In this document: positions 1 through 64,000 of the stretch, piece by piece
Position numbering within the stretch: the first letter of the stretch is position 1
Layout: the number at the start of each line of letters is the position of its first letter
Source of the DNA: Oerskovia jenensis
GTDB lineage: Bacteria; Actinomycetota; Actinomycetes; Actinomycetales; Cellulomonadaceae
Direction of reading: 5' to 3'
NCBI RefSeq assembly: GCF_016907235.1
Contig: NZ_JAFBBO010000001.1
Span: 3,906,001 to 3,970,000 of the forward strand
DNA: 64,000 bases
Position numbers and translations under genes: made by a program
Notes under the pieces: model-generated
The model's input: only the letters and a program-made list of their open reading frames with translations
Told to the model about the DNA's origin: nothing
Database searches by the model: none

Positions 1-2796
1 GAGAACACGGTCACCCAGGTCGAGTTCTTCGTGAACGGCCAGTCGATCGGCACGGACACGTCCGCGCCGTACACGACGACGTGGAACGCCACGGCGGACA
101 ACTACTACAAGCTGACCGCGGTCGCCACGAACGACAAGGGGCTCACCACGAAGTCCCGCATCGTCATGGCGCAGGTCGGTGACCTGTTCGCCGGCATGAA
201 GACCTTCACCAACGCGAACGGCACGTTCGAGCAGCTCTCCGAGGGCAAGTACCTCGTGAGCTCGGCGGGTGCCAACATGTGGCAGGGCACCGACGAGTAC
301 TCGGCCATCTACAAGGAGGCCGGCGCGGACGAGAAGTGGTCCGCGACGGTCAAGGTCAACAGCCAGGGCAACACCAACGGGTCCGCCAAGGCGGGTCTCA
401 TCGTCCGCAACGACGTGACGCAGCCGGGCAAGTCGCCGGGCTACGCGGCCCTGGGCATCCGCCCGAGCGGCGGCTTCGAGTGGCTGCGCGGCAACGCCGC
501 GGGGCAGCTCGTGACCTCCTCGGCGGCCAGCTCGACGAGCTACCCCGCGTGGGTGCGGATCGAGCGCGACGGTGACCTGTACACCGCGTCGTGGAGCAAG
601 GACGGCGAGAACTTCACCCAGATCGGCGACCCGGTGTCCCTGCCGGGAGCGGCGTCGGTCCAGGACGTCGGTCTCTTCGTGACGGCGCACAGCTCGAACC
701 AGAGCGCGGTCGAGTTCCAGGACTTCTCGTTCGACGACGACCCTGTCGACCCGACCGAGCCCGGGACGGACACCCCGCCGCAGTGCGCGGCACAGAAGTC
801 GGACGACTTCGACGCCGCGGACATCAACACCGGTCGCTGGACCGTGGTGCGCACCGCACCCGGGACGTCGATCACGGTCGCGGACGGCAAGGCGGTCCTG
901 CCCGTCGTCCAGGGCGACATCAACGAGGCGGTCCCGGGCCCGATCAGCTACCTGGGCCAGCCGGCACCCGCCGGGGCGTGGGAGATCCAGACCAAGGTCG
1001 AGGTCCCGCTCGCACGGCACTGGCAGCACGCGGGTCTCCTCGTGCACGTGAACGACGACGAGTACACCAAGTTCGCGTTCACGAAGAACCAGAACGGCAA
1101 CCGCTTCCTGGAGTTCCAGACCGAGACCGGCGGTGCGCGCACGTGGCACGGCCAGACGAACGTCGCCGCGGACTTCCCGTCGTCGGTGTACCTCAAGCTG
1201 ACCTCCACGGGCACGGCCATCACGGCCGCGTACTCCGCGGACGGCCAGACGTGGACCGCGATCGCGGGCTCCGCCCCGGTCAAGGCGAACGCGACCTTCG
1301 GCGTCATCGCCGCGGGCGACACGGGGACGGCCGACTCGGTCGCCCTGGTCGACTGGTTCAAGGTCACGCCGGACTCCGAGGACGACGGCACCCGAGAGCC
1401 GTCCGACGAGTTCGACGGCACCGCGCTCGACGGCTGCCGCTGGAACGACGTGGTCCGCTACGACGCCTCGAAGGTCGAGGTCGCCGGTGGCGAGCTGCGC
1501 ATCACCACGCAGCCGGGCGACATCAACAACACCAACCCGATCAGCCCGCGCAACTTCGTGCTCCAGGCAGCCCCCGAGGGCGACTGGGTCGCGGAGACGC
1601 GCTTCAAGGCACCGCTGCTGCACCGCTGGCAGTACGCCGGTCTGATGGCCTACGGCGACGACGACAACTACGTCAAGCTCGACGTGGTCGCCAAGAACCA
1701 GCCGGGCACCCCGCTCAACCTGGGTGCGGAGCTCGCGTCGGAGAAGAACGCGGCCTCGAGCGGCGGCAACCGCCAGCTCGAGATCGCCGACACGACCGAG
1801 TCGGGCTACTGGTACCTGCGCATGGAGAAGGTGGGCAGCACCTACCAGGGCTGGGTCAGCGACGGCGGGGTGAACTGGACGTCCCTCGGGGCGCCCGTCA
1901 CCAACGACGCCGCACTGACGTCCTTCGGTCTCGTGGCCATCGGCCCCGAGCAGGAGGTCCCGGTCACGGTGGCGTTCGACTGGTTCCACGTCACCACGGG
2001 TGACGAGGACACGCAGGCACCGGTCGTGGCCGTCGCCCAGGACCCGGCAGCCGGCGCGTCCGGCTGGAACACCGGGGCCGTGACGGTCTCCGCGACCGCG
2101 ACCGACGACGTCTCCGAGGCGCCGTCGATCGAGGTGAAGGTCGCGGGCGCCGACTGGGCCCCGTACACGGGCGCCATCGCGCTCACGGCGGGCGGCGAGC
2201 ACTCGCTCGCCTTCCGCGCGAGCGACGAGGCCGGCAACGTGTCGCAGGAGGTCGTGCACGTGGTGAAGATCGACGCCACGGCACCGACCGCCACGGCCGA
2301 GCTGTCCGAGCGCACGGTCACCCTGGCCGGCGCGGACACCGGCTCGGGCCTCGCCCGGGTCGAGTACCGCCTCGCCGACACCCCCGCGGACGAGTGGCTC
2401 GAGTACACCGAGCCCGTCGTCGTCGGGGACGGGGCCGTCGAGGTCTCGTACCGCGCGGTCGACGTCGCCGGGAACGTGAGCGAGCCGCTCACCCTCTCGG
2501 TGCCGCCGGTCGAGGGCGGGGTCACGGCCGAGGTCGTGGCCAAGACCCAGTGCACGGCGGGCAAGGTGCTCGTCAACGTGCGGGTAGTCAACACCGACGA
2601 CGCGCCCGCGACGATCAAGGTGAGCACGCCGTTCGGGACGAAGACCTTCACGGGTGTCGCCCCGGGCAAGTCCGCGTCGCAGTCGTTCGCCTCGCGCGCC
2701 ACGTCGGTCGAGGCGGGTTCCGCCACGGTCGTCGCGACGATCGGGGACCGGACGTCGACGTACACGGTCGACTACGCGGCCGCGTCCTGCGGCTGA
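1..2796 (+). CDS. Secreted multidomain protein with Ig-like and three DUF1349-type lectin-like modules (5' truncated)
   Basis: The frame is open from the first base (the GTG at 31 is internal), so the N-terminus and any signal peptide lie upstream of the window. Visible modules, numbered from base 1: a bacterial Ig-like domain (residues 1-58, typical start VEFFVNGQSIGT); three concanavalin-A-like DUF1349 modules (about 62-245, 267-457 and 465-668), each with the YVKLDV/YTKFAF-type core and GVNWTSLG-like strand; an Ig-like repeat (about 675-760); an OmpL47-like repeat (about 762-835); and a C-terminal module of about 90 residues with a Cys near each end, ending SCG. That last module recurs at the end of the protein at 3907-9459. 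No LPXTG motif or C-terminal membrane segment is present, so it is probably released. Carbohydrate binding is inferred from the family; the catalytic part, if any, is outside the window. Terminator-like hairpin follows. Confidence 0.85.
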   Translation, partial: ENTVTQVEFFVNGQSIGTDTSAPYTTTWNATADNYYKLTAVATNDKGLTTKSRIVMAQVGDLFAGMKTFTNANGTFEQLSEGKYLVSSAGANMWQGTDEYSAIYKEAGADEKWSATVKVNSQGNTNGSAKAGLIVRNDVTQPGKSPGYAALGIRPSGGFEWLRGNAAGQLVTSSAASSTSYPAWVRIERDGDLYTASWSKDGENFTQIGDPVSLPGAASVQDVGLFVTAHSSNQSAVEFQDFSFDDDPVDPTEPGTDTPPQCAAQKSDDFDAADINTGRWTVVRTAPGTSITVADGKAVLPVVQGDINEAVPGPISYLGQPAPAGAWEIQTKVEVPLARHWQHAGLLVHVNDDEYTKFAFTKNQNGNRFLEFQTETGGARTWHGQTNVAADFPSSVYLKLTSTGTAITAAYSADGQTWTAIAGSAPVKANATFGVIAAGDTGTADSVALVDWFKVTPDSEDDGTREPSDEFDGTALDGCRWNDVVRYDASKVEVAGGELRITTQPGDINNTNPISPRNFVLQAAPEGDWVAETRFKAPLLHRWQYAGLMAYGDDDNYVKLDVVAKNQPGTPLNLGAELASEKNAASSGGNRQLEIADTTESGYWYLRMEKVGSTYQGWVSDGGVNWTSLGAPVTNDAALTSFGLVAIGPEQEVPVTVAFDWFHVTTGDEDTQAPVVAVAQDPAAGASGWNTGAVTVSATATDDVSEAPSIEVKVAGADWAPYTGAIALTAGGEHSLAFRASDEAGNVSQEVVHVVKIDATAPTATAELSERTVTLAGADTGSGLARVEYRLADTPADEWLEYTEPVVVGDGAVEVSYRAVDVAGNVSEPLTLSVPPVEGGVTAEVVAKTQCTAGKVLVNVRVVNTDDAPATIKVSTPFGTKTFTGVAPGKSASQSFASRATSVEAGSATVVATIGDRTSTYTVDYAAASCG

Positions 2797-2809
2797 TGCA
2801 CGAACGGTA

Positions 2810-2835
2810 GGCGTCGCCCCCCAGGGGGCGGCGCC
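2810..2835 (+). terminator. Hairpin terminator after the first CDS
   Basis: GC-rich inverted repeat 14 nt after the stop (arms 2810-2820 and 2825-2835, one G-U pair, tight loop). There is no T run, as is common for actinobacterial terminators. Confidence 0.5.
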
Positions 2836-2850
2836 TGCCGCGCACGTCCT

Positions 2851-2911
2851 GTCGAGTGCGTGGTTCGGCCGCGGCACGCCCGGCGAGCCGCAGCAGGACC
2901 ACGCACTCGAC
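2851..2911. repeat. 14-bp perfect inverted repeat in the leader of the membrane protein gene
   Basis: Arms GTCGAGTGCGTGGT (2851-2864) and ACCACGCACTCGAC (2898-2911) are perfect complements separated by 33 nt. The repeat ends 42 nt before the GTG start at 2954. It could be a second terminator, an operator pair or an mRNA stem; the sequence alone does not decide. Confidence 0.6.
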
Positions 2912-2953
2912 GTCCCACAGACCTCCCGCCCCCGAGACGCCAGGAGTCCTCCC

Positions 2954-3760
2954 GTGGCACAGACCACGTCCGCGCAGCGCACCAAGGCCCAGCGCGCCGC
3001 CCGCTCCGCGACCGCCCGGGGTGCGGGCCACCAGACCGGGGACGGTGCCGGCCGTCCCCGCCCGCGGCCGCCGGAGCGCGAGCGCGCCCGGTGGCCGCGG
3101 AACCTCTCGCGCGGCCGCCGCGCGCTGCTGGCCGCCGCGGCTCTGCTGGTCGGGGCCACGATCGTCGCGGTCGTCGTCTGGGCGCTCACGCGAGGGCCCG
3201 ACGACGGAGCGTCCGGCGCGTATGCCGTGGACCCTGCGCGCGTGGCCGAGCTCGAGGCCGCCGAGGCCGCGCGCGACGCGGAGAACCTGGGCGTCGTGAC
3301 CGACTTCGCGCTCTCCGCCCAGGAGCGCCTCGTCCCGACCATGAACGACCTGTCCGTGGCGCTGCCGCTCGACGGTTCGCCCGGCACCCCTGCGACCCCC
3401 GAGCAGGTCCGGGCCTGGCGCGAGGCGCTCGCGGGCCTGACGACCGAGGCCGAGGCGCTGCCCGCCGGCGCGTCGGGGTACAACGTCACGCGCAACGGCC
3501 TGGGCGTCTCGATCGCGCTGCTGGGCGACACGGTCGACACGCTCGTCCTGGCCGAGGGCGCGGCCGAGCCCGCCCGCGCCGAGCTCCTGGCGCTCGCGGC
3601 CGACCTGCGGCTGCGGGCCGCGGACACGTGGAGCATGGCCGCGACCCAGCTCGACGAGTTGAGCGTCGGCGCCGACCAGGGGCACGTCCACGTGTTCCTC
3701 CCGCTCCACCCGGACGACGCGGGCGACGGCGCCGCGAGCCTGGGCGGGAGCGACCACTAG
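2954..3760 (+). CDS. Single-pass membrane-anchored protein of unknown function
   Basis: Predicted 268 aa. I chose the GTG at 2954 because AGGAG lies 7 nt upstream; the open frame continues farther upstream only through the hairpin region. The protein has an Arg/Ala/Pro-rich basic cytoplasmic tail (1-55), one transmembrane helix (about 57-79) and an Ala/Glu-rich, mainly helical extracytoplasmic part (about 90-260) with no recognisable catalytic motif and no Cys. The C-terminal tail is Asp/Gly-rich with a few His (HVHVFLPLH). I do not recognise a family. It lies between two large secreted carbohydrate-related proteins on the same strand, so a role in their export or surface organisation is possible but unsupported. 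A strong hairpin follows the stop. Confidence 0.75.
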   Translation: MAQTTSAQRTKAQRAARSATARGAGHQTGDGAGRPRPRPPERERARWPRNLSRGRRALLAAAALLVGATIVAVVVWALTRGPDDGASGAYAVDPARVAELEAAEAARDAENLGVVTDFALSAQERLVPTMNDLSVALPLDGSPGTPATPEQVRAWREALAGLTTEAEALPAGASGYNVTRNGLGVSIALLGDTVDTLVLAEGAAEPARAELLALAADLRLRAADTWSMAATQLDELSVGADQGHVHVFLPLHPDDAGDGAASLGGSDH

Positions 3761-3766
3761 ACCGGT

Positions 3767-3808
3767 GCCCGCCGGGACCACCTGCGGGTGGGCCGAGTCC
3801 CGGCGGGC
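3767..3808 (+). terminator. Hairpin terminator after the membrane protein gene
   Basis: Twelve-bp perfect stem (3767-3778 with 3797-3808), 7 nt after the stop codon, separating it from the ThuA-like gene. Confidence 0.6.
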
Positions 3809-3906
3809 GCCCAGGGGCACCGTGCGCACGAGGAGGTGAGGACGGACGCAGGACCGGCGGCCCCGCCGCCGCGGAGGACGACGATCGACTTTCAAGGGAG
3901 AAAGCT

Positions 3907-6900
3907 GTGACCGTACGACACCGAAGAAGACGGGCAGGGGTGAGCGCGTTCGTCGCGCTGACGCTCGCCGCCCCGACCCTGGCCCTGACGGCGACCCCCG
4001 CCGCTGCCCACGACGAGTTCTCCGTGCTCGTCTTCTCCAAGACCGCCGGGTTCCGGCACGACGCGATCCCGGCCGGGATCGCGACGATCAAGCAGCTCGG
4101 CGAGGACAACCACTTCGCCGTGACGGCGACCGAGGACGCGGGGGCCTTCACCGAGGAGAACCTCGCGGGCTACGACGCGGTCGTGTGGCTCTCGACGACC
4201 GGCGACGTGCTGAACGCCGACCAGCAGGCCGCGTTCGAGGCGTACATCGCCGACGGCGGCGGGTACGCGGGCGTGCACGCGGCGTCCGACACCGAGTACG
4301 ACTGGCCCTGGTACGGCGACCTCGTGGGCGCGTACTTCTCGGCGCACCCGCAGAACCAGACCGCGACCGTCGTGGTCGCCGACAAGGACCACCCCTCGAC
4401 CGCGCACCTGCCCTCCTCGTGGGAGCGGTACGACGAGTGGTACAACTTCCGCGAGAACCCGCGCGGCGACGTGCACGTGCTCGCGACGCTCGACGAGTCG
4501 ACGTACTCGCCGGGCGGAGGCGCCATGGGTGCCGACCACCCGACCGCCTGGTGCCAGGACGTGGCCGGGGGCCGCTCCTGGTACACCGGTGGTGGCCACA
4601 CGCAGGAGTCGTACGCCGACCCGGCGTTCGTCCAGCACCTGCTGGGCGGCATCCAGACCGCCGCGGGAGCGGTCGACGCGGAGTGCGGCGCGACGGTCGA
4701 GAGCTCGTACGAGCAGATCACGCTCGCGAAGGGCGCCGAGAAGACCGGTGAACCGATCGCGCTCGCGGTCCTGCCGGGTGGCGACGTCCTGCACACCTCG
4801 CGCGACGGACGGGTCTGGTACACGACCGCAGACGCGTCGACGTCCCTCGCGGGCACCATCCCGGTGTACTCGCACGACGAGGACGGCCTCCAGGGAGTCG
4901 CGATCGACCCGAACTTCGCCGAGAACCGCTGGGTCTACCTCTACTACGCGCCGCGGCTGAGCACTCCCGCGGGCGACGCCCCGGAGAACGGGACGGGCCC
5001 CGAGTCGTTCGCGGCCTTCGACGGCCACAACCAGCTCTCGCGCTTCACGCTCACGGACCAGAACACGATCGACCTGGCGAGCGAGAAGAAGATCCTCGAG
5101 GTCGAGGCCTCGCGCGGCACGTGCTGCCACGCGGGTGGCGAGATCGACTTCGACGCCGAGGGCAACCTCTACCTGTCGACGGGTGACGACACGAACCCGT
5201 TCGCCTCGGACGGCTACACGCCGATCGACGAGCGGGCGACGCGCAACCCGGCCTACGACGCCCAGCGTTCCTCGGGCAACACCAACGACCTGCGCGGCAA
5301 GCTCCTGCGCATCACCCTGAAGGACGACGGGACGTACACGGTCCCGGATGGCAACCTCTTCGCTCCCGGGACGGACAAGACCCGTCCCGAGATCTACGCG
5401 ATGGGCTTCCGCAACCCCTTCCGGTTCTCGGTCGACAAGGCCACGGGGTACGTGCACCTCGGTGACTACGGGCCCGACGCGGGCGCGGCGAACCCGAACC
5501 GCGGCCCCGGTGGCTCGGTCGAGTTCAACGTCATCACCGAGCCCGGCAACTACGGCTGGCCGTACTGCGTGGGGGACAACGTCCCCTACGTCGACCACGA
5601 CTTCGCGACGGGCACCTCGGGCGCGGCGTTCGACTGCGCCGCCCCCAAGAACACGAGCCCGAACAACACGGGGCTCGTGGACCTGCCTCCGGCCATCGCT
5701 GCCTGGCAGCCCTACGACGGCGGCAACGTCCCGGCCTTCGGCTCGGGCGGCGAGTCGCCCATGGGTGCGGTCGTCTACGACTACGACCCCGAGCTCGCCT
5801 CGGAGACCAAGTTCCCCGAGTACTACGACGGCAAGCCCCTGCTGTACGAGTGGGAGCGGCGCTGGATCAAGGAGGCCGTGCTCGACGAGGACGGCAGCCC
5901 GGCGGGCTTCGCCCCGGCGCTGACGGGGCTGGACATCCGTCGTCCCATGAACCTGGAGTTCGGTCCGGACGGCTCGCTGTACGTGCTCGACTACGGCAGC
6001 GGCTACTTCGGCGGCGCCGCGGACTCCGCGGTCTACCGCATCGACTACGTCAAGGGCTCGCGGTCCCCGGTCGCGGAGATCGAGGCGTCGGTGACCAACG
6101 GCGGTGTGCCGCTCGAGGTCGTCCTCGACGGCTCGGGGTCCAAGCATCCCGAGAACCTGCCGCTCACGTACGCGTGGGACGTGGACTCGGACGGCACGGT
6201 CGACTCGACCGAGCCCGTCGTGACCCACACCTACACGGCCAAGGGCCAGTACACGGCCCGCCTGACGGTCACGGCCCCCGACGGCAAGACGGGGGTGTCC
6301 ACCACGACCGTCACGGTCGGCAACACCGCTCCCGTGGTCACGCTCGAGCTGCCGCAGGACGGGCAGTTCTTCGACTTCGGCGACCAGGTGCCCTTCAAGG
6401 TCACGGTCACGGACGCCGAGGACGGGACGCAGGTCAACTGTGACTCCGTCGTCGTCGAGTACATCCTCGGCCACGACAACCACGGGCACCCGCTCTCGAG
6501 CGCGACCGGTTGCGAGGGCGTCCTCACGACGGTCAAGGACGAGGGCCACGGTCTCGACGCCAACATCTTCGGCGTGGTCAACGCGACCTACACCGACGGC
6601 GGGGCCGAGGGAGTGCCCTCGCTGACCGGCGACGACGAGGCAGTGCTGCACACGCGCACCAAGCAGGCCGAGTACTTCACGGCCCAGCAGGGCGTGCAGG
6701 TCGTCGACAAGGCCGCGGCCGAGGGCGCCAAGCAGCTCGGCTACATCGCCCCGGGCGACTGGTTCGCGTTCGACCGGATGAACCTCAAGGACATCACGGG
6801 CATCTCGGCGCGCTACACGTCGGGCAACGCGGGCGGCCTGATCGACGTCCGCGTCGGAGCGTCGGACGGACCGCTCCTCGGGACCATCACGATGGGCTCG

Positions 6901-9459
6901 ACGGGCAGCTGGGAGACGCACGCGTCGTCCGACGTCGTGCCGATCACCGACCCGGGCGGCACCAGCACGCTGTTCTTCGTGGCGCGCTCGGCGTCGGGGG
7001 GCACGGGCGACATGTTCGACGTCGACTCGCTCCACTTCGCGGGCAAGGGTGCGGCGAACAACGTGGCACCGAGGATCACGTCGGTCACGGGCACGCCCAC
7101 CACGGGCGACGCCCCGCTCGACGTGACGTTCACGGCCGCGGCGACCGACGCCGACGGCGACGCCCTCACGTACGCGTGGGACTTCGGCGACGGCGGCACC
7201 GGTACCGGGGCGCAGGTCGCGCACACCTACACGACGGGCGGCGCGTTCACGGCCACGGTGACCGTGACCGACCTGGCTGGCGCCTCGGCGTCGGGCACCG
7301 TGAAGGTGACGACGTTCGGTGCGCTCGAGTGCACCGAGCCGGACCCGCAGCGCGGGCCCGAGGACGAGTTCCTCGGTGCGTCGATCGACGCGTGCCGTTG
7401 GGACGTCCACAGCTACCGCCCGGACCTCGCCGAGGTGCGCGACGGCAAGTGGGTCGTCACCACGACCGACGACGACTTCTACGGCACGGCGAACTCGCCC
7501 GTGCCGAACATCGTCACGACCGACCAGCCGGGCGACACCTGGACCGTGGAGACGTCGTTCACGGCGCCCCTCGCCCGGTCCGCGCAGCAGGGCGGACTCA
7601 TCGTCTACCTCGACGAGAAGAACTACGTGAAGCTCGACGTGGTCGGCAACGACGACGGCTCGGTGCGCGCGGAGCTGCGCAGCGAGGTCGGGGACGTCAC
7701 GCAGAACCCGCAGCCGGGGATCGACAACCTCGCCAAGCCGGTCTACGGCGAGTACCAGCTGCGGCTGTCCCGTGCCGGTGACACGTTCACGGGCCAGGTC
7801 TCGGTCGACAACGGCCAGACCTGGGCAGCGCTGCCGGGCGGCGTGACGAACCCGGCGGCGAAGGACGCCGGGGTCGGTGTCTTCGCGCTCGGCAAGCTCG
7901 CGGGCGCGGCGCAGATCGACGTCGCGTTCGACTACGTGCGTCTCGTGGACGGCACCACGCCGCCCACGTGCGAGGGCACGACGGCGAGCGACACGTTCGA
8001 GGGCACCGAGCTCGACGCGTGCCGCTGGTACGTCGTCAACCCCGACGCGTCCAGGCTCGCGGTGAGCGACGGCGCGCTGCGCCTGACCACCACGGACGAC
8101 GACGTGTTCGGCGCGACCAACTCGACCGTGCCGAACATCCTGCGCAACAAGATCGTCACGGGTGACCGGTGGACGGTGGAGACGACCGTCACGTCCGACC
8201 TCACGCAGAACTACCACCAGGGCGGCCTCATGGTCTTCAAGGACCAGGCCAACTACGTCAAGGTGGGCGTGATCCACAACGGGGCGGCTGCCGGGACCGT
8301 GGGCTTCGAGGCACGCAGCGAGAAGGGCGACGTGGTCCAGGACCCGCAGCCCGGCGTGTCCGACCTGCCGCGCGAGGCCGACAAGAACTATCACGTGCGC
8401 CTCGCGCGGGACGGGAACACCTTCACGGGCTCCTGGTCGCTCGACGGCGTCACCTGGACGGACCTCGCACCGGTCACGAACGACACGCTCGCGGGCATCG
8501 CGCCGGGGCCGTTCGCGCTCGGCAAGAACCAGACGGCTCCCACGACGGTCGCGTTCGGCGACGTCACGTTCGTCGAGGACGAGCCCGAGGTCTGCGAGCC
8601 GGCCACGCCCGCGGAGGGCTACCGCATGCTCTTCGACGGCACGGCCGAGTCGCTCGCCGGCTGGAAGATGGCCGGCCCGGGCGGGTTCGAGCTCCAGGAG
8701 GACTGCTCGATGCGGTCCACCGGGGGCATGGGCCTGCTCTGGTACCCCGAGGAGCTCGAGGCGTACAGCCTCACGCTCGACTGGAAGATGGCCGGGGACG
8801 ACAACTCGGGCGTCTTCGTCGGGTTCCCGGACCCGGGGAACGACCCGTGGGTCGCGGTCAACCAGGGGTACGAGATCCAGATCGACGCGACGGACGCCGA
8901 CGACCGCACCACCGGTGCGATCTACACGTTCCAGAGCGCCGACCTCGCCGCCCGCGACGCCGTCCTCAAGGCGCCGGGGGAGTGGAACGCGTACGAGATC
9001 AGGGTCGAGGGTCAGCGGATCCGGGTGTTCCTCAACGGGACGCTGATCAACGACTTTACCTCGACCGAGCCGTCCCGCGACCTGTCGTCCGGCTTCATCG
9101 GGCTGCAGAACCACGGCAACGGTGACGACGTCTCGTTCCGGGACGTGCAGGTCAAGGACCTGACCGTCGAGCCGGAGCCCGAGGTCGAGGTCACCTCGAC
9201 CGTGAAGTCCCAGTGCGTGGGGCGCACGGCCAACGTCTCGGTGCGAGTGGTCAACGACGAGGACGTCCCCGCGGACATCGTCGTGACCACGCCGTTCGGC
9301 ACCAAGACCTTCCTCGGCGTCCTGCCGGGGAAGTCCGCGCACCAGTCCTTCAGCGCGCGTGCCGGCGCGCTGGAGGCAGGGGTCGCTCAGGTCACGGCGA
9401 CGGCCGGGGGTCGGACCACGACCTTCGACGTCGCCTACGGGGCCACGAGCTGCGGGTGA
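3907..9459 (+). CDS. Giant secreted ThuA / sugar dehydrogenase-like / PKD / CBM6-like / DUF1349 / DUF1080 protein
   Basis: Predicted 1850 aa. Start GTG 3907 follows AAGGGAG by 6 nt and gives a signal peptide (basic RHRRRR, hydrophobic core, AxA cleavage near residue 34). Modules in order: ThuA-like domain (about 36-260); a glucose/sorbosone-dehydrogenase-like beta-propeller (about 268-715; motifs DGLQGVAIDPNF, GTCCHAGGEIDF, NLYLSTGDDTNPF); PKD domain (about 721-808); linker domain (about 808-915); CBM6-like module (about 915-1045); PKD domain (about 1053-1135, YAWDFGDG); two DUF1349 modules (about 1152-1350 and 1358-1560); a DUF1080 / 3-keto-disaccharide hydrolase-type domain (about 1570-1755, LFDGTAESLAGW); and the C-terminal Cys-bounded module ending SCG. 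Families of this kind act on oxidised (3-keto) glycosides. The combination suggests one extracellular enzyme that binds a polysaccharide or glycoside, oxidises it and processes the product. Catalytic activity is inferred. Confidence 0.9.
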   Translation: MTVRHRRRRAGVSAFVALTLAAPTLALTATPAAAHDEFSVLVFSKTAGFRHDAIPAGIATIKQLGEDNHFAVTATEDAGAFTEENLAGYDAVVWLSTTGDVLNADQQAAFEAYIADGGGYAGVHAASDTEYDWPWYGDLVGAYFSAHPQNQTATVVVADKDHPSTAHLPSSWERYDEWYNFRENPRGDVHVLATLDESTYSPGGGAMGADHPTAWCQDVAGGRSWYTGGGHTQESYADPAFVQHLLGGIQTAAGAVDAECGATVESSYEQITLAKGAEKTGEPIALAVLPGGDVLHTSRDGRVWYTTADASTSLAGTIPVYSHDEDGLQGVAIDPNFAENRWVYLYYAPRLSTPAGDAPENGTGPESFAAFDGHNQLSRFTLTDQNTIDLASEKKILEVEASRGTCCHAGGEIDFDAEGNLYLSTGDDTNPFASDGYTPIDERATRNPAYDAQRSSGNTNDLRGKLLRITLKDDGTYTVPDGNLFAPGTDKTRPEIYAMGFRNPFRFSVDKATGYVHLGDYGPDAGAANPNRGPGGSVEFNVITEPGNYGWPYCVGDNVPYVDHDFATGTSGAAFDCAAPKNTSPNNTGLVDLPPAIAAWQPYDGGNVPAFGSGGESPMGAVVYDYDPELASETKFPEYYDGKPLLYEWERRWIKEAVLDEDGSPAGFAPALTGLDIRRPMNLEFGPDGSLYVLDYGSGYFGGAADSAVYRIDYVKGSRSPVAEIEASVTNGGVPLEVVLDGSGSKHPENLPLTYAWDVDSDGTVDSTEPVVTHTYTAKGQYTARLTVTAPDGKTGVSTTTVTVGNTAPVVTLELPQDGQFFDFGDQVPFKVTVTDAEDGTQVNCDSVVVEYILGHDNHGHPLSSATGCEGVLTTVKDEGHGLDANIFGVVNATYTDGGAEGVPSLTGDDEAVLHTRTKQAEYFTAQQGVQVVDKAAAEGAKQLGYIAPGDWFAFDRMNLKDITGISARYTSGNAGGLIDVRVGASDGPLLGTITMGSTGSWETHASSDVVPITDPGGTSTLFFVARSASGGTGDMFDVDSLHFAGKGAANNVAPRITSVTGTPTTGDAPLDVTFTAAATDADGDALTYAWDFGDGGTGTGAQVAHTYTTGGAFTATVTVTDLAGASASGTVKVTTFGALECTEPDPQRGPEDEFLGASIDACRWDVHSYRPDLAEVRDGKWVVTTTDDDFYGTANSPVPNIVTTDQPGDTWTVETSFTAPLARSAQQGGLIVYLDEKNYVKLDVVGNDDGSVRAELRSEVGDVTQNPQPGIDNLAKPVYGEYQLRLSRAGDTFTGQVSVDNGQTWAALPGGVTNPAAKDAGVGVFALGKLAGAAQIDVAFDYVRLVDGTTPPTCEGTTASDTFEGTELDACRWYVVNPDASRLAVSDGALRLTTTDDDVFGATNSTVPNILRNKIVTGDRWTVETTVTSDLTQNYHQGGLMVFKDQANYVKVGVIHNGAAAGTVGFEARSEKGDVVQDPQPGVSDLPREADKNYHVRLARDGNTFTGSWSLDGVTWTDLAPVTNDTLAGIAPGPFALGKNQTAPTTVAFGDVTFVEDEPEVCEPATPAEGYRMLFDGTAESLAGWKMAGPGGFELQEDCSMRSTGGMGLLWYPEELEAYSLTLDWKMAGDDNSGVFVGFPDPGNDPWVAVNQGYEIQIDATDADDRTTGAIYTFQSADLAARDAVLKAPGEWNAYEIRVEGQRIRVFLNGTLINDFTSTEPSRDLSSGFIGLQNHGNGDDVSFRDVQVKDLTVEPEPEVEVTSTVKSQCVGRTANVSVRVVNDEDVPADIVVTTPFGTKTFLGVLPGKSAHQSFSARAGALEAGVAQVTATAGGRTTTFDVAYGATSCG

Positions 9460-9512
9460 CCCGGTGGTGACCGGTAGCTGGTGCGCCCGGTCAGCGGTGT
9501 GACCGCAGCGGG

Positions 9513-9542
9513 CGGGGCGGGATCCTTCGGGTTCCCGCCCCG
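9513..9542. terminator. Hairpin between convergent genes
   Basis: Ten-bp GC stem (9513-9522 with 9533-9542) in the gap between the plus-strand gene ending at 9459 and the minus-strand acetyltransferase ending at 9637. It could serve both. Confidence 0.5.
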
Positions 9543-9636
9543 TCCGTCGTCCGGCGGGCACGTGGGACGCGCCCCTGCCCGACGGCGCCGCGCGCCTCGG
9601 CGAGCGGAACGGACCCGGCACGCGACCAGAGTGGGC

Positions 9637-10218
9637 TCAGTCGAGCGGGCGCACCATCACGACGTCGTCGTGCGCCTCGCCGCCCACCACGTAGGTGCGC
9701 GTGCCCGCGAACGCGAACCCGTGCTTGCGGTAGAACGCCTGGGCCCGCGCGTTCTCCCCGTTGGTGCCGAGCCACACGGCCTTGTCCGGGACGAGGGCCG
9801 GTGCCGCGTCGAGCGCGGCCCGCAGGAGGTCGCTCGCGACCCCCGTGCCCTGGGACGCGGGGTGCACGTAGATCTTCGACAGCTCGACGGTCGGCTCGTC
9901 GCCCACGACGCCCACGATGTCCGCGTCGTCGGGCACGCCGCGCACGAGCAGCGCGTAGCCGACCAGGTCGCCGGCGCCGCCGGGCTCGTCGGCACCTTCG
10001 GCCCCGGCGGGCGACCCGGGCGACTCGGCCAAGAGCAACGCGTGGTCGGCGCTCGCGGTCCACGCGACGAACTTCTCCGGGGAGAGCTGCGTGCGGATGT
10101 GCTCGGCGACGGCCGCGGGGTCGGAACCCGGCGGGCACGCGAGCGGGAACGTGATCGCGGCCAGGGCCGCGAGGCGGTCGGCGTCGGCAGGGGTCGCGGT
10201 GCGCAGGGAGGTCGTCAC
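9637..10218 (-). CDS. GNAT-family N-acetyltransferase
   Basis: Predicted 193 aa from a GTG start at 10218; longer upstream frame is out of character and would run into the divergent gene. The acetyl-CoA binding motif is visible as ELSKIYVHPASQGTGVASDLL (about 113-133; the R/QxxGxG/A signature is degenerate here as QGTGVA), followed by GTNGENARAQAFYRKHGF, typical of the C-terminal GNAT half. The substrate is unknown. A Gly/Ala/Glu-rich loop (about 65-85) interrupts the central sheet. It is divergent from the DUF1059 gene at 10399, with a 180-bp shared promoter region. The Shine-Dalgarno sequence is weak. Confidence 0.85.
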   Translation of the reverse strand: MTTSLRTATPADADRLAALAAITFPLACPPGSDPAAVAEHIRTQLSPEKFVAWTASADHALLLAESPGSPAGAEGADEPGGAGDLVGYALLVRGVPDDADIVGVVGDEPTVELSKIYVHPASQGTGVASDLLRAALDAAPALVPDKAVWLGTNGENARAQAFYRKHGFAFAGTRTYVVGGEAHDDVVMVRPLD

Positions 10219-10398
10219 CCGCGGAAATCTACCCGGCGGCACCGACGAGCGGGAGGGGCGTGCCGCCGTCGGGCCGTTGACACCCCGCACCGGCCGGAGG
10301 ACGGTGGAAGGACCGGAGACGTCGCCCGCCCAGCCCACGGACGCCGCCCCCGCCCGGAGCCCCGACGACGGGGACCGCGTGAGGGGAGGTGAGAACAC

Positions 10399-10590
10399 AT
10401 GAGGAAGATGGTCGACTGCCGGACCACGCCCAGCGTCATCAACTGCACGCTGACGATCGCCGGCGAGGAGGAGGAAGTCCTCGACGCCGCGTACGACCAC
10501 ATGGTCAGCAAGCACGGTCACGAACCCACACCCCAGCTGCGGGAGGACATCCGTGCCGACCTGGTCGACGCCGAGCCGTCGATGGCCTGA
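10399..10590 (+). CDS. DUF1059-like small protein
   Basis: Predicted 63 aa. ATG 10399 is preceded by GGGAGGTGAG with ideal spacing. It has the layout of DUF1059 proteins: a short N-terminal strand with two Cys (MVDC, INC), then a helix with [14 protein letters not shown]. Conserved Cys and His suggest metal binding, but no function is established for the family. The next gene, pxpA, starts 83 nt downstream on the same strand. Confidence 0.75.
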
Positions 10591-10672
10591 GGAGGCCGGA
10601 GGCCCTGGAGCACAGCCGGTCGTGACCGCGCAGGTCACGGCCGACCTGCGTCTTCTCGGCGATGATGAGGTC

Positions 10673-11458
10673 ATGGCACACCACCCGGCGCCCGGCGCGC
10701 GCCGCATCGACCTCAACGCGGACCTGGGCGAGGGGTTCGGGCCGTGGGCGCTCGCGGACGACGACGCCCTGCTCGACCTCGTGACCAGCGCGAACGTCGC
10801 GTGCGGCTTCCACGCGGGGGACCCGACGATCATGCGCGCGACCACGCGCGCGGCGGTCGAGCGCGGGGTGAGCATCGGCGCGCACGTCGCGTACCGCGAC
10901 CTCGCGGGCTTCGGGCGACGTTTCCTCGCGGTGCCGCCCGCCGAGCTGACCGCGGACGTCGTCTACCAGCTCGGTGCCCTCGACGCGTTCGCGCGCCTCG
11001 CGGGGGACCGGGTCCGGTACGTCAAGCCGCACGGCGCGCTCTACAACGCGATCGTCCGGCACGAGGAGCAAGCGCGCGCCGTCGTGGAAGCGGTCGTGGG
11101 GTACGACCCGACGCTCCCCGTCGTCGGGATGTCCGGGTCGGCCGTGCTGCGGCTCGCCGCGGAAGCGGGGCTGCCCGTGGTGCACGAGGTCTTCGCGGAC
11201 CGCGGCTACGCGCCCGACGGTTCCCTCGTACCCCGCGGGACGCCGGGTGCGGTCCTGCACGACCCGGCCGAGGTCGCCGACCGCGCGCTGCGCCTGGTGA
11301 CCGAGGGCGTCGTGGTCGCGTCCGACGGCAGCGAGGTCACGGTCCTGGCCGACTCGGTCTGCGTCCACTCCGACACCCCCGGCGCGGTCGCGCTCCTGAC
11401 CGCGGTACGCCGGACGCTCGAGGCGAGCGGCGTCGTCGTGCGCGCGATCGGGCGGTGA
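10673..11458 (+). CDS. pxpA: 5-oxoprolinase subunit A (LamB/YcsF family)
   Basis: Predicted 261 aa, the usual family length. ATG 10673 gives the canonical N-terminus [16 protein letters not shown]; other motifs are [26 protein letters not shown] and [10 protein letters not shown]. PxpA works with PxpB and PxpC to hydrolyse 5-oxoproline (pyroglutamate) to glutamate using ATP, repairing a spontaneous by-product of glutamine metabolism. The stop overlaps the start of pxpBC (GTGA), so the two are co-translated. It acts in the cytoplasm. Confidence 0.95.
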
Positions 11459-13086
11459 CCGTGCCGCCGGGGGAGAGGCAGCCGGCCACGGGAGAGCCCG
11501 CCGGCGCGCCCGACGAGCCCCGCGTCCAGGCGTACGGCGACCACGCGCTCCTGGTCGACGTCGCGTCCCTCGACGACGTGCACGCGCTCGCCGCCGCGTT
11601 GCGCCTCGCGGACGTGCCGGGCGTCGTCGACGTCGTGCCCGCGGCCCGCACGGTGCTCGTGGTCCTCGACGACTCGGCGACGTCGGCCGACCTGACCCGG
11701 GTCGAGGACGCGGTCCGGGGCGCGTGGGCGTCGCGGACCGTGGACGCGGTGCGAGGGGCGGGGAACCTCGTCGAGATCCCGGTCGTCTACGACGGCGAGG
11801 ACCTGCCCGACGTCGCCGCGTGGGCCGGCCTGTCCGTCGCCCAGGTCGTGGCACGCCACAGCGGGCGGGAGTACGTGGTCGGGTTCGGGGGCTTCATGCC
11901 GGGCTTCGGCTACCTGACCGAGGTGGACCCGACGATCGCCGCGCCGCGCCTCGCGACCCCGCGGACCCGCGTGCCGGCGGGTTCGGTCGCGCTCGCGGGC
12001 GACCTCACGGCGGTCTACCCCCGGGCCACGCCGGGCGGGTGGCGCTTGCTGGGACGGACCGACGCCCTGCTGTTCGACGTCGACCGGGACCCGCCCGCAC
12101 TGCTGACCGCGGGGACGAGGGTGCGCTTTCGTGCGGTCGACCGGACGTCCGCAGCAGCGGACGGGCAGGTTGCCGAGGGCGACGGTACGTCCGCCGGGGG
12201 AGACGTGCTGCTCCCCGGGGGCGCCGAGGTCCTCGCCACAGGACCGCTGGCGCTCGTCGAGGACGGGGGGCGTCCTGGCTGGGCCGCGTCGGGGGTCGGG
12301 AGGTCGGGGGCCGCCGACCAGGGAGCGTTCCGCCTGCTGAACCGCCTGCTCGCCAACGAGGACGGCGCCGCAGCGCTCGAGATCACGCTCGGCGGGTCGG
12401 CGCTGAGGTTCCACGAGAGGGCGACGATCGCGCTCGCGGGCGCGGCGACGTCGGCGACGCTCGACGGGACGCCCGTCGGCATGCAGGCGCTGCTCGAGGT
12501 CCGACCCGGGGCCGAGCTGCGCCTCGGGTTCGCCCCGCGCGGGACGCGGACCTATGTGGGGGTGCGCGGGGGCTTCGCCGTGGCGCCCGTGCTGGGCTCG
12601 CGATCGTTCGACGTCCTCGCCGGTCTGGGGCCCGCTCCGTTGCGCGCGGGGGATCGGTTGGCGATCGGTCCGCGTCCTGCGCGACTGCCCGTGGTCGACC
12701 TCGTGCCGCCCCGCGCCGCGACGACGGAGGTCGTCGAGCTCGCGACCCGCCGCGGCGTGCGGGGTGAGTGGTTCGACGACGCTGCGTGGCGCGACCTCGT
12801 GGACACCACGTTCGAGGTGTCGGACGCGAGCAACAGGGTCGGGCTCAGGCTGTCGGGTGGGAGGGTCGCACGACGCAGCGGTGAGCTGCCGAGCGAGGGG
12901 CTCGTGCCTGGGGCTGTCCAGGTGCCGCCCGACGGACACCCCGTCCTGTTCCTGCGCGACCATCCGGTCACGGGCGGGTATCCCGTGATCGGAGTCGTCG
13001 CGTCGGCGGCGCTCGACCTCGCGGCGCAGCTCAGGCCGGGGGACCGGCTGCGATTCCGGGAGACGATCGGCCGGGACCGTTCCTGA
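11455..13086 (+). CDS. pxpBC: 5-oxoprolinase subunits B and C as a single fused protein
   Basis: Predicted 543 aa from GTG 11455, overlapping the pxpA stop by 4 nt. Residues about 20-225 are PxpB (KipI-like: [11 protein letters not shown], then [18 protein letters not shown] and [11 protein letters not shown]). Residues about 250-540 are PxpC (KipA-like: [38 protein letters not shown], and near the end [24 protein letters not shown]). B and C are separate genes in E. coli and B. subtilis; the fusion fixes their stoichiometry. It partners with PxpA just upstream in ATP-dependent 5-oxoproline hydrolysis. The operon ends here with a hairpin immediately after the stop. Confidence 0.93.
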
Positions 13087-13107
13087 GCTCCCGACGGCGT
13101 CGGGAGC
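13087..13107 (+). terminator. Terminator of the pxp operon
   Basis: Nine-bp perfect stem GCTCCCGAC/GTCGGGAGC with a 3-nt loop, starting at the base after the stop codon and lying before the rrn promoters. Confidence 0.6.
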
Positions 13108-13125
13108 CGACCGCGGGGACGAGAG

Positions 13126-13155
13126 TTGACGCAGCCGCGGGGTGCCGCGTAATGT
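13126..13155 (+). promoter_or_regulatory. rrn promoter P1
   Basis: TTGACG (13126-13131), 18-nt spacer, TAATGT (13150-13155). It is a near-consensus primary-sigma promoter about 470 bp upstream of the 16S gene. The predicted start of transcription is near 13162. Confidence 0.65.
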
Positions 13156-13334
13156 TCTCGAAGTCAGCCCGGCAGGGAGGAACAGACACCACTGCGAAGC
13201 TCTTCGGAGCCGCCGCGAAGTGGCTGGATCCCCCGGGTGGCCACCCCTTCAGTCCTTCTCCAGGCACCTGTGTGCCGGGAGAGCGGTCCGGGGCGGCCGG
13301 CTCAGGCGGATCACTTCGACCGGACACGGTGAAG

Positions 13335-13363
13335 TTGAGACGCGGGAATGAGTCTGGTAGGTT
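13335..13363 (+). promoter_or_regulatory. rrn promoter P2
   Basis: TTGAGA (13335-13340), 17-nt spacer, TAGGTT (13358-13363), followed by a GGAGAAGTTGCCCC stretch. It is about 265 bp upstream of the 16S 5' end. Tandem promoters are usual for rrn operons. The rest of 13156-13628 is leader with no credible protein-coding gene. Confidence 0.6.
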
Positions 13364-13421
13364 GGAGAAGTTGCCCCGAGTGAAGGCCCCTGAGGGGTTG
13401 GAGTCGGTGCGTGTCGGTTGC

Positions 13422-13441
13422 TTGAGAACTCAACAGTGTGC
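13422..13441 (+). other. Conserved rRNA leader element (boxA-like)
   Basis: TTGAGAACTCAACAGTG in the leader is nearly repeated in the 16S-23S spacer at 15474-15490 (TTGAGAACTGCACAGTG). Elements of this form precede 16S and 23S in actinobacteria and are associated with antitermination and RNA processing. The role here is inferred from position and repetition. Confidence 0.55.
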
Positions 13442-13628
13442 TTGATAGTTAATGCCAATTGTCCTGCATGGGCGTGTGGCGCGCACCTTCGGTGTGTGTT
13501 GTGTGTTCGTGTTGAGACTACTTATTTGGTATGAATTGAAAACGTCATGTTTTCGGTTTGTAGCCATGATTATGGACCTTCGGGTCCGCTTCGTATGGTT
13601 GTTAATCCTTCGGGGTTGATAGCAAACA

Positions 13629-18655
<5,027 letters not shown>

Positions 18656-18670
18656 CAAACTTTTTGCTAC

Positions 18671-18688
18671 GCGTCCACTGTGCGGTTC
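18671..18688 (+). other. 3' arm of the 23S precursor processing stem
   Basis: GCGTCCACTGTGCGGTTC is complementary to spacer positions 15478-15495, so it closes a long stem around 23S that would be an RNase III substrate. Confidence 0.65.
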
Positions 18689-18739
18689 CCGAGATACGGG
18701 CACACCCTTCGTAACCAGGGTCCCGACATCTCCATAGAG

Positions 18740-18857
18740 TTACGGCGGTCATAGCGAGAGGGAAACGCCCGGTCCCATTCCGAACCCGGAAGCTAAGCCT
18801 CTCAGCGCCGATGGTACTGCCCTGGAGACGGGGTGGGAGAGTAGGTCGCCGCCGGAC
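18740..18857 (+). rRNA. rrf: 5S ribosomal RNA
   Basis: About 118 nt. The 5' GTTACGGCGG pairs with the 3' end (CGCCGCCGG). Internal motifs CGGTCCCATTCCGAACCCGG and GGGTGGGAGAGTAGG are diagnostic. Complete; ends are accurate to a few nucleotides. Confidence 0.96.
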
Positions 18858-18866
18858 AACCATTCA

Positions 18867-18900
18867 CCAAAGGCCCACCCCTCACGGGGTGGGCCTTTGG
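18867..18900 (+). terminator. rrn operon terminator
   Basis: Perfect 15-bp stem CCAAAGGCCCACCCC/GGGGTGGGCCTTTGG with a TCAC loop, 9 nt after 5S. No T run follows. Confidence 0.9.
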
Positions 18901-19011
18901 CGTATCCACAACATTCACGCGAGCCACGCACCAGCCCCCTCAGCCCCAGCACCCACCCGTGCCGGGGCTCTTTCGTCGAACAGGCCGGACGCCTGCGCGC
19001 ACGTTCGCGTC

Positions 19012-20769
19012 TCACCAGGCCACGTACGTGACCCTCGCGGAGTACGCCGTCACCTCGTCGAGCGTGACCAGGACGTCGATCTCCCAGGTTCCCGGTGCGG
19101 GGACGACGGTCGGCTCGGAGACGTACACGGTGGCGGGCACGTCGTCAGCGGTGTCCACTGTCGCTGGGGCGCGGGCATAGTCGCGACGCAGGACGACCGG
19201 GAGCGGCCCGATCCCCCGTTCGCTCTGCGTGACGGTGAGGTCGAGCGAGTCCGGCAGCACCTCGGTGCCGTCCGCGCTGCTGAGGTCGATCCTGATCACC
19301 TGGGGTCCGCTGCGCGTCTCCTCGATCGAGAGTGCCGCGGTCACGGGCCCGAGCTGCACGGTCCCGGCCCAGGGCGGCGAGTAGGTCGCGCGCCCCGGCG
19401 CGGTCGCGGCCAGAGCGGCGCTGAGCGCCAAGACGAGCACGACGAGCAGCATCTCGACGAGCACCGTCCGGTGCACCCGCACGACGGGCCCTGCGGACCG
19501 CCGTGCCGCGGGCACCGCTCGGCGCGCCACGTTCGCCACGAGGAGCAGCCCGATCACGACCAGGACCTTGGCCAGGAGGAGCCGGCCGTAGCCGGTGGAC
19601 CAGAGGGCCGCGACAGGGCCCAGGGCCCGGGCGGCCTGCAGCGTTCCCGTGGCGACGAGGACGACGACGGTGATCAGGGCGAGCGTCGACCAGGCAGGCA
19701 GTGCCGTGACCAGCGCTGTGCGCCACGGGCCGCGAAGGTGGGTCGCGAGCAGCGCGAGCCCCCCGACCCAGATCCCGGCCGCGAGGACATGGGCTGTCGT
19801 CACGGTGAGGGTCAGCCAGGGGTCCGGCTCGGCCCCTGCGTGGCCGCCTGCCGCGATGCTCGCGGCGAGCGTGACGGCGAGGGCGACGGTCGCGAGTCGC
19901 GCGGGCGACCCCGTCGCGTCGCGACCGTCGCGGGGGCCGCGACCTGATCGGGACTGCCAGATCCACAGCCCGACCCAACCCAGCAGAGCTGCCGACCTGG
20001 CGAGGAGCCAGGGTCCGCTCGAGGCGAGCACGCCCGCCCACGCCTCGGTGTCCAGGAGGTCGACGGGTCGCCGGTCCGAGAGGTCGGCGACCTGTGTCGC
20101 GAGACCCAGCCCCGTCCCGAGGACGAGCAGACCGAGGCCGGCCACCTCGAGCCGCCGGATCCTCGGACTCGCCGCCAGCCCTGAGGCACGCCCCCGGCCG
20201 ATGGCCAGCACGCTCAGGGCGACCCCGGCGAGCAGGCTCGTTCCCACGGCGACGATCCCACGGGCCGAGGCACCGAGGGGCGAGGTCCCGGGGGCTTCGG
20301 GGCCCGTCGGGTGCGTCCCTGGTGCGCCGTGCCTCGTTCCCACCGTGAAGTCGATCGAGCCACCCGTCACGTGCGTGTCGAGGGAGAGCAGCCGCCACGA
20401 GGCCAGGTACTGCCCGTCCGGGAGATCGGGCGGGAGGGCGACGCTCACGGTGTGCCCGCCGTCGGTCGTGGTGACCTGCTCGAGGTCCCACCGTTCGCCC
20501 CGGAGGTCCGAGACCACGAGCGAGCCGTCCAGCACGGTCACGGGCTCGTCGAAGCGGAGGACGACGCGCTCGGGGGAGGTGTCCGAGGTCGCCCCTTGGC
20601 GTGGCGAGGTGTCGACGAGGATCGCGTGCGCAGCGACCGGGGCGGCGCCGGCGAGCGCGCCCGTCCCGAGCCCTGCCAGGAGCACGAGCAGCATGGCCGC
20701 GGCGCGAAGCCGCTGACCGGAGCGGTCCGGCCTCGGGGGGAGGCCGGACCGGACGGGCAGGGCGGTCAC
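19012..20769 (-). CDS. copCD: CopC-CopD fusion, copper-handling membrane protein
   Basis: Predicted 585 aa; the GTG at 20769 overlaps the upstream ycnI stop (GTGA). A signal peptide ends near residue 47, leaving an N-terminal His (AHAILVDTSPRQGA), the copper-binding residue of CopC. The CopC domain runs to about 142 and ends in the family motif LSLDTHVTGGSIDFTVG. Residues about 165-450 hold several membrane helices of the CopD type (PWLLARSAALLGWVGLW, AAGIWVGGLALLATH, YGRLLLAKVLVVIGLLL). Residues about 460-585 form a second extracytoplasmic beta domain. These proteins bind copper outside and move it across or to the membrane. Last gene of the sulfur/copper operon. Confidence 0.92.
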   Translation of the reverse strand: MTALPVRSGLPPRPDRSGQRLRAAAMLLVLLAGLGTGALAGAAPVAAHAILVDTSPRQGATSDTSPERVVLRFDEPVTVLDGSLVVSDLRGERWDLEQVTTTDGGHTVSVALPPDLPDGQYLASWRLLSLDTHVTGGSIDFTVGTRHGAPGTHPTGPEAPGTSPLGASARGIVAVGTSLLAGVALSVLAIGRGRASGLAASPRIRRLEVAGLGLLVLGTGLGLATQVADLSDRRPVDLLDTEAWAGVLASSGPWLLARSAALLGWVGLWIWQSRSGRGPRDGRDATGSPARLATVALAVTLAASIAAGGHAGAEPDPWLTLTVTTAHVLAAGIWVGGLALLATHLRGPWRTALVTALPAWSTLALITVVVLVATGTLQAARALGPVAALWSTGYGRLLLAKVLVVIGLLLVANVARRAVPAARRSAGPVVRVHRTVLVEMLLVVLVLALSAALAATAPGRATYSPPWAGTVQLGPVTAALSIEETRSGPQVIRIDLSSADGTEVLPDSLDLTVTQSERGIGPLPVVLRRDYARAPATVDTADDVPATVYVSEPTVVPAPGTWEIDVLVTLDEVTAYSARVTYVAW

Positions 20770-21734
20770 AGCGGGGGCAGCCCGATCGGGCTGTGCGCGG
20801 TGCGGGGGCTCGGCGGTCGGCTCGCGGGGTCCTCGCCGAGCCCGTCGTGGTCGGGCGCGGCGCCGGGGTCGGGACCCACAGGCCTCCCGCCCGACGGCGT
20901 CGTCCCCGCCTCGGACCTGCGCCACACCAGGGCCACGGCCACCAGGGCGACCAGGGCTCCTGCGAGGGCGACGAGAGCGACGACCGCGATCCCGGCCACG
21001 GAGGCCACCTCGTCGCCGGCGAGTCCGTCGGGTCCTGTGCTCACGTGGTGCGCCGCCCCAGCCGCCCCAGCCGCACCTGCCGCACCGTTCGTGCCCGGCG
21101 GGCCGACCTCGGCGGCGAGCGCGATGCTCGGCGCCGGGTGCTCGGCCTCGGTGCCGTCGGTCGACCGGTCGATCCACCGGGACTCGGTCCCGTCGTCGTA
21201 CGTCTGGATCGTGGGCAGCACGAGCTCTCCCACCGCGGGGAGCGGACCGGCCTGCACCGTGAACTCCCCGTACTCGCCGGGGCCGATCGCGGCGGCCGGG
21301 TCGGTCGCCTCCCACACGACCCGGCTCACGGCCTGCGTGTACTGCCCGCCGTGCGGGTTCGTGACGGGTTCGGGGAGGTCTTCGAGCCTCACGGTGGCCG
21401 TCCAGCCGGGGAGCGGCGAGGTCCGCACGGCCGGTACCGGGGTGTCGAGCGGGAACGCGACCTCGATCCGGACGGTCGAGGCGGTCTCGGACTCGGTCGG
21501 GACGCGTACCGAGACGATGCTCCACCCTCCCTGCACGGGGGTCTCCGCGACAGCGGTCGCGTGCGCTCCGGCAGGCGTCGCGACGAGCGAGGACGCCGTG
21601 GCGAGGAGGCCGACCACACCGATGCGCACCGCCCAGCCTCCTGCGCGCGTACCGGCCAGGACGGTCCCACCCGCTCTGGACCGCCCGGGTCGCCGACGAC
21701 GCGTCGGCGTCGACCGGGCGGCCGCGGCGCTCAC
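20766..21734 (-). CDS. ycnI: YcnI-family (DUF1775) copper-binding protein
   Basis: Predicted 322 aa; GTG 21734 overlaps the preceding stop by 4 nt. A basic leader and signal sequence end at TPAGA-H58, placing His at the mature N-terminus, the copper ligand of YcnI proteins. DUF1775 beta-sandwich about 58-210 with GWTATVRLEDLPEP, ISRVVWEA-like VSRVVWEATDP and YGEFTVQAGPLP. A Gly/Ala-rich linker is followed by one transmembrane helix (about 245-275) and an acidic cytoplasmic tail. YcnI is typically encoded beside CopC/CopD, as here, and is thought to act as an extracytoplasmic copper chaperone. Confidence 0.9.
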   Translation of the reverse strand: MSAAAARSTPTRRRRPGRSRAGGTVLAGTRAGGWAVRIGVVGLLATASSLVATPAGAHATAVAETPVQGGWSIVSVRVPTESETASTVRIEVAFPLDTPVPAVRTSPLPGWTATVRLEDLPEPVTNPHGGQYTQAVSRVVWEATDPAAAIGPGEYGEFTVQAGPLPAVGELVLPTIQTYDDGTESRWIDRSTDGTEAEHPAPSIALAAEVGPPGTNGAAGAAGAAGAAHHVSTGPDGLAGDEVASVAGIAVVALVALAGALVALVAVALVWRRSEAGTTPSGGRPVGPDPGAAPDHDGLGEDPASRPPSPRTAHSPIGLPPL

Positions 21735-23284
21735 GCCGTCACCAGCGCGGAGTCGTCCGCAGCCGTGACCGGAGCCGCAGCCGTGACCGGAGCCACAGCC
21801 GTGACCGGAGCCACAGCCGTGACCGGAGCCACAGCCGTGACCGGAGTCGCAGCGGCCGCCTCGAGCACCTCGCGTCGCACGACCGCCACGACCCGCCCGT
21901 CGCGCAGCACGAGTCCTTCGGCGATGTCGGCGTCCCACCTGGCCAGGGCGTCTGTGAGGATCTCGCCCGTGCCGACGACGGGTGTCCCGCGGACGGCGAC
22001 GTCTCCGACGGCGACGCCTGCCCGGGCACCGGTGGCGGCCGCACGCAGGGTCGCGAGGTCCACGACGCCGAGGACCTCGGCGACCGACGGCTCGTGGTCG
22101 CGACGGGCGCGCGGCAGGAGCACGGGCACCACGGACTCGGCGGTCAGCCGGCCGTCCCGCCGGGCGGACTCGAGCGTGTCCCGGCCCACGCCCACGGGGA
22201 CGTCGGCGCTCAGGGTGAGCGGCGTCGTCGGGCGGGAGAGGGCGTCACCGACGACGTCCCAGACGATCGCCGCGACCGGGCGCGGACCGAGACCCTCGAC
22301 CTCTTCGTCCACGAAGCCGAACCGGCGCACCCAGTCCTCGTTCAGGTACTTGGAGAGGTAGGCGCGGCCCGAGTCGGGCAGGAGGGCGACGACCACGTCG
22401 TCGGGTCCCAGGTCGCGTGCGGTCCGCAGCGCCGCCGCGAGCACCAGCCCGGACGACCCGCCCACGAGGATGCCCTCCTGGCGGGCGAGGCGCAGCACCG
22501 CGTGGATGGCCTCGCGGTCGCCGACGCGCTCGAAGCGGTCGACGACCTCGGGCACGAAGGTCTCGGGCCAGGCGTCGTCGATCGTCTCGGGGTGCCGGTA
22601 CCGGCCGGTCGCCTCGACGAAGAAGGCCGAGCCGTCGCCGCCCGAGTACACCGAGGTCTCGGGGTCGGCGCCGACCACGGTCACGCGACCGCCGCTGACC
22701 TCCTTGAGGTACGTGCCGTTGCCCGTGATGGTCCCGCCCGTGCCGATCCCCGCCACGAGGTGCGTGACGCGCCCGGCCGTGTCGGCCCAGATCTCGGGGC
22801 CCGTGGACTCGCGGTGCGCCTGCGGGTTGTCGGGGTTGACGAACTGCCCCGCGAGCCAGGCCCCCGGGATCTCCGCGACGAGGCGCTCGGCGATGCGCTT
22901 GACGGACTCGGGGTGCTCCTGCGGCAGCCCGGACGCGGTGACCACGACGCGCGCCCCGTACGCGCGCAGCGTGTCGAGCTTCTCCTGGCTCGTCTTGTCG
23001 GGCAGCACGACGACGATCGGGTACCCGAGCTGGGCGGCGGCCTGCGCGAGACCGATGCCCGTGTTGCCCGACGTGCCCTCGACGATGGTCCCACCGGGGG
23101 CGAGGGCACCCGAGCGGATCGCGCCGAGCACCATCCAGCGCGCGGCGCGGTCCTTCACGGAACCGCCCGGGTTGAGGTACTCGAGCTTGACGTAGATCGT
23201 GGGCGCGAGATCCGCGCCCAGCCGGTTCAGCCGCACGATCGGCGTACCGCCGACCGCGTCGAGAAGGGAGTCGTAGGCGGTCAT
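21731..23284 (-). CDS. cbs: Cystathionine beta-synthase / cysteine synthase-like PLP enzyme
   Basis: Predicted 517 aa; ATG 23284 has GGAGG 6 nt upstream and overlaps the ABC ATPase stop (ATGA). PLP fold type II domain about 1-320, with the Schiff-base lysine in GGSVKDR (K44), SGNTG (72-76), TGPEIWADT and GTGGTITG. Residues about 340-485 resemble a paired CBS regulatory domain, as in the mycobacterial Cbs. It condenses serine (or an activated serine) with homocysteine or sulfide. Its position after an organosulfur-type transporter supports cysteine formation from imported sulfur. The C-terminus is odd: about 30 residues of a near-perfect six-residue repeat (VTAVAP-like). Followed directly by ycnI. 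Confidence 0.9.
   Translation of the reverse strand: MTAYDSLLDAVGGTPIVRLNRLGADLAPTIYVKLEYLNPGGSVKDRAARWMVLGAIRSGALAPGGTIVEGTSGNTGIGLAQAAAQLGYPIVVVLPDKTSQEKLDTLRAYGARVVVTASGLPQEHPESVKRIAERLVAEIPGAWLAGQFVNPDNPQAHRESTGPEIWADTAGRVTHLVAGIGTGGTITGNGTYLKEVSGGRVTVVGADPETSVYSGGDGSAFFVEATGRYRHPETIDDAWPETFVPEVVDRFERVGDREAIHAVLRLARQEGILVGGSSGLVLAAALRTARDLGPDDVVVALLPDSGRAYLSKYLNEDWVRRFGFVDEEVEGLGPRPVAAIVWDVVGDALSRPTTPLTLSADVPVGVGRDTLESARRDGRLTAESVVPVLLPRARRDHEPSVAEVLGVVDLATLRAAATGARAGVAVGDVAVRGTPVVGTGEILTDALARWDADIAEGLVLRDGRVVAVVRREVLEAAAATPVTAVAPVTAVAPVTAVAPVTAAAPVTAADDSALVTA
21762..21851. repeat. Five tandem copies of an 18-bp unit inside cbs
   Basis: Unit GCCGTGACCGGAGCCACA repeats five times with one or two substitutions. 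It is in frame in cbs and adds six-residue repeats to the disordered C-terminus, and it lies only 28 bp from the cbs stop/ycnI start overlap. Copy number could change by slippage without shifting frame. Confidence 0.95.
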
Positions 23285-24231
23285 GAGGTTCCTCCAGGAA
23301 GGGTCCCTGCTGCGCCGTCCTGGCCCAGCAGGTGCAGGATCTGGCGGCGCAGCGCCAGGTACTCGGGCGCTGCGTGGTCGCGGGGTCGGTCGAACGGGAC
23401 GGTCAGGTCGGCCAGCACGCGCGCGGGCCGGTCGGAGAAGACGACGACGCGGTTCGCGAGGCGCAGGGCCTCGTCGACGTCGTGCGTGACGAGGAGCGCG
23501 GTGAACCGCTCGGTCTGCCACAGGCGGAGGAGCTCGTCCTGCATGGTCAGGCGCGTGAGGGCGTCGAGCTTGCCGAGCGGTTCGTCCAGCAGGAAGACCC
23601 GCGGCCGGTTGACCAGCCCGCGGGCCAGGGCCGCGCGCTGGGCCATGCCCCCCGAGAGCGTGGCGGGCAGCGCGTCGGCGAAGTCGGTGAGCCCCACGAG
23701 GTCGAGCGCCCAGTCGACCCGGTCGGCGTCGAGCCGGGACCGGTGGCGAGCCTGAGGACCGAGCTCGGCGTTCTGGCGGACGGTCCGCCACGGGAACAGG
23801 TTCGGGTCCTGGAAGACCAGGGCCCGGCTCGGGTGAGGACCCACGATCGGGGTCCCGTCGACGGACACGCTCCCCGCGGCCGGGTCCGCGAGCCCCGCGA
23901 GGAGGCGGAGCAAGGTCGACTTGCCGCAGCCGGACGGGCCGACGAGCGCGACGAAGTCGGACGGGGCGACGTCGAGGCTCACGTCGTCGAGCACGGGCAG
24001 GGTCGTGCGTGCGGGTTCGCCGGCATCCCGGCCTGCCCGACGGCGGCCCGCGCCCCGTCCTGTCACCGCACCCAGTGCGCGGCTCGCCCAGCCGCGCTCG
24101 CGGCGACCCGCGAGGTCGAAGTGATGGCTGACCGCCTCGATCCGCACGTGCCCGCCGCGCAGGGGTGCCGCAGGCCGGACGTCCGTAGGGGCCGCGGCCG
24201 GGGCGGGGGCGTGCTGCGCAGGACTCACCAT
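23281..24231 (-). CDS. ABC transporter ATP-binding protein, NitT/TauT (sulfonate) family
   Basis: Predicted 316 aa. Start ATG 24231 (AGAAGGA about 9 nt upstream); GTG 24228 would give the usual 4-nt overlap with the permease. Walker A GPSGCGKST (98-106), Q-loop VFQDPNLFPW, signature LSGGMAQR (about 193-200), Walker B VFLLDEP, H-loop VTHDVDEAL. This is the SsuB/TauB/NrtD type. An Arg/Gly-rich insert (about 42-78) separates the first strand from the core, unlike most family members. It energises import with the permease and binding protein encoded just upstream. Confidence 0.93.
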   Translation of the reverse strand: MVSPAQHAPAPAAAPTDVRPAAPLRGGHVRIEAVSHHFDLAGRRERGWASRALGAVTGRGAGRRRAGRDAGEPARTTLPVLDDVSLDVAPSDFVALVGPSGCGKSTLLRLLAGLADPAAGSVSVDGTPIVGPHPSRALVFQDPNLFPWRTVRQNAELGPQARHRSRLDADRVDWALDLVGLTDFADALPATLSGGMAQRAALARGLVNRPRVFLLDEPLGKLDALTRLTMQDELLRLWQTERFTALLVTHDVDEALRLANRVVVFSDRPARVLADLTVPFDRPRDHAAPEYLALRRQILHLLGQDGAAGTLPGGTS

Positions 24232-25385
24232 CGGACCAGATCCTTCTCCCAGGACAGCACGGCGTTCCGGACCCGGAACAGCAGGACGATCAGGGTGCGG
24301 CACAGCAGCACCATGATGAGGATGGCGACGTACATCTTGGGGTAGTCGGCCCAGCCCTTGACCCAGGAGATGTACCAGCCGAGACCGCTGCGGACCCCCA
24401 GCAGCTCGGCGAGCGCGAGCGCCCCGAGCGAGGCGCCGAGGCCCATGAACAGACCCGTGAAGATGCTCGGCAGCGCCCCCGGGATCGCGACCCGCCACAC
24501 GAGGAAGCGGGCCTTCGCGCCGAGCGTCTGCGCGACGTCGAAGTACCCGCGGGCGACCGACGCGATCCCCGCACGGGTCAGGACCGCCATGGGGAACCAC
24601 ACGCCGAACGCGATCATGAAGATCGAGCCGAGCTGCGGCGTCGGGACGATGACGAAGACGAGCGGGAGCAGCGTGCCCGCGGGCACGGGGCCGATCGACT
24701 GGAGCACCGGGTGGATCCAGTAGTTGGCCACCTTGCTCCACCCCATCGCGAGGCCCGTGAAGAAACCGCTCACCGCACCGACCGCGAAACCGACGAGCAG
24801 CAGCCGGGTCGAGGCCCAGAAGCTGCCCCAGAGCAGGCTGCGGTCCTCCCAGAAGTCGGACAGGAGCGTCTCCGGCGGCGCGAAGTGCGGCGCGTGGAGC
24901 CAGCCGGTCTTGGCCGTCGTGACCTCCCAGACCACGAACCACGCCGCGACGGCGACGTACCACCACGACCAGTGGCGGAGCCGGGTCGCGGCCCCCGCGA
25001 CGCTCAGCGCGAGCGCGAGCCAGACGGAGACCACGAGGACCACACCACCCAGGACCGCGAGGAAGGCCGTCCTGCCGGCGAGCGGGGAGAGGTCGGGGAC
25101 GTCGGGGACGCACCAGGTCACGGCGAGCACGACGATCCACGACGCGACGACGAGCAGTCCGCGCCGGAGCGTCGTCGGACGTGGGGTCGCTGTGCGGGTG
25201 GCGCCCCCGTCACCGGGGACCTCGTCACCCTCGGCGGAGGGTCCGTGACCCTCGGCGACGGAGGAGCCGTCCTGGGCGGCCGGGGCGTGACCCTCGGGCC
25301 CGCCTGCCCCGTCCTGGCGGTCTGCGCTCCCGCGGGCGGGCGTGCCCGTGGCACGCCTGCCCGGGACGCGCGTCAACGAGGTCAC
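24225..25385 (-). CDS. ABC transporter permease, NitT/TauT family
   Basis: Predicted 386 aa; GTG 25385 overlaps the binding-protein stop (GTGA). It has a Gly/Asp-rich hydrophilic N-terminus (about 1-50), two extra membrane helices (about 55-110), then the canonical BPD_transp_1 domain with the EAA-like loop around VAQTLGAKARFLVWRVAIPGALPSIFTGL. Around seven to eight membrane segments in all. Family members import sulfonates, taurine, nitrate or thiamine precursors; the downstream cbs gene and the Cys-coding leader favour an organosulfur substrate. Confidence 0.92.
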   Translation of the reverse strand: MTSLTRVPGRRATGTPARGSADRQDGAGGPEGHAPAAQDGSSVAEGHGPSAEGDEVPGDGGATRTATPRPTTLRRGLLVVASWIVVLAVTWCVPDVPDLSPLAGRTAFLAVLGGVVLVVSVWLALALSVAGAATRLRHWSWWYVAVAAWFVVWEVTTAKTGWLHAPHFAPPETLLSDFWEDRSLLWGSFWASTRLLLVGFAVGAVSGFFTGLAMGWSKVANYWIHPVLQSIGPVPAGTLLPLVFVIVPTPQLGSIFMIAFGVWFPMAVLTRAGIASVARGYFDVAQTLGAKARFLVWRVAIPGALPSIFTGLFMGLGASLGALALAELLGVRSGLGWYISWVKGWADYPKMYVAILIMVLLCRTLIVLLFRVRNAVLSWEKDLVRW

Positions 25386-26770
25386 CAGGTGAGCCCGAGG
25401 TCGGCGTACACGAGGTCCGCGAGCTTCTTGGGGTCGGTGCCCTGGTCCAGGTACCCGGTCTTCGCGAACTTCGCGATCCCCGGTTCGATCTCCTGTCGCA
25501 GCCCCACGGCCGACGGGCTGAAGCCGTAGGTCGTGAGGACCGACCTGACCGTTTCGACGTCGGCCGCGACGAGCTGCTTGTCGACCTCGAGCTGGGCGAT
25601 CTCGTCGATGTTCGCACCCACGTACCGGGCGCCCTCGGCCCACGCCTCGGTGAGGGCCTTGGCGACCTCGGGCTCGTCACGGACGAGGGCGCCGTTGATC
25701 GCCGTCGCGCAGCAGTAGGTCTGGGCGTTGAGGCCCTGCTGGTTGTTCGCGAGCTCGTGGGCGTAGCCACCGAGCGTGGGCAGGAGGGCCACGGGGTCGG
25801 AGGCCGCGATGGCCTGGATCTCACCGTCCTGCAGGGCCTGGGGCAGGATGTCGTTGTCGTACACGACCCACTCGACCTCACCGGCCGCCGGGTCGGGGTT
25901 GATCCCGGCGTCGAGCAGGTCGAGCGAGAAGAAGGACATCGCGGAGTTCCCGATCGAGGACACCCCGATCTTCTTGCCCCGCAGCAGCGCGACGTCGTCG
26001 TACGGCGAGTCGTTCAGCACCACGAGGCGCAGGCAGCCCTCGTGCAGTCCCGTCGTGAGCTTGACGTCGAGCCCCTGCTCGATGGGCTTGAGCCAGCTGA
26101 AGAAGATGCCCGGCCCGCCCGCGTAGGTCCCGGACGAGATGCCGTCCTTGGTGTCCTCGCCCGCCGCGCTGCGCACGACCTCGACGTTCAGGCCGTAGTC
26201 CTTGAAGATCCCGAGGTGGTGCGCGGCGTACAGCGGGGCCTCGCAGATGCCGCCGCCCTCGACGATCCGCAGGACCTTCGTGGTCAGGAGGGTCGGGCCG
26301 AGCGAGGGTGAGGCGCCCCCGGCCACGGCCCCCGCCGGGGAGACCGCGGCCGACCGGGACGCCCCCAGGAGGTAGCCACCCGCGCCGCCCAGGAGCAGCG
26401 CGCCGACGGCCACGCCGCCGACGAGCAGGTGCCGCCGGGAGATCAGGGGCCCGTCGGTCGCGTCGTCGTCGTGGAGGAGTGAGGGGTCGTAGGGCTCGGC
26501 GGGCGGGCCCGGGTGCGGCTGTCCGGCGGGGAGGTCGGTGTCGTCGGCGCCGGGGGCGACCGGCCCGCCGACCGCGGCGGGCGTGGCACGCCTGTCGCCC
26601 GGGGTCTCGTGCCGCAGGTCGTCGACGCCCGACGGCGGAGCCTGCGCCGTGCGGTCGTCCTGGCGCTCACCCGTGGCCGGGTCGGGCGCGGGCGTCCGGG
26701 GAGCCGGTGCGCTCGGCGTCGGGGCGTCGTCGGGCGTGCCCGGCTGGTCGGGGGAGGTGCGGTCGGTCAT
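25382..26770 (-). CDS. ABC transporter substrate-binding protein, NitT/TauT family, with long cytoplasmic tail
   Basis: Predicted 462 aa from ATG 26770 (GAGAGG upstream). A disordered Pro/Asp/Gly-rich stretch of about 110 residues precedes a twin-arginine-like signal or anchor (SRRHLLVGG at 111, hydrophobic to about 137). The binding domain follows (about 165-462; GICEAPLYAAHHLGIFKDYGL, GKKIGVSSIGNSAM). There is no lipobox Cys, so it may stay anchored by an uncleaved helix or be Tat-exported. First structural gene of the six-gene operon. Substrate probably a sulfonate or related sulfur compound (inference from context). Confidence 0.88.
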   Translation of the reverse strand: MTDRTSPDQPGTPDDAPTPSAPAPRTPAPDPATGERQDDRTAQAPPSGVDDLRHETPGDRRATPAAVGGPVAPGADDTDLPAGQPHPGPPAEPYDPSLLHDDDATDGPLISRRHLLVGGVAVGALLLGGAGGYLLGASRSAAVSPAGAVAGGASPSLGPTLLTTKVLRIVEGGGICEAPLYAAHHLGIFKDYGLNVEVVRSAAGEDTKDGISSGTYAGGPGIFFSWLKPIEQGLDVKLTTGLHEGCLRLVVLNDSPYDDVALLRGKKIGVSSIGNSAMSFFSLDLLDAGINPDPAAGEVEWVVYDNDILPQALQDGEIQAIAASDPVALLPTLGGYAHELANNQQGLNAQTYCCATAINGALVRDEPEVAKALTEAWAEGARYVGANIDEIAQLEVDKQLVAADVETVRSVLTTYGFSPSAVGLRQEIEPGIAKFAKTGYLDQGTDPKKLADLVYADLGLTW

Positions 26771-27014
26771 GAGGGGCCTCTCGGAAGGGTGGTCGAGGAC
26801 GTGCACGGGCGCAGGTGCGTCGAGAAGGAGATCGGGAGAACGCGTGACGCCAGGAGCCGACCGCGCGGGAGCGGGCTGCAGACGTCGAGGAAGGGGACCG
26901 TGCGAGATGGCAGACGGTGTGCGGCCGCGCTCGTCGGCGCGGTCGCTGTCGCGGGGTGCGCGCCGTCGGCGGTTCGTCCCGGGGTCGACGACGCGGCCGG
27001 TGTCACAGGGTAAG

Positions 27015-27032
27015 GACCCGACGCGTCGGGTC
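27015..27032. promoter_or_regulatory. 18-bp perfect palindrome in the operon leader
   Basis: GACCCGACGCGTCGGGTC is perfectly self-complementary. In the minus-strand leader it lies 27 nt after the uORF stop. It can act either as a dimeric-repressor operator or, in RNA, as part of an attenuator stem. The remainder of 26771-27058 shows no convincing gene (a 79-codon frame ending at the SBP start is discussed in the findings). Confidence 0.6.
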
Positions 27033-27058
27033 ACGCCAAGGGCGTCAGGCGCCTGCGG

Positions 27059-27157
27059 TCAGCCGCGACAACAGCGCGCGCCCACGGCCGACGTCGCAGC
27101 GCAGGGGGCGTGGACCGGGCTCTGTGCCCGGCCAGGAGGAGTGGTCGTGGCCGACAT
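27059..27157 (-). CDS. Putative leaderless cysteine leader peptide (uORF)
   Basis: Predicted 32 aa, starting MSATTTPPGRAQ, with one Cys at residue 19 and ending ARCCRG, so tandem Cys codons (TGT TGT) fall three codons before the stop. The ATG is 7 nt after a TACTCT -10 box, which predicts a leaderless mRNA. It lies 288 nt upstream of the transporter/cbs operon. Cys-Cys uORFs of this kind are known in mycobacteria to attenuate sulfur genes: ribosomes stall when charged tRNA-Cys is scarce. No homologue was searched; the assignment rests on position, codon content and promoter geometry. Confidence 0.7.
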   Translation of the reverse strand: MSATTTPPGRAQSPVHAPCAATSAVGARCCRG

Positions 27158-27164
27158 GCCGCAG

Positions 27165-27193
27165 AGAGTAGGGGCAGCACGTCGGTTCCGCAA
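27165..27193 (-). promoter_or_regulatory. Promoter of the sulfur/copper operon leader
   Basis: On the minus strand: TTGCGG (27193-27188), 17-nt spacer, TACTCT (27170-27165). Seven nucleotides separate the -10 box from the uORF ATG, placing the transcription start at or one base before the A of the ATG. Confidence 0.6.
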
Positions 27194-27328
27194 GGAGTTC
27201 CGCCGGTCGTTCCGCACAGCGGTCCGGTCTCGATGGCGGGCGGGGCGTCACCACGGTCCTGCGAGAGTCACCCGGGACGCGCCGCGGGGCAGGAAGAGCT
27301 TCGACGCCGGGCCCGCTAGCCTGACCGG

Positions 27329-27955
27329 ATGGCACGAGGGATCTACGTCGAGACTCCGATCTCCGCCTCGCTCGACGTCGTGTGGTCGCTCACGCAGGAC
27401 CCCGAGCAGCACGTGCGGTGGGACGTCCGGTTCTCGCGGATCGTGCCGACCGGGACCACGGAGTCGGGCGCCACCCGGTTCACGTACACCCGCCGCGTCC
27501 TGTTCCGCACGGTCGCCGGGGACGGCGTGAGCCTCGGGGAGACGGGGGGTCGTGACGGCTCGCGGACCTCGGCCCTGCGGTTCGCGACGTCGGACCCCGT
27601 GTCCCCCATCCGTTCGGGTCGCGGCTACTGGCGCTACGTGCCGGACGGCGACGGCGTCCGCTTCGTCACGGGCTACGACTACACCCCCGGCTGGGGGAGC
27701 GCCCTGGACCGTCTCGCGCGCCCCGCGCTGGGCTGGGCCACGGCGTGGAGCTTCGACCGCCTGCGCATCTGGGCCGAGCGGGACGAACCACCCGAGCGGT
27801 GGCCGCTCGTGAGCGTCCTGTGGTTCTGGCGCCCCGAGCGACCGCGTGCCGCCCGGTGCCGTCGGGCACCGGACGGCGGCCGACGCCGCGACGACCACCT
27901 GCGCGACGCGCCCGCGACCCTGGCCACGCTCCCCGCACCGGGAAGGACCCCATGA
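27329..27955 (+). CDS. SRPBCC-family protein (polyketide cyclase/START-like)
   Basis: Predicted 208 aa. Start ATG 27329, six nt after a TAGCCT box, so probably leaderless. The N-terminal YVETPISASLDVVWSLTQDPEQHVRWDVRFS and the later GRGYWRYVPDGDGVRFVTGYDY are typical of helix-grip (SRPBCC) proteins that bind hydrophobic ligands. The C-terminal 50 residues are Arg-rich and probably disordered. The stop overlaps the next start (ATGA), so it is translated together with the DUF4166 protein; a conserved pairing would imply they act on the same lipid-like ligand (inference). Confidence 0.8.
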   Translation: MARGIYVETPISASLDVVWSLTQDPEQHVRWDVRFSRIVPTGTTESGATRFTYTRRVLFRTVAGDGVSLGETGGRDGSRTSALRFATSDPVSPIRSGRGYWRYVPDGDGVRFVTGYDYTPGWGSALDRLARPALGWATAWSFDRLRIWAERDEPPERWPLVSVLWFWRPERPRAARCRRAPDGGRRRDDHLRDAPATLATLPAPGRTP

Positions 27956-28620
27956 CGTCGATGTTCCAGGAGGCCATGGGCCCCGACTTCGAGCGCCTGC
28001 ACCCCATGCTGCAGCGGCGGTTCTCGGTCGGGCTCGACAGCGGCCAGGCGTGCACGGGCCGTGGCGTGATGTCCGAGGTCCGTCGTGGTCCGTGGTGGAC
28101 CGTGCCGTTCCTCCAGCTCGGCCGGCTCCGCAACATCCTCGTGCCGGACACGGGCACGGACGTGCCGTTCACGATCGAGAACTACCCGTACCGGGACCCG
28201 CTCGGCCGCGAGACCGTGACGTTCGTCCGGGAGTACGCGATCCGGGGTCGCCGGAGACGGTTCGACGCCACGATGGTCCTCGCGGGGGACACGGTCGTCG
28301 ACTACCTCGGGACGCACCAGCACCTCGCGGTCGACCTCGACCTGCGGGCCGACGAGCGCGGCGGCCTGATCCTCACGTCCGGTGCGCAACGGTTCTACGA
28401 GGGCCCCGTCGGGTTCCGGTTCCCCCTGCTGCTGAGCGGTCGCGCCCGCCTCCACGAGTGGTACGACGAGGTCGACGACGTCTTCCGGGTCGACCTCGAG
28501 GTGACCAACGACCGGTTCGGGTTCCTGTTCGGGTACCGAGGGTCGTTCACGTGTGAGTGGACCTCCGCGCACGACGCGCCGGACCGGCTCAAGCCCCGGC
28601 GGCACGAGCAGCGGGCCTGA
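27952..28620 (+). CDS. DUF4166 domain protein
   Basis: Predicted 222 aa from ATG 27952, overlapping the SRPBCC gene by 4 nt. It opens MFQEAMGPDFERLHPMLQRRFS, the usual DUF4166 start, and contains the internal segments FTIENYPYRDPLGRETVTF and FRFPLLLSGRARLHEWYDEV. The family has no assigned reaction; it is often fused or adjacent to SRPBCC or NAD-binding proteins. No membrane segment or signal peptide. Separated from gatC by 72 nt that include the gatC promoter. Confidence 0.82.
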   Translation: MTSMFQEAMGPDFERLHPMLQRRFSVGLDSGQACTGRGVMSEVRRGPWWTVPFLQLGRLRNILVPDTGTDVPFTIENYPYRDPLGRETVTFVREYAIRGRRRRFDATMVLAGDTVVDYLGTHQHLAVDLDLRADERGGLILTSGAQRFYEGPVGFRFPLLLSGRARLHEWYDEVDDVFRVDLEVTNDRFGFLFGYRGSFTCEWTSAHDAPDRLKPRRHEQRA

Positions 28621-28692
28621 CCCGCCCGACCCGCCGGAAGGTGGGCCGGGACACCCCGGTGAGCGCCGTCGTCGGGCACTAGACTGGCGGGC

Positions 28693-28989
28693 ATGTCCAC
28701 CATCTCCCGTGATGAGGTCGCGCGCGTCGCCGTGCTGGCCCGCATCGACCTCCGGCCCGAGGAGCTCGACCGCCTCGCCGGCGAGCTCGACGTCATCGTC
28801 GATGCGATCGCCCAGGTGAGCGAGGTCGCCACTCCCGACGTCCCCGCCACGAGCCACCCGCTGCCGCTGACCAACGTCTTCCGTGACGACGTCCCCGTGC
28901 CGCCCCTGCCCGTCGAGGACGTCCTCGCCGCAGCACCGGCCAGCGAAGACGGACGCTTCAGCGTCCCGCAGATCCTCGGGGAGGAATGA
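28693..28989 (+). CDS. gatC: Aspartyl/glutamyl-tRNA amidotransferase subunit C
   Basis: Predicted 98 aa, normal length, with the family pattern [22 protein letters not shown] near the start and NVFRDDVP ... GRFSVPQIL at the end. GatC stabilises the GatA-GatB pair that converts Glu-tRNA(Gln) and/or Asp-tRNA(Asn) to the amidated forms. ATG 28693 lies 7 nt after TAGACT and has no Shine-Dalgarno, suggesting a leaderless transcript. The stop overlaps gatA. Confidence 0.96.
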
Positions 28990-30506
28990 TGAGCAACGAC
29001 CTGACGCGGCTGAGCGCCGCGGACCTCGCCGCGCACCTGGTCTCGGGCGAGGTGAGCAGCGTCGAGGCGACGCAGGCGCACCTCGACCGCATCGGCGACG
29101 TCGACCCCGCGGTCCACGCGTTCCTTCACGTGAGCACCGAGGACGCCCTCGCGACCGCTCGTGACGTCGACGCGCGCCGCGCCGCGGGCGAGGACCTGCA
29201 CCCCCTCGCGGGCGTGCCGATCGCGGTCAAGGACGTCGTCGTCACCAAGGGCCTCCCGACGACGGCCGGCTCCAAGATCCTCGAGGACTGGATCCCCCCG
29301 TACGACGCGACGATCGTCGAGCGCATCCGCGCCGCGGGCCTGCCGATCCTCGGCAAGACCAACATGGACGAGTTCGCGATGGGCTCCTCGACCGAGCACT
29401 CCGCGTACGGGAACACCCACAACCCGTGGGACCTCGACCGCATCCCCGGCGGCTCGGGCGGTGGCTCGGCCGCGGCCGTCGCCGCGTACGAGGCCCCCCT
29501 CGCGATCGGCACCGACACGGGCGGCTCGATCCGTCAGCCCGGCGCCGTGACCGGCACGGTCGGCGTCAAGCCCACCTACGGCGGCGTGTCCCGCTACGGC
29601 CTCATCGCCATGGCGTCCTCGCTCGACCAGGCGGGCCCCGTCACGCGCACCGTCCTCGACTCGGCGCTCCTGCACGAGCTCATCGGCGGCCACGACCCCC
29701 GCGACTCGACCTCGATCAACGAGGACCTCCCGCTGCTCGTCGACGCGGCCCGCCAGGGTGCGATCGGCGACCTGCGCGGCCTGCGCGTCGGCGTCGTCTC
29801 CGAGCTCTCGGGCGAGGGCTACCAGGAGGGCGTGAGCGCGCGCTTCGCGGAGTCGCTCGACCTGCTGCGCTCGCTCGGTGCCGAGATCATCGAGGTCTCG
29901 TGCCCGCACTTCAAGTACGCGCTCGGCGCCTACTACCTGATCATGCCGAGCGAGGCGTCGAGCAACCTCGCCAAGTTCGACGGCATGCGCTTCGGCCTGC
30001 GCGTCGAGCCCGAGGACGGCCCGATCACCGCAGAGCGCGTCATGTCCGCGACCCGCGGCCAGGGCTTCGGCGACGAGGTCAAGCGCCGCATCATCCTCGG
30101 CACGTACGCCCTGTCGGCGGGCTACTACGACGCCTACTACGGCAGCGCGCAGAAGGTCCGCACGCTCATCCAGCGCGACTTCGACGCGGCGTTCGCCCAG
30201 GCGGACGTCCTGGTCTCCCCGACGGCCCCCACCACGGCCTTCAAGTTCGGCGAGAAGCTCGACGACCCGCTCGCGATGTACCTCAACGACGTCGCGACGA
30301 TCCCCGCGAACCTCGCGGGCGTCCCGGGCATGTCGCTGCCGAACGGACTCTCGGACGACGGCCTGCCCGTCGGCTTCCAGATCCTCGCGCCGGCCAAGGC
30401 CGACGACCGTCTGTACCGCGTGGGTGCCGCCCTCGAGGCCGCCCTGGAGAACACGTGGGGCGGGCCGCTGCTGGCCAAGGCCCCGGAGCTGGAGGTCGCG
30501 CGATGA
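28986..30506 (+). CDS. gatA: Glutamyl-tRNA(Gln) amidotransferase subunit A
   Basis: Predicted 506 aa. The start is ATG 28986 or the adjacent ATG 28989; GGGGAGGA just upstream slightly favours the second. Amidase-signature protein: catalytic Lys in [14 protein letters not shown], the [13 protein letters not shown] glycine/serine loop, and [16 protein letters not shown] containing the nucleophile. It releases ammonia from glutamine for transamidation. It is the middle gene of gatCAB, overlapping both neighbours by 4 nt. Confidence 0.97.
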
Positions 30507-32011
30507 GCGCACACGCAACCGTGGACCTGGTCGACTACGACGAGGCCGTCCGCCGCTACGACCCGGTCATCGGCATCGAGGTGCACGTCGAGCTCGGCAC
30601 GAGGACCAAGATGTTCTGCGCGGCCGAGGTCGAGTTCGGCGGCGAGCCCAACTCGCAGGTGACCCCGGTGAGCCTCGGCCTGCCCGGCGCCCTGCCCGTG
30701 GTCAACGGCAAGGCCGTCGAGTACGCGATCAAGATCGGGCTCGCGCTCAACTGCCAGATCGCCGAGTCGTGCCGCTTCGCCCGGAAGAACTACTTCTACC
30801 CGGACGTGCCCAAGAACTTCCAGACGTCGCAGTACGACGAGCCCATCGCGTTCGACGGCTACCTGGACGTCGAGCTCGAGGACGGCACGATCTTCCGCGT
30901 CGACATCGAGCGCGCGCACATGGAGGAGGACGCGGGCAAGAACACCCACGTGGGTGGTGCGACCGGTCGCATCCACGGTGCCGAGTACTCGCTCGTGGAC
31001 TACAACCGTGCGGGCATCCCGCTCGTGGAGATCGTCACGCGGCCCATCACGGGCGCGGGCGAGCGCGCCCCGGAGGTCGCTCGCGCATACGTCCAGACCC
31101 TGCGCGACATCTTCCGTGCGCTCGACGTGTCCGAGGCGCGCATGGAGCGCGGCAACGTCCGCGCGGACGTGAACCTGTCGCTGCGCGCGACCCCCGAGTC
31201 GCCGCTCGGCACGCGCACCGAGACCAAGAACGTGAACTCGTTCCGGTCGATCGAGCGCGCGGTCCGCTACGAGGTCTCGCGCCAGGCCGCGGTCCTCGAC
31301 GAGGGCGGCACGGTCATCCAGGAGACGCGCCACTGGCACGAGGACACCTCGATCACGACGGCCGGTCGCGTGAAGTCCGACGCCGAGGACTACCGCTACT
31401 TCCCGGAGCCGGACCTGGTGCCCGTCGCGCCGAGCCGTGACTGGGTCGAGCAGATCCGCGCGACGCTGCCCGAGCTTCCCGTGGCCCGCCGCAACCGCCT
31501 GCAGGGCGAGTGGGGCTACGCCGACGCCGAGATGCGCGACGTCGTCAACGCGGGTGCGCTCGGCCTCATCGAGTCGACGGTCGCGGCCGGTGCGAGCCCC
31601 GCGGCCGCGCGCAAGTGGTGGATGGGCGAGCTCGCCCGCTACGCCAAGACGAGCGAGACCGAGCTCGCGGAGATCGCGGTCACGCCGACGCAGATCGCTC
31701 AGCTCCAGGCCCTCGTGGACTCGGGGCGGATCAACGACAAGCTGGCTCGCCAGGTCCTCGAAGGCGTCCTCGCGGGCGAGGGGGACCCGGAGGCCGTCGT
31801 GGTCGCGCGGGGGCTCGAGGTCGTGTCGGACGACGGCGCGCTCCTCACCGCGATCGACGCAGCCCTCGCGGCGCAGCCCGACATCGTCGAGAAGGTGCGC
31901 TCGGGCAACCTGGGGCCGATCGGTGCGATCATCGGTGCGGTCATGAAGGCCACCAAGGGGCAGGCCGACGCCGGTCGCGTCCGCGAGCTGGTCATCGAGC
32001 GGATCGGCTGA
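30503..32011 (+). CDS. gatB: Aspartyl/glutamyl-tRNA amidotransferase subunit B
   Basis: Predicted 502 aa from ATG 30503, overlapping the gatA stop. Family landmarks: [21 protein letters not shown], the [11 protein letters not shown] segment, [19 protein letters not shown], and the metal/ATP region [11 protein letters not shown]. The C-terminal YqeY-like tail (about 360-500) contacts tRNA. It phosphorylates and amidates misacylated tRNA using ammonia channelled from GatA. Complete. Confidence 0.97.
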
Positions 32012-32043
32012 TCCGTGCCCCGGAGGACGACGGAGGTGGTCGC

Positions 32044-32616
32044 GTGACGCGCGGACCGGAGCTCGTCGGTGAGATGATGCGGCTGCGGCCCATCGAGGCT
32101 CGCGACGCCGAACGCATGTGGGAGTCCGTCCAGGACCCGGAGTCGAACCGGCTCACGGGGACGACGGCGGAGTTCACGCGCGAGCAGATCGACGAGTGGG
32201 CCGCGACGATCAGCGACCGCGAGGGCCGCTACGACTGGGCCATCACCTCGGCGGCCCAGCGGGACGGTCAGCTCGTGAGCGACGAGATGATCGGCGAGAT
32301 CGTCCTCAACGACATCGACGAGCACGCGCTCTCGGCCAACCTGCGCCTGGTCCTGCTCACGAACTACCGTGGGCGCGGCTATGGGCGCGAGGCGATCTTC
32401 GAGGTGCTGCGCTTCGCGTTCGACCACCCCGAGGGGCCGCACCTGCACCGGGTGAGCCTCGACGTGCTCAGCATCAACCCGCGGGCACGCATGCTCTACG
32501 AGTCGTTGGGTTTCCGTGAGGAGGGCCGTCTCCGGGACGCGTTCCGGGACGGCGACGGCTGGGCGGACGCGGTCGTCATGAGCATCCTCGAGGACGAGTT
32601 CCGCGCAGGGCTCTGA
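32044..32616 (+). CDS. RimJ/RimL-type GNAT acetyltransferase
   Basis: Predicted 190 aa. GTG 32044 follows GGAGG by about 8 nt. N-terminal MRLRPIEARDAERMWESVQDPE and the acetyl-CoA motif VLLTNYRGRGYGREAIFEVLRFAF, then HRVSLDVLSINPRARMLYESLGFREEGRLRDAF, are characteristic of the Acetyltransf_3 (RimJ/RimL) group that N-acetylates protein N-termini or small amines. The substrate is unknown. It sits 32 nt after gatB and may be co-transcribed with it; the shared hairpin follows. Confidence 0.88.
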   Translation: MTRGPELVGEMMRLRPIEARDAERMWESVQDPESNRLTGTTAEFTREQIDEWAATISDREGRYDWAITSAAQRDGQLVSDEMIGEIVLNDIDEHALSANLRLVLLTNYRGRGYGREAIFEVLRFAFDHPEGPHLHRVSLDVLSINPRARMLYESLGFREEGRLRDAFRDGDGWADAVVMSILEDEFRAGL

Positions 32617-32632
32617 GCCGTCTTCCACCGTC

Positions 32633-32674
32633 TGTCAGAACGAGCGTGACCTCCGGGTCACGCTCGTTCTGACA
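32633..32674. terminator. Bidirectional terminator hairpin, repeat family copy 1
   Basis: Nineteen-bp perfect stem (32633-32651 with 32656-32674) with a TCCG loop, in the gap between the convergent acetyltransferase and photolyase genes. The same hairpin recurs at 42044 and 56532. Confidence 0.85.
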
Positions 32675-32685
32675 CGTCCGGGGGA

Positions 32686-34074
32686 TCACCTCCGGCCGCG
32701 CTCGAAGTCCTCGAGCGACACCTTGCGCTCGACCGCGTGGTCGACGACCCGCCCGGGGTACTCCGGCGCGGCACCGGCCAGCTTCCAGGGCTCGTGCACG
32801 GCCTTGCCCGCGATGCCGCGCAGCTCGGGCACCCACTCGCGCACGTACGCACCCTCGGGGTCGAACTTCTGCCCTTGCGTCACGGGGTTGAAGATCCGGA
32901 AGTAGGGCGCGGCGTCGCGCCCGGTGCCCGCGACCCACTGCCAGTTGAGCTGGTTCTGCGACACGTCGCCGTCGACGAGGTGCGCCATGAAGTGCTCGGC
33001 CCCGCGCTGCCAGCGCACGTGCAGGTCCTTGACGAGGAACGACGCGACGATCATGCGCACGCGGTTGTGCATCCAGCCCGTCCCGAGGAGCTGGCGCATC
33101 CCGGCGTCGACCACGGGGTAGCCCGTGCGGCCCGCGCGCCACGCGTCGAGCAGCGCGTCCTCGTCGGGCCCCGTCGCCCACGCGTCCTCGGGGACCACCG
33201 CGCGCAGCGACCGCTTCGCGGCCCCGGGGTGGTGGAACAGGACGTCGGCGTGGAACTCGCGCCACGCGAGCTCGGAGCGGTACGACGCGGCGGCCTCCTC
33301 GGGCACCGCACCCGAGCGCGCCGCCGACGCGAGGTCCGCGAGCAGCGTGCGCGGGTGGATCTCTCCCCACTTGAGCGCGGGGGACAGGTACGAGGTCCCG
33401 GCGAGGTCCGGGCGGTCGCGGTCCGTCGGGTAGTCCGCGAGGCCGTCGGCAAGGAACGCGTGCCAGCGGTCGAGGGCCGCGGCCTCGCCCGCCTCGGGCA
33501 GCCGCGCCCCCGGTTCGGGCGCGTCCGGGAGACCGTCGGATGCGAGCGCGGCCCACGCGACGTCGTCGGGCAGGGGAGCGGGGGCGCGCCACCCGTGCTC
33601 GAGCCAGGCGGTGCGGAACGGCGTGAAGACCTGGAACGGCGTCCCGCCCCGGGTCACGACGCGCCCGGGCGCGACCGCGTACGGCGAGCCCGTGCGACAC
33701 AGCCGGACCCCCTGGGCGGCGAGCGCCGCCTCGACCGCGTCGTCCCGGCGGCGACCGTACGGCTCGTAGCTCGCGGCGACGTGGACGCTCCGCGCGCCGA
33801 CCTCGGCGCAGACCGCGGGCACCACCTCGCGCGGGTCGCCGTGGCGCACCACGAGCCGACCGCCCGTCGAGGCGTCGAGCGCACGCAGGCTGCGGGCCAG
33901 GTACGCCTGCCGCACGGGCCCTGCGGTCGCCCACAGCGCGGGGTCCAGGACGTACAGCCCGACGACGTCGCTCCCCTGCGCGCGCGCCTCGCCCACGGCC
34001 TCGCCGAGAGCGGGGTTGTCGGCCAGGCGCAGGTCGCGACGGAACCACAGGACGGTCGGTGCGGGGGAGGACAT
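32686..34074 (-). CDS. phr: Deoxyribodipyrimidine photolyase (cryptochrome/photolyase family, class I)
   Basis: Predicted 462 aa. The N-terminal antenna/Rossmann domain begins TVLWFRRDLRLADNPAL; the C-terminal FAD domain contains KWGEIHPRTLL, WREFHADVLFHHP, RTGYPVVDAGMRQLLGTGWMHNR, and DVSQNQLNWQWVAGTGRDAAPYFRIFNP. These are the standard class I CPD photolyase motifs, so it should reverse UV dimers in DNA with blue light. ATG 34074 lies 6 nt after a TAGCGT box on the minus strand: probably leaderless. Divergent from the peptide transporter gene. Confidence 0.95.
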   Translation of the reverse strand: MSSPAPTVLWFRRDLRLADNPALGEAVGEARAQGSDVVGLYVLDPALWATAGPVRQAYLARSLRALDASTGGRLVVRHGDPREVVPAVCAEVGARSVHVAASYEPYGRRRDDAVEAALAAQGVRLCRTGSPYAVAPGRVVTRGGTPFQVFTPFRTAWLEHGWRAPAPLPDDVAWAALASDGLPDAPEPGARLPEAGEAAALDRWHAFLADGLADYPTDRDRPDLAGTSYLSPALKWGEIHPRTLLADLASAARSGAVPEEAAASYRSELAWREFHADVLFHHPGAAKRSLRAVVPEDAWATGPDEDALLDAWRAGRTGYPVVDAGMRQLLGTGWMHNRVRMIVASFLVKDLHVRWQRGAEHFMAHLVDGDVSQNQLNWQWVAGTGRDAAPYFRIFNPVTQGQKFDPEGAYVREWVPELRGIAGKAVHEPWKLAGAAPEYPGRVVDHAVERKVSLEDFERGRR

Positions 34075-34171
34075 CCGCCCACGCTAGCCCGTGTCTCACG
34101 GGCCTGCGCAGATGCGTCTCGTCGCGCGCCCAGCGCTCGCCGGTGGCCACCGCCGGTGGCAGCATCGATCC

Positions 34172-35734
34172 ATGAGCGGTAACGACGAGAGGCCCGTCCA
34201 GCCCGACCTCCCGGATCCCCGGCTCGAGGCCCAGACGGCCCCCGTGGCAGGCAGGGTCCCACGCGACCACGCGTTCTTCGGGCACCCGATCGGGCTCATG
34301 ACGCTCTTCACGACCGAGCTGTGGGAACGGTTCAGCTACTACGGGATGCGCGCCATCCTGCTGTTCTACCTGACGGACACCATCGCGAACGGTGGCCTGG
34401 CCCTCGACGAGGTCACGGGCCTCGCGCTGGTCTCGATCTACGGCACGGGCGTGTACCTGCTCTCGGTCGTCGGCGGCTGGCTCGCGGACCGCGTCATCGG
34501 CTCGCGACGCTCGGTGCTCTACGGCGGCATCGTCATCGCGGCGGGGCACGTCGCGCTGACGATCCCGGGGGCCGGCTTCTCGATGCTCGGCATCGCGCTC
34601 GTCGCCCTGGGCACGGGCCTGCTCAAGCCCAACGTGTCCTCGATGGTCGGCGAGCTGTACGCGCGCAACGACCCGCGGCGTGACTCGGCCTTCTCGATCT
34701 TCTACATGGGCATCAACCTGGGCTCGCTGGTCTCCCCGATCATCGTCGGGTTCGTCAACCGGCAGTGGGGCTACCACGCGGGCTTCGCGGTCGCCGCGGT
34801 CGGCATGGCCATCGCCCTGGTCTTCTTCGTCGCGGGGCGCAAGTACCTCGGCGGCGCGGGCGACTCGGTGCCGAACCCGATCAGCTCCGACGAGTACCCG
34901 AAGCTCGTCCGGATCGGGCTCGTCATCCTCGCGGGGCTCGTGGTCGCGACGCTCGTCGCGTGGGCGGTCTCGGGGTCGTTCGGGATCTCGACCTTCATCG
35001 ACACGCTGTCCTACGTCGCGTTCGCGGCCCCCATCGCCTACTTCATCGTGATGTTCCGCTCGCCCAAGGTCAGCGCGCCCGAGCGCTCGCGGCTCACGGC
35101 CTACATCCCGCTGTTCGTCGCCGCGATGCTGTTCTTCATGATCTTCGAGCAGGCGGCCACGACGCTCTCGAGCTTCGCGAAGAACCGTACCGAGCTCTCG
35201 TTCTTCGGGATCCCGATCGAGCCGGCCTTCTTCCAGTCCGTGAACCCGTTCTCGATCGTGATCCTGGCACCCGTGTTCGCGTGGATCTGGGTCAAGACCA
35301 AGGACCGCCCGCCGACGGCCGTGAAGTTCGCCATGGGCCTGACCCTGGCGGCCCTGTCGTTCGTGTGGCTCGCGGGCGCCTCGGCGATCTTCGCGGACCA
35401 GAAGGCACCCGCCTGGGTGCTCGTCACGGTCTACGTCATCCAGACGCTCGGTGAGCTGTGCCTGTCTCCCGTGGGACTGGCCGCGACGACGCTGCTCGCG
35501 CCCCGGGCGTTCCGGAGCCAGGCCATGGCGCTGTGGTTCCTCGCGCCGGCCGCGGGGCAGGCGATCACGGCCCAGATCGTGCAGGTCACCGAGGGGGCCT
35601 CGGACACCGCGTACTTCGGCGCTGTCGGTGGCATCACCATGGCGTTCGCGCTGATCCTCTTCGCGATCGCCCCGTGGGTCACGCGCCACATCCGCCACGC
35701 GGACGAGCAGGAGGAGGCGGCGGCCCTCGCCTGA
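34172..35734 (+). CDS. POT/PTR-family proton-dependent oligopeptide transporter
   Basis: Predicted 520 aa from ATG 34172. The hallmark ExxERF motif is visible in TTELWERFSYYGMRAILLFYL, followed by IYGTGVYLLSVVGGWLADRVIGSRR and GTGLLKPNVSSMVGELY, the PTR2 signature region. About 12-14 membrane helices; FMIFEQAATTLSSFAKNRTEL corresponds to the conserved FxxxFEQ region of helix 7. It imports di- and tripeptides with protons across the cytoplasmic membrane. Monocistronic: divergent promoter with phr and a strong hairpin after the stop. Confidence 0.94.
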   Translation: MSGNDERPVQPDLPDPRLEAQTAPVAGRVPRDHAFFGHPIGLMTLFTTELWERFSYYGMRAILLFYLTDTIANGGLALDEVTGLALVSIYGTGVYLLSVVGGWLADRVIGSRRSVLYGGIVIAAGHVALTIPGAGFSMLGIALVALGTGLLKPNVSSMVGELYARNDPRRDSAFSIFYMGINLGSLVSPIIVGFVNRQWGYHAGFAVAAVGMAIALVFFVAGRKYLGGAGDSVPNPISSDEYPKLVRIGLVILAGLVVATLVAWAVSGSFGISTFIDTLSYVAFAAPIAYFIVMFRSPKVSAPERSRLTAYIPLFVAAMLFFMIFEQAATTLSSFAKNRTELSFFGIPIEPAFFQSVNPFSIVILAPVFAWIWVKTKDRPPTAVKFAMGLTLAALSFVWLAGASAIFADQKAPAWVLVTVYVIQTLGELCLSPVGLAATTLLAPRAFRSQAMALWFLAPAAGQAITAQIVQVTEGASDTAYFGAVGGITMAFALILFAIAPWVTRHIRHADEQEEAAALA

Positions 35735-35760
35735 CGGTCGCGCGGCGTGACGCCCGTGCC

Positions 35761-35796
35761 CGACGGCGCCGCGCACCCGGGCGCGCGGCGCCGTCG
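35761..35796. terminator. Bidirectional terminator between the POT transporter and DoxX genes
   Basis: Fourteen-bp perfect GC stem (35761-35774 with 35783-35796) centred between the two convergent stops. Confidence 0.7.
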
Positions 35797-35808
35797 TGCG
35801 GGAGGGGC

Positions 35809-36411
35809 TCAGCGCATCCAGGCCGGCACGCCCACGCGCGCCGCGACCCCGCCCAGCCCGAACGTCTCGCCCGCGCGGGTCGCGGCCACGACGATCACGA
35901 CGAGCGCCGTCACGACGTGGTCCTCGACGACCGGGTTGTTCGAGCCCGCGGCCAGGGGCCACGTCGTGAGCCACAGCAGAGCCATGAGGAGCGTGCCCGA
36001 GACCGCGGCGACGCGCGTCCCCACACCCAGCAGCAGCGCGAGGCCGGTCAGGCCCATGCCGAGCATGAAGAGCCAGTCGGTCGCCGGGCCCGCCATCTCG
36101 ACGAACGGTCCGGAGAGCGGCCCCTCGAGCGACGACAGGTAGCCCGTGGTCGGTGAGCCGCCGTTGAGCCACGCGCGCTCGGACGGCGTCGCGTAGCCCA
36201 GACCCAGCGTCTTGTCGAGCACGGGCCACAGGAAGACGAACGAGATCGCGATGCGCAGGACCGCGAGGGCGCCGCGCGCCCCGGCGCTCGTCACGACGCG
36301 CTCGCGCAGCGAGGGGTCGGTCGGGGCGCCCTCGGCGGGGCCCGTGCCCGCAGCGGTGTCGGTCGGGGTGGAGCGAGAGTTCCTGTTCGGTGCAGCGGTG
36401 GCCTGGCTCAT
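35809..36411 (-). CDS. DoxX-family membrane protein
   Basis: Predicted 200 aa; ATG 36411 is preceded by AGGGAG at good spacing. A disordered N-terminus (about 1-40) is followed by four hydrophobic helices with VLRIAISFVFLWPVLDKTLGLGYATP, LFMLGMGLTGLALLLGVGTRVAAVSG and a final VVTALVVIVVAATRAGETFGLG, as in DoxX/thiosulfate:quinone oxidoreductase small-subunit relatives. No redox motif is visible. In mycobacteria DoxX partners superoxide dismutase and a thiosulfate sulfurtransferase; neither lies nearby, so the role here is open. Confidence 0.82.
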   Translation of the reverse strand: MSQATAAPNRNSRSTPTDTAAGTGPAEGAPTDPSLRERVVTSAGARGALAVLRIAISFVFLWPVLDKTLGLGYATPSERAWLNGGSPTTGYLSSLEGPLSGPFVEMAGPATDWLFMLGMGLTGLALLLGVGTRVAAVSGTLLMALLWLTTWPLAAGSNNPVVEDHVVTALVVIVVAATRAGETFGLGGVAARVGVPAWMR

Positions 36412-36810
36412 GGTCTGGTCTCCCTGATCGATGATGGGTCGTCCGGTGGAGGCGCGGGGCGCCGGTGCCGCCGGGGTCTGGAACGTGGTCTGCCTGCGAG
36501 GGGCCGTGGCCCCCTCGTGCCCGAGGGGGATTCGTCGTGCGACGGACACGTCTGCACGTCTCAGCACGGCCGGGGCAGCCCTGACAACCTCCCACCGGGG
36601 TGAAGTTTGCTGCAACCTTTTGAGCAGATTGACGGGTTTTCCCGTATGGGTGGTGCTACGTAGGGGGATCGCACATGCCGGTCGCATGGGAGCGCTGCCT
36701 CCCTGCCGGACCACGAGCCGGACTTCCGACGTCCCGCTCGCGCGGCGGGCGTACTGTGTCCGGGCGGTCACCTCCCAGGCCGCAGCACCACGTGAAGGAG
36801 CTGAACCGCC
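36412..36810. other. 399-bp divergent intergenic region (DoxX/ilvD)
   Basis: It holds the divergent promoters. A -10-like TACTGT (36752-36757) lies about 54 nt before the ilvD start and AAGGAG is at 36794. An AT-richer patch near 36600-36645 contains a small ACGGG-TTTT-CCCGT hairpin and an isolated TTGACG. I see no leader peptide of the ilvB type and no small gene. Confidence 0.45.
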
Positions 36811-38673
36811 ATGAGTCGCCCCCTGCGCTCTCGGACGTCCACCCACGGCCGCAACATGTCCGGTGCCCGCGCGCTCTGGCGCGCCACCGGCATGGGCTCC
36901 GAGGACTTCGGCAAGCCGATCATCGCGATCGCGAACTCGTACACGCAGTTCGTACCCGGCCACGTCCACCTCAAGGACATGGGCGACCTCGTCGCCTCCG
37001 CGATCCGCGAGGCCGGCGGCGTCTCCAAGGAGTTCAACACCATCGCGGTCGACGACGGCATCGCGATGGGCCATGCGGGCATGCTCTACTCGCTGCCCAG
37101 CCGCGACCTCATCGCCGACTCGGTCGAGTACATGGTCAACGCGCACTGCGCGGACGCACTCGTGTGCATCTCCAACTGCGACAAGATCACGCCCGGCATG
37201 CTCAACGCCGCGCTGCGCCTCAACATCCCCGTCATCTTCGTCTCGGGCGGCCCCATGGAGGCCGGCAAGGCCGTCGTCGCGAACGGCGTCGCCAAGACTC
37301 CCCTCAACCTCGTCAACGCGATCAACTACGCCGCGGACGACAACGTGAGCGACGCGGCCCTCGCCGAGGTCGAGGAGAACGCGTGCCCCACGTGCGGCTC
37401 GTGCTCGGGCATGTTCACCGCGAACTCGATGAACTGCCTCACCGAGGCCCTGGGCCTGTCGCTGCCCGGCAACGGCTCGACGCTCGCGACGCACTCGGCG
37501 CGCCGAGAGCTGTTCCTCGAGGCCGGCCGCACCATCGTCGACCTCGCCCGCCGGTACTACGACGAGGAGGACGACTCGGCCGCACCGCGCAACATCGCGA
37601 CCAAGGCCGCGTTCGCCAACGCCATGACGCTCGACGTCGCGATGGGGGGCTCGACCAACACGGTCCTGCACGTCCTGGCCGCCGCGCAGGAGGGCGAGAT
37701 CGACTTCGACCTGACCGACATCGAGCGCATCAGTCGTCAGGTCCCGTGCCTGTCCAAGGTCGCGCCCAACCACCCGAACTTCCACATGGAGGACGTCCAC
37801 CGTGCGGGCGGCATCCCCGCGCTGCTCGGCGAGCTCGACCGTGCCGGGCTCCTGGACCACGACGTGACCTCGGTGCACACCCCGACGCTGCGCGCCTGGC
37901 TCGACGACTGGGACATCCGTGGTGGCCAGGCCACCGAACGGGCCGTCGAGCTGTTCCACGCGGCCCCCGGCGGGGTGCGCACCACGCAGGCGTTCTCCAC
38001 GTCCAACCGGTGGGAGACCCTCGACACCGACGCCGAGAACGGGTGCATCCGCGACCTCGCGAACGCCTACACGGTCGAGGGTGGCCTGGCCGTGCTGCGC
38101 GGGAACCTCGCCGAGGACGGGGCGGTCTTCAAGACCGCGGGCGTCGACCCCGACGTGTTCCACTTCGTCGGCAAGGCGCTGGTCTGCGAGTCGCAGGACG
38201 AGGCCGTCGAGAAGATCCTCACCAAGCAGGTCGAGCCCGGCCACGTCGTCGTCGTGCGCTACGAGGGCCCCGCAGGCGGGCCGGGCATGCAGGAGATGCT
38301 GTACCCGACGTCCTTCATCAAGGGACGGGGTCTGGGCAAGGTCACCGCGCTCATCACCGACGGCCGCTTCTCGGGCGGTTCGAGCGGCATCTCGGTGGGT
38401 CACGTGTCGCCCGAGGCCGCGGCCGGTGGCGTGATCGGCCTGGTCGAGGACGGCGACGAGATCGAGATCGACGTCGACACGCGCCTCATCCGCCTCAACG
38501 TCTCCGACGAGGTCCTCGCCGAGCGCCGCGCCAAGATGGAGGCTTCGGAGAACCCGTGGCAGCCGCTGGACCGCGACCGCTACGTGTCCCCGGCGCTCCA
38601 GGCGTACGCCGCCATGGCGACGTCCGCGGACCGCGGCGCGGTGCGTGACGTGTCGCTGCTCAAGCGCCGCTGA
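36811..38673 (+). CDS. ilvD: Dihydroxy-acid dehydratase, [4Fe-4S] (E. coli IlvD) type
   Basis: Predicted 620 aa, matching the 616-aa E. coli enzyme. ATG 36811 follows AAGGAG by 11 nt. Cluster ligands: Cys123 ([10 protein letters not shown]) and Cys195/Cys198 in [19 protein letters not shown]. Other landmarks are [51 protein letters not shown] and [17 protein letters not shown]. It dehydrates 2,3-dihydroxy-isovalerate and 2,3-dihydroxy-3-methylvalerate to the oxo-acids of valine and isoleucine synthesis. A second, different dehydratase lies 0.8 kb downstream. Monocistronic, with its own terminator. Confidence 0.95.
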
Positions 38674-38688
38674 CCCGGCCGCCCCTCG

Positions 38689-38729
38689 GACGACGGGCCC
38701 GCATCCCTGGTGGGTGCGGGCCCGTCGTC
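38689..38729 (+). terminator. Terminator of ilvD
   Basis: Fifteen-bp perfect stem (38689-38703 with 38715-38729), extendable by three pairs, 15 nt after the stop. Two imperfect 21-bp direct repeats follow (38745-38786) before the lipoprotein gene. Confidence 0.75.
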
Positions 38730-38802
38730 GTACCGGCTGGTCCGGGCTGGCGACGGGCGGTGGCGGGCCGGCGACAGGTGGTGGCGGGCTGGGTCGGGCG
38801 GG

Positions 38803-39399
38803 TCAGCACTGCTCCTCGGACTGCTCCGTGACGACCCACGTGGACCCTGCCGGGACCATGACTGCTGTGCCGCAGTCGCCTCCCGCGTAGGCGACCGCGA
38901 GGACGGTCGCGTCGGAGCGTTCCTCGCGCACCGTGAGCTCGACCTCCGCGACGTCACCGGCCGCGGCGTAGAGCGCAGCCGTGGTCGTGATCATCGACGC
39001 GCAGTCGGTGATGCCGGGCCACCCCTGCGACGTCATCTCCGCGACCATCCGGTCGACGAGCGCCGGCGCGAGATACCCGCAGGCCCTCTCCACGTCAGGT
39101 GCGCGGCTCGCTGCGAGCCATGCGCGGAAGGCATCCTGCGGCGACTCGGCTCCCTGCGGGACGGGCGGGGCCGCGGGACCGGGGGAGGGGGGCTCGGCAG
39201 CGGCGTCCGGGGCGGTGGCCGAGGGGGTCGAGCGCTCCGTGCCACCTCCGGCGCCGTCCGTCGAGCCGGTGTCGGGTGACGCGTCCCCGGAGCACGCGAC
39301 CAGGGCGAGCGTGAGGGGGAGCAGCCCGAGGACGGCCCACGGACGGGGGCGGCGAGCGCGGGCGTCGGCGCGAGCGCGGTGCGGCGTCGTTGCAGTCAC
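38803..39399 (-). CDS. Small secreted lipoprotein of unknown function
   Basis: Predicted 198 aa from GTG 39399 (AGGA upstream at good spacing); an ATG 33 nt farther upstream is an alternative. Arg-rich N-region, hydrophobic stretch and lipobox LVAC with Cys36 indicate lipidation. A low-complexity Ser/Thr/Pro/Ala linker (about 40-85) leads to a globular domain (about 90-198) with [29 protein letters not shown], three further Cys and a terminal Cys, resembling small NTF2/DUF4878-like lipoproteins, but I cannot name the family. Convergent with ilvD and divergent from the second dehydratase gene. Confidence 0.78.
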
Positions 39400-39479
39400 G
39401 CGGGCATCCTGCCACACGTGCTGCGGCGCCACTCCGGGTGTCTTGTGGCCTGCCGCGCGGTGCGGCGCGATACTCGGGT

Positions 39480-41180
39480 ATGGCCAGCGACGACATCGAC
39501 ATCAAGCCCCGTTCCCGCACCGTGACCGACGGCATCGAGGCCACGGCCTCGCGCGGCATGCTCCGCGCCGTCGGCATGGGAGACGAGGACTGGGTCAAGC
39601 CCCAGATCGGCATCGCGAGCTCGTGGAACGAGATCACGCCGTGCAACCTCTCGCTCGACCGGCTCGCGCAGGGAGCCAAGGAGGGCGTGCACGCCGGCGG
39701 CGGGTATCCGCTGCAGTTCGGCACCATCTCCGTGTCCGACGGCATCTCGATGGGGCACGAGGGCATGCACTTCTCGCTCGTGTCGCGCGACGTCATCGCG
39801 GACTCGGTCGAGACCGTCATGCAGGCCGAGCGGCTCGACGGGTCCGTGCTGCTCGCCGGGTGCGACAAGTCGCTGCCCGGCATGCTCATGGCCGCCGCGC
39901 GCCTCGACCTCGCGAGCGTCTTCCTCTACGCGGGCTCGATCATGCCCGGCTGGGTCAAGCTCTCCGACGGCACCGAGAAGGACGTCACGCTCATCGACGC
40001 GTTCGAGGCCGTGGGCGCGTGCTCGCGCGGGCTCATGAGCCGGGAGGACCTCGACCGGATCGAGCGCGCGATCTGTCCGGGCGAGGGCGCGTGCGGCGGC
40101 ATGTACACCGCGAACACCATGGCGTCGGTCGCCGAGGCGATGGGCATGTCGCTCCCCGGCTCGGCCGCACCGCCCTCGGCCGACCGTCGCCGCGACAACT
40201 TCGCGCACCGCTCGGGCGAGGCCGTGGTCGAGCTGCTGCGCCGCGGCATCACGGCGCGCGACATCATGACCAAGGAGGCGTTCGAGAACGCGATCGCGGT
40301 CGTCATGGCGTTCGGCGGCTCGACCAACGCGGTGCTCCACCTGCTCGCGATCGCGCACGAGGCAGAGGTCGAGCTGACGCTGGCCGACTTCGACCGCGTG
40401 GCCGCGAAGGTCCCGCACCTGGGCGACCTCAAGCCGTTCGGCCGGTACGTCATGAACGACGTCGACCGCATCGGCGGCGTGCCCGTGGTGATGAAGGCTC
40501 TGCTCGACGCGGGGCTGATCCACGGCGACGCGCTCACGGTCACGGGCCGGACGGTCGCCGAGAACCTTGCGGAGATCGACCCCCCGGACCCTGACGGCAA
40601 GATCCTGCGCGCCCTCGACAACCCCATCCACCGCACGGGTGGCATCACGATCCTCGGCGGCTCGCTCGCGCCCGAGGGGGCGGTCGTGAAGTCCGCGGGC
40701 TTCGACTCCGACGTGTTCGAGGGCACGGCCCGCGTGTTCGAGCGCGAGCGCGCGGCCCTCGACGCGCTCGAGGACGGGACCATCACGGACGGCGACGTCG
40801 TCGTCATCCGGTACGAGGGGCCCAAGGGCGGGCCGGGCATGCGCGAGATGCTCGCGATCACGGGAGCCATCAAGGGCGCGGGCCTCGGCAAGACCGTGTT
40901 GCTCCTGACCGACGGCCGCTTCTCGGGCGGGACGACCGGGCTGTGCGTGGGGCACGTGGCGCCCGAGGCCGTCGACGCGGGGCCCATCGCGTTCGTGCGC
41001 GACGGCGACCGCATCCGTCTCGACGTCGCGCACAAGACGCTGGACCTGCTGGTCGACGAGGACGAGCTCGAGGCTCGCAAGGAAGGGTGGGCGCCTCTGG
41101 CGCCGACCTTCACCCGGGGAGTCCTCGCCAAGTACGCCAAGCTCGTCCAGTCGGCATCGCGCGGTGCGATCCTCGAGTAG
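39480..41180 (+). CDS. ilvD: Dihydroxy-acid dehydratase, [2Fe-2S] (mycobacterial/plant) type
   Basis: Predicted 566 aa from ATG 39480, shorter than the copy at 36811. The three cluster Cys of the [2Fe-2S] dehydratases are present: Cys55 ([12 protein letters not shown]), Cys128 ([12 protein letters not shown]) and Cys205 ([14 protein letters not shown]). Other motifs are [51 protein letters not shown] and [17 protein letters not shown]. Same reaction in Val/Ile/Leu synthesis as IlvD, though IlvD/Edd paralogues can also act on sugar acids. A GATACT box 5 nt before the ATG suggests a leaderless transcript. Confidence 0.9.
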
Positions 41181-41195
41181 GGGTCTGCGCGCGGT

Positions 41196-41250
41196 CGAGC
41201 ACGGGGTCGGGGTCGCTCCGACGGGCGGAACGACCGCAACCCCGTGCTCG
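41196..41250 (+). terminator. Terminator after the second dehydratase gene
   Basis: Outer 12-bp perfect stem (41196-41207 with 41239-41250) enclosing an inner GTCG/CGAC stem, 16 nt after the stop. Confidence 0.65.
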
Positions 41251-41348
41251 GCACCTGCGGTCGCGAGTGCTGGCGACCCGGTCCGGGCTGCGGGATAGTG
41301 GACGAGGAACGCCCACCGTCCGCGCCGAACCGCACCGGAGCAGCAGCC

Positions 41349-42011
41349 ATGAGCGACGCGATCACCGCCCGACAGTTCCACGACAGCGACGGGGTGGAGG
41401 ACTGGCGCGTCGTGCTGGGCACCGCGCAGACCCGCTTCCGGACGGGTTCGTTCACCGCCGGGGTCGAGCTGATCGACGCGATCGGCGAGCTGGCCGAGGG
41501 CATGAACCACCACCCCGACGTCGACCTGCGCTACGCGACCGTCACCGTCCGGGTGTCCTCGCACGACGTGGGCGGGCTGAGCCGGCGCGACGTGACCCTG
41601 GCCCGCCGGATCTCCCTCGTGGCCAAGGAGCTCGAGCACCCGGCCGAGACGGACGGGCTGGTCGAGGTCGAGATCGCGATCGACGCCCTGGACCGGCCTG
41701 CCGTGCGGCCCTTCTGGCGCGCGGTGCTCGGCTACGCCGAAGCGCCGCCCGAGGACGAGGGGCTGGGGCTCACGGACCCCGCAGGGTACGGACCGTCCGT
41801 CTGGTTCCAGCAGATGGACGCGCCGCGCCCTCAGCGCAACCGCATCCACCTCGACGTCTCCGTCCCGCACGACCTGGCCGAGGCGCGCGTGACCGCCGCG
41901 ATCGCAGCAGGAGGCCACCTGGTCTCGGACTCCCGCGCGCCCGCCTTCTGGGTCCTCGCTGACGTCGAGGGCAACGAGGCGTGCGTCTGCACGTGGCAGG
42001 CGCGCGACTGA
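41349..42011 (+). CDS. Pterin-4a-carbinolamine dehydratase-like domain fused to a VOC (glyoxalase-like) domain
   Basis: Predicted 220 aa from ATG 41349 (GGAG upstream). Residues about 1-100 match the PCD fold with the active-site pattern AEGMNHHPDVDLRYATVTV. Residues about 105-220 are a VOC-type domain (VRPFWRAVLGYAE, NRIHLDVSVPHDLAEARVTAAIAAGGHLV). PCD alone recycles oxidised pterin after aromatic hydroxylation; the fused form is found in actinobacteria, but its reaction is not established. No pterin-dependent hydroxylase lies nearby. Monocistronic. Confidence 0.88.
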   Translation: MSDAITARQFHDSDGVEDWRVVLGTAQTRFRTGSFTAGVELIDAIGELAEGMNHHPDVDLRYATVTVRVSSHDVGGLSRRDVTLARRISLVAKELEHPAETDGLVEVEIAIDALDRPAVRPFWRAVLGYAEAPPEDEGLGLTDPAGYGPSVWFQQMDAPRPQRNRIHLDVSVPHDLAEARVTAAIAAGGHLVSDSRAPAFWVLADVEGNEACVCTWQARD

Positions 42012-42043
42012 GCCCGGTGCACGACCGAGCGCGGCGCGCGGCC

Positions 42044-42085
42044 TGTCAGAACGAGCGTGACCCCGGGGCCTCGCTCGTTCTGACA
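42044..42085. terminator. Bidirectional terminator hairpin, repeat family copy 2
   Basis: TGTCAGAACGAGCG with CGCTCGTTCTGACA as outer stem, same sequence as the 32633 copy but with a diverged tip (CCCCGGGG). It lies between the convergent PCD-VOC and yqeY genes. Confidence 0.8.
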
Positions 42086-42101
42086 CCGCTGCGGGCGTGG
42101 G

Positions 42102-42566
42102 TCAGAGCGCCCCGAGCGCCTGGCGGACGGCCTGCGAGAGCGCCTTGCCGTCGACGCGGCCGATGCCCGCGGCCGCAGCCGTGGCCGTCTTCATGACCGT
42201 GCCCATGTCCTTCATGGACGACGCGCCGGTCGAGACGATCGCGGAGGCCACGAGCGCGTCCAGCTCCTCGGCCGTGAGGCTCGCAGGCAGGTACTTCTCG
42301 ATGAAGTCGGCCTCGCGGGTCTCGTTGTCGGCGCGCTCGGGGGCACCCGCGTCGGTGTAGATCTGCGCGCTCTCGCGACGCTTCTTGACCTCGGCGGCCA
42401 GGACGGTCTGCACCTCGGCGTCGGTCAGCTCGTGCGCGGTCGAGCCGGACTTCTCCGCGGTGCGGACGGCGCCGATGATCTGACGCAGGGTGTTCTTCGC
42501 GAACTCGTCGCGGGCCTTCATGGCGGTGGTGAGGTCGGAGGTCAGGCGCTCGATCGTGGTGGTCAT
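42102..42566 (-). CDS. yqeY: GatB/YqeY domain protein
   Basis: Predicted 154 aa, a single YqeY domain: LTSDLTTAMKARDEFAKNTLRQIIGAV, VKKRRESAQIYTDAGAPERADNETREADFIEKYLPASLTAEEL, then MKDMGTVMKTATA. It is homologous to the C-terminal tail of GatB and may bind tRNA or act in amidotransferase-related processes; the function is not firmly known. Divergent from the GH13 gene. Confidence 0.92.
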   Translation of the reverse strand: MTTTIERLTSDLTTAMKARDEFAKNTLRQIIGAVRTAEKSGSTAHELTDAEVQTVLAAEVKKRRESAQIYTDAGAPERADNETREADFIEKYLPASLTAEELDALVASAIVSTGASSMKDMGTVMKTATAAAAGIGRVDGKALSQAVRQALGAL

Positions 42567-42687
42567 GGGTCCATGGTGCCTGGTCCGGCAGCTCAGGTCC
42601 TACCGCATTGCGCCCGGCGCGGGCCGGGCGGCGTGTCACCCGGGTCCTGGCGGGCGCCGCCCCAGGGGTGGTGAGAGTCTCGATCTC

Positions 42688-44538
42688 GTGAGCGACGAGA
42701 CCGCACGTGCCGTGCCCCCCGCCTCCAGCCCCGCACCCCGCCGCGCGGGAGGCTGGTCGGCCGGTGAGCCGCCCTGGTGGACGAACGCGGTGGTCTACCA
42801 GATCTATCCGCGGTCCTTCCAGGACTCGGACGGCGACGGGATCGGTGACCTGCGGGGCATCGAGCGGCGCCTGGACCACCTCGTGGCGCTCGGCGTCGAC
42901 GTCGTGTGGCTCTCGCCCGTGTACCGCTCGCCGCAGGACGACAACGGCTACGACATCAGCGACTACCAGGACGTCGACCCGATGTTCGGGACGCTCGAGG
43001 ACCTCGACCGGCTGCTGGCCGCGTCCCACGACCGCGGCCTGCGGGTGGTCATGGACCTCGTCGTCAACCATTCCTCCGACGAGCACGCGTGGTTCCGCGC
43101 GTCGCGCTCCTCGCGCACCGACGACAAGCGCGACTGGTACTGGTGGCGCCCGGCCCGCGAGGGCATGGAGCCCGGTACCCCCGGCGCCGAGCCCACCAAC
43201 TGGCGCTCGTTCTTCGGCGGGTCGGCCTGGGAGTACGACCAGGCGACGGGCGAGTACTTCCTCCACCTGTTCTCGCGCAAGCAGCCGGACCTGAACTGGG
43301 AGAACCCGGACGTGCGCCGGGCCGTGCACGACATGATGACGTGGTGGCTCGACCGTGGCGTCGACGGATTCCGCATGGACGTCATCAACCTCATCAGCAA
43401 GGTCCCTGCCCTGCCCGACGGCGAGGTCCGCTACGGCGCGTACGGAGACGGCAGCCCGTTCTACACGAGCGGTCCGCGCGTGCACGAGTTCCTCCAGGAG
43501 ATGCACCGCGAGGTCTTCGCCGGGCGGCCCGAGAAGCTCCTGACCGTGGGGGAGACCCCGGGCGTCACGATCGAGGACGGCGTGCTCTTCACGGATCCCG
43601 AGCGCCACGAGGTCGACATGGTGTTCCAGTTCGAGCACGTGGGGATCGACCACGGCGAGAGCAAGTGGGACGTCAAGCCCCTGCGCCTGACGGACCTCAA
43701 GGCGACGTTCGGGCGCTGGCAGGCGGGACTCGCGGAGCGCGGCTGGAACTCGCTCTACTGGAACAACCACGACCAGCCGCGCATCGTGTCGCGGTTCGGC
43801 GACGACGGGGTGCACCGCGTCGCCTCGGCCAAGGCCCTGGCTCTGCTGCTGCACCTGCACCGCGGGACGCCGTACGTCTACCAGGGCGAGGAGCTCGGGA
43901 TGACGAACGCGGGCTTCACGTCGATCGACCAGTACCAGGACATCGAGTCCTTGGGGCACTTCCACGAGCTGGTGGACGCGGGCGTCGCGACCGAGGAGCA
44001 GATGCTCGCGGCGCTGCGTGCCATGAGCCGTGACAACGCCCGCACACCCGTGCAGTGGGACGAGTCGGAGCACGCGGGCTTCACGACGGGCACGCCGTGG
44101 CTCGCGGTCAACCCGAACCACGCCTGGTTCAACGCAGAGGCTGAGCGAGCGGACCTCGGGTCGGTCTTCCACTTCTACCGTCGTCTGATCGCGTTGCGGC
44201 ACGACGTCCCTGTCGTGGCCCTGGGGGACTTCCACCTGCTCCTGCCCGAGCACGAGGCCGTGTACGCGTTCACGCGTGCGCTCGACCTGCCGTACCCGGT
44301 CGAGGGGCCCGACGGCGTCGCGTCCGCCGCGAGCACGGCGTCGCGCGACGAGCTGCTCGTCCTGGTCAACGTCGGCGGCGCCGAGCAGGAGGTCCCTCCG
44401 GAGGTCCTGGCCGGCTGGGAGGACGCCGAGCTGCTGATCTCGACGCACGACGACGCAGCGGGCCCGCGAGGTGGCCTCGCGAGCGCCCGGTCCTCCGTGC
44501 TGCGCCCCTGGGAAGGTCTCGTGCTGCGCCGCTCGTGA
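42688..44538 (+). CDS. Glycoside hydrolase family 13 alpha-glucosidase (oligo-1,6-glucosidase/trehalose-type)
   Basis: Predicted 616 aa. GTG 42688 was chosen because upstream frame overlaps yqeY antisense; a GAGTCT box 7 nt before it fits a leaderless start. GH13 regions: DVVWLSPVYRSPQDDNGYDI, MDLVVNHSSDEHAWF, GFRMDV (nucleophile Asp231), TVGE (acid/base Glu289) and NNHDQPR (Asp362). The YYWWRP-like loop and WENPDVRRAVHDMMTWWLDRGVDGF are typical of alpha-glucosidases acting on isomaltose, maltose or sucrose. No signal peptide: it acts on imported oligosaccharides. An 11-bp motif is repeated three times across the stop. Confidence 0.93.
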   Translation: MSDETARAVPPASSPAPRRAGGWSAGEPPWWTNAVVYQIYPRSFQDSDGDGIGDLRGIERRLDHLVALGVDVVWLSPVYRSPQDDNGYDISDYQDVDPMFGTLEDLDRLLAASHDRGLRVVMDLVVNHSSDEHAWFRASRSSRTDDKRDWYWWRPAREGMEPGTPGAEPTNWRSFFGGSAWEYDQATGEYFLHLFSRKQPDLNWENPDVRRAVHDMMTWWLDRGVDGFRMDVINLISKVPALPDGEVRYGAYGDGSPFYTSGPRVHEFLQEMHREVFAGRPEKLLTVGETPGVTIEDGVLFTDPERHEVDMVFQFEHVGIDHGESKWDVKPLRLTDLKATFGRWQAGLAERGWNSLYWNNHDQPRIVSRFGDDGVHRVASAKALALLLHLHRGTPYVYQGEELGMTNAGFTSIDQYQDIESLGHFHELVDAGVATEEQMLAALRAMSRDNARTPVQWDESEHAGFTTGTPWLAVNPNHAWFNAEAERADLGSVFHFYRRLIALRHDVPVVALGDFHLLLPEHEAVYAFTRALDLPYPVEGPDGVASAASTASRDELLVLVNVGGAEQEVPPEVLAGWEDAELLISTHDDAAGPRGGLASARSSVLRPWEGLVLRRS

Positions 44539-44667
44539 GCCGCTCGTGAACCGCTCGTGAACCGCCTCTCCGCTCGCGGCGCGTGGCGCCCGGCGGGCCC
44601 CGTGCTCCTGGCCGGACCACCGCCGTCGGGCCGGACGTCCCATTCCCTGAGACGTCCGGCTCGACGC

Positions 44668-44696
44668 ATGACATCGCCCGATCGAGGGCGTAGTGT
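44668..44696 (+). promoter_or_regulatory. Promoter of the ilvBNC leader
   Basis: ATGACA (44668-44673), 17-nt spacer, TAGTGT (44691-44696), then 7 nt to the leader-peptide GTG, predicting a leaderless start. Confidence 0.7.
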
Positions 44697-44703
44697 GCAC
44701 AAC

Positions 44704-44748
44704 GTGCAGACGATCCTTCTCGTAGTACTTCCTGAGCGCGCCGGCTGA
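44704..44748 (+). CDS. ilvB leader peptide
   Basis: Predicted 14 aa, VQTILLVVLPERAG, six of whose residues in a row (ILLVVL) are branched-chain amino acids. It starts at GTG 44704 and stops at 44748. A stem TGAGCGCGC/GCGCGCTCA (44733-44741 with 44772-44780) forms just behind it and the terminator follows immediately. When Ile/Leu/Val-tRNAs are uncharged, the ribosome would stall on these codons and prevent terminator formation, as in corynebacterial ilvBNC attenuation. Confidence 0.85.
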   Translation: MQTILLVVLPERAG

Positions 44749-44779
44749 GGCCAAGCAACCAGGTCTCGTCAGCGCGCTC

Positions 44780-44818
44780 ACCCCTCGAAGAGCCCTCACC
44801 GGGTACGAGGGGTTTTTT
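44780..44818 (+). terminator. Transcription attenuator of ilvBNC
   Basis: Stem ACCCCTCG/CGAGGGGT (from 44780 and 44806) with a weak inner stem, followed by TTTTTT (44813-44818). It is one of only two clear U-tract intrinsic terminators in the window, and both follow leader peptides. The remaining 44819-44999 is leader mRNA without a gene. Confidence 0.88.
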
Positions 44819-44999
44819 CATGTCACGACCACGACCGTCATGACCACCCCCTCCGGGCACACCCCGCTCCGGAGCCGGTCACCGGACCGCACCACCCCGC
44901 GGCAGAACAGCACGGAGAGCACCAGAAGTACCAGCACCACCACGGTGAGCTCGATCCAGCCGGTGGCAGCCAGTCGCCACCGAGAAACAGGAGATACCG

Positions 45000-46919
45000 A
45001 TGGTCCAGGGTCCCCACCCGGCCCCGCCGACGCCGAGCGCCCCCGCGCCCGCCGGCGAGGCCGTGGCACCGAAGCCAGCCCCGTCCCCCGCGAGCCTCGC
45101 CGCCCGCCCCGAGAGCCGAGCACGCGCCTCGGTCACGGGTGAGCGCACGGCGAGCCTCGCCGTCGGGCCCGAGGAGGTGACGGGTGCGCAGTCGATCGTC
45201 CGCTCGCTCGAGGAAGCCGGTGTGGACGTCGTCTTCGGCATCCCCGGCGGCGCGATCCTGCCGACGTACGACCCGCTCATGGACTCCAAGAAGCTCCGCC
45301 ACATCCTCGTGCGCCACGAGCAGGGCGGCGGCCACGCGGCCTCGGGCTACGCCCACGCGACGGGCCGCGTCGGCGTGACCATGGCGACGTCGGGCCCCGG
45401 CGCGACGAACCTCGTCACGCCCATCGCCGACGCCAACATGGACTCGATCCCGCTCGTGGCCATCACGGGCCAGGTCGGCGCGTCCCTGATCGGGACCGAC
45501 GCCTTCCAGGAGGCGGACATCGTCGGCATCACCCTGCCGATCACCAAGCACAACTTCCTCGTCACCGACCCCGACGAGATCCCGCGCGTCATCGCCGAGG
45601 CCTTCCACATCGCCCAGACCGGGCGCCCCGGGCCGGTCCTCGTCGACATCGCGAAGTCCGCGATGCAGGCGCGCACCACGTTCTCCTGGCCCCAGGAGCT
45701 GCAGCTTCCCGGGTACCACCCGGTGACCAAGCCGCACTCCAAGCAGATCCGTGAGGCTGCCCGCCTGCTGGCGTCCGCGCGCCGTCCCGTGCTGTACGTG
45801 GGCGGCGGCGCGATCCGTGCCAACGCCTCGGCCGAGCTGCGCAAGCTCGTCGACCTGTCGGGCGCCCCCGTCGTGACCACGCTCATGGCCCGCGGCGCAC
45901 TGCCCGACTCGCACCCGCAGAACCTCGGCATGCCCGGCATGCACGGCACGGTCCCCGCGGTCGCCGCGCTCCAGAAGGCCGACCTCATCGTGGCCCTCGG
46001 CGCGCGCTTCGACGACCGCGTCACGGGCGTCCTGTCGAGCTTCGCCCCGCACGCCACGATCGTGCACGCCGACATCGACCCCGCCGAGATCGGCAAGAAC
46101 CGTGACGTGGACGTCCCCATCGTGGGCGACCTGCGCGAGGTCATCTCCGACCTGCTGCCCGAGCTCGAGCGCGAGCACGCGGCCAAGGGGCAACCGGACC
46201 TCGGTGCCTGGTGGCGCCAGATCGACGACTGGCGCGAGACCTACCCCCTCGGCTACTCCGAGCCCGAGGACGGGCACCTCGCCCCCCAGCACGTCATCCA
46301 GCGCCTGGGCGAGATCTCCGGTCCCGACTCGATCTACGTCGCGGGCGTCGGCCAGCACCAGATGTGGGCCGCTCAGTTCATCCGCTACGAGCACCCCAGG
46401 ACGTGGCTCAACTCGGGCGGCCTGGGCACCATGGGCTACTCGATCCCCGCCGCGATGGGAGCCAAGGTCGGGCAGCCCGACAAGACCGTCTGGGCGATCG
46501 ACGGCGACGGCTGCTTCCAGATGACCAACCAGGAGCTCGCGACCTGCACGATCAACGAGATCCCCATCAAGGTCGCGCTGATCAACAACTCCTCGCTCGG
46601 CATGGTCCGCCAGTGGCAGACCCTGTTCTACGAGTCCCGCTACTCCAACACCGACCTGTACACCGGCCGCGGGACGCAGCGGGTGCCCGACTTCGTGAAG
46701 CTCGCCGACGCCTACGGCTGCGAGGGCATCCGGGTCGAGTCCAGGAGCGAGGTCGACGCCGCGATCAAGCGCGCCATGGAGATCGACGACCGACCCGTCG
46801 TCGTCGACTTCAACGTCTCGCGCGACGCCATGGTCTGGCCCATGGTCGCCTCGGGCGTGAGCAACGACAACATCCAGTACGCACGCGGCATCTCGCCCGC
46901 GTGGGACCGCGAAGACTGA
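45000..46919 (+). CDS. ilvB: Acetolactate synthase large subunit
   Basis: Predicted 639 aa; ATG 45000 has CAGGAG 8 nt upstream. A Pro/Ala-rich N-terminal extension (about 1-60) is followed by the ThDP domains: [27 protein letters not shown], the catalytic Glu in [18 protein letters not shown] region [28 protein letters not shown], and ThDP-binding [15 protein letters not shown]...[12 protein letters not shown] (about 500-535). It makes 2-acetolactate from pyruvate and 2-aceto-2-hydroxybutyrate from pyruvate plus 2-oxobutyrate. First gene of ilvBNC, controlled by the attenuator upstream. Confidence 0.97.
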
Positions 46920-46939
46920 GACCGGGGAGAGCCGCAACC

Positions 46940-47464
46940 ATGTCCCGTCACACCCTCTCCGTGCTCGTGGAGAACAAGCCCGGTGTGCTCACGCGCGTCG
47001 CGGGCCTGTTCGCCCGCCGCGCGTTCAACATCCACTCGCTCGCCGTGGGACCCACGGAGCACGAGGAGATCTCGCGCATCACCGTGGTCGTCGACGTCGA
47101 CCAGAACCCGCTCGAGCAGGTCACCAAGCAGCTCAACAAGCTCGTCAACGTGATCAAGATCGTCGAGCTCGACCAGGCGTCCTCGGTCCAGCGCGAGCTC
47201 CTGCTCGTCAAGGTCCGGGCCGACGGCACGAACCGCACGGGGGTCCTCGAGGTCGTCGAGCTGTTCCGTGCCAAGGTCGTCGACGTCGTCCCCGACGCCG
47301 TCACGATCGAGGCCACGGGCACCCCCGAGAAGCTGAGCGCCCTCCTCGGCGCGCTCGAGCCCTACGGGGTCCGTGAGATCGTCAAGTCCGGCACCGTGGC
47401 CGTCGGCCGTGGCGCCCGCTCCATCACCGACCGGGCGCTCGACCGCGCCCACCGGTCGGCCTGA
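46940..47464 (+). CDS. ilvN: Acetolactate synthase small (regulatory) subunit
   Basis: Predicted 174 aa from ATG 46940, 20 nt after ilvB. ACT domain at 1-78 (HTLSVLVENKPGVLTRVAGLFARRAFNIHSLAVG, SRITVVVD) and a C-terminal ALS_ss_C domain (QRELLLVKVRADGTNRTGVLEVVELFRAKVVDV, then TGTPEKLSALLGALEPYGVREIVKSG). It binds valine and gives feedback inhibition of IlvB. Confidence 0.97.
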   Translation: MSRHTLSVLVENKPGVLTRVAGLFARRAFNIHSLAVGPTEHEEISRITVVVDVDQNPLEQVTKQLNKLVNVIKIVELDQASSVQRELLLVKVRADGTNRTGVLEVVELFRAKVVDVVPDAVTIEATGTPEKLSALLGALEPYGVREIVKSGTVAVGRGARSITDRALDRAHRSA

Positions 47465-48583
<1,119 letters not shown>

Positions 48584-48613
48584 CCCTCGCTTCGCTGCGG
48601 CGAACCTTCTGAG

Positions 48614-48700
48614 GAGGGTGACCCGTCCTGCGCGATCTTCCCTCCGGCCTGGCGGCCTCCCGCCGGACCGGACCACGATCGCGCAGGACGGGTCACCCTC
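48614..48700 (+). terminator. Long hairpin after ilvC (24-bp arms)
   Basis: Perfect 24-bp inverted repeat (48614-48637 with 48677-48700) around a 39-nt GC-rich loop that can fold on itself. It starts 31 nt after the ilvC stop and probably ends the ilvBNC transcript. The following 48701-49033 contains no gene I can support, only GC-rich sequence with GAGGGTG-like fragments. Confidence 0.7.
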
Positions 48701-49033
48701 TTCTGTGCGTCCGGCTCGCTCGCGAGCTGCTCCGCTGCCCGACGGCGGAGCCTCCCGGGTGCTCGCATCCGGGTGGACGCTGCGGCCGAGGGTGACGGTC
48801 CCGCCTGTCGAGGGTGGCGCACCGTCGGCGAGGACGATGGGTCGGCGCGTCCTGTCGTCACCGTCGGCGGCCTCGGCGTCACCGCCGACACGTCGTGCGG
48901 CCACCCTCGGCGGGCTTGGCCGTCACCGTCGGCGCGGACGGTTCCCCCGGGGACAGGGTGGAATCCCCGACACCCCGGCGGCCAAAGCACGACAAGACGG
49001 GCACACCGGGAGTCCGTGGTCCACCATGGACGT

Positions 49034-49666
49034 ATGAGCCACCACGACGACCGCGGACCGGACAGCACGAACGAGGGCGGCGCCGACCGGGCGCCGCGGG
49101 ACGCCCGGGGCGACGAGCACCGGGCCGCCTCGGACGTTCCCGTGGGGGAGAGCCCCGGCGAGGTCGAGAGCGACCCCCGCGGCGAGGAGATCCTCGAGTT
49201 CTGGGAGACCGCTCGCGTCCGCGCCGGGGAGGGCAAGGTCGGTGTGGTGACGGGCTTCGGGATCTCGGCGACCGTGCCGCCGCCCGCGTGGTCCTTCGGG
49301 GACAACCCTGTGCTCGCGGACGGCCTGCTCGCAGCGGTCCTGTCGGGCGACAAGACCGCGACGTCGTCGTCGCACTGGGAGTACGGCGCCGACGTGCCGC
49401 TGCCCCAGGTCGGCGAGCTCTCGATCATCCTCGACGGTGACGGGCACCCGCGGGCCCTGATCCGCACCACGTCGGTCGAGGTCGTGCCGTTCGACCAGGT
49501 CACGGCCGACTTCGCGGCAGCCGAGGGCGAGGACGACCGGACGCTCGACTCCTGGCGGGCGGGCCACCGCGAGTACTTCTCGCGGGTCCTCGTGGGCCAG
49601 GAGTTCCGCGACGACATGCCCGTGGTGTGCGAGCGGTTCGAGCTCCGGTTCCCGCGGCAGCGATGA
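49034..49666 (+). CDS. ASCH domain protein
   Basis: Predicted 210 aa from ATG 49034. An acidic, disordered N-terminal tail (about 1-50) precedes an ASCH (PUA-like) domain with WSFGDNPVLADGLLAAVLSGDKTATSSSHWEYG, LSIILDGDGHPRALIRTTSVEVVPFDQV and a C-terminal CERFELRFP. The GDKTAT segment is the conserved motif of this group. ASCH proteins bind RNA or nucleosides; some hydrolyse N4-acylcytidine. The exact role is unknown. A possible frameshifted coding remnant follows at 49665-49781. Confidence 0.85.
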   Translation: MSHHDDRGPDSTNEGGADRAPRDARGDEHRAASDVPVGESPGEVESDPRGEEILEFWETARVRAGEGKVGVVTGFGISATVPPPAWSFGDNPVLADGLLAAVLSGDKTATSSSHWEYGADVPLPQVGELSIILDGDGHPRALIRTTSVEVVPFDQVTADFAAAEGEDDRTLDSWRAGHREYFSRVLVGQEFRDDMPVVCERFELRFPRQR

Positions 49667-49884
49667 GCTCCTCCCCGCACGCCGCCCGTTCCAGCTCGCC
49701 GACTACGGGCGCGACACGACGGCCGCCGAGGCGCGGGCGCTGCTGGCCGCGGACCGGGTGAGGGTGCGGCGCCCGGGGTGAGTGACGTCGTCGGGCCCCT
49801 GTGCTCGGCGATCGACGGCCCAGGGGGTGAGCGGTGGTCGCCGTCCCAGGCCGCGACCACCGCCCGTCGGGGCAGCGAGAGGAG

Positions 49885-51150
49885 CTACCCCGAGCGTGAG
49901 GGCGCCGCGGCGCCGAGGTGCGCTGCGGTCGCGCGGACCGTCTGGAGAGGTGCGCCGTGCGTGCCGTGGTCGACGATGTGGGGCGAGACGCGGTCGAGCA
50001 GGAGCGCGCGGACCTCCGCCGCCACGACCGCCTGGGCGCCCCGCAGGACCGGGGCCGAGGGGGCCAGCGCCGGGACGATCAGGGCCACCCCCTGCTCGGT
50101 GTCCGTGAGGTGGCTGCGGGTCGCGTCGGCGAGGCGCTGCCCGCCGGCGATGCACGTCGGGCCGCTCAGGACGATGAGATGTGGTTCGACGACCGCGACG
50201 ACCGGTTGGACGACCGTGGCGAGGCGCCGCCCGAAGTCCTCGACGAGCGCGACCACGGCGGGGCTGTCCGGGTCGGCGACCATGGCCGCGAGATGCTCGG
50301 TGTACCCGACGCCGGGGACGCCGTACCGCACGGCGAGCTCCTCGAGCCGGCGGCCACCCACGAGGTCCTGAAGATTGACGGAGTGGTCGTCGTACTCGCG
50401 CACGGTCACGGGCACGGGGAGGTACCCGAGCTCGCCGGCCGCGCCTGTCGCGCCGTGGTGGAGACGGCCGTCGATGAGGGTGCCGAGGCCGATCCCCTGC
50501 CCGATCCAGAGCAGGGAGAAGCTCGTGTCGTCGCACCGGCCGGCGTCCTGCTCGGCGATCGTCGCGAGGTTGACGTCGTTCTCGATGTGCACGGGGATGC
50601 CGAACTCCTGCTCGAGGAGCGAGCGGACGGCGAGGCGGGGCCAACCCGGCAGGTCGCCCACGAGCCACAGGTCTCCCGTCGTCGGGTCGGCTGCGGCCTG
50701 GACCCCGACGACGATCGCCCCCACACGCTCGACGGGCACCCGTGCGTCGGCGCAGGCGGCGTCCCGGGCTGCTCGGACGTCGCTCACGGCCGTGCGGTCG
50801 GCCGAGGTGGGGACCTCGGCACCGCCGAGGACCGCGCCGCGGGCGTCGACGACACGGGCCTGCACCCCTCCGGGGAGCACGTCGAGCGCCAGGCCGACGA
50901 CGACATCGGTGCGCGCGGCGTACGTGACGGCCTGGGGGCCGCGGGCTCCCTGGACGGCCCCGGTGGGTTCGATGAGCCCGGCGGACTCGAGGCGTGCCAC
51001 GATCTGGGAGGATGTCGGGCGGGAGACACCGGTGAGGTCGCCGATCTGGGACCGTGTCATGGGGCCGGTGTCGAGCAGGAGCTCGAGCGCGGCGCGGTCG
51101 TTGATCGTGCGGAGCAACCCGGGGGTTCCCGGGACGTGCGTGCGGGACAC
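49885..51150 (-). CDS. ROK-family transcriptional repressor
   Basis: Predicted 421 aa from GTG 51150. N-terminal winged helix (about 15-75; LLLDTGPMTRSQIGDLTGVSRPTSSQIVARLESAGLI) joined to a ROK sugar-kinase-like domain (about 85-400) with IENDVNLATIAEQDA, LLWIGQGIGLGTLIDGRLHHGATGAAGELGYLPV. The canonical ROK zinc motif CxCGxxGCxE is absent; instead of CGR-type ligands the region after the GELGYLP segment reads NLQDLVGGRRLEEL, as in non-kinase regulators. It probably represses a sugar-uptake operon and itself through the palindrome just upstream. No sugar genes adjoin it. Confidence 0.9.
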   Translation of the reverse strand: MSRTHVPGTPGLLRTINDRAALELLLDTGPMTRSQIGDLTGVSRPTSSQIVARLESAGLIEPTGAVQGARGPQAVTYAARTDVVVGLALDVLPGGVQARVVDARGAVLGGAEVPTSADRTAVSDVRAARDAACADARVPVERVGAIVVGVQAAADPTTGDLWLVGDLPGWPRLAVRSLLEQEFGIPVHIENDVNLATIAEQDAGRCDDTSFSLLWIGQGIGLGTLIDGRLHHGATGAAGELGYLPVPVTVREYDDHSVNLQDLVGGRRLEELAVRYGVPGVGYTEHLAAMVADPDSPAVVALVEDFGRRLATVVQPVVAVVEPHLIVLSGPTCIAGGQRLADATRSHLTDTEQGVALIVPALAPSAPVLRGAQAVVAAEVRALLLDRVSPHIVDHGTHGAPLQTVRATAAHLGAAAPSRSG

Positions 51151-51175
51151 GGCGTGGTGGCCTCTCTGCCAGCAT

Positions 51176-51221
51176 CTTAGGAAAGTTTCCTAAGAGTTGC
51201 GCACTCTGGCGGATTGCGCAA
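51176..51221 (-). promoter_or_regulatory. Promoter and operator of the ROK regulator gene
   Basis: Minus-strand TTGCGC (51221-51216), 17-nt spacer, AACTCT (51198-51193). Overlapping the -10 and start site is a perfect palindrome CTTAGGAAAGTTTCCTAAG (51176-51194; 9-bp arms, one central base), the kind of site bound by ROK/NagC-like repressors. This implies autorepression. Confidence 0.75.
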
Positions 51222-51407
51222 GTCGGCGGGGTGCTGGTTCTCCATACACCACCGAGCGTCGAGCGGACCGAGCCGCTCGAGGTGGGAGCGTGGCCAGGCG
51301 AGACGAGGCGGCCCGATCCGCGAGATGGTGCGACTTTCGCCCCCTGAACCGCCCAAGGCGTGAGATGGGCGTCCCGAGGGCTGACCTCGACGCGTACGGT
51401 GCGGAGC

Positions 51408-52451
51408 ATGACGCGCAACATCGACTTGGCAGTGGTCGCCGGAGACGGCATCGGTATCGAGGTCGTCGAGCAGGGCCTCGCCGTGCTCGAGGCGGCGCTC
51501 TCGGGTTCCGACGTCAAGGTCTCGACGACCCCCTTCGACCTCGGTGCGCGCCGCTGGCACGCGACCGGTGAGACCCTCACCGACGAGGATCTCGCGGCGA
51601 TCCGCACGCACGACGCCATCCTCCTCGGCGCGATCGGCGACCCGACCGTCCCGTCGGGCGTCCTCGAGCGCGGCCTGCTGCTCAAGCTGCGCTTTGCGCT
51701 CGACCACTACGTCAACCTCCGCCCGGGCAAGCTGTACCCGGGCGTGAGGTCCCCGCTGGCGGACCCGGGCGAGATCGACTTCGTCGTCGTCCGCGAGGGC
51801 ACCGAGGGCCCCTACGTCGGCAACGGCGGTGCGCTGCGCGTCGGCACGCCCCACGAGATCGCGACCGAGGTCTCCGTGAACACGGCCTTCGGCGTCGAGC
51901 GCGTCGTGCGTGACGCGTTCGCCCGCGCCCAGGCGCGCCCCCGCAAGCACCTGACGCTCGTGCACAAGCACAACGTCCTGGTCCACGCCGGTCACCTGTG
52001 GCGCCGCACGGTCGAGGCCGTCAACGCCGAGTTCCCGGACGTCACCACGGACTACCTGCACGTGGACGCCGCCACGATCTTCCTCACGACGAACCCGTCG
52101 CGATTCGACGTCATCGTCACCGACAACCTGTTCGGCGACATCCTGACGGACCAGGCCGCCGCGATCACCGGCGGCATCGGCCTCGCGGCCTCGGCCAACA
52201 TCAACCCCGACCGCACGGCCCCCTCCATGTTCGAGCCGGTGCACGGCTCGGCCCCCGACATCGCGGGCCAGGGCAAGGCGGACCCCACCGCCACGGTCCT
52301 GTCCGTCGCGATGCTGCTCGACCACCTCGGCCTCGCCGAGCAGTCGCAGCGCGTCGAGGCCGCTGTCGCCGCGGACCTCGCCGAGCGGGGGACCCGAGTA
52401 CGGTCGACGGCCGAGGTGGGGCGCGAGCTCGCTGCCCGCGTCGCCGGCTGA
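51408..52451 (+). CDS. leuB: 3-isopropylmalate dehydrogenase
   Basis: Predicted 347 aa from ATG 51408, 7 nt after a TACGGT box (leaderless type). Motifs: [70 protein letters not shown]-like metal site [27 protein letters not shown], and [29 protein letters not shown]-dependent oxidative decarboxylation in leucine synthesis; the same enzyme handles 3-methylmalate in the citramalate route to isoleucine. Monocistronic here, with a hairpin after the stop. Confidence 0.95.
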
Positions 52452-52476
52452 TCGGTCCTCCCGACCTGCCGTCGCG

Positions 52477-52511
52477 TCGCCGTCGTGCCCCCTGCTGAGG
52501 GGCCCGACGGC
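52477..52511 (+). terminator. Terminator of leuB
   Basis: CGCCGTCG/CGACGGCG plus GCCCC/GGGGC stem with one internal mismatch, 26 nt after the stop. Confidence 0.55.
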
Positions 52512-52658
52512 GGCGCGCACCCTCTGCCGTCCTCACCGCTCCCACGTCCTCGTCGAAGGCCCGGGAGTTCTCGCCCGCCCTGCGGGCGCCGAAGGGCGCT
52601 CCGTCATGGAAAACTAGGCGAGGAACCCACCCGGGTCGCCAGGTGAAAGGCCCATGAC

Positions 52659-53789
52659 ATGACTTCCCCCCTCACAGCGCAGCCCGCTTCCTCGGCCGAG
52701 GACCTCGTCGCGCTCTTCGACATCCGCACCTCGGACACCCCGACCTCCCCCGAGGCCAGGGCCGCCGCGATCTCCGCCCCGAAGTTCGGCACCGTGTTCT
52801 CGGACCACATGGCCCGGATCAGCTGGAACTCGACCGACGGCTGGATCGACCGTCGCATCGAGAAGTACGGACCGCTCCAGCTCGACCCCGCGACCGCGGT
52901 GCTGCACTACGCCCAGGAGATCTTCGAGGGTCTCAAGGCGTACCGGCACCAGGACGGGTCCGTGTGGACCTTCCGGCCCGAGGCCAACGCGGCCCGTTTC
53001 GCGCGCTCGGCGCACCGGCTCGCGTTGCCCGCGCTCTCGGTCGACGACTTCATCGGCTCGATCACGGCGCTCGTGCGCACCGACATCGAGTGGGTCCCGA
53101 GCGGCGAGGAGGCGAGCCTGTACCTGCGTCCGTTCATGTACGCCTCGGAGTCGTTCCTCGGTGTGCGGGCCTCGCTCGAGGCCGAGTACCTCGTGATCGC
53201 CTCGCCCGTGGGCCCGTACTTCTCGGGCGGCGTCAAGCCTGTCTCGATCTGGGTCGACCGCGAGTTCAGCCGCGCCGGTGCCGGTGGCACGGGTGACGCC
53301 AAGTGCGGCGGCAACTACGCGTCGAGCCTGCTGCCGCAGACGCTCGCGCAGGAGAAGGGCTTCGAGCAGGTCTGCTTCCTCGACTCGTCGACGAGCACGT
53401 TCCTCGAGGAGCTCGGCGGCATGAACGTGTTCGTCGTCAAGGCCGACGGGTCGGTCGAGACGCCCGAGCTCACGGGGTCGATCCTCGAGGGCGTGACGCG
53501 CTCGTCGATCATCCAGCTCCTCAACGACCGCGGTCACGAGGTCACCGAGCGGCGCATCCCGCTCGAGGAGCTCCTGGCCGACATCGCGTCCGGCGCGGTG
53601 ACCGAGGTGTTCGCGTGCGGCACGGCCGCGGTCGTGACGCCGATCGGCCGCCTGGGCGGGTCGAACTTCGACCACACCATCGCCGACGGCGGAGCGGGCG
53701 AGCTGACCCTGGCGATCCGCGGCGAGCTCACCGACATCCAGAACGGCCGCGCGGCAGACCGCCACGGCTGGATGACGCGCCTGGCCTGA
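52659..53789 (+). CDS. ilvE: Branched-chain amino acid aminotransferase
   Basis: Predicted 376 aa from ATG 52659. PLP fold type IV, long (eukaryote/actinobacterial) BCAT form: PKFGTVFSDHMARISWN, LHYAQEIFEGLKAYRHQDGSVWTFRPEANAARFARSA, catalytic Lys in GTGDAKCGGNYASSLLPQ, FLEELGGMNVFVVKAD and EVFACGTAAVVTPIG. It performs the last step for Val, Leu and Ile and the first in their breakdown. Followed by a long perfect hairpin shared with the convergent gene. Confidence 0.96.
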   Translation: MTSPLTAQPASSAEDLVALFDIRTSDTPTSPEARAAAISAPKFGTVFSDHMARISWNSTDGWIDRRIEKYGPLQLDPATAVLHYAQEIFEGLKAYRHQDGSVWTFRPEANAARFARSAHRLALPALSVDDFIGSITALVRTDIEWVPSGEEASLYLRPFMYASESFLGVRASLEAEYLVIASPVGPYFSGGVKPVSIWVDREFSRAGAGGTGDAKCGGNYASSLLPQTLAQEKGFEQVCFLDSSTSTFLEELGGMNVFVVKADGSVETPELTGSILEGVTRSSIIQLLNDRGHEVTERRIPLEELLADIASGAVTEVFACGTAAVVTPIGRLGGSNFDHTIADGGAGELTLAIRGELTDIQNGRAADRHGWMTRLA

Positions 53790-53810
53790 GTCGCCCGTTC
53801 ACCCACCCTT

Positions 53811-53867
53811 GAGTGCGGAGTAGTTGTCGCCGATCGACTCGATCTGCGACAACTACTCCGCACTCAG
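53811..53867. terminator. Bidirectional terminator between ilvE and the DUF6069 gene
   Basis: Twenty-bp perfect stem (53811-53830 with 53848-53867) whose 17-nt loop contains a further GATCG/CGATC stem. It is less GC-rich than its surroundings and differs in sequence from the 32633-type hairpins. Confidence 0.85.
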
Positions 53868-53880
53868 CGTCTCGGGGGGC

Positions 53881-54459
53881 TCAGACCGGTCGGCGCACGA
53901 TCGTCCGGCCCGCGACGCCCGCGAGCAGCGACCAGACGGCGACCCCGATGAGCAGGTTCACGAGCCCGGACAGCACGGCCGACGTCGTGTCCGTGGTCCA
54001 GGCGAACGGCAGGGCCGTGATGACGACGATCACGAGCGCCATGATCCAGCCGAAGAACGCCCGCGGGCGCGGGGTCGTGAGGATCAGCACGTGCAGCAGC
54101 CCCGCCGCGAGCAGGGCGAGGATCGCCCCGTCGATCGCGAACGCGGCCTGGTGCGAGGCGGTCGAGAAGATGTCCGGCGGCGGCACGAGCGTGAACGAGA
54201 AGATCCGCTCGAGGATGATCACGGCCACGAGGCCGATGAGCGCCGCCACGAGCGCCGTGGCGGCCGCCCCGGCCCAGAAGCGGCCGACCTCGACCGCGAG
54301 GCGCGGGTCCGCAGGGTTGACGGGCTCGTGGGGCGCGGGGAAGTCGACGTGCGGGTCGGGTGGGACCGTGGGCGGGATGGCCGGCGGGACCCCTTGGGGA
54401 TGGCCGGGCGAACCAGGCTGCGGGACGTTGCCGCGGGGCGGGTAGTTCGGGTCGCTCAT
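53881..54459 (-). CDS. DUF6069-like four-helix membrane protein
   Basis: Predicted 192 aa; ATG 54459 is preceded by CAGGAG. A Pro/Gly-rich N-terminus (about 1-45) is followed by four transmembrane helices (WAGAAATALVAALIGLVAVII, AIDGAILALLAAGLLHVLI, FFGWIMALVIVVITALPFAW, LSGLVNLLIGVAVWSLLAGVAG). No catalytic residues are evident. I match it to DUF6069 by layout only; function unknown. Divergent from the cimA leader. Confidence 0.75.
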   Translation of the reverse strand: MSDPNYPPRGNVPQPGSPGHPQGVPPAIPPTVPPDPHVDFPAPHEPVNPADPRLAVEVGRFWAGAAATALVAALIGLVAVIILERIFSFTLVPPPDIFSTASHQAAFAIDGAILALLAAGLLHVLILTTPRPRAFFGWIMALVIVVITALPFAWTTDTTSAVLSGLVNLLIGVAVWSLLAGVAGRTIVRRPV

Positions 54460-54567
54460 GATGCGTCTCCTGTCGTTGCAGGCTGTCGTTCCGGGCGCTC
54501 GCCGGTGGGCGTGCTCAGTCCGTGGACACCGTTCCATCCTGGCGGCTGCTGTGGCAGCATGTGTCCT

Positions 54568-54603
54568 GTGACACACCTCGTATCCCACCTCATTATCGAG
54601 TAG
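54568..54603 (+). CDS. cimA leader peptide
   Basis: Predicted 11 aa, VTHLVSHLIIE, from GTG 54568 (an in-frame ATG at 54559 would add MCP). Leu, Val and tandem Ile codons occur just before the stop, and one is ATT, very rare in this genome. The stop lies at the base of a 10-position stem (54603-54612 with 54621-54630, one mismatch), followed at once by a U-tract terminator. The layout matches the ilvB leader, so cimA is probably attenuated by isoleucine (and Leu/Val) supply. A CAGCAT box 7 nt before the GTG could be the -10 of a leaderless start. Confidence 0.78.
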   Translation: MTHLVSHLIIE

Positions 54604-54631
54604 CGCGCCCGGCCACCACACCGGACGCGCA

Positions 54632-54660
54632 AACCTCCCGCACCCTCGGGGGGTTTTTTT
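54632..54660 (+). terminator. Transcription attenuator of cimA
   Basis: Stem AACCTCCC/GGGGGGTT (54632-54639 with 54648-54655, one G-U pair) running into a T tract that ends at 54660. The rest of the leader to 54842 has a TAGAGT box at 54783 that might be a second, unattenuated promoter. Confidence 0.83.
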
Positions 54661-54842
54661 GTTGCCTGACACCACCCCGGTCGGGCACCGAAGCGCCGGG
54701 CACGAGCTTCACGAGAGCGACCGCCCGGCGCGTGGGAACGAGGAACCCCCGGCGAGCGCGGAAGCGGATCGCCCGGTCCACCTAGAGTGGTCTCGCCCAG
54801 GCGGCACCGCTGGACCCCGAGATCTCCCCAGAGAGCGGCACG

Positions 54843-56507
54843 ATGACTTCCCAGGTGAACCCCGTAGCTCCCGCCACAGCGAGCGCACCCTCGACGTTCC
54901 ACGTCTACGACACGACCCTGCGCGACGGCGCGCAGCAGGAGGGCATGAACCTCACGGTCGCCGACAAGCTCGCGATCGCCCCGCTCCTGGACGAGCTGGG
55001 CGTCGGGTTCATCGAGGGCGGCTGGCCCGGGGCCATCCCCAAGGACACCGACTTCTTCTCCCGCGCCGCGAAGGAGCTCACGCTCAAGAACGCCGTGCTC
55101 GCCGCGTTCGGCGCGACCCGCAAGGCCGGGATCAAGGCCGCCGACGACCAGCAGGTCCGGGCGCTCGTCGCCTCTCAGGCGCCCGTGATCACCCTCGTCG
55201 CCAAGTCCGACCTCCGTCACGCCGAGCGTGCGCTGCGGACCACGGGCGCCGAGAACCTCGCCATGATCACCGACACGGTCGCGTTCCTCGTGGCCGAGGG
55301 GCGTCGGGTGGTCCTGGATGCCGAGCACTTCTTCGACGGCTACCGGTTCGACCCTGCGTACTCGCGCGCGACGGTCGAGGCCGCGTTCGCGGCGGGGGCG
55401 GAGGTCGTCGCGCTGTGCGACACCAACGGCGGCATGCTGCCCGAGTGGGTCGGCGAGATCGTCACGGAGCTGCGCGACGTCGTCGGGATCCCGGACGGGC
55501 TCCACGCCCGCGCGGGCGACCCCCTGCTCGGGATGCACGCGCACAACGACTCGGGCTGCGCCGTCGCCAACTCGCTCGCGGCCGTGGCCGCAGGCGCCGC
55601 GCACGTCCAGGGGACCGTCAACGGCTACGGCGAGCGCACCGGGAACGCGGACCTCATCACGGTCGTCGCGAACCTCGAGCTCAAGCACGGGCGCACGCTG
55701 CTCGTCGACGGCGGTCTGCAGGAGACCACGCGCATCGCGCACGCCATCAGCGAGATCACCAACATCTCCCCGTACGCGCGCCAGCCGTACGTCGGGGCGA
55801 GCGCGTTCGCGCACAAGGCCGGCCTGCACGCCTCGGCGATCAAGGTCGACCCGGACCTCTACCAGCACATCGAGCCCACGCTCGTCGGGAACGACATGCG
55901 CATGCTCATCTCGGACATGGCGGGACGCGCCTCGATCGAGCTCAAGGGGCGCGAGATGGGCTTCGACCTGTCCGACCAGGGCGACGTGCTCTCGCGCGTG
56001 ACCAACCGCGTCAAGGACGACGAGGCCCGCGGGTACACGTACGAGGCCGCGGACGGTTCGTTCGAGCTGCTCCTGCGCGAGGAGATCGCGGGCGAGCGGC
56101 CGCAGTTCTTCCGGGTCGAGAGCTGGCGCACGATCGTCGAGCGGGCCGGTGGGCGCGGCACCGAGGCGACGGCCGAGGCGACCGTCAAGCTGCACGCCGG
56201 AGGCAAGCGCATCGTCAAGACGGGCGAGGGCAACGGGCCCGTGAACGCGCTCGACCACGCGTTGCGGCTCGCGCTGCGGCGCGTGTACCCGGAGATCGAG
56301 GCGTTCGAGCTCATCGACTTCAAGGTCCGCATCCTCGACACCGAGCAGGGCACGGACGCCATCACGCGCGTCCTCATCGAGACGACCGACGGGGCGACGT
56401 CGTGGTCGACCGTGGGTGTCGGGCCCAACCTCATCGAGGCGGCCTGGGAGGCGCTGACGGACTCGGCGATCTACGGGCTGATCCACGCGGGCGTGCAGCC
56501 GCGCTGA
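54843..56507 (+). CDS. cimA: (R)-citramalate synthase
   Basis: Predicted 554 aa from ATG 54843. It has a HMGL-type TIM barrel with VYDTTLRDGAQQEGMNLTVADKL, the metal-binding HAHNDSGCAVANSL and GTVNGYGERTGNADL, followed by a LeuA-type dimer/allosteric domain (about 400-554). Length and the FIEGGWPGAIPKDTDFF motif point to CimA rather than 2-isopropylmalate synthase. It condenses pyruvate and acetyl-CoA to citramalate, opening a threonine-independent route to 2-oxobutyrate and isoleucine. LeuC/LeuD are needed but not in the window; LeuB and IlvBNC/D/E are. Confidence 0.93.
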   Translation: MTSQVNPVAPATASAPSTFHVYDTTLRDGAQQEGMNLTVADKLAIAPLLDELGVGFIEGGWPGAIPKDTDFFSRAAKELTLKNAVLAAFGATRKAGIKAADDQQVRALVASQAPVITLVAKSDLRHAERALRTTGAENLAMITDTVAFLVAEGRRVVLDAEHFFDGYRFDPAYSRATVEAAFAAGAEVVALCDTNGGMLPEWVGEIVTELRDVVGIPDGLHARAGDPLLGMHAHNDSGCAVANSLAAVAAGAAHVQGTVNGYGERTGNADLITVVANLELKHGRTLLVDGGLQETTRIAHAISEITNISPYARQPYVGASAFAHKAGLHASAIKVDPDLYQHIEPTLVGNDMRMLISDMAGRASIELKGREMGFDLSDQGDVLSRVTNRVKDDEARGYTYEAADGSFELLLREEIAGERPQFFRVESWRTIVERAGGRGTEATAEATVKLHAGGKRIVKTGEGNGPVNALDHALRLALRRVYPEIEAFELIDFKVRILDTEQGTDAITRVLIETTDGATSWSTVGVGPNLIEAAWEALTDSAIYGLIHAGVQPR

Positions 56508-56531
56508 GCGTCGCGCCGCGCAGCACCCCCG

Positions 56532-56575
56532 GTGTCAGAAGGAGCGTGACCTCCGGGTCACGCTCCTTCTGACAC
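56532..56575. terminator. Bidirectional terminator hairpin, repeat family copy 3
   Basis: Twenty-bp perfect stem (56532-56551 with 56556-56575) with a TCCG loop. It is the same as the 32633 copy except for a compensated G/C swap (AAGGAGC/GCTCCTT for AACGAGC/GCTCGTT). It lies between convergent cimA and the oxidoreductase gene. Confidence 0.88.
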
Positions 56576-56591
56576 GTCGGCGGGTGGGCCG

Positions 56592-59459
56592 TCAGGGGCG
56601 GGTGGCCGCCTCGAGCAGCTCGACGACGTGCACGTAGTCCTGCCCCGTCGCCCGGCTCAGCCCCATCTCGCACGTCCGGTTGCTCGACGCGTACGCGTCC
56701 GCGGTGCCGTGATCGCGCGCGTGGGCCGCGACCTCGGCGGCTTCCGTACGCGTCGCAGCCGCGGTGAGCTCGGGGTGGAGCATCCCGCGGTCGCCCGCGA
56801 ACCCGCAGCATCCCGCGTCGAGGGGGAGGACGACGTCGTCGGCCACCGCGCGGGCGACCGCCTCGAGGTCGCCGACGACCCCCAGGTGGATCGACGAGCA
56901 CGTCGGGTGCAGGACGAGCGAGCCCAGCGTCGTACCGACGGCCCGGGGGCAGCGGCCGCTCGCCTCGAGCGCGGGCAGGACGTCTCTGCGGACGAACGTC
57001 ACGGCGTCCAGGACGCGCAGCCGACCGAACCACTCGCGGGCCTCACCGGTCAGGTGCGAGCCGATCCCCTCGAGCCCGTGGGTGCAGCTCGACGCGTCCG
57101 AGACGACGGGCAGCCTGCCGCCGTCGGTCGCGGCCCAGAGCGCGGCGAAGGCCCGTTCGGCCATCGCGGTCGCACCGTCGGTCAGCCCCTTGGAGACCCA
57201 GGGGGTGCCGCAGCACAGGCCCGCGATCGGCTCGGGGATCGCGACCTGGATCCCCGAGCGCTCGCACAGCGCGAGGAACGCCGGACCCACGCCGCCCGGG
57301 CTGGGAGAGTCCTCGGCGGGAGAGAAGAGCGAGCCCATGCAGGACTGGAAGAAGACGACCGACGCGTCGGCGACGGCCCCGGCCGACGCCACGCGACGCG
57401 GTCCCGGCCCGGGCAGGTCCGCACCGACGAGCGGCACGACGTCCGCGCCCAGCACGGCGCGCCCGACCTTCGAGGCCGCGGTCACGAGCGGGGTGGGCAG
57501 GCGGTCGACGACGCCGAGCGCCCCGCGCAGGCCCGTGACCGCGCCGCCCCAGTGCTCGGCCGCGACCCGCCCGGCGCGTTGGACGACGGCCCCGTGCCGT
57601 TGTGCGCGGCGGACCTTCATGACCTTGCCCGTGTCGATCCCGACCGGGCACGCGGTCACGCACAGCGAGTCCACGGCGCACGTGTCGACGGCCGAGTACT
57701 CGTAGGCGCGCTCGAGCTCCGCGCGCTCGGACGGGGGAGCCGTGACCATCTCGCGCAGGAGCGCGATGCGCTGGCGCGGGGTCGTCGTGACGGTCCGCGA
57801 CGGGCACGCGGGCTCGCAGTAGCCGCACTCGACGCACCGGTCCACGACCTCGGCGAGATCGCCGGCCGCGGCCGTCCCGACCCGCGGCACGAGCTTGAGG
57901 TGCGTCAGGTGCGCCTCGTCGTCGTCCGTGAGCAGGACCCCCGGGTTGAGCAGTCCCGTCGGGTCGCACAGCGCCTTGACCTCGCGCATCACGGCGTAGA
58001 GGTCGTCCCCGAACTGCCGCCGGACGAACGGCGCCATGATGCGGCCCGTGCCGTGCTCGGCCTTGAGCGAGCCGCCTCGGTCGAGCACCAGGGTCACCAT
58101 GTCCTCGGTGAAGGCCGCGAACCGGTCGAGCTCGCCGTCGTCGGACAGGCGCGGGGTGATCATGAAGTGCAGGTTGCCGTCCTTGGCGTGCCCGAACGTC
58201 ACGGCGTCGTCGTAGCCGTGCTGGTCGAACAGGCCTCCCAGGTCGCGGACCGTCGCGGTGAGGTCGGGGACGGGGACGACCAGGTCTTCCAGCAGGGCCG
58301 TGCTGCCCGGCGCGCGGGCGCCGGCCACCGCGGTGTAGAGGCCCTTGCGCACGCGCCACAGGCGCCCGCGGGCCGCAGGGTCGCGCGTGAGCTCGGCAGG
58401 GGTCGCGAGGGCGAGGTCGCCGATGACGCGGCGCGCGGCCTCCTCGAACGGTTCGAGCCCCTCGGCGCTCGTGGCCTGGTACTCGACGAGCAGGGCCGTC
58501 TGGGTCGTGGCGGTCGCGAAGGCCCGCATCGACGCGTCGGCGAGCGGGTCGGCGGCCGCGACGCGGAGCGAGGCCGCGTCGAGCAGCTCGATCGCGCGCG
58601 CGCCCGAGCCGGTGACTGTCGCCAGGGCGTCGGTCGCGTGCTCGAGCGCGTCGAAGACCAGGAGGGTCGTCGAGGCCGCGGGCAGCAGCGGCACGGTCCG
58701 GAAGGTCACGTCCGCCACGAACGCGAGCGTCCCTTCCGACCCGACGACCAGGTGCTCGAGGATCGTGACGGGGGAGTCGTGGTCCACGAACGCGTTGACG
58801 CCGTAGCCCATGGTGTTCTTCATCGAGTACTGGTGCGCGATCGTCGCGCGCATCGACGCGCTCGCACGCACCCGGTCGCGCAGCTCCGCCAGGCCGCGGT
58901 GCAGCGCGGGCTCGAGGGCCCGCAGCCGCTCGTCCGCGTCCGGGGCGCCCGTGTCGAGCACGGTCCCGCTCGGCAGGACCAGGGTCATCGACTCGATCGT
59001 GCGGTACGCGGTGTCGACCGTCCCGCAGGCCATGCCCGAGGAGTTGTTCGCGACGACCCCGCCGATCGTGCACGCGATCTCGCTCGCCGGGTCGGGGCCG
59101 AGCCGCCGCCCGTGGCGCAGGAGCCGCCCGTTGACCGAGCGCAGCGTCACGCCCGGCTGGCAGCGCACGCGGGCGCCGTCGTCGAGCACCTCGACACGCG
59201 TGAAGCGCGTGCGCGTGTCCACGAGCAGGCCCGCGCCCGACGCCTGACCCGACAGGCTCGTCCCACCCGAGCGGAACGTGACCGACAGCCCACGGCGACG
59301 GGCCTCGGCGAAGGCCGCGACGACGTCGGGCACGTCGTGGGCGCGGGCCACCGCCTCGGGGCGCAGCAGGTAGTGCGACGCGTCGTGCGCCTGGGCGACC
59401 CGCGTCAGGAGGTCGGTCCGGATCTCGAGGGCCCGCGTCGTCGCGGCGGAGACGCTCAT
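56592..59459 (-). CDS. FAD-linked oxidase with [4Fe-4S] and CCG domains (D-lactate dehydrogenase-like)
   Basis: Predicted 955 aa; ATG 59459 overlaps the regulator stop (ATGA). FAD-binding type 4 domain about 30-215 (VTFRSGGTSLSGQASGAGLLVDT, IGGVVANNSSGMACG), FAD-oxidase C domain about 220-525 (VTFGHAKDGNLHFMITP, KAEHGTGRIMAPFV), two 4Fe-4S clusters (CVECGYCEPACPS near 540 and CAVDSLCVTACPVG near 590), and two CCG domains (GLCCGTPW near 745 and AGCCGFAGD near 880). This architecture is typical of membrane-associated D-lactate or other 2-hydroxyacid dehydrogenases feeding electrons to quinone. Operon context with a MurR-like regulator suggests D-lactate from MurNAc as a source. Confidence 0.9.
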   Translation of the reverse strand: MSVSAATTRALEIRTDLLTRVAQAHDASHYLLRPEAVARAHDVPDVVAAFAEARRRGLSVTFRSGGTSLSGQASGAGLLVDTRTRFTRVEVLDDGARVRCQPGVTLRSVNGRLLRHGRRLGPDPASEIACTIGGVVANNSSGMACGTVDTAYRTIESMTLVLPSGTVLDTGAPDADERLRALEPALHRGLAELRDRVRASASMRATIAHQYSMKNTMGYGVNAFVDHDSPVTILEHLVVGSEGTLAFVADVTFRTVPLLPAASTTLLVFDALEHATDALATVTGSGARAIELLDAASLRVAAADPLADASMRAFATATTQTALLVEYQATSAEGLEPFEEAARRVIGDLALATPAELTRDPAARGRLWRVRKGLYTAVAGARAPGSTALLEDLVVPVPDLTATVRDLGGLFDQHGYDDAVTFGHAKDGNLHFMITPRLSDDGELDRFAAFTEDMVTLVLDRGGSLKAEHGTGRIMAPFVRRQFGDDLYAVMREVKALCDPTGLLNPGVLLTDDDEAHLTHLKLVPRVGTAAAGDLAEVVDRCVECGYCEPACPSRTVTTTPRQRIALLREMVTAPPSERAELERAYEYSAVDTCAVDSLCVTACPVGIDTGKVMKVRRAQRHGAVVQRAGRVAAEHWGGAVTGLRGALGVVDRLPTPLVTAASKVGRAVLGADVVPLVGADLPGPGPRRVASAGAVADASVVFFQSCMGSLFSPAEDSPSPGGVGPAFLALCERSGIQVAIPEPIAGLCCGTPWVSKGLTDGATAMAERAFAALWAATDGGRLPVVSDASSCTHGLEGIGSHLTGEAREWFGRLRVLDAVTFVRRDVLPALEASGRCPRAVGTTLGSLVLHPTCSSIHLGVVGDLEAVARAVADDVVLPLDAGCCGFAGDRGMLHPELTAAATRTEAAEVAAHARDHGTADAYASSNRTCEMGLSRATGQDYVHVVELLEAATRP

Positions 59460-60343
59460 GCCCGGGCCTTGCGCTCCCCGTCGAGCCGGTGGGGCTGGAC
59501 CGCGTCGTAGGTCGCCTTGAGGTTGGCGCTCGTCTGCTCGTACAGGCGCTGGGCCACGCGGACGAACAGGAAGTCGACGACCGCGAGCTGCGCGATGCGG
59601 CTCGACAGGGCGCCCGAGCGGAACTGCGTCTCGCGCGCCGTGGTGCCCAGGACGATGCCGGCCTCCTGGCCCAGCGGGGACTCGGGGAAGTTCGTGATCG
59701 CGACGGTCGTCGCCCCGCGCGCCTGCGCGATGCCGAGCGCGTGGTTCGTCTCGACCGTCTGCCCGCTGTGCGAGATCCCGATCGCGACCGCGCCCGGGCG
59801 CAGCAGCGCTGCGGACTGGAGCTGGAGGTGCGGGTCGGGCGCGGCGAAGCACACGAGCCCGATGCGCTGGAGCTTCTGCGCGAGGTCCTGCCCCGTGAGC
59901 TGGCTCGACCCGACGCCGAACACGTCGACGCGGGGCGCGGCCGCGACCGCCGCCGCGACCTGCTCGAGCGCGCCGAGGTCGAGCATGCGCGCGGTCTCCT
60001 CGATCGTCCGCGCCTCGTGGAACGCGATCTTCGCGACGACGTCCTCGGCCGTGTCGGTCTCGTTGATCTCGCCGTGCGCGACGTTCGAGCGCTCGAGCTC
60101 CATCTCGCGGCGCGACGTGGCCTGGGCGAGGTCGATCCGGAACTCGGGGTAGCCCGCGTAGCCGATCGCCCGGCAGAAGCGCACGACCGTGGCCTGCGAG
60201 GCGCCCGCTCGCGCCGCGAGCTCGTTGATCGTGGACCCGACGACGGCGGTCGGGTCCGCGAGCACGGCCTCCGCGATCCGGGCCTCGGCCGGGCGGAGCG
60301 TCGGCAGGGCCTGCCGGATGCGGACGAGTCCATCACCTGTCAT
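59456..60343 (-). CDS. MurR/RpiR-family transcriptional regulator
   Basis: Predicted 295 aa; ATG 60343 has AGGAG upstream and overlaps the kinase stop (ATGA). HTH_6 domain about 1-78 (AEARIAEAVLADPTAVVGSTINELAARAGASQATVVRFCRAIGYAGYPEFRI) and SIS sugar-phosphate-binding domain about 130-265 (VDVFGVGSSQLTGQDLAQKL, AIGISHSGQTVETNHAL). Family members sense phosphosugars such as MurNAc-6-P or GlcNAc-6-P. It probably regulates this operon through a TGAAATTTCA site in front of the kinase gene. Confidence 0.92.
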   Translation of the reverse strand: MTGDGLVRIRQALPTLRPAEARIAEAVLADPTAVVGSTINELAARAGASQATVVRFCRAIGYAGYPEFRIDLAQATSRREMELERSNVAHGEINETDTAEDVVAKIAFHEARTIEETARMLDLGALEQVAAAVAAAPRVDVFGVGSSQLTGQDLAQKLQRIGLVCFAAPDPHLQLQSAALLRPGAVAIGISHSGQTVETNHALGIAQARGATTVAITNFPESPLGQEAGIVLGTTARETQFRSGALSSRIAQLAVVDFLFVRVAQRLYEQTSANLKATYDAVQPHRLDGERKARA

Positions 60344-61554
60344 GTCGGATCTCCTGTGATCGGTGCGGGGTGGCTGTCGGGGTGGCTGTCGGTCCGGGGG
60401 GCGGAGCTGGTGCTGGTACCGGTGGCGGGTGCGGGGTCCGGGTGAGGACCTCCGAGGCTCAGCCACGGCTCGTGCGCGACGAGCGCCGCGGTGCCCTCGG
60501 TGCCCCCGGGGTCCCCGGTGCTGCCCGTGCTCTCGGCGAGCAGCCGGGCCAGGTGCAGCGCGCCGTCGAGCGGGGTGCCCGCGGAGGGGACGAGCTCGGC
60601 GTCGGGGCGCAGCGCGGCGAAGCGACGCGTGAGCGCTCCCGTCAGTGACGGGCCCGCCGCCAGGACGCCCCCCGTGGCCGCGGCGAGCGGCGGCAGCCCG
60701 GGGACGAGGGCCGCCGCGAGCGACTCGGCCAGGTGCCGTCCGGCCTCGGTGAGGATCTGCACGGCCGCCGGGTCGCCCGCCGCGGCGGCTGCCGCGACGT
60801 CGGGCGTGAACGACCCGAGGACCTGGGCGCGGTCGGGGCGCGTGTAGAGCTGGGCGGGCCAGGTCGGGGCGGGGCCGAACCGTGCCGTGGCGGCGGCGAG
60901 CAGCGGGCGCGAGCCGCCCGTCGAACGACGGTCGTGCGCGGCGAGCGCCGCCCGCAGCCCGTGGGCGCCGATCCACGACGCCGAGCCGAGGTCGCCGAGA
61001 AGGTGACCCCAGCCGTCGACGCGCTGCCAGATCTCGTGGAGGTCCGTGCCCAGGGCGATCGTGCCGGTGCCGACCGCGACCACCGCGCCCGCCCGGCCGC
61101 TCAGCGCGCCGAGGTGGGCGGTCACGGCGTCGGCCGCGACCGCTGTGCGCTCGGCCCCGAGGCTCGCGCGGAGCGCGTCGTGGACGGCGGTCGGGTCCGG
61201 GACCAGGGTCGCGACGCCCGTCGCGCCGACCGCGGCGGCGGCGACCACGGGGGGCTCGCCGTGAGTCTCGGTCCAGGCCGTGACGAACGCCGCGCCGAGG
61301 TCGTGCACGACGTCGGCGACGTCGCTGCCGTCGGGTCCGATCGCGACCGGGCGACCGGTGAGGCTCGTGCGGTGGGCGTCAGGGGTGGCGGCGAGGTCGG
61401 TGTCGGGATCGCGCTCGAGCCGGGCCGCGACCAGGCGGCTGCCGCTCCCGCCGACGTCGATCGCGACGATCCAGCGGGGGGAGCCCGTGGCGGTCCTCGC
61501 GACGTCTGCACGGGCGTCCGGGCGGCCGGGGGCGGCGTCCTGCATGCTGGTCAC
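60340..61554 (-). CDS. BadF/BadG/BcrA/BcrD-type ATPase, probable amino-sugar kinase
   Basis: Predicted 404 aa from GTG 61554; ATG 61545 is an alternative with a better-spaced purine run. Actin-like ATPase fold: phosphate-1 loop WIVAIDVGGSGSRLVAARLE (about 28-47), VAAAAVGATGVATLVPDP, phosphate-2/substrate region GAVVAVGTGTIALG and GWGHLLGDLGSASWIG, and ATGGVLAAGPSL near the C-terminus. This resembles GlcNAc kinase and MurNAc kinases. The C-terminal 45 residues are low-complexity Ser/Thr/Pro. First gene of the kinase-regulator-oxidase operon. Confidence 0.88.
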   Translation of the reverse strand: MTSMQDAAPGRPDARADVARTATGSPRWIVAIDVGGSGSRLVAARLERDPDTDLAATPDAHRTSLTGRPVAIGPDGSDVADVVHDLGAAFVTAWTETHGEPPVVAAAAVGATGVATLVPDPTAVHDALRASLGAERTAVAADAVTAHLGALSGRAGAVVAVGTGTIALGTDLHEIWQRVDGWGHLLGDLGSASWIGAHGLRAALAAHDRRSTGGSRPLLAAATARFGPAPTWPAQLYTRPDRAQVLGSFTPDVAAAAAAGDPAAVQILTEAGRHLAESLAAALVPGLPPLAAATGGVLAAGPSLTGALTRRFAALRPDAELVPSAGTPLDGALHLARLLAESTGSTGDPGGTEGTAALVAHEPWLSLGGPHPDPAPATGTSTSSAPRTDSHPDSHPAPITGDPT

Positions 61555-61568
61555 GCCTCATTGTGGCA

Positions 61569-61578
61569 TGAAATTTCA
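61569..61578. promoter_or_regulatory. Candidate RpiR/MurR operator
   Basis: Perfect palindrome TGAAATTTCA, AT-rich in a GC-rich setting, 14 nt before the kinase GTG. RpiR-family sites commonly have TGAAA half-sites. The surrounding 61555-61882 has no gene. Confidence 0.5.
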
Positions 61579-61656
61579 CAACAGCGCTAGCGTGCGGAGA
61601 AAAGTGCCACGGCGTTCACCCGGCTCTGCCCGAGGGGGGGCCGCGGCGCCGTCGAT

Positions 61657-61700
61657 CCGGTTCGCGGTCGCGCCCCGGCCGGTTCGCGGTCGCACCCCGG
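61657..61700. repeat. Tandem pair of 22-bp repeats
   Basis: CCGGTTCGCGGTCGC-G/A-CCCCGG occurs twice in tandem with one substitution, in the intergenic region before the lipoate ligase gene, followed by further CCGGGCC-type runs. Confidence 0.85.
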
Positions 61701-61882
61701 CCGGGTCTCAGCCGGGCCCCGGGCCGGGCCCCGGGGTGCGTCCCAGGCCGGGCCCTCGAGCGGGGGCCCGTGCCCTGGTGCTTGGAGGCTACTCCAGCGT
61801 GTGGCCCAGGTCACCACGAGTCCCGCGTCCAGGAGGCCCGTGGAGCGGCGGCTCGCATCCTGCGGCACGTACCGTGGAGCCC

Positions 61883-62932
61883 ATGAGAGGCGAGTACAAG
61901 GTTCCCGGTGGCAAGCTCGTGGCGGTCGACGTCGAGACCGACGAGGGGAGGCTGTCCCGCGTCGCGCTGAGCGGAGACTTCTTCCTCGAGCCCGACGACG
62001 CGCTCGACGACATCAACGCCGCCCTGACCGGGCTGCCCGAGACGTCGACCGTCGCCGACCTGGCGCAGGCGATCGAGGCCGTCCTGACCGACGACATCAC
62101 CATGGTCGGGTTCTCGCCCGAGGCCGTCGCGATCGCGGTGCGCCGCGCGCTCGGTCACGCGACCGGCTGGGGTGACCACGTCTTCGAGATCATCCACGAG
62201 GGACCCGAGCAGCCCGCGATGCACCTCGCGCTCGACCAGGTCCTGACCGAGGAGCTCGACGCCGGCCGGCGCGGCCCGACGCTGCGCATCTGGGAGTGGG
62301 GCGCGCCCGCGGTCATCATCGGGTCGTTCCAGTCGCTCGCGAACGAGGTCGACCCCGAGGGGGCCGCGAAGCACGGCATCACCGTGGTCCGCCGGATCTC
62401 GGGCGGCGGCGCCATGTTCGTCGAGCCCGGCAACACCATCACGTACTCGTTGACCGTCCCGGCCTCGCTCGTCGAGGGGCTGAGCTTCGAGCGCTCGTAC
62501 GCGTTCCTCGACGACTGGGTGCTGGGGGCGCTCGCCGACGTCGGCGTGCACGCCACGTACAAGCCGCTCAACGACATCGCGTCCCCGGCCGGCAAGATCG
62601 CGGGCGCCGCGCAGAAGCGCCTGCGCGGGGGAGCGGTGCTGCACCACGTGACCATGGCGTACGACATCGACGCCGACAAGATGCTCGAGGTCCTGCGCAT
62701 CGGTCGCGAGAAGATGAGCGACAAGGGCACCAAGAGCGCCAACAAGCGCGTCGACCCGGTGCGCTCGCAGACCGGCATGGCGCGCGAGGAGGTCATCGAG
62801 GCCTTCAAGGCGCACTTCCGGTCGCGGTACCGCACGGTCGACGGTGCCGTGACGGCCGACGAGCGCGCGCAGGCCGAGGAGCTCGTGCGCACGAAGTTCG
62901 GCACCGAGGAGTGGACCGCGCGCGTGCCGTGA
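61883..62932 (+). CDS. lplA: Lipoate-protein ligase with N-terminal accessory domain
   Basis: Predicted 349 aa; ATG 61883 is 7 nt after a TACCGT box, probably leaderless. Residues about 1-85 (YKVPGGKLVAVDVETDEGRLSRVALSGDFFLEP) resemble the accessory domain that is C-terminal in E. coli LplA; the catalytic domain follows (about 95-349: MHLALDQVLTEEL, VVRRISGGGAMFVEPGNTITYSL, NDIASPAGKIAGAAQKRLRGGAVLHH). The order is therefore permuted. It activates lipoate (or octanoate) with ATP and attaches it to E2 or GcvH lysines. Confidence 0.88.
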   Translation: MRGEYKVPGGKLVAVDVETDEGRLSRVALSGDFFLEPDDALDDINAALTGLPETSTVADLAQAIEAVLTDDITMVGFSPEAVAIAVRRALGHATGWGDHVFEIIHEGPEQPAMHLALDQVLTEELDAGRRGPTLRIWEWGAPAVIIGSFQSLANEVDPEGAAKHGITVVRRISGGGAMFVEPGNTITYSLTVPASLVEGLSFERSYAFLDDWVLGALADVGVHATYKPLNDIASPAGKIAGAAQKRLRGGAVLHHVTMAYDIDADKMLEVLRIGREKMSDKGTKSANKRVDPVRSQTGMAREEVIEAFKAHFRSRYRTVDGAVTADERAQAEELVRTKFGTEEWTARVP

Positions 62933-62952
62933 CGCGGTAGCCGTCGGGTCGT

Positions 62953-62984
62953 CGCCGGGTGACGCTCCGTGCCGTCGCCCGGCG
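62953..62984 (+). terminator. Terminator of lplA
   Basis: Twelve-bp stem (62953-62964 with 62973-62984, one G-U pair), 20 nt after the stop. Confidence 0.6.
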
Positions 62985-63094
62985 CCCTCTGCTGGGGTCT
63001 CGTGCGGGGGCGAGCCCCCGTGGCGGGGCGCCGAGGTCACCGGCAGGTCACAACTTCGCGGCGGACTTCCCTCTGCCATCGTTTGGCGGTAATC

Positions 63095-63122
63095 TTCACG
63101 AACACCCAACCTGATGTAAGTT
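63095..63122 (+). promoter_or_regulatory. Candidate promoter of the sugar ABC transporter operon
   Basis: TTCACG (63095-63100), 16-nt spacer, TAAGTT (63117-63122), within an unusually AT-rich stretch (63080-63135) of a 300-bp intergenic region. No clear operator palindrome was found. Confidence 0.35.
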
Positions 63123-63232
63123 TGTTTCAGAGTCGAAGGGCCCCGACGATCCGGCGCCTTCACGAACGATCAGGTCCGCAGGGACGAACGGCTGGCCGCG
63201 ACGCGGCAGCCGACCAGAAAGGAAGTCACGGC

Positions 63233-64000
63233 ATGCAGCGACGCAGCACGGTGGCCGTCACGGGCACCCTCCTCCTGGCGCTCGGCCTCACCGCGTGTGG
63301 CGGCGGGGACAACAGCGGCGGCGAGGCCACGGGGGACGCAGCCTCCGCCGACCACACCGGCGAGACCCTCACCGTCTGGATCATGGAGGGCACCAACCCC
63401 GACGGGGACGCCTTCTTCGACGAGGTCACCACCGCGTTCAAGGAAGAGACCGGCGCCGACCTCCAGATCGAGTTCCAGCCGTGGGCCAGCGCGCACGACA
63501 AGTTCACGACCTCCATCGCGGGCAACACCACGCCGGACGTCGCCGAGCTCGGCACCACCTGGACCGGTGAGTTCGCCGACGTCGGCGCCCTGTCCGACCT
63601 GACCGACCGGATCAAGGACGCGGGCCTCGAGGAGGACCTCGTCCCCGGGCTCGTCGAGTCCGCGACGCTCGACGGCGCGCAGTACGGCATGCCCTGGTAC
63701 GCCGGGGTGCGCTCGGTCATCTACCGCAAGGACCTCTTCGAGGCGGCCGGCATCGCGATCCCCACGACGTGGGCCGAGCTCCAGGCCGCGGCCGAGACGC
63801 TCAAGGCCGCGAACCCGGGTCTCATCCCCTTCCCGATCGCCGGTGACTCCCAGTACGGCGCCATGCCCTTCATCTGGGGCGCGGGCGGCGACCTGGCCGT
63901 CAAGGACGGCGACACCTGGAAGTCCGAGATCAACTCCGCGGACTCCGTCAAGGGCCTCGAGTTCTACACGGGTCTCGCGACCGACGCGGGTCTGTCGACC
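63233..64000 (+). CDS. Extracellular solute-binding lipoprotein of a sugar ABC transporter (3' truncated)
   Basis: The first 256 codons are in the window. ATG 63233 follows AAAGGAAG. Signal peptide with lipobox LTAC (Cys22). The SBP_bac_1 fold is evident: GETLTVWIMEGTNPD, FFDEVTTAFKEETGADLQIEFQPWASAHDKFTTSIAGNTTPDVAELGTTW, GMPWYAGVRSVIYRKDLFEAAGIAIPTTWAELQAAAETL. These group-1 proteins bind mono- and oligosaccharides and deliver them to CUT1-type permeases, which should lie just past the window. Its position next to the amino-sugar kinase/MurR operon makes GlcNAc or MurNAc-type sugars possible but unproven. Confidence 0.93.
   Translation, partial: MQRRSTVAVTGTLLLALGLTACGGGDNSGGEATGDAASADHTGETLTVWIMEGTNPDGDAFFDEVTTAFKEETGADLQIEFQPWASAHDKFTTSIAGNTTPDVAELGTTWTGEFADVGALSDLTDRIKDAGLEEDLVPGLVESATLDGAQYGMPWYAGVRSVIYRKDLFEAAGIAIPTTWAELQAAAETLKAANPGLIPFPIAGDSQYGAMPFIWGAGGDLAVKDGDTWKSEINSADSVKGLEFYTGLATDAGLST

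Follow-up and report, generated by a model that had tools for sequence, protein, structure and literature searches.

A predicted leaderless frame of 32 codons, with tandem cysteine codons close to its end and located upstream of an ABC transporter operon in Oerskovia jenensis, very probably functions as a cis-acting cysteine-codon attenuator of that operon. The frame lies on the minus strand of a 64,000-nucleotide stretch of contig NZ_JAFBBO010000001.1, hereafter referred to as the window, in which positions are counted from the first letter. The leader and its promoter comprise the following elements, all read from the sequence.

27188..27193, minus strand: -35-like box TTGCGG, with a 17-nt spacer to the -10 box
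27165..27170, minus strand: -10 box TACTCT, with exactly 7 nt between the end of the box and the ATG
27059..27157, minus strand: candidate leaderless Cys-codon leader frame of 32 codons (ATG 27157-27155, stop TGA 27061-27059)
27068..27073, minus strand: tandem Cys codons TGT TGT (codons 29 and 30), the presumed stall site

The leader peptide, MSATTTPPGRAQSPVHAPCAATSAVGARCCRG, has Cys at codons 19, 29, and 30, and terminates in Cys-Cys-Arg-Gly-stop. The original prediction of a 32-codon frame with tandem cysteines holds, but its placement of the pair right before the stop does not, since Arg and Gly codons intervene. The promoter that it proposed at 7 nt before the ATG (TTGCGG-17-TACTCT) matches the sequence, and remeasurement from the leader stop to the ATG of the substrate-binding protein (SBP) at 26770 gave the same gap of 288 nt between leader and operon. 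A generic sigma-70 scan returned no promoter at the window leader. The 7-nt spacing between -10 box and ATG is also found in the leaders of relatives, and the transcript would be expected to start at ATG 27157 or at an adjoining position, with translation initiated there.

Downstream of the leader are six genes on the same strand.

25382..26770, minus strand: ABC substrate-binding protein (SBP) with SsuA/NMT1 fold, by family and fold matches
24225..25385, minus strand: ABC permease (BPD_transp_1), start GTG 25385 or TTG 25376
23281..24231, minus strand: ABC ATPase, by family match
21731..23284, minus strand: PLP enzyme (PALP), cystathionine beta-synthase/cysteine synthase-like (CBS), by family match
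20766..21734, minus strand: YcnI-like DUF1775 protein, likely GTG start 21734 overlapping the CBS stop
19012..20769, minus strand: CopC-CopD fusion (CopCD), likely GTG start 20769 overlapping the YcnI stop

Given the likely starts, all six window genes overlap their predecessor, and they can therefore fairly be regarded as a single operon. Family matches for all six genes agree with the content originally ascribed to it, i.e., uptake, cysteine/cystathionine synthesis, and copper proteins; for the PLP enzyme, the top NCBIfam model is cystathionine beta-synthase, with a score under the model cut-off. No internal promoter was found among the six genes, and a single terminator-like site is present inside CBS, where 0.8 are expected by shuffling. 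The predicted model of the SBP core (mean pLDDT 91.7) has E. coli SsuA as its top match in the PDB (TM 0.77, 15 percent identity), a similarity that does not by itself settle the ligand. Cys 176, 246, 353, and 354, the last two adjacent (window 25385-26293, minus strand), are invariant across 23 aligned SBPs, and may serve as metal or thiol ligands. The SsuA-like importer is probably a cysteine/sulfur-supply system, and the leader offers a functional clue to the role of this uncharacterised transporter.

The combination of promoter spacing and terminal cysteines is rare in the genome. To gauge chance, both strands of 464 kb were surveyed, namely the window and 20 stretches of 20 kb taken at even distances along the same genome. 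In this sample, TANNNT is placed exactly 7 nt upstream of 14 ATGs that open a frame of at least 8 codons; two of these frames are short (at most 60), and only the window leader has at least two Cys in its last 12 codons. Genome-wide, the pattern TANNNT-N7-ATG-NCN, in which the second codon is NCN, occurs at 95 sites, compared with 13 for the reversed control pattern. Frames of at least 87 residues start at 86 of the 95 sites, which indicates that the signature mostly marks real leaderless genes. Nine sites belong to short frames (at most 70), three of which have at least two Cys in the last 12 codons: the window leader, the sulfite reductase leader L156, and L165. The L165 frame, MPGSSGRNEAHPSCCRGLPRPA (74-160; genome position 1621667), contains a CC pair followed by seven codons and the stop, and the gene behind it (GTG near L165:282) is of secreted type with a twin-arginine-like signal and no visible link to sulfur, which implies that one such Cys-pair frame can arise by chance or have another role. 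TANNNT-N7-ATG together with Cys codons before the stop provides a simple genome signature for finding the remaining regulon.

Of 121 genomes sampled from its own family, 1 carries the transporter, as judged by SBP matches with E up to 1e-30, and because of this the family is uninformative on conservation of the leader. The corresponding numbers are 3 of 99 genomes for the order (E up to 1e-10), 4 of 101 for the family of genome G169 (E up to 1e-40), and 1 of 148 class-wide (E up to 1e-60), the last being the window genome itself. Within the genus, a search for DNA conservation of the upstream region gave merely short, weak matches elsewhere. A contig search with the single SBP protein as query returned no relative, and with an alignment as query 31 loci were obtained, 14 from Mycobacteriales (Tsukamurella, Nocardia, Gordonia, and Rhodococcus) and 17 from Actinomyces. 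The latter, together with the loci of genomes G169, G138, G289, and G268, form an Actinomycetaceae set of 21 loci with 17 distinct frames; the four genomes were counted as Actinomycetaceae given that the leader frames of G138 and G289 are also found in named Actinomyces and all four are of one family.

Conservation of the Cys codons and the frame among relatives, as implied by the original prediction, is present at all 21 Actinomycetaceae transporter loci, where a Cys-rich ATG frame of 31-39 codons occupies the same place, ending 187-330 nt from an SBP start that was placed by eye from RBS-like sequence. Exactly 32 codons are found in 13 of the 21, as in the window. In all 22 leaders (21 from Actinomycetaceae and the window; 18 distinct frames), precisely 7 nt separate TANNNT from the ATG, an arrangement seen at 0.7 percent of the 3582 ATGs in those loci, leaders included; the leader ATGs were chosen by frame length prior to measuring the -10 spacing. 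There is no common -35 box across the Actinomycetaceae loci, and a TTGCA-type box occurs in some. In the 12-codon tails of the 22 leaders, Cys codons number 93 in the reading frame of the leader, as compared with 29 and 5 in the alternative frames, and each tail contains 2-6 Cys, the window having the minimum of 2. The SBP of Actinomyces ruminis (L071, near 7731) has an in-frame stop before any assignable start, possibly a frameshift or assembly error, and the spacer of this locus was truncated at 250 nt in the pairing, duplex, and C-over-G analyses described below.

Outside the Cys codons, the leader peptides are not consistently constrained. Of 16 pairs compared, eight have pN/pS below 1 (0.45-0.76), six have values above 1 (1.3-4.2), one differs by synonymous substitutions alone, and one does not differ at all. 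These pairs give no clear sign of selection at the protein level, and mild constraint in some clades is possible. The concentration of Cys codons in frame, combined with inconsistent constraint on the peptide, is more readily explained by a device that reads codons than by a peptide that binds metal or is secreted.

Sister leaders are found at sulfite reductase (PF01077) loci, which were scanned in 16 genomes. A leaderless Cys-rich frame precedes the gene in 14 of these, i.e., the window genome, its six congeners, three of the five further genomes from the family, and all four from Actinomycetaceae, with a -10-to-ATG spacing of 7 nt in 13 leaders and 8 nt in one. The window genome's sulfite reductase leader (L077/L156, genome position 1293149), MTTAAHLLLVTARHESTACARNSFCCCC, ends CCCC-stop, a poly-Cys leader is also present in all six congeners, and the four Actinomycetaceae leaders end MCCRA or MCCQA. 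In the 1.5 kb scanned at the loci of G015 and G026, no leaderless Cys frame was found; a CCC frame present in G026 lacks a -10 box. When the window leader tail was compared with the sulfite reductase leader tails of G289 and G138, the match was better than in all 2000 mononucleotide shuffles (p 0.0005). Ten of the 14 sulfite reductase tails were compared with the window in this way, eight giving p<0.05 and the other two 0.06 and 0.73, and six transporter leader tails treated by the same method gave p 0.0045-0.39.

The SBPs closest to that of the window are those of the 14 Mycobacteriales loci (59-63 percent, 13 loci aligned, as compared with 49-52 percent for Actinomycetaceae, 9 loci aligned), and according to tblastn they carry the gene set of the window (L042-L055; CBS in 12, YcnI in 13, and CopCD in 12 of the 14, with some contigs ending early), CBS being upstream of the SBP in two of them. 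None of the 14 has a Cys-pair frame with a -10 box, either in the 600 nt or in the 2500 nt that were scanned; in three loci, Cys-pair frames without a -10 box lie more than 1 kb upstream, and these were assumed to be parts of upstream genes. Conversely, no YcnI, CopCD, or CBS was detected by tblastn in the available DNA of the Actinomycetaceae loci, of which L040, L041, L058, and L062 do not extend far enough for a verdict. Leader and copper genes thus appear to co-occur only in the window genome, and since the leader is missing from all 14 loci of Mycobacteriales, in which this gene set recurs, the tie between leader and copper genes rests on one genome. The leader seems to go with the transporter and sulfite reductase rather than with the copper genes, and cysteine control of YcnI and CopCD, which the original prediction included, would follow from the gene overlap in this genome. 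Several Nocardia loci (of L043-L055) share a different stretch within approximately 150 nt of the SBP start, TCGAAATCTGTTCG-like and then TTTTGCGACTCTG-like as judged by eye, which is perhaps an own promoter/operator replacing the Cys leader.

The SBP, permease, and ATPase together with CBS, YcnI, and CopCD constitute an uncharacterised system of organosulfur/copper type, which was perhaps acquired by transfer. A distant relative of the transporter on Paracoccus yeei plasmid pYEE2 (L035 1562-8858; SBP 36.9 percent identity) is followed by a CopC-domain gene, and is flanked by luciferase-like monooxygenases and a gene of the acyl-CoA dehydrogenase family, which places organosulfur-type and copper genes side by side in a different phylum as well. 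An organosulfur-copper link in the gene set is suggested by these neighbours and by the recurrence of the set in Nocardia-type genomes. A more far-reaching proposal, which draws on the same two observations, is that a shortage of cysteine acts by way of one leaderless Cys leader to induce a copper-bound or copper-sensitive organosulfur importer and a sulfur-fixing enzyme, along with YcnI and CopCD that handle the copper, the long-range helix described below acting as the platform. We regard this proposal as rather doubtful. If true, it would mean that regulation links the economies of cysteine and copper directly, and the window operon offers a case in which the control of copper genes by a cysteine signal can be tested.

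With respect to mechanism, the favoured cysteine-codon attenuator would operate as follows. With transcription beginning at ATG 27157, ribosomes would load at the 5' end of the mRNA and translate the 32-codon frame. When Cys-tRNA is ample, they would arrive at the stop, and expression of the operon would be low. When Cys-tRNA is scarce, they would stall at Cys codons 29-30, and perhaps at codon 19, and the stall would alter the folding of the 288-nt spacer or the access of Rho to it, such that the six-gene operon, and with it the import and fixation of a sulfur compound, would be turned up. Initiation at the ATG, stalling, and the cysteine response are predictions. The original prediction that the cysteine-attenuation logic of mycobacteria operates here gains support from the leaders at 21 of 21 Actinomycetaceae loci and from the sister leaders of sulfite reductase.

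Three further elements in and behind the leader may be relevant to such a response.

27041..27053, minus strand: post-stop element GGCGCCTGACGCC, of the pattern GGCG-N1-4-GACGCC
27063..27082, minus strand: 5' arm of a candidate long-range helix, including both Cys codons, by duplex energy
26936..26954, minus strand: 3' arm of the candidate long-range helix, with CCGCGACAGCG, counterpart of a GCCTGRCAGC-type box in 10 Actinomycetaceae leaders

The pattern of the post-stop element is common to the window and 6 of the 21 Actinomycetaceae leaders (three with identical frames), and GCGCCTGAC is present behind the stop not only of the window leader but also of 11 of 14 sulfite reductase leaders. The post-stop motif, which was picked post hoc, has a frequency of 0.001 in mononucleotide shuffles and 0.003 per 45 nt of genome stretches. 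The helix is best seen in ten leaders that end in Cys-Gln-Ala-X (CQA leaders; L036, L041, L058, and L066-L072), in which GCTGTCAGGC (ACTGTCAGGC in L070) around the last Cys codon is complementary to the downstream GCCTGRCAGC-type box. The last Cys codon and the two codons behind it base-pair with this box, which is located 60-130 nt ahead of the SBP start (p 0.003-0.027 per leader against dinucleotide shuffles). In all eight CQA leaders that were folded, the MFE structure joins both arms. The gapped duplex p values for the CQA leaders are 0.003-0.29 (L036 0.29, L058 0.24, L041 0.07, and L067 0.06). Aligned by column, eight CQA leaders have almost invariant core pairs, with compensatory types just outside the core, and because the core is nearly invariant, the support from covariation is slight. 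In the window, the duplex energy of the helix is -34.2 kcal/mol, with an uncorrected p of 0.037 against mononucleotide shuffles, and the MFE fold joins GGCGCGCGCTGTTGTCGCGG to CCGCGACAGCGACCGCGCC, approximately 110 nt further on; the best ungapped pairing (p 0.043) is not the same as the duplex/MFE pairing. Among the 12 non-CQA leaders, p<0.05 was obtained only for the window (0.043), L037 (0.023), and L065 (0.010) by ungapped pairing, L037 and L065 having the same frame; by duplex energy, the window (0.037) and L059 (0.010) were the sole leaders below this threshold. The long-range helix is accordingly a supported prediction for the ten Actinomyces leaders and a weakly supported one for the window.

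For the step that would convert a stall into output, Rho-dependent termination is our guess, made purely by elimination, because folding did not reveal a Shine-Dalgarno switch and a scan did not reveal an intrinsic terminator in the leader. In crude models of the stalled and terminating states, the unpaired value for the window Shine-Dalgarno region was 0.43 vs. 0.42, with no consistent difference among the 22 leaders, and no GC hairpin followed by a U run is present in 26600-27400. The C-over-G maximum is 0.25 in the window spacer vs. 0.35 inside the window SBP gene, and for this reason provides no positive evidence for Rho in the window; a few leaders have a spacer maximum above that of the SBP gene (e.g., L036, 0.46 vs. 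0.26). A search of Rfam with window 26600-27400 (E up to 1) gave one match far below gathering score, and at gathering level the 17 relative loci gave two tRNAs only.

An alternative to codon reading is a nascent peptide whose many Cys residues bind copper or sense thiol redox, with the ribosome answering to the metal. Such a device has a precedent in CruR of Bordetella (PMC9426467, as far as its accessible text goes), and would agree with the presence of YcnI and CopCD in the window operon. A C-x-x-C motif is also present in 19 of the 21 Actinomycetaceae transporter leaders, as expected from dense Cys runs. However, the window peptide has neither C-x-x-C nor a RAPP motif, and the four Actinomycetaceae sulfite reductase leaders lack C-x-x-C as well. 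Furthermore, leader and copper genes part company in both directions, the former being absent from the Mycobacteriales operons with copper genes, and YcnI, CopCD, and CBS not being seen in the available DNA of the Actinomycetaceae loci with a leader (four of which are too short to tell). Taken together with peptide bodies that are not consistently conserved, this makes a copper-sensing peptide highly improbable. It is more improbable still that the window frame has no regulatory role, being either a spurious ORF or a leaderless small protein. L165, a leaderless-type Cys-pair frame ahead of a non-sulfur gene, illustrates that such frames exist, but the rarity of the signature in the genome, the identical spacing in 22 of 22 leaders, the recurrence at 21 of 21 loci, and the concentration of Cys codons in frame all speak against it for the window.

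A further question is how far the influence of the attenuator extends. It might govern the transporter only, with CBS, YcnI, and CopCD uncoupled by an internal promoter or terminator, which is compatible with the cysteine-codon attenuator as far as the ATPase gene, and is in line with the finding of just transporter genes behind the Actinomycetaceae leaders. With six overlapping genes, no internal promoter found, and a terminator-like site in CBS that is close to the chance expectation of 0.8, we consider such uncoupling unlikely.

The kind of attenuator that we propose is already known, and the window leader and the Actinomycetaceae transporter leaders would add to it. Cysteine-responsive attenuation in M. 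smegmatis was reportedly described by Canestrari in 2020. As far as the accessible descriptions of mycobacterial polycysteine sORF attenuators go, the window leader resembles these in its predicted leaderless start, short frame, Cys cluster near the stop, and location at the head of a sulfur operon; downstream sulfur/cysteine genes, as predicted for the class, are found by family and fold (SsuA-type transporter and CBS-like enzyme). In the available part of PMC4633059 (Shell 2015), Cys-rich uORFs on leaderless mRNAs are placed before cysA2, Rv0485, and nirA, and ribosome occupancy is stated for the uORF of the M. smegmatis cysA2 ortholog. The accessible text of PMC1262725 (2005) predicts Cys leaders for the cys operons of Mycobacterium and P. 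acnes and for cbs of B. longum, with no obvious terminator, and suspects Rho for mycobacteria. As for those leaders, the window leader has Cys codons near the stop and no intrinsic terminator was found, but that text names no transporter operon or Actinomyces leader, although A. naeslundii is among its genomes. A literature search, mostly without subscription papers, returned no such leader before this transporter or in Actinomyces or Cellulomonas.

Two more distant systems share individual features with the window leader. According to the accessible part of PMC8632094, uORFC-8-2, which precedes cysS in Rhodobacterales, also has two tandem Cys codons, but is equipped with an intrinsic terminator and followed by a different gene. 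CruR, which in the available text of PMC9426467 senses copper by a CXXC and a C-terminal RAPP, is likewise a uORF with Cys in its product before a metal-related operon, but it is a larger protein, and both of its conserved motifs are absent from the window frame. Compared with the mycobacterial sORFs, in so far as the sources at hand describe them, the leaders reported here differ in belonging to Cellulomonadaceae and Actinomycetaceae, in preceding an SsuA-like transporter (in the window along with CBS, YcnI, and CopCD), and in their spacer of 187-330 nt, and they extend cysteine-codon leaders to the Actinomycetaceae, to this genome, and to a transporter operon.
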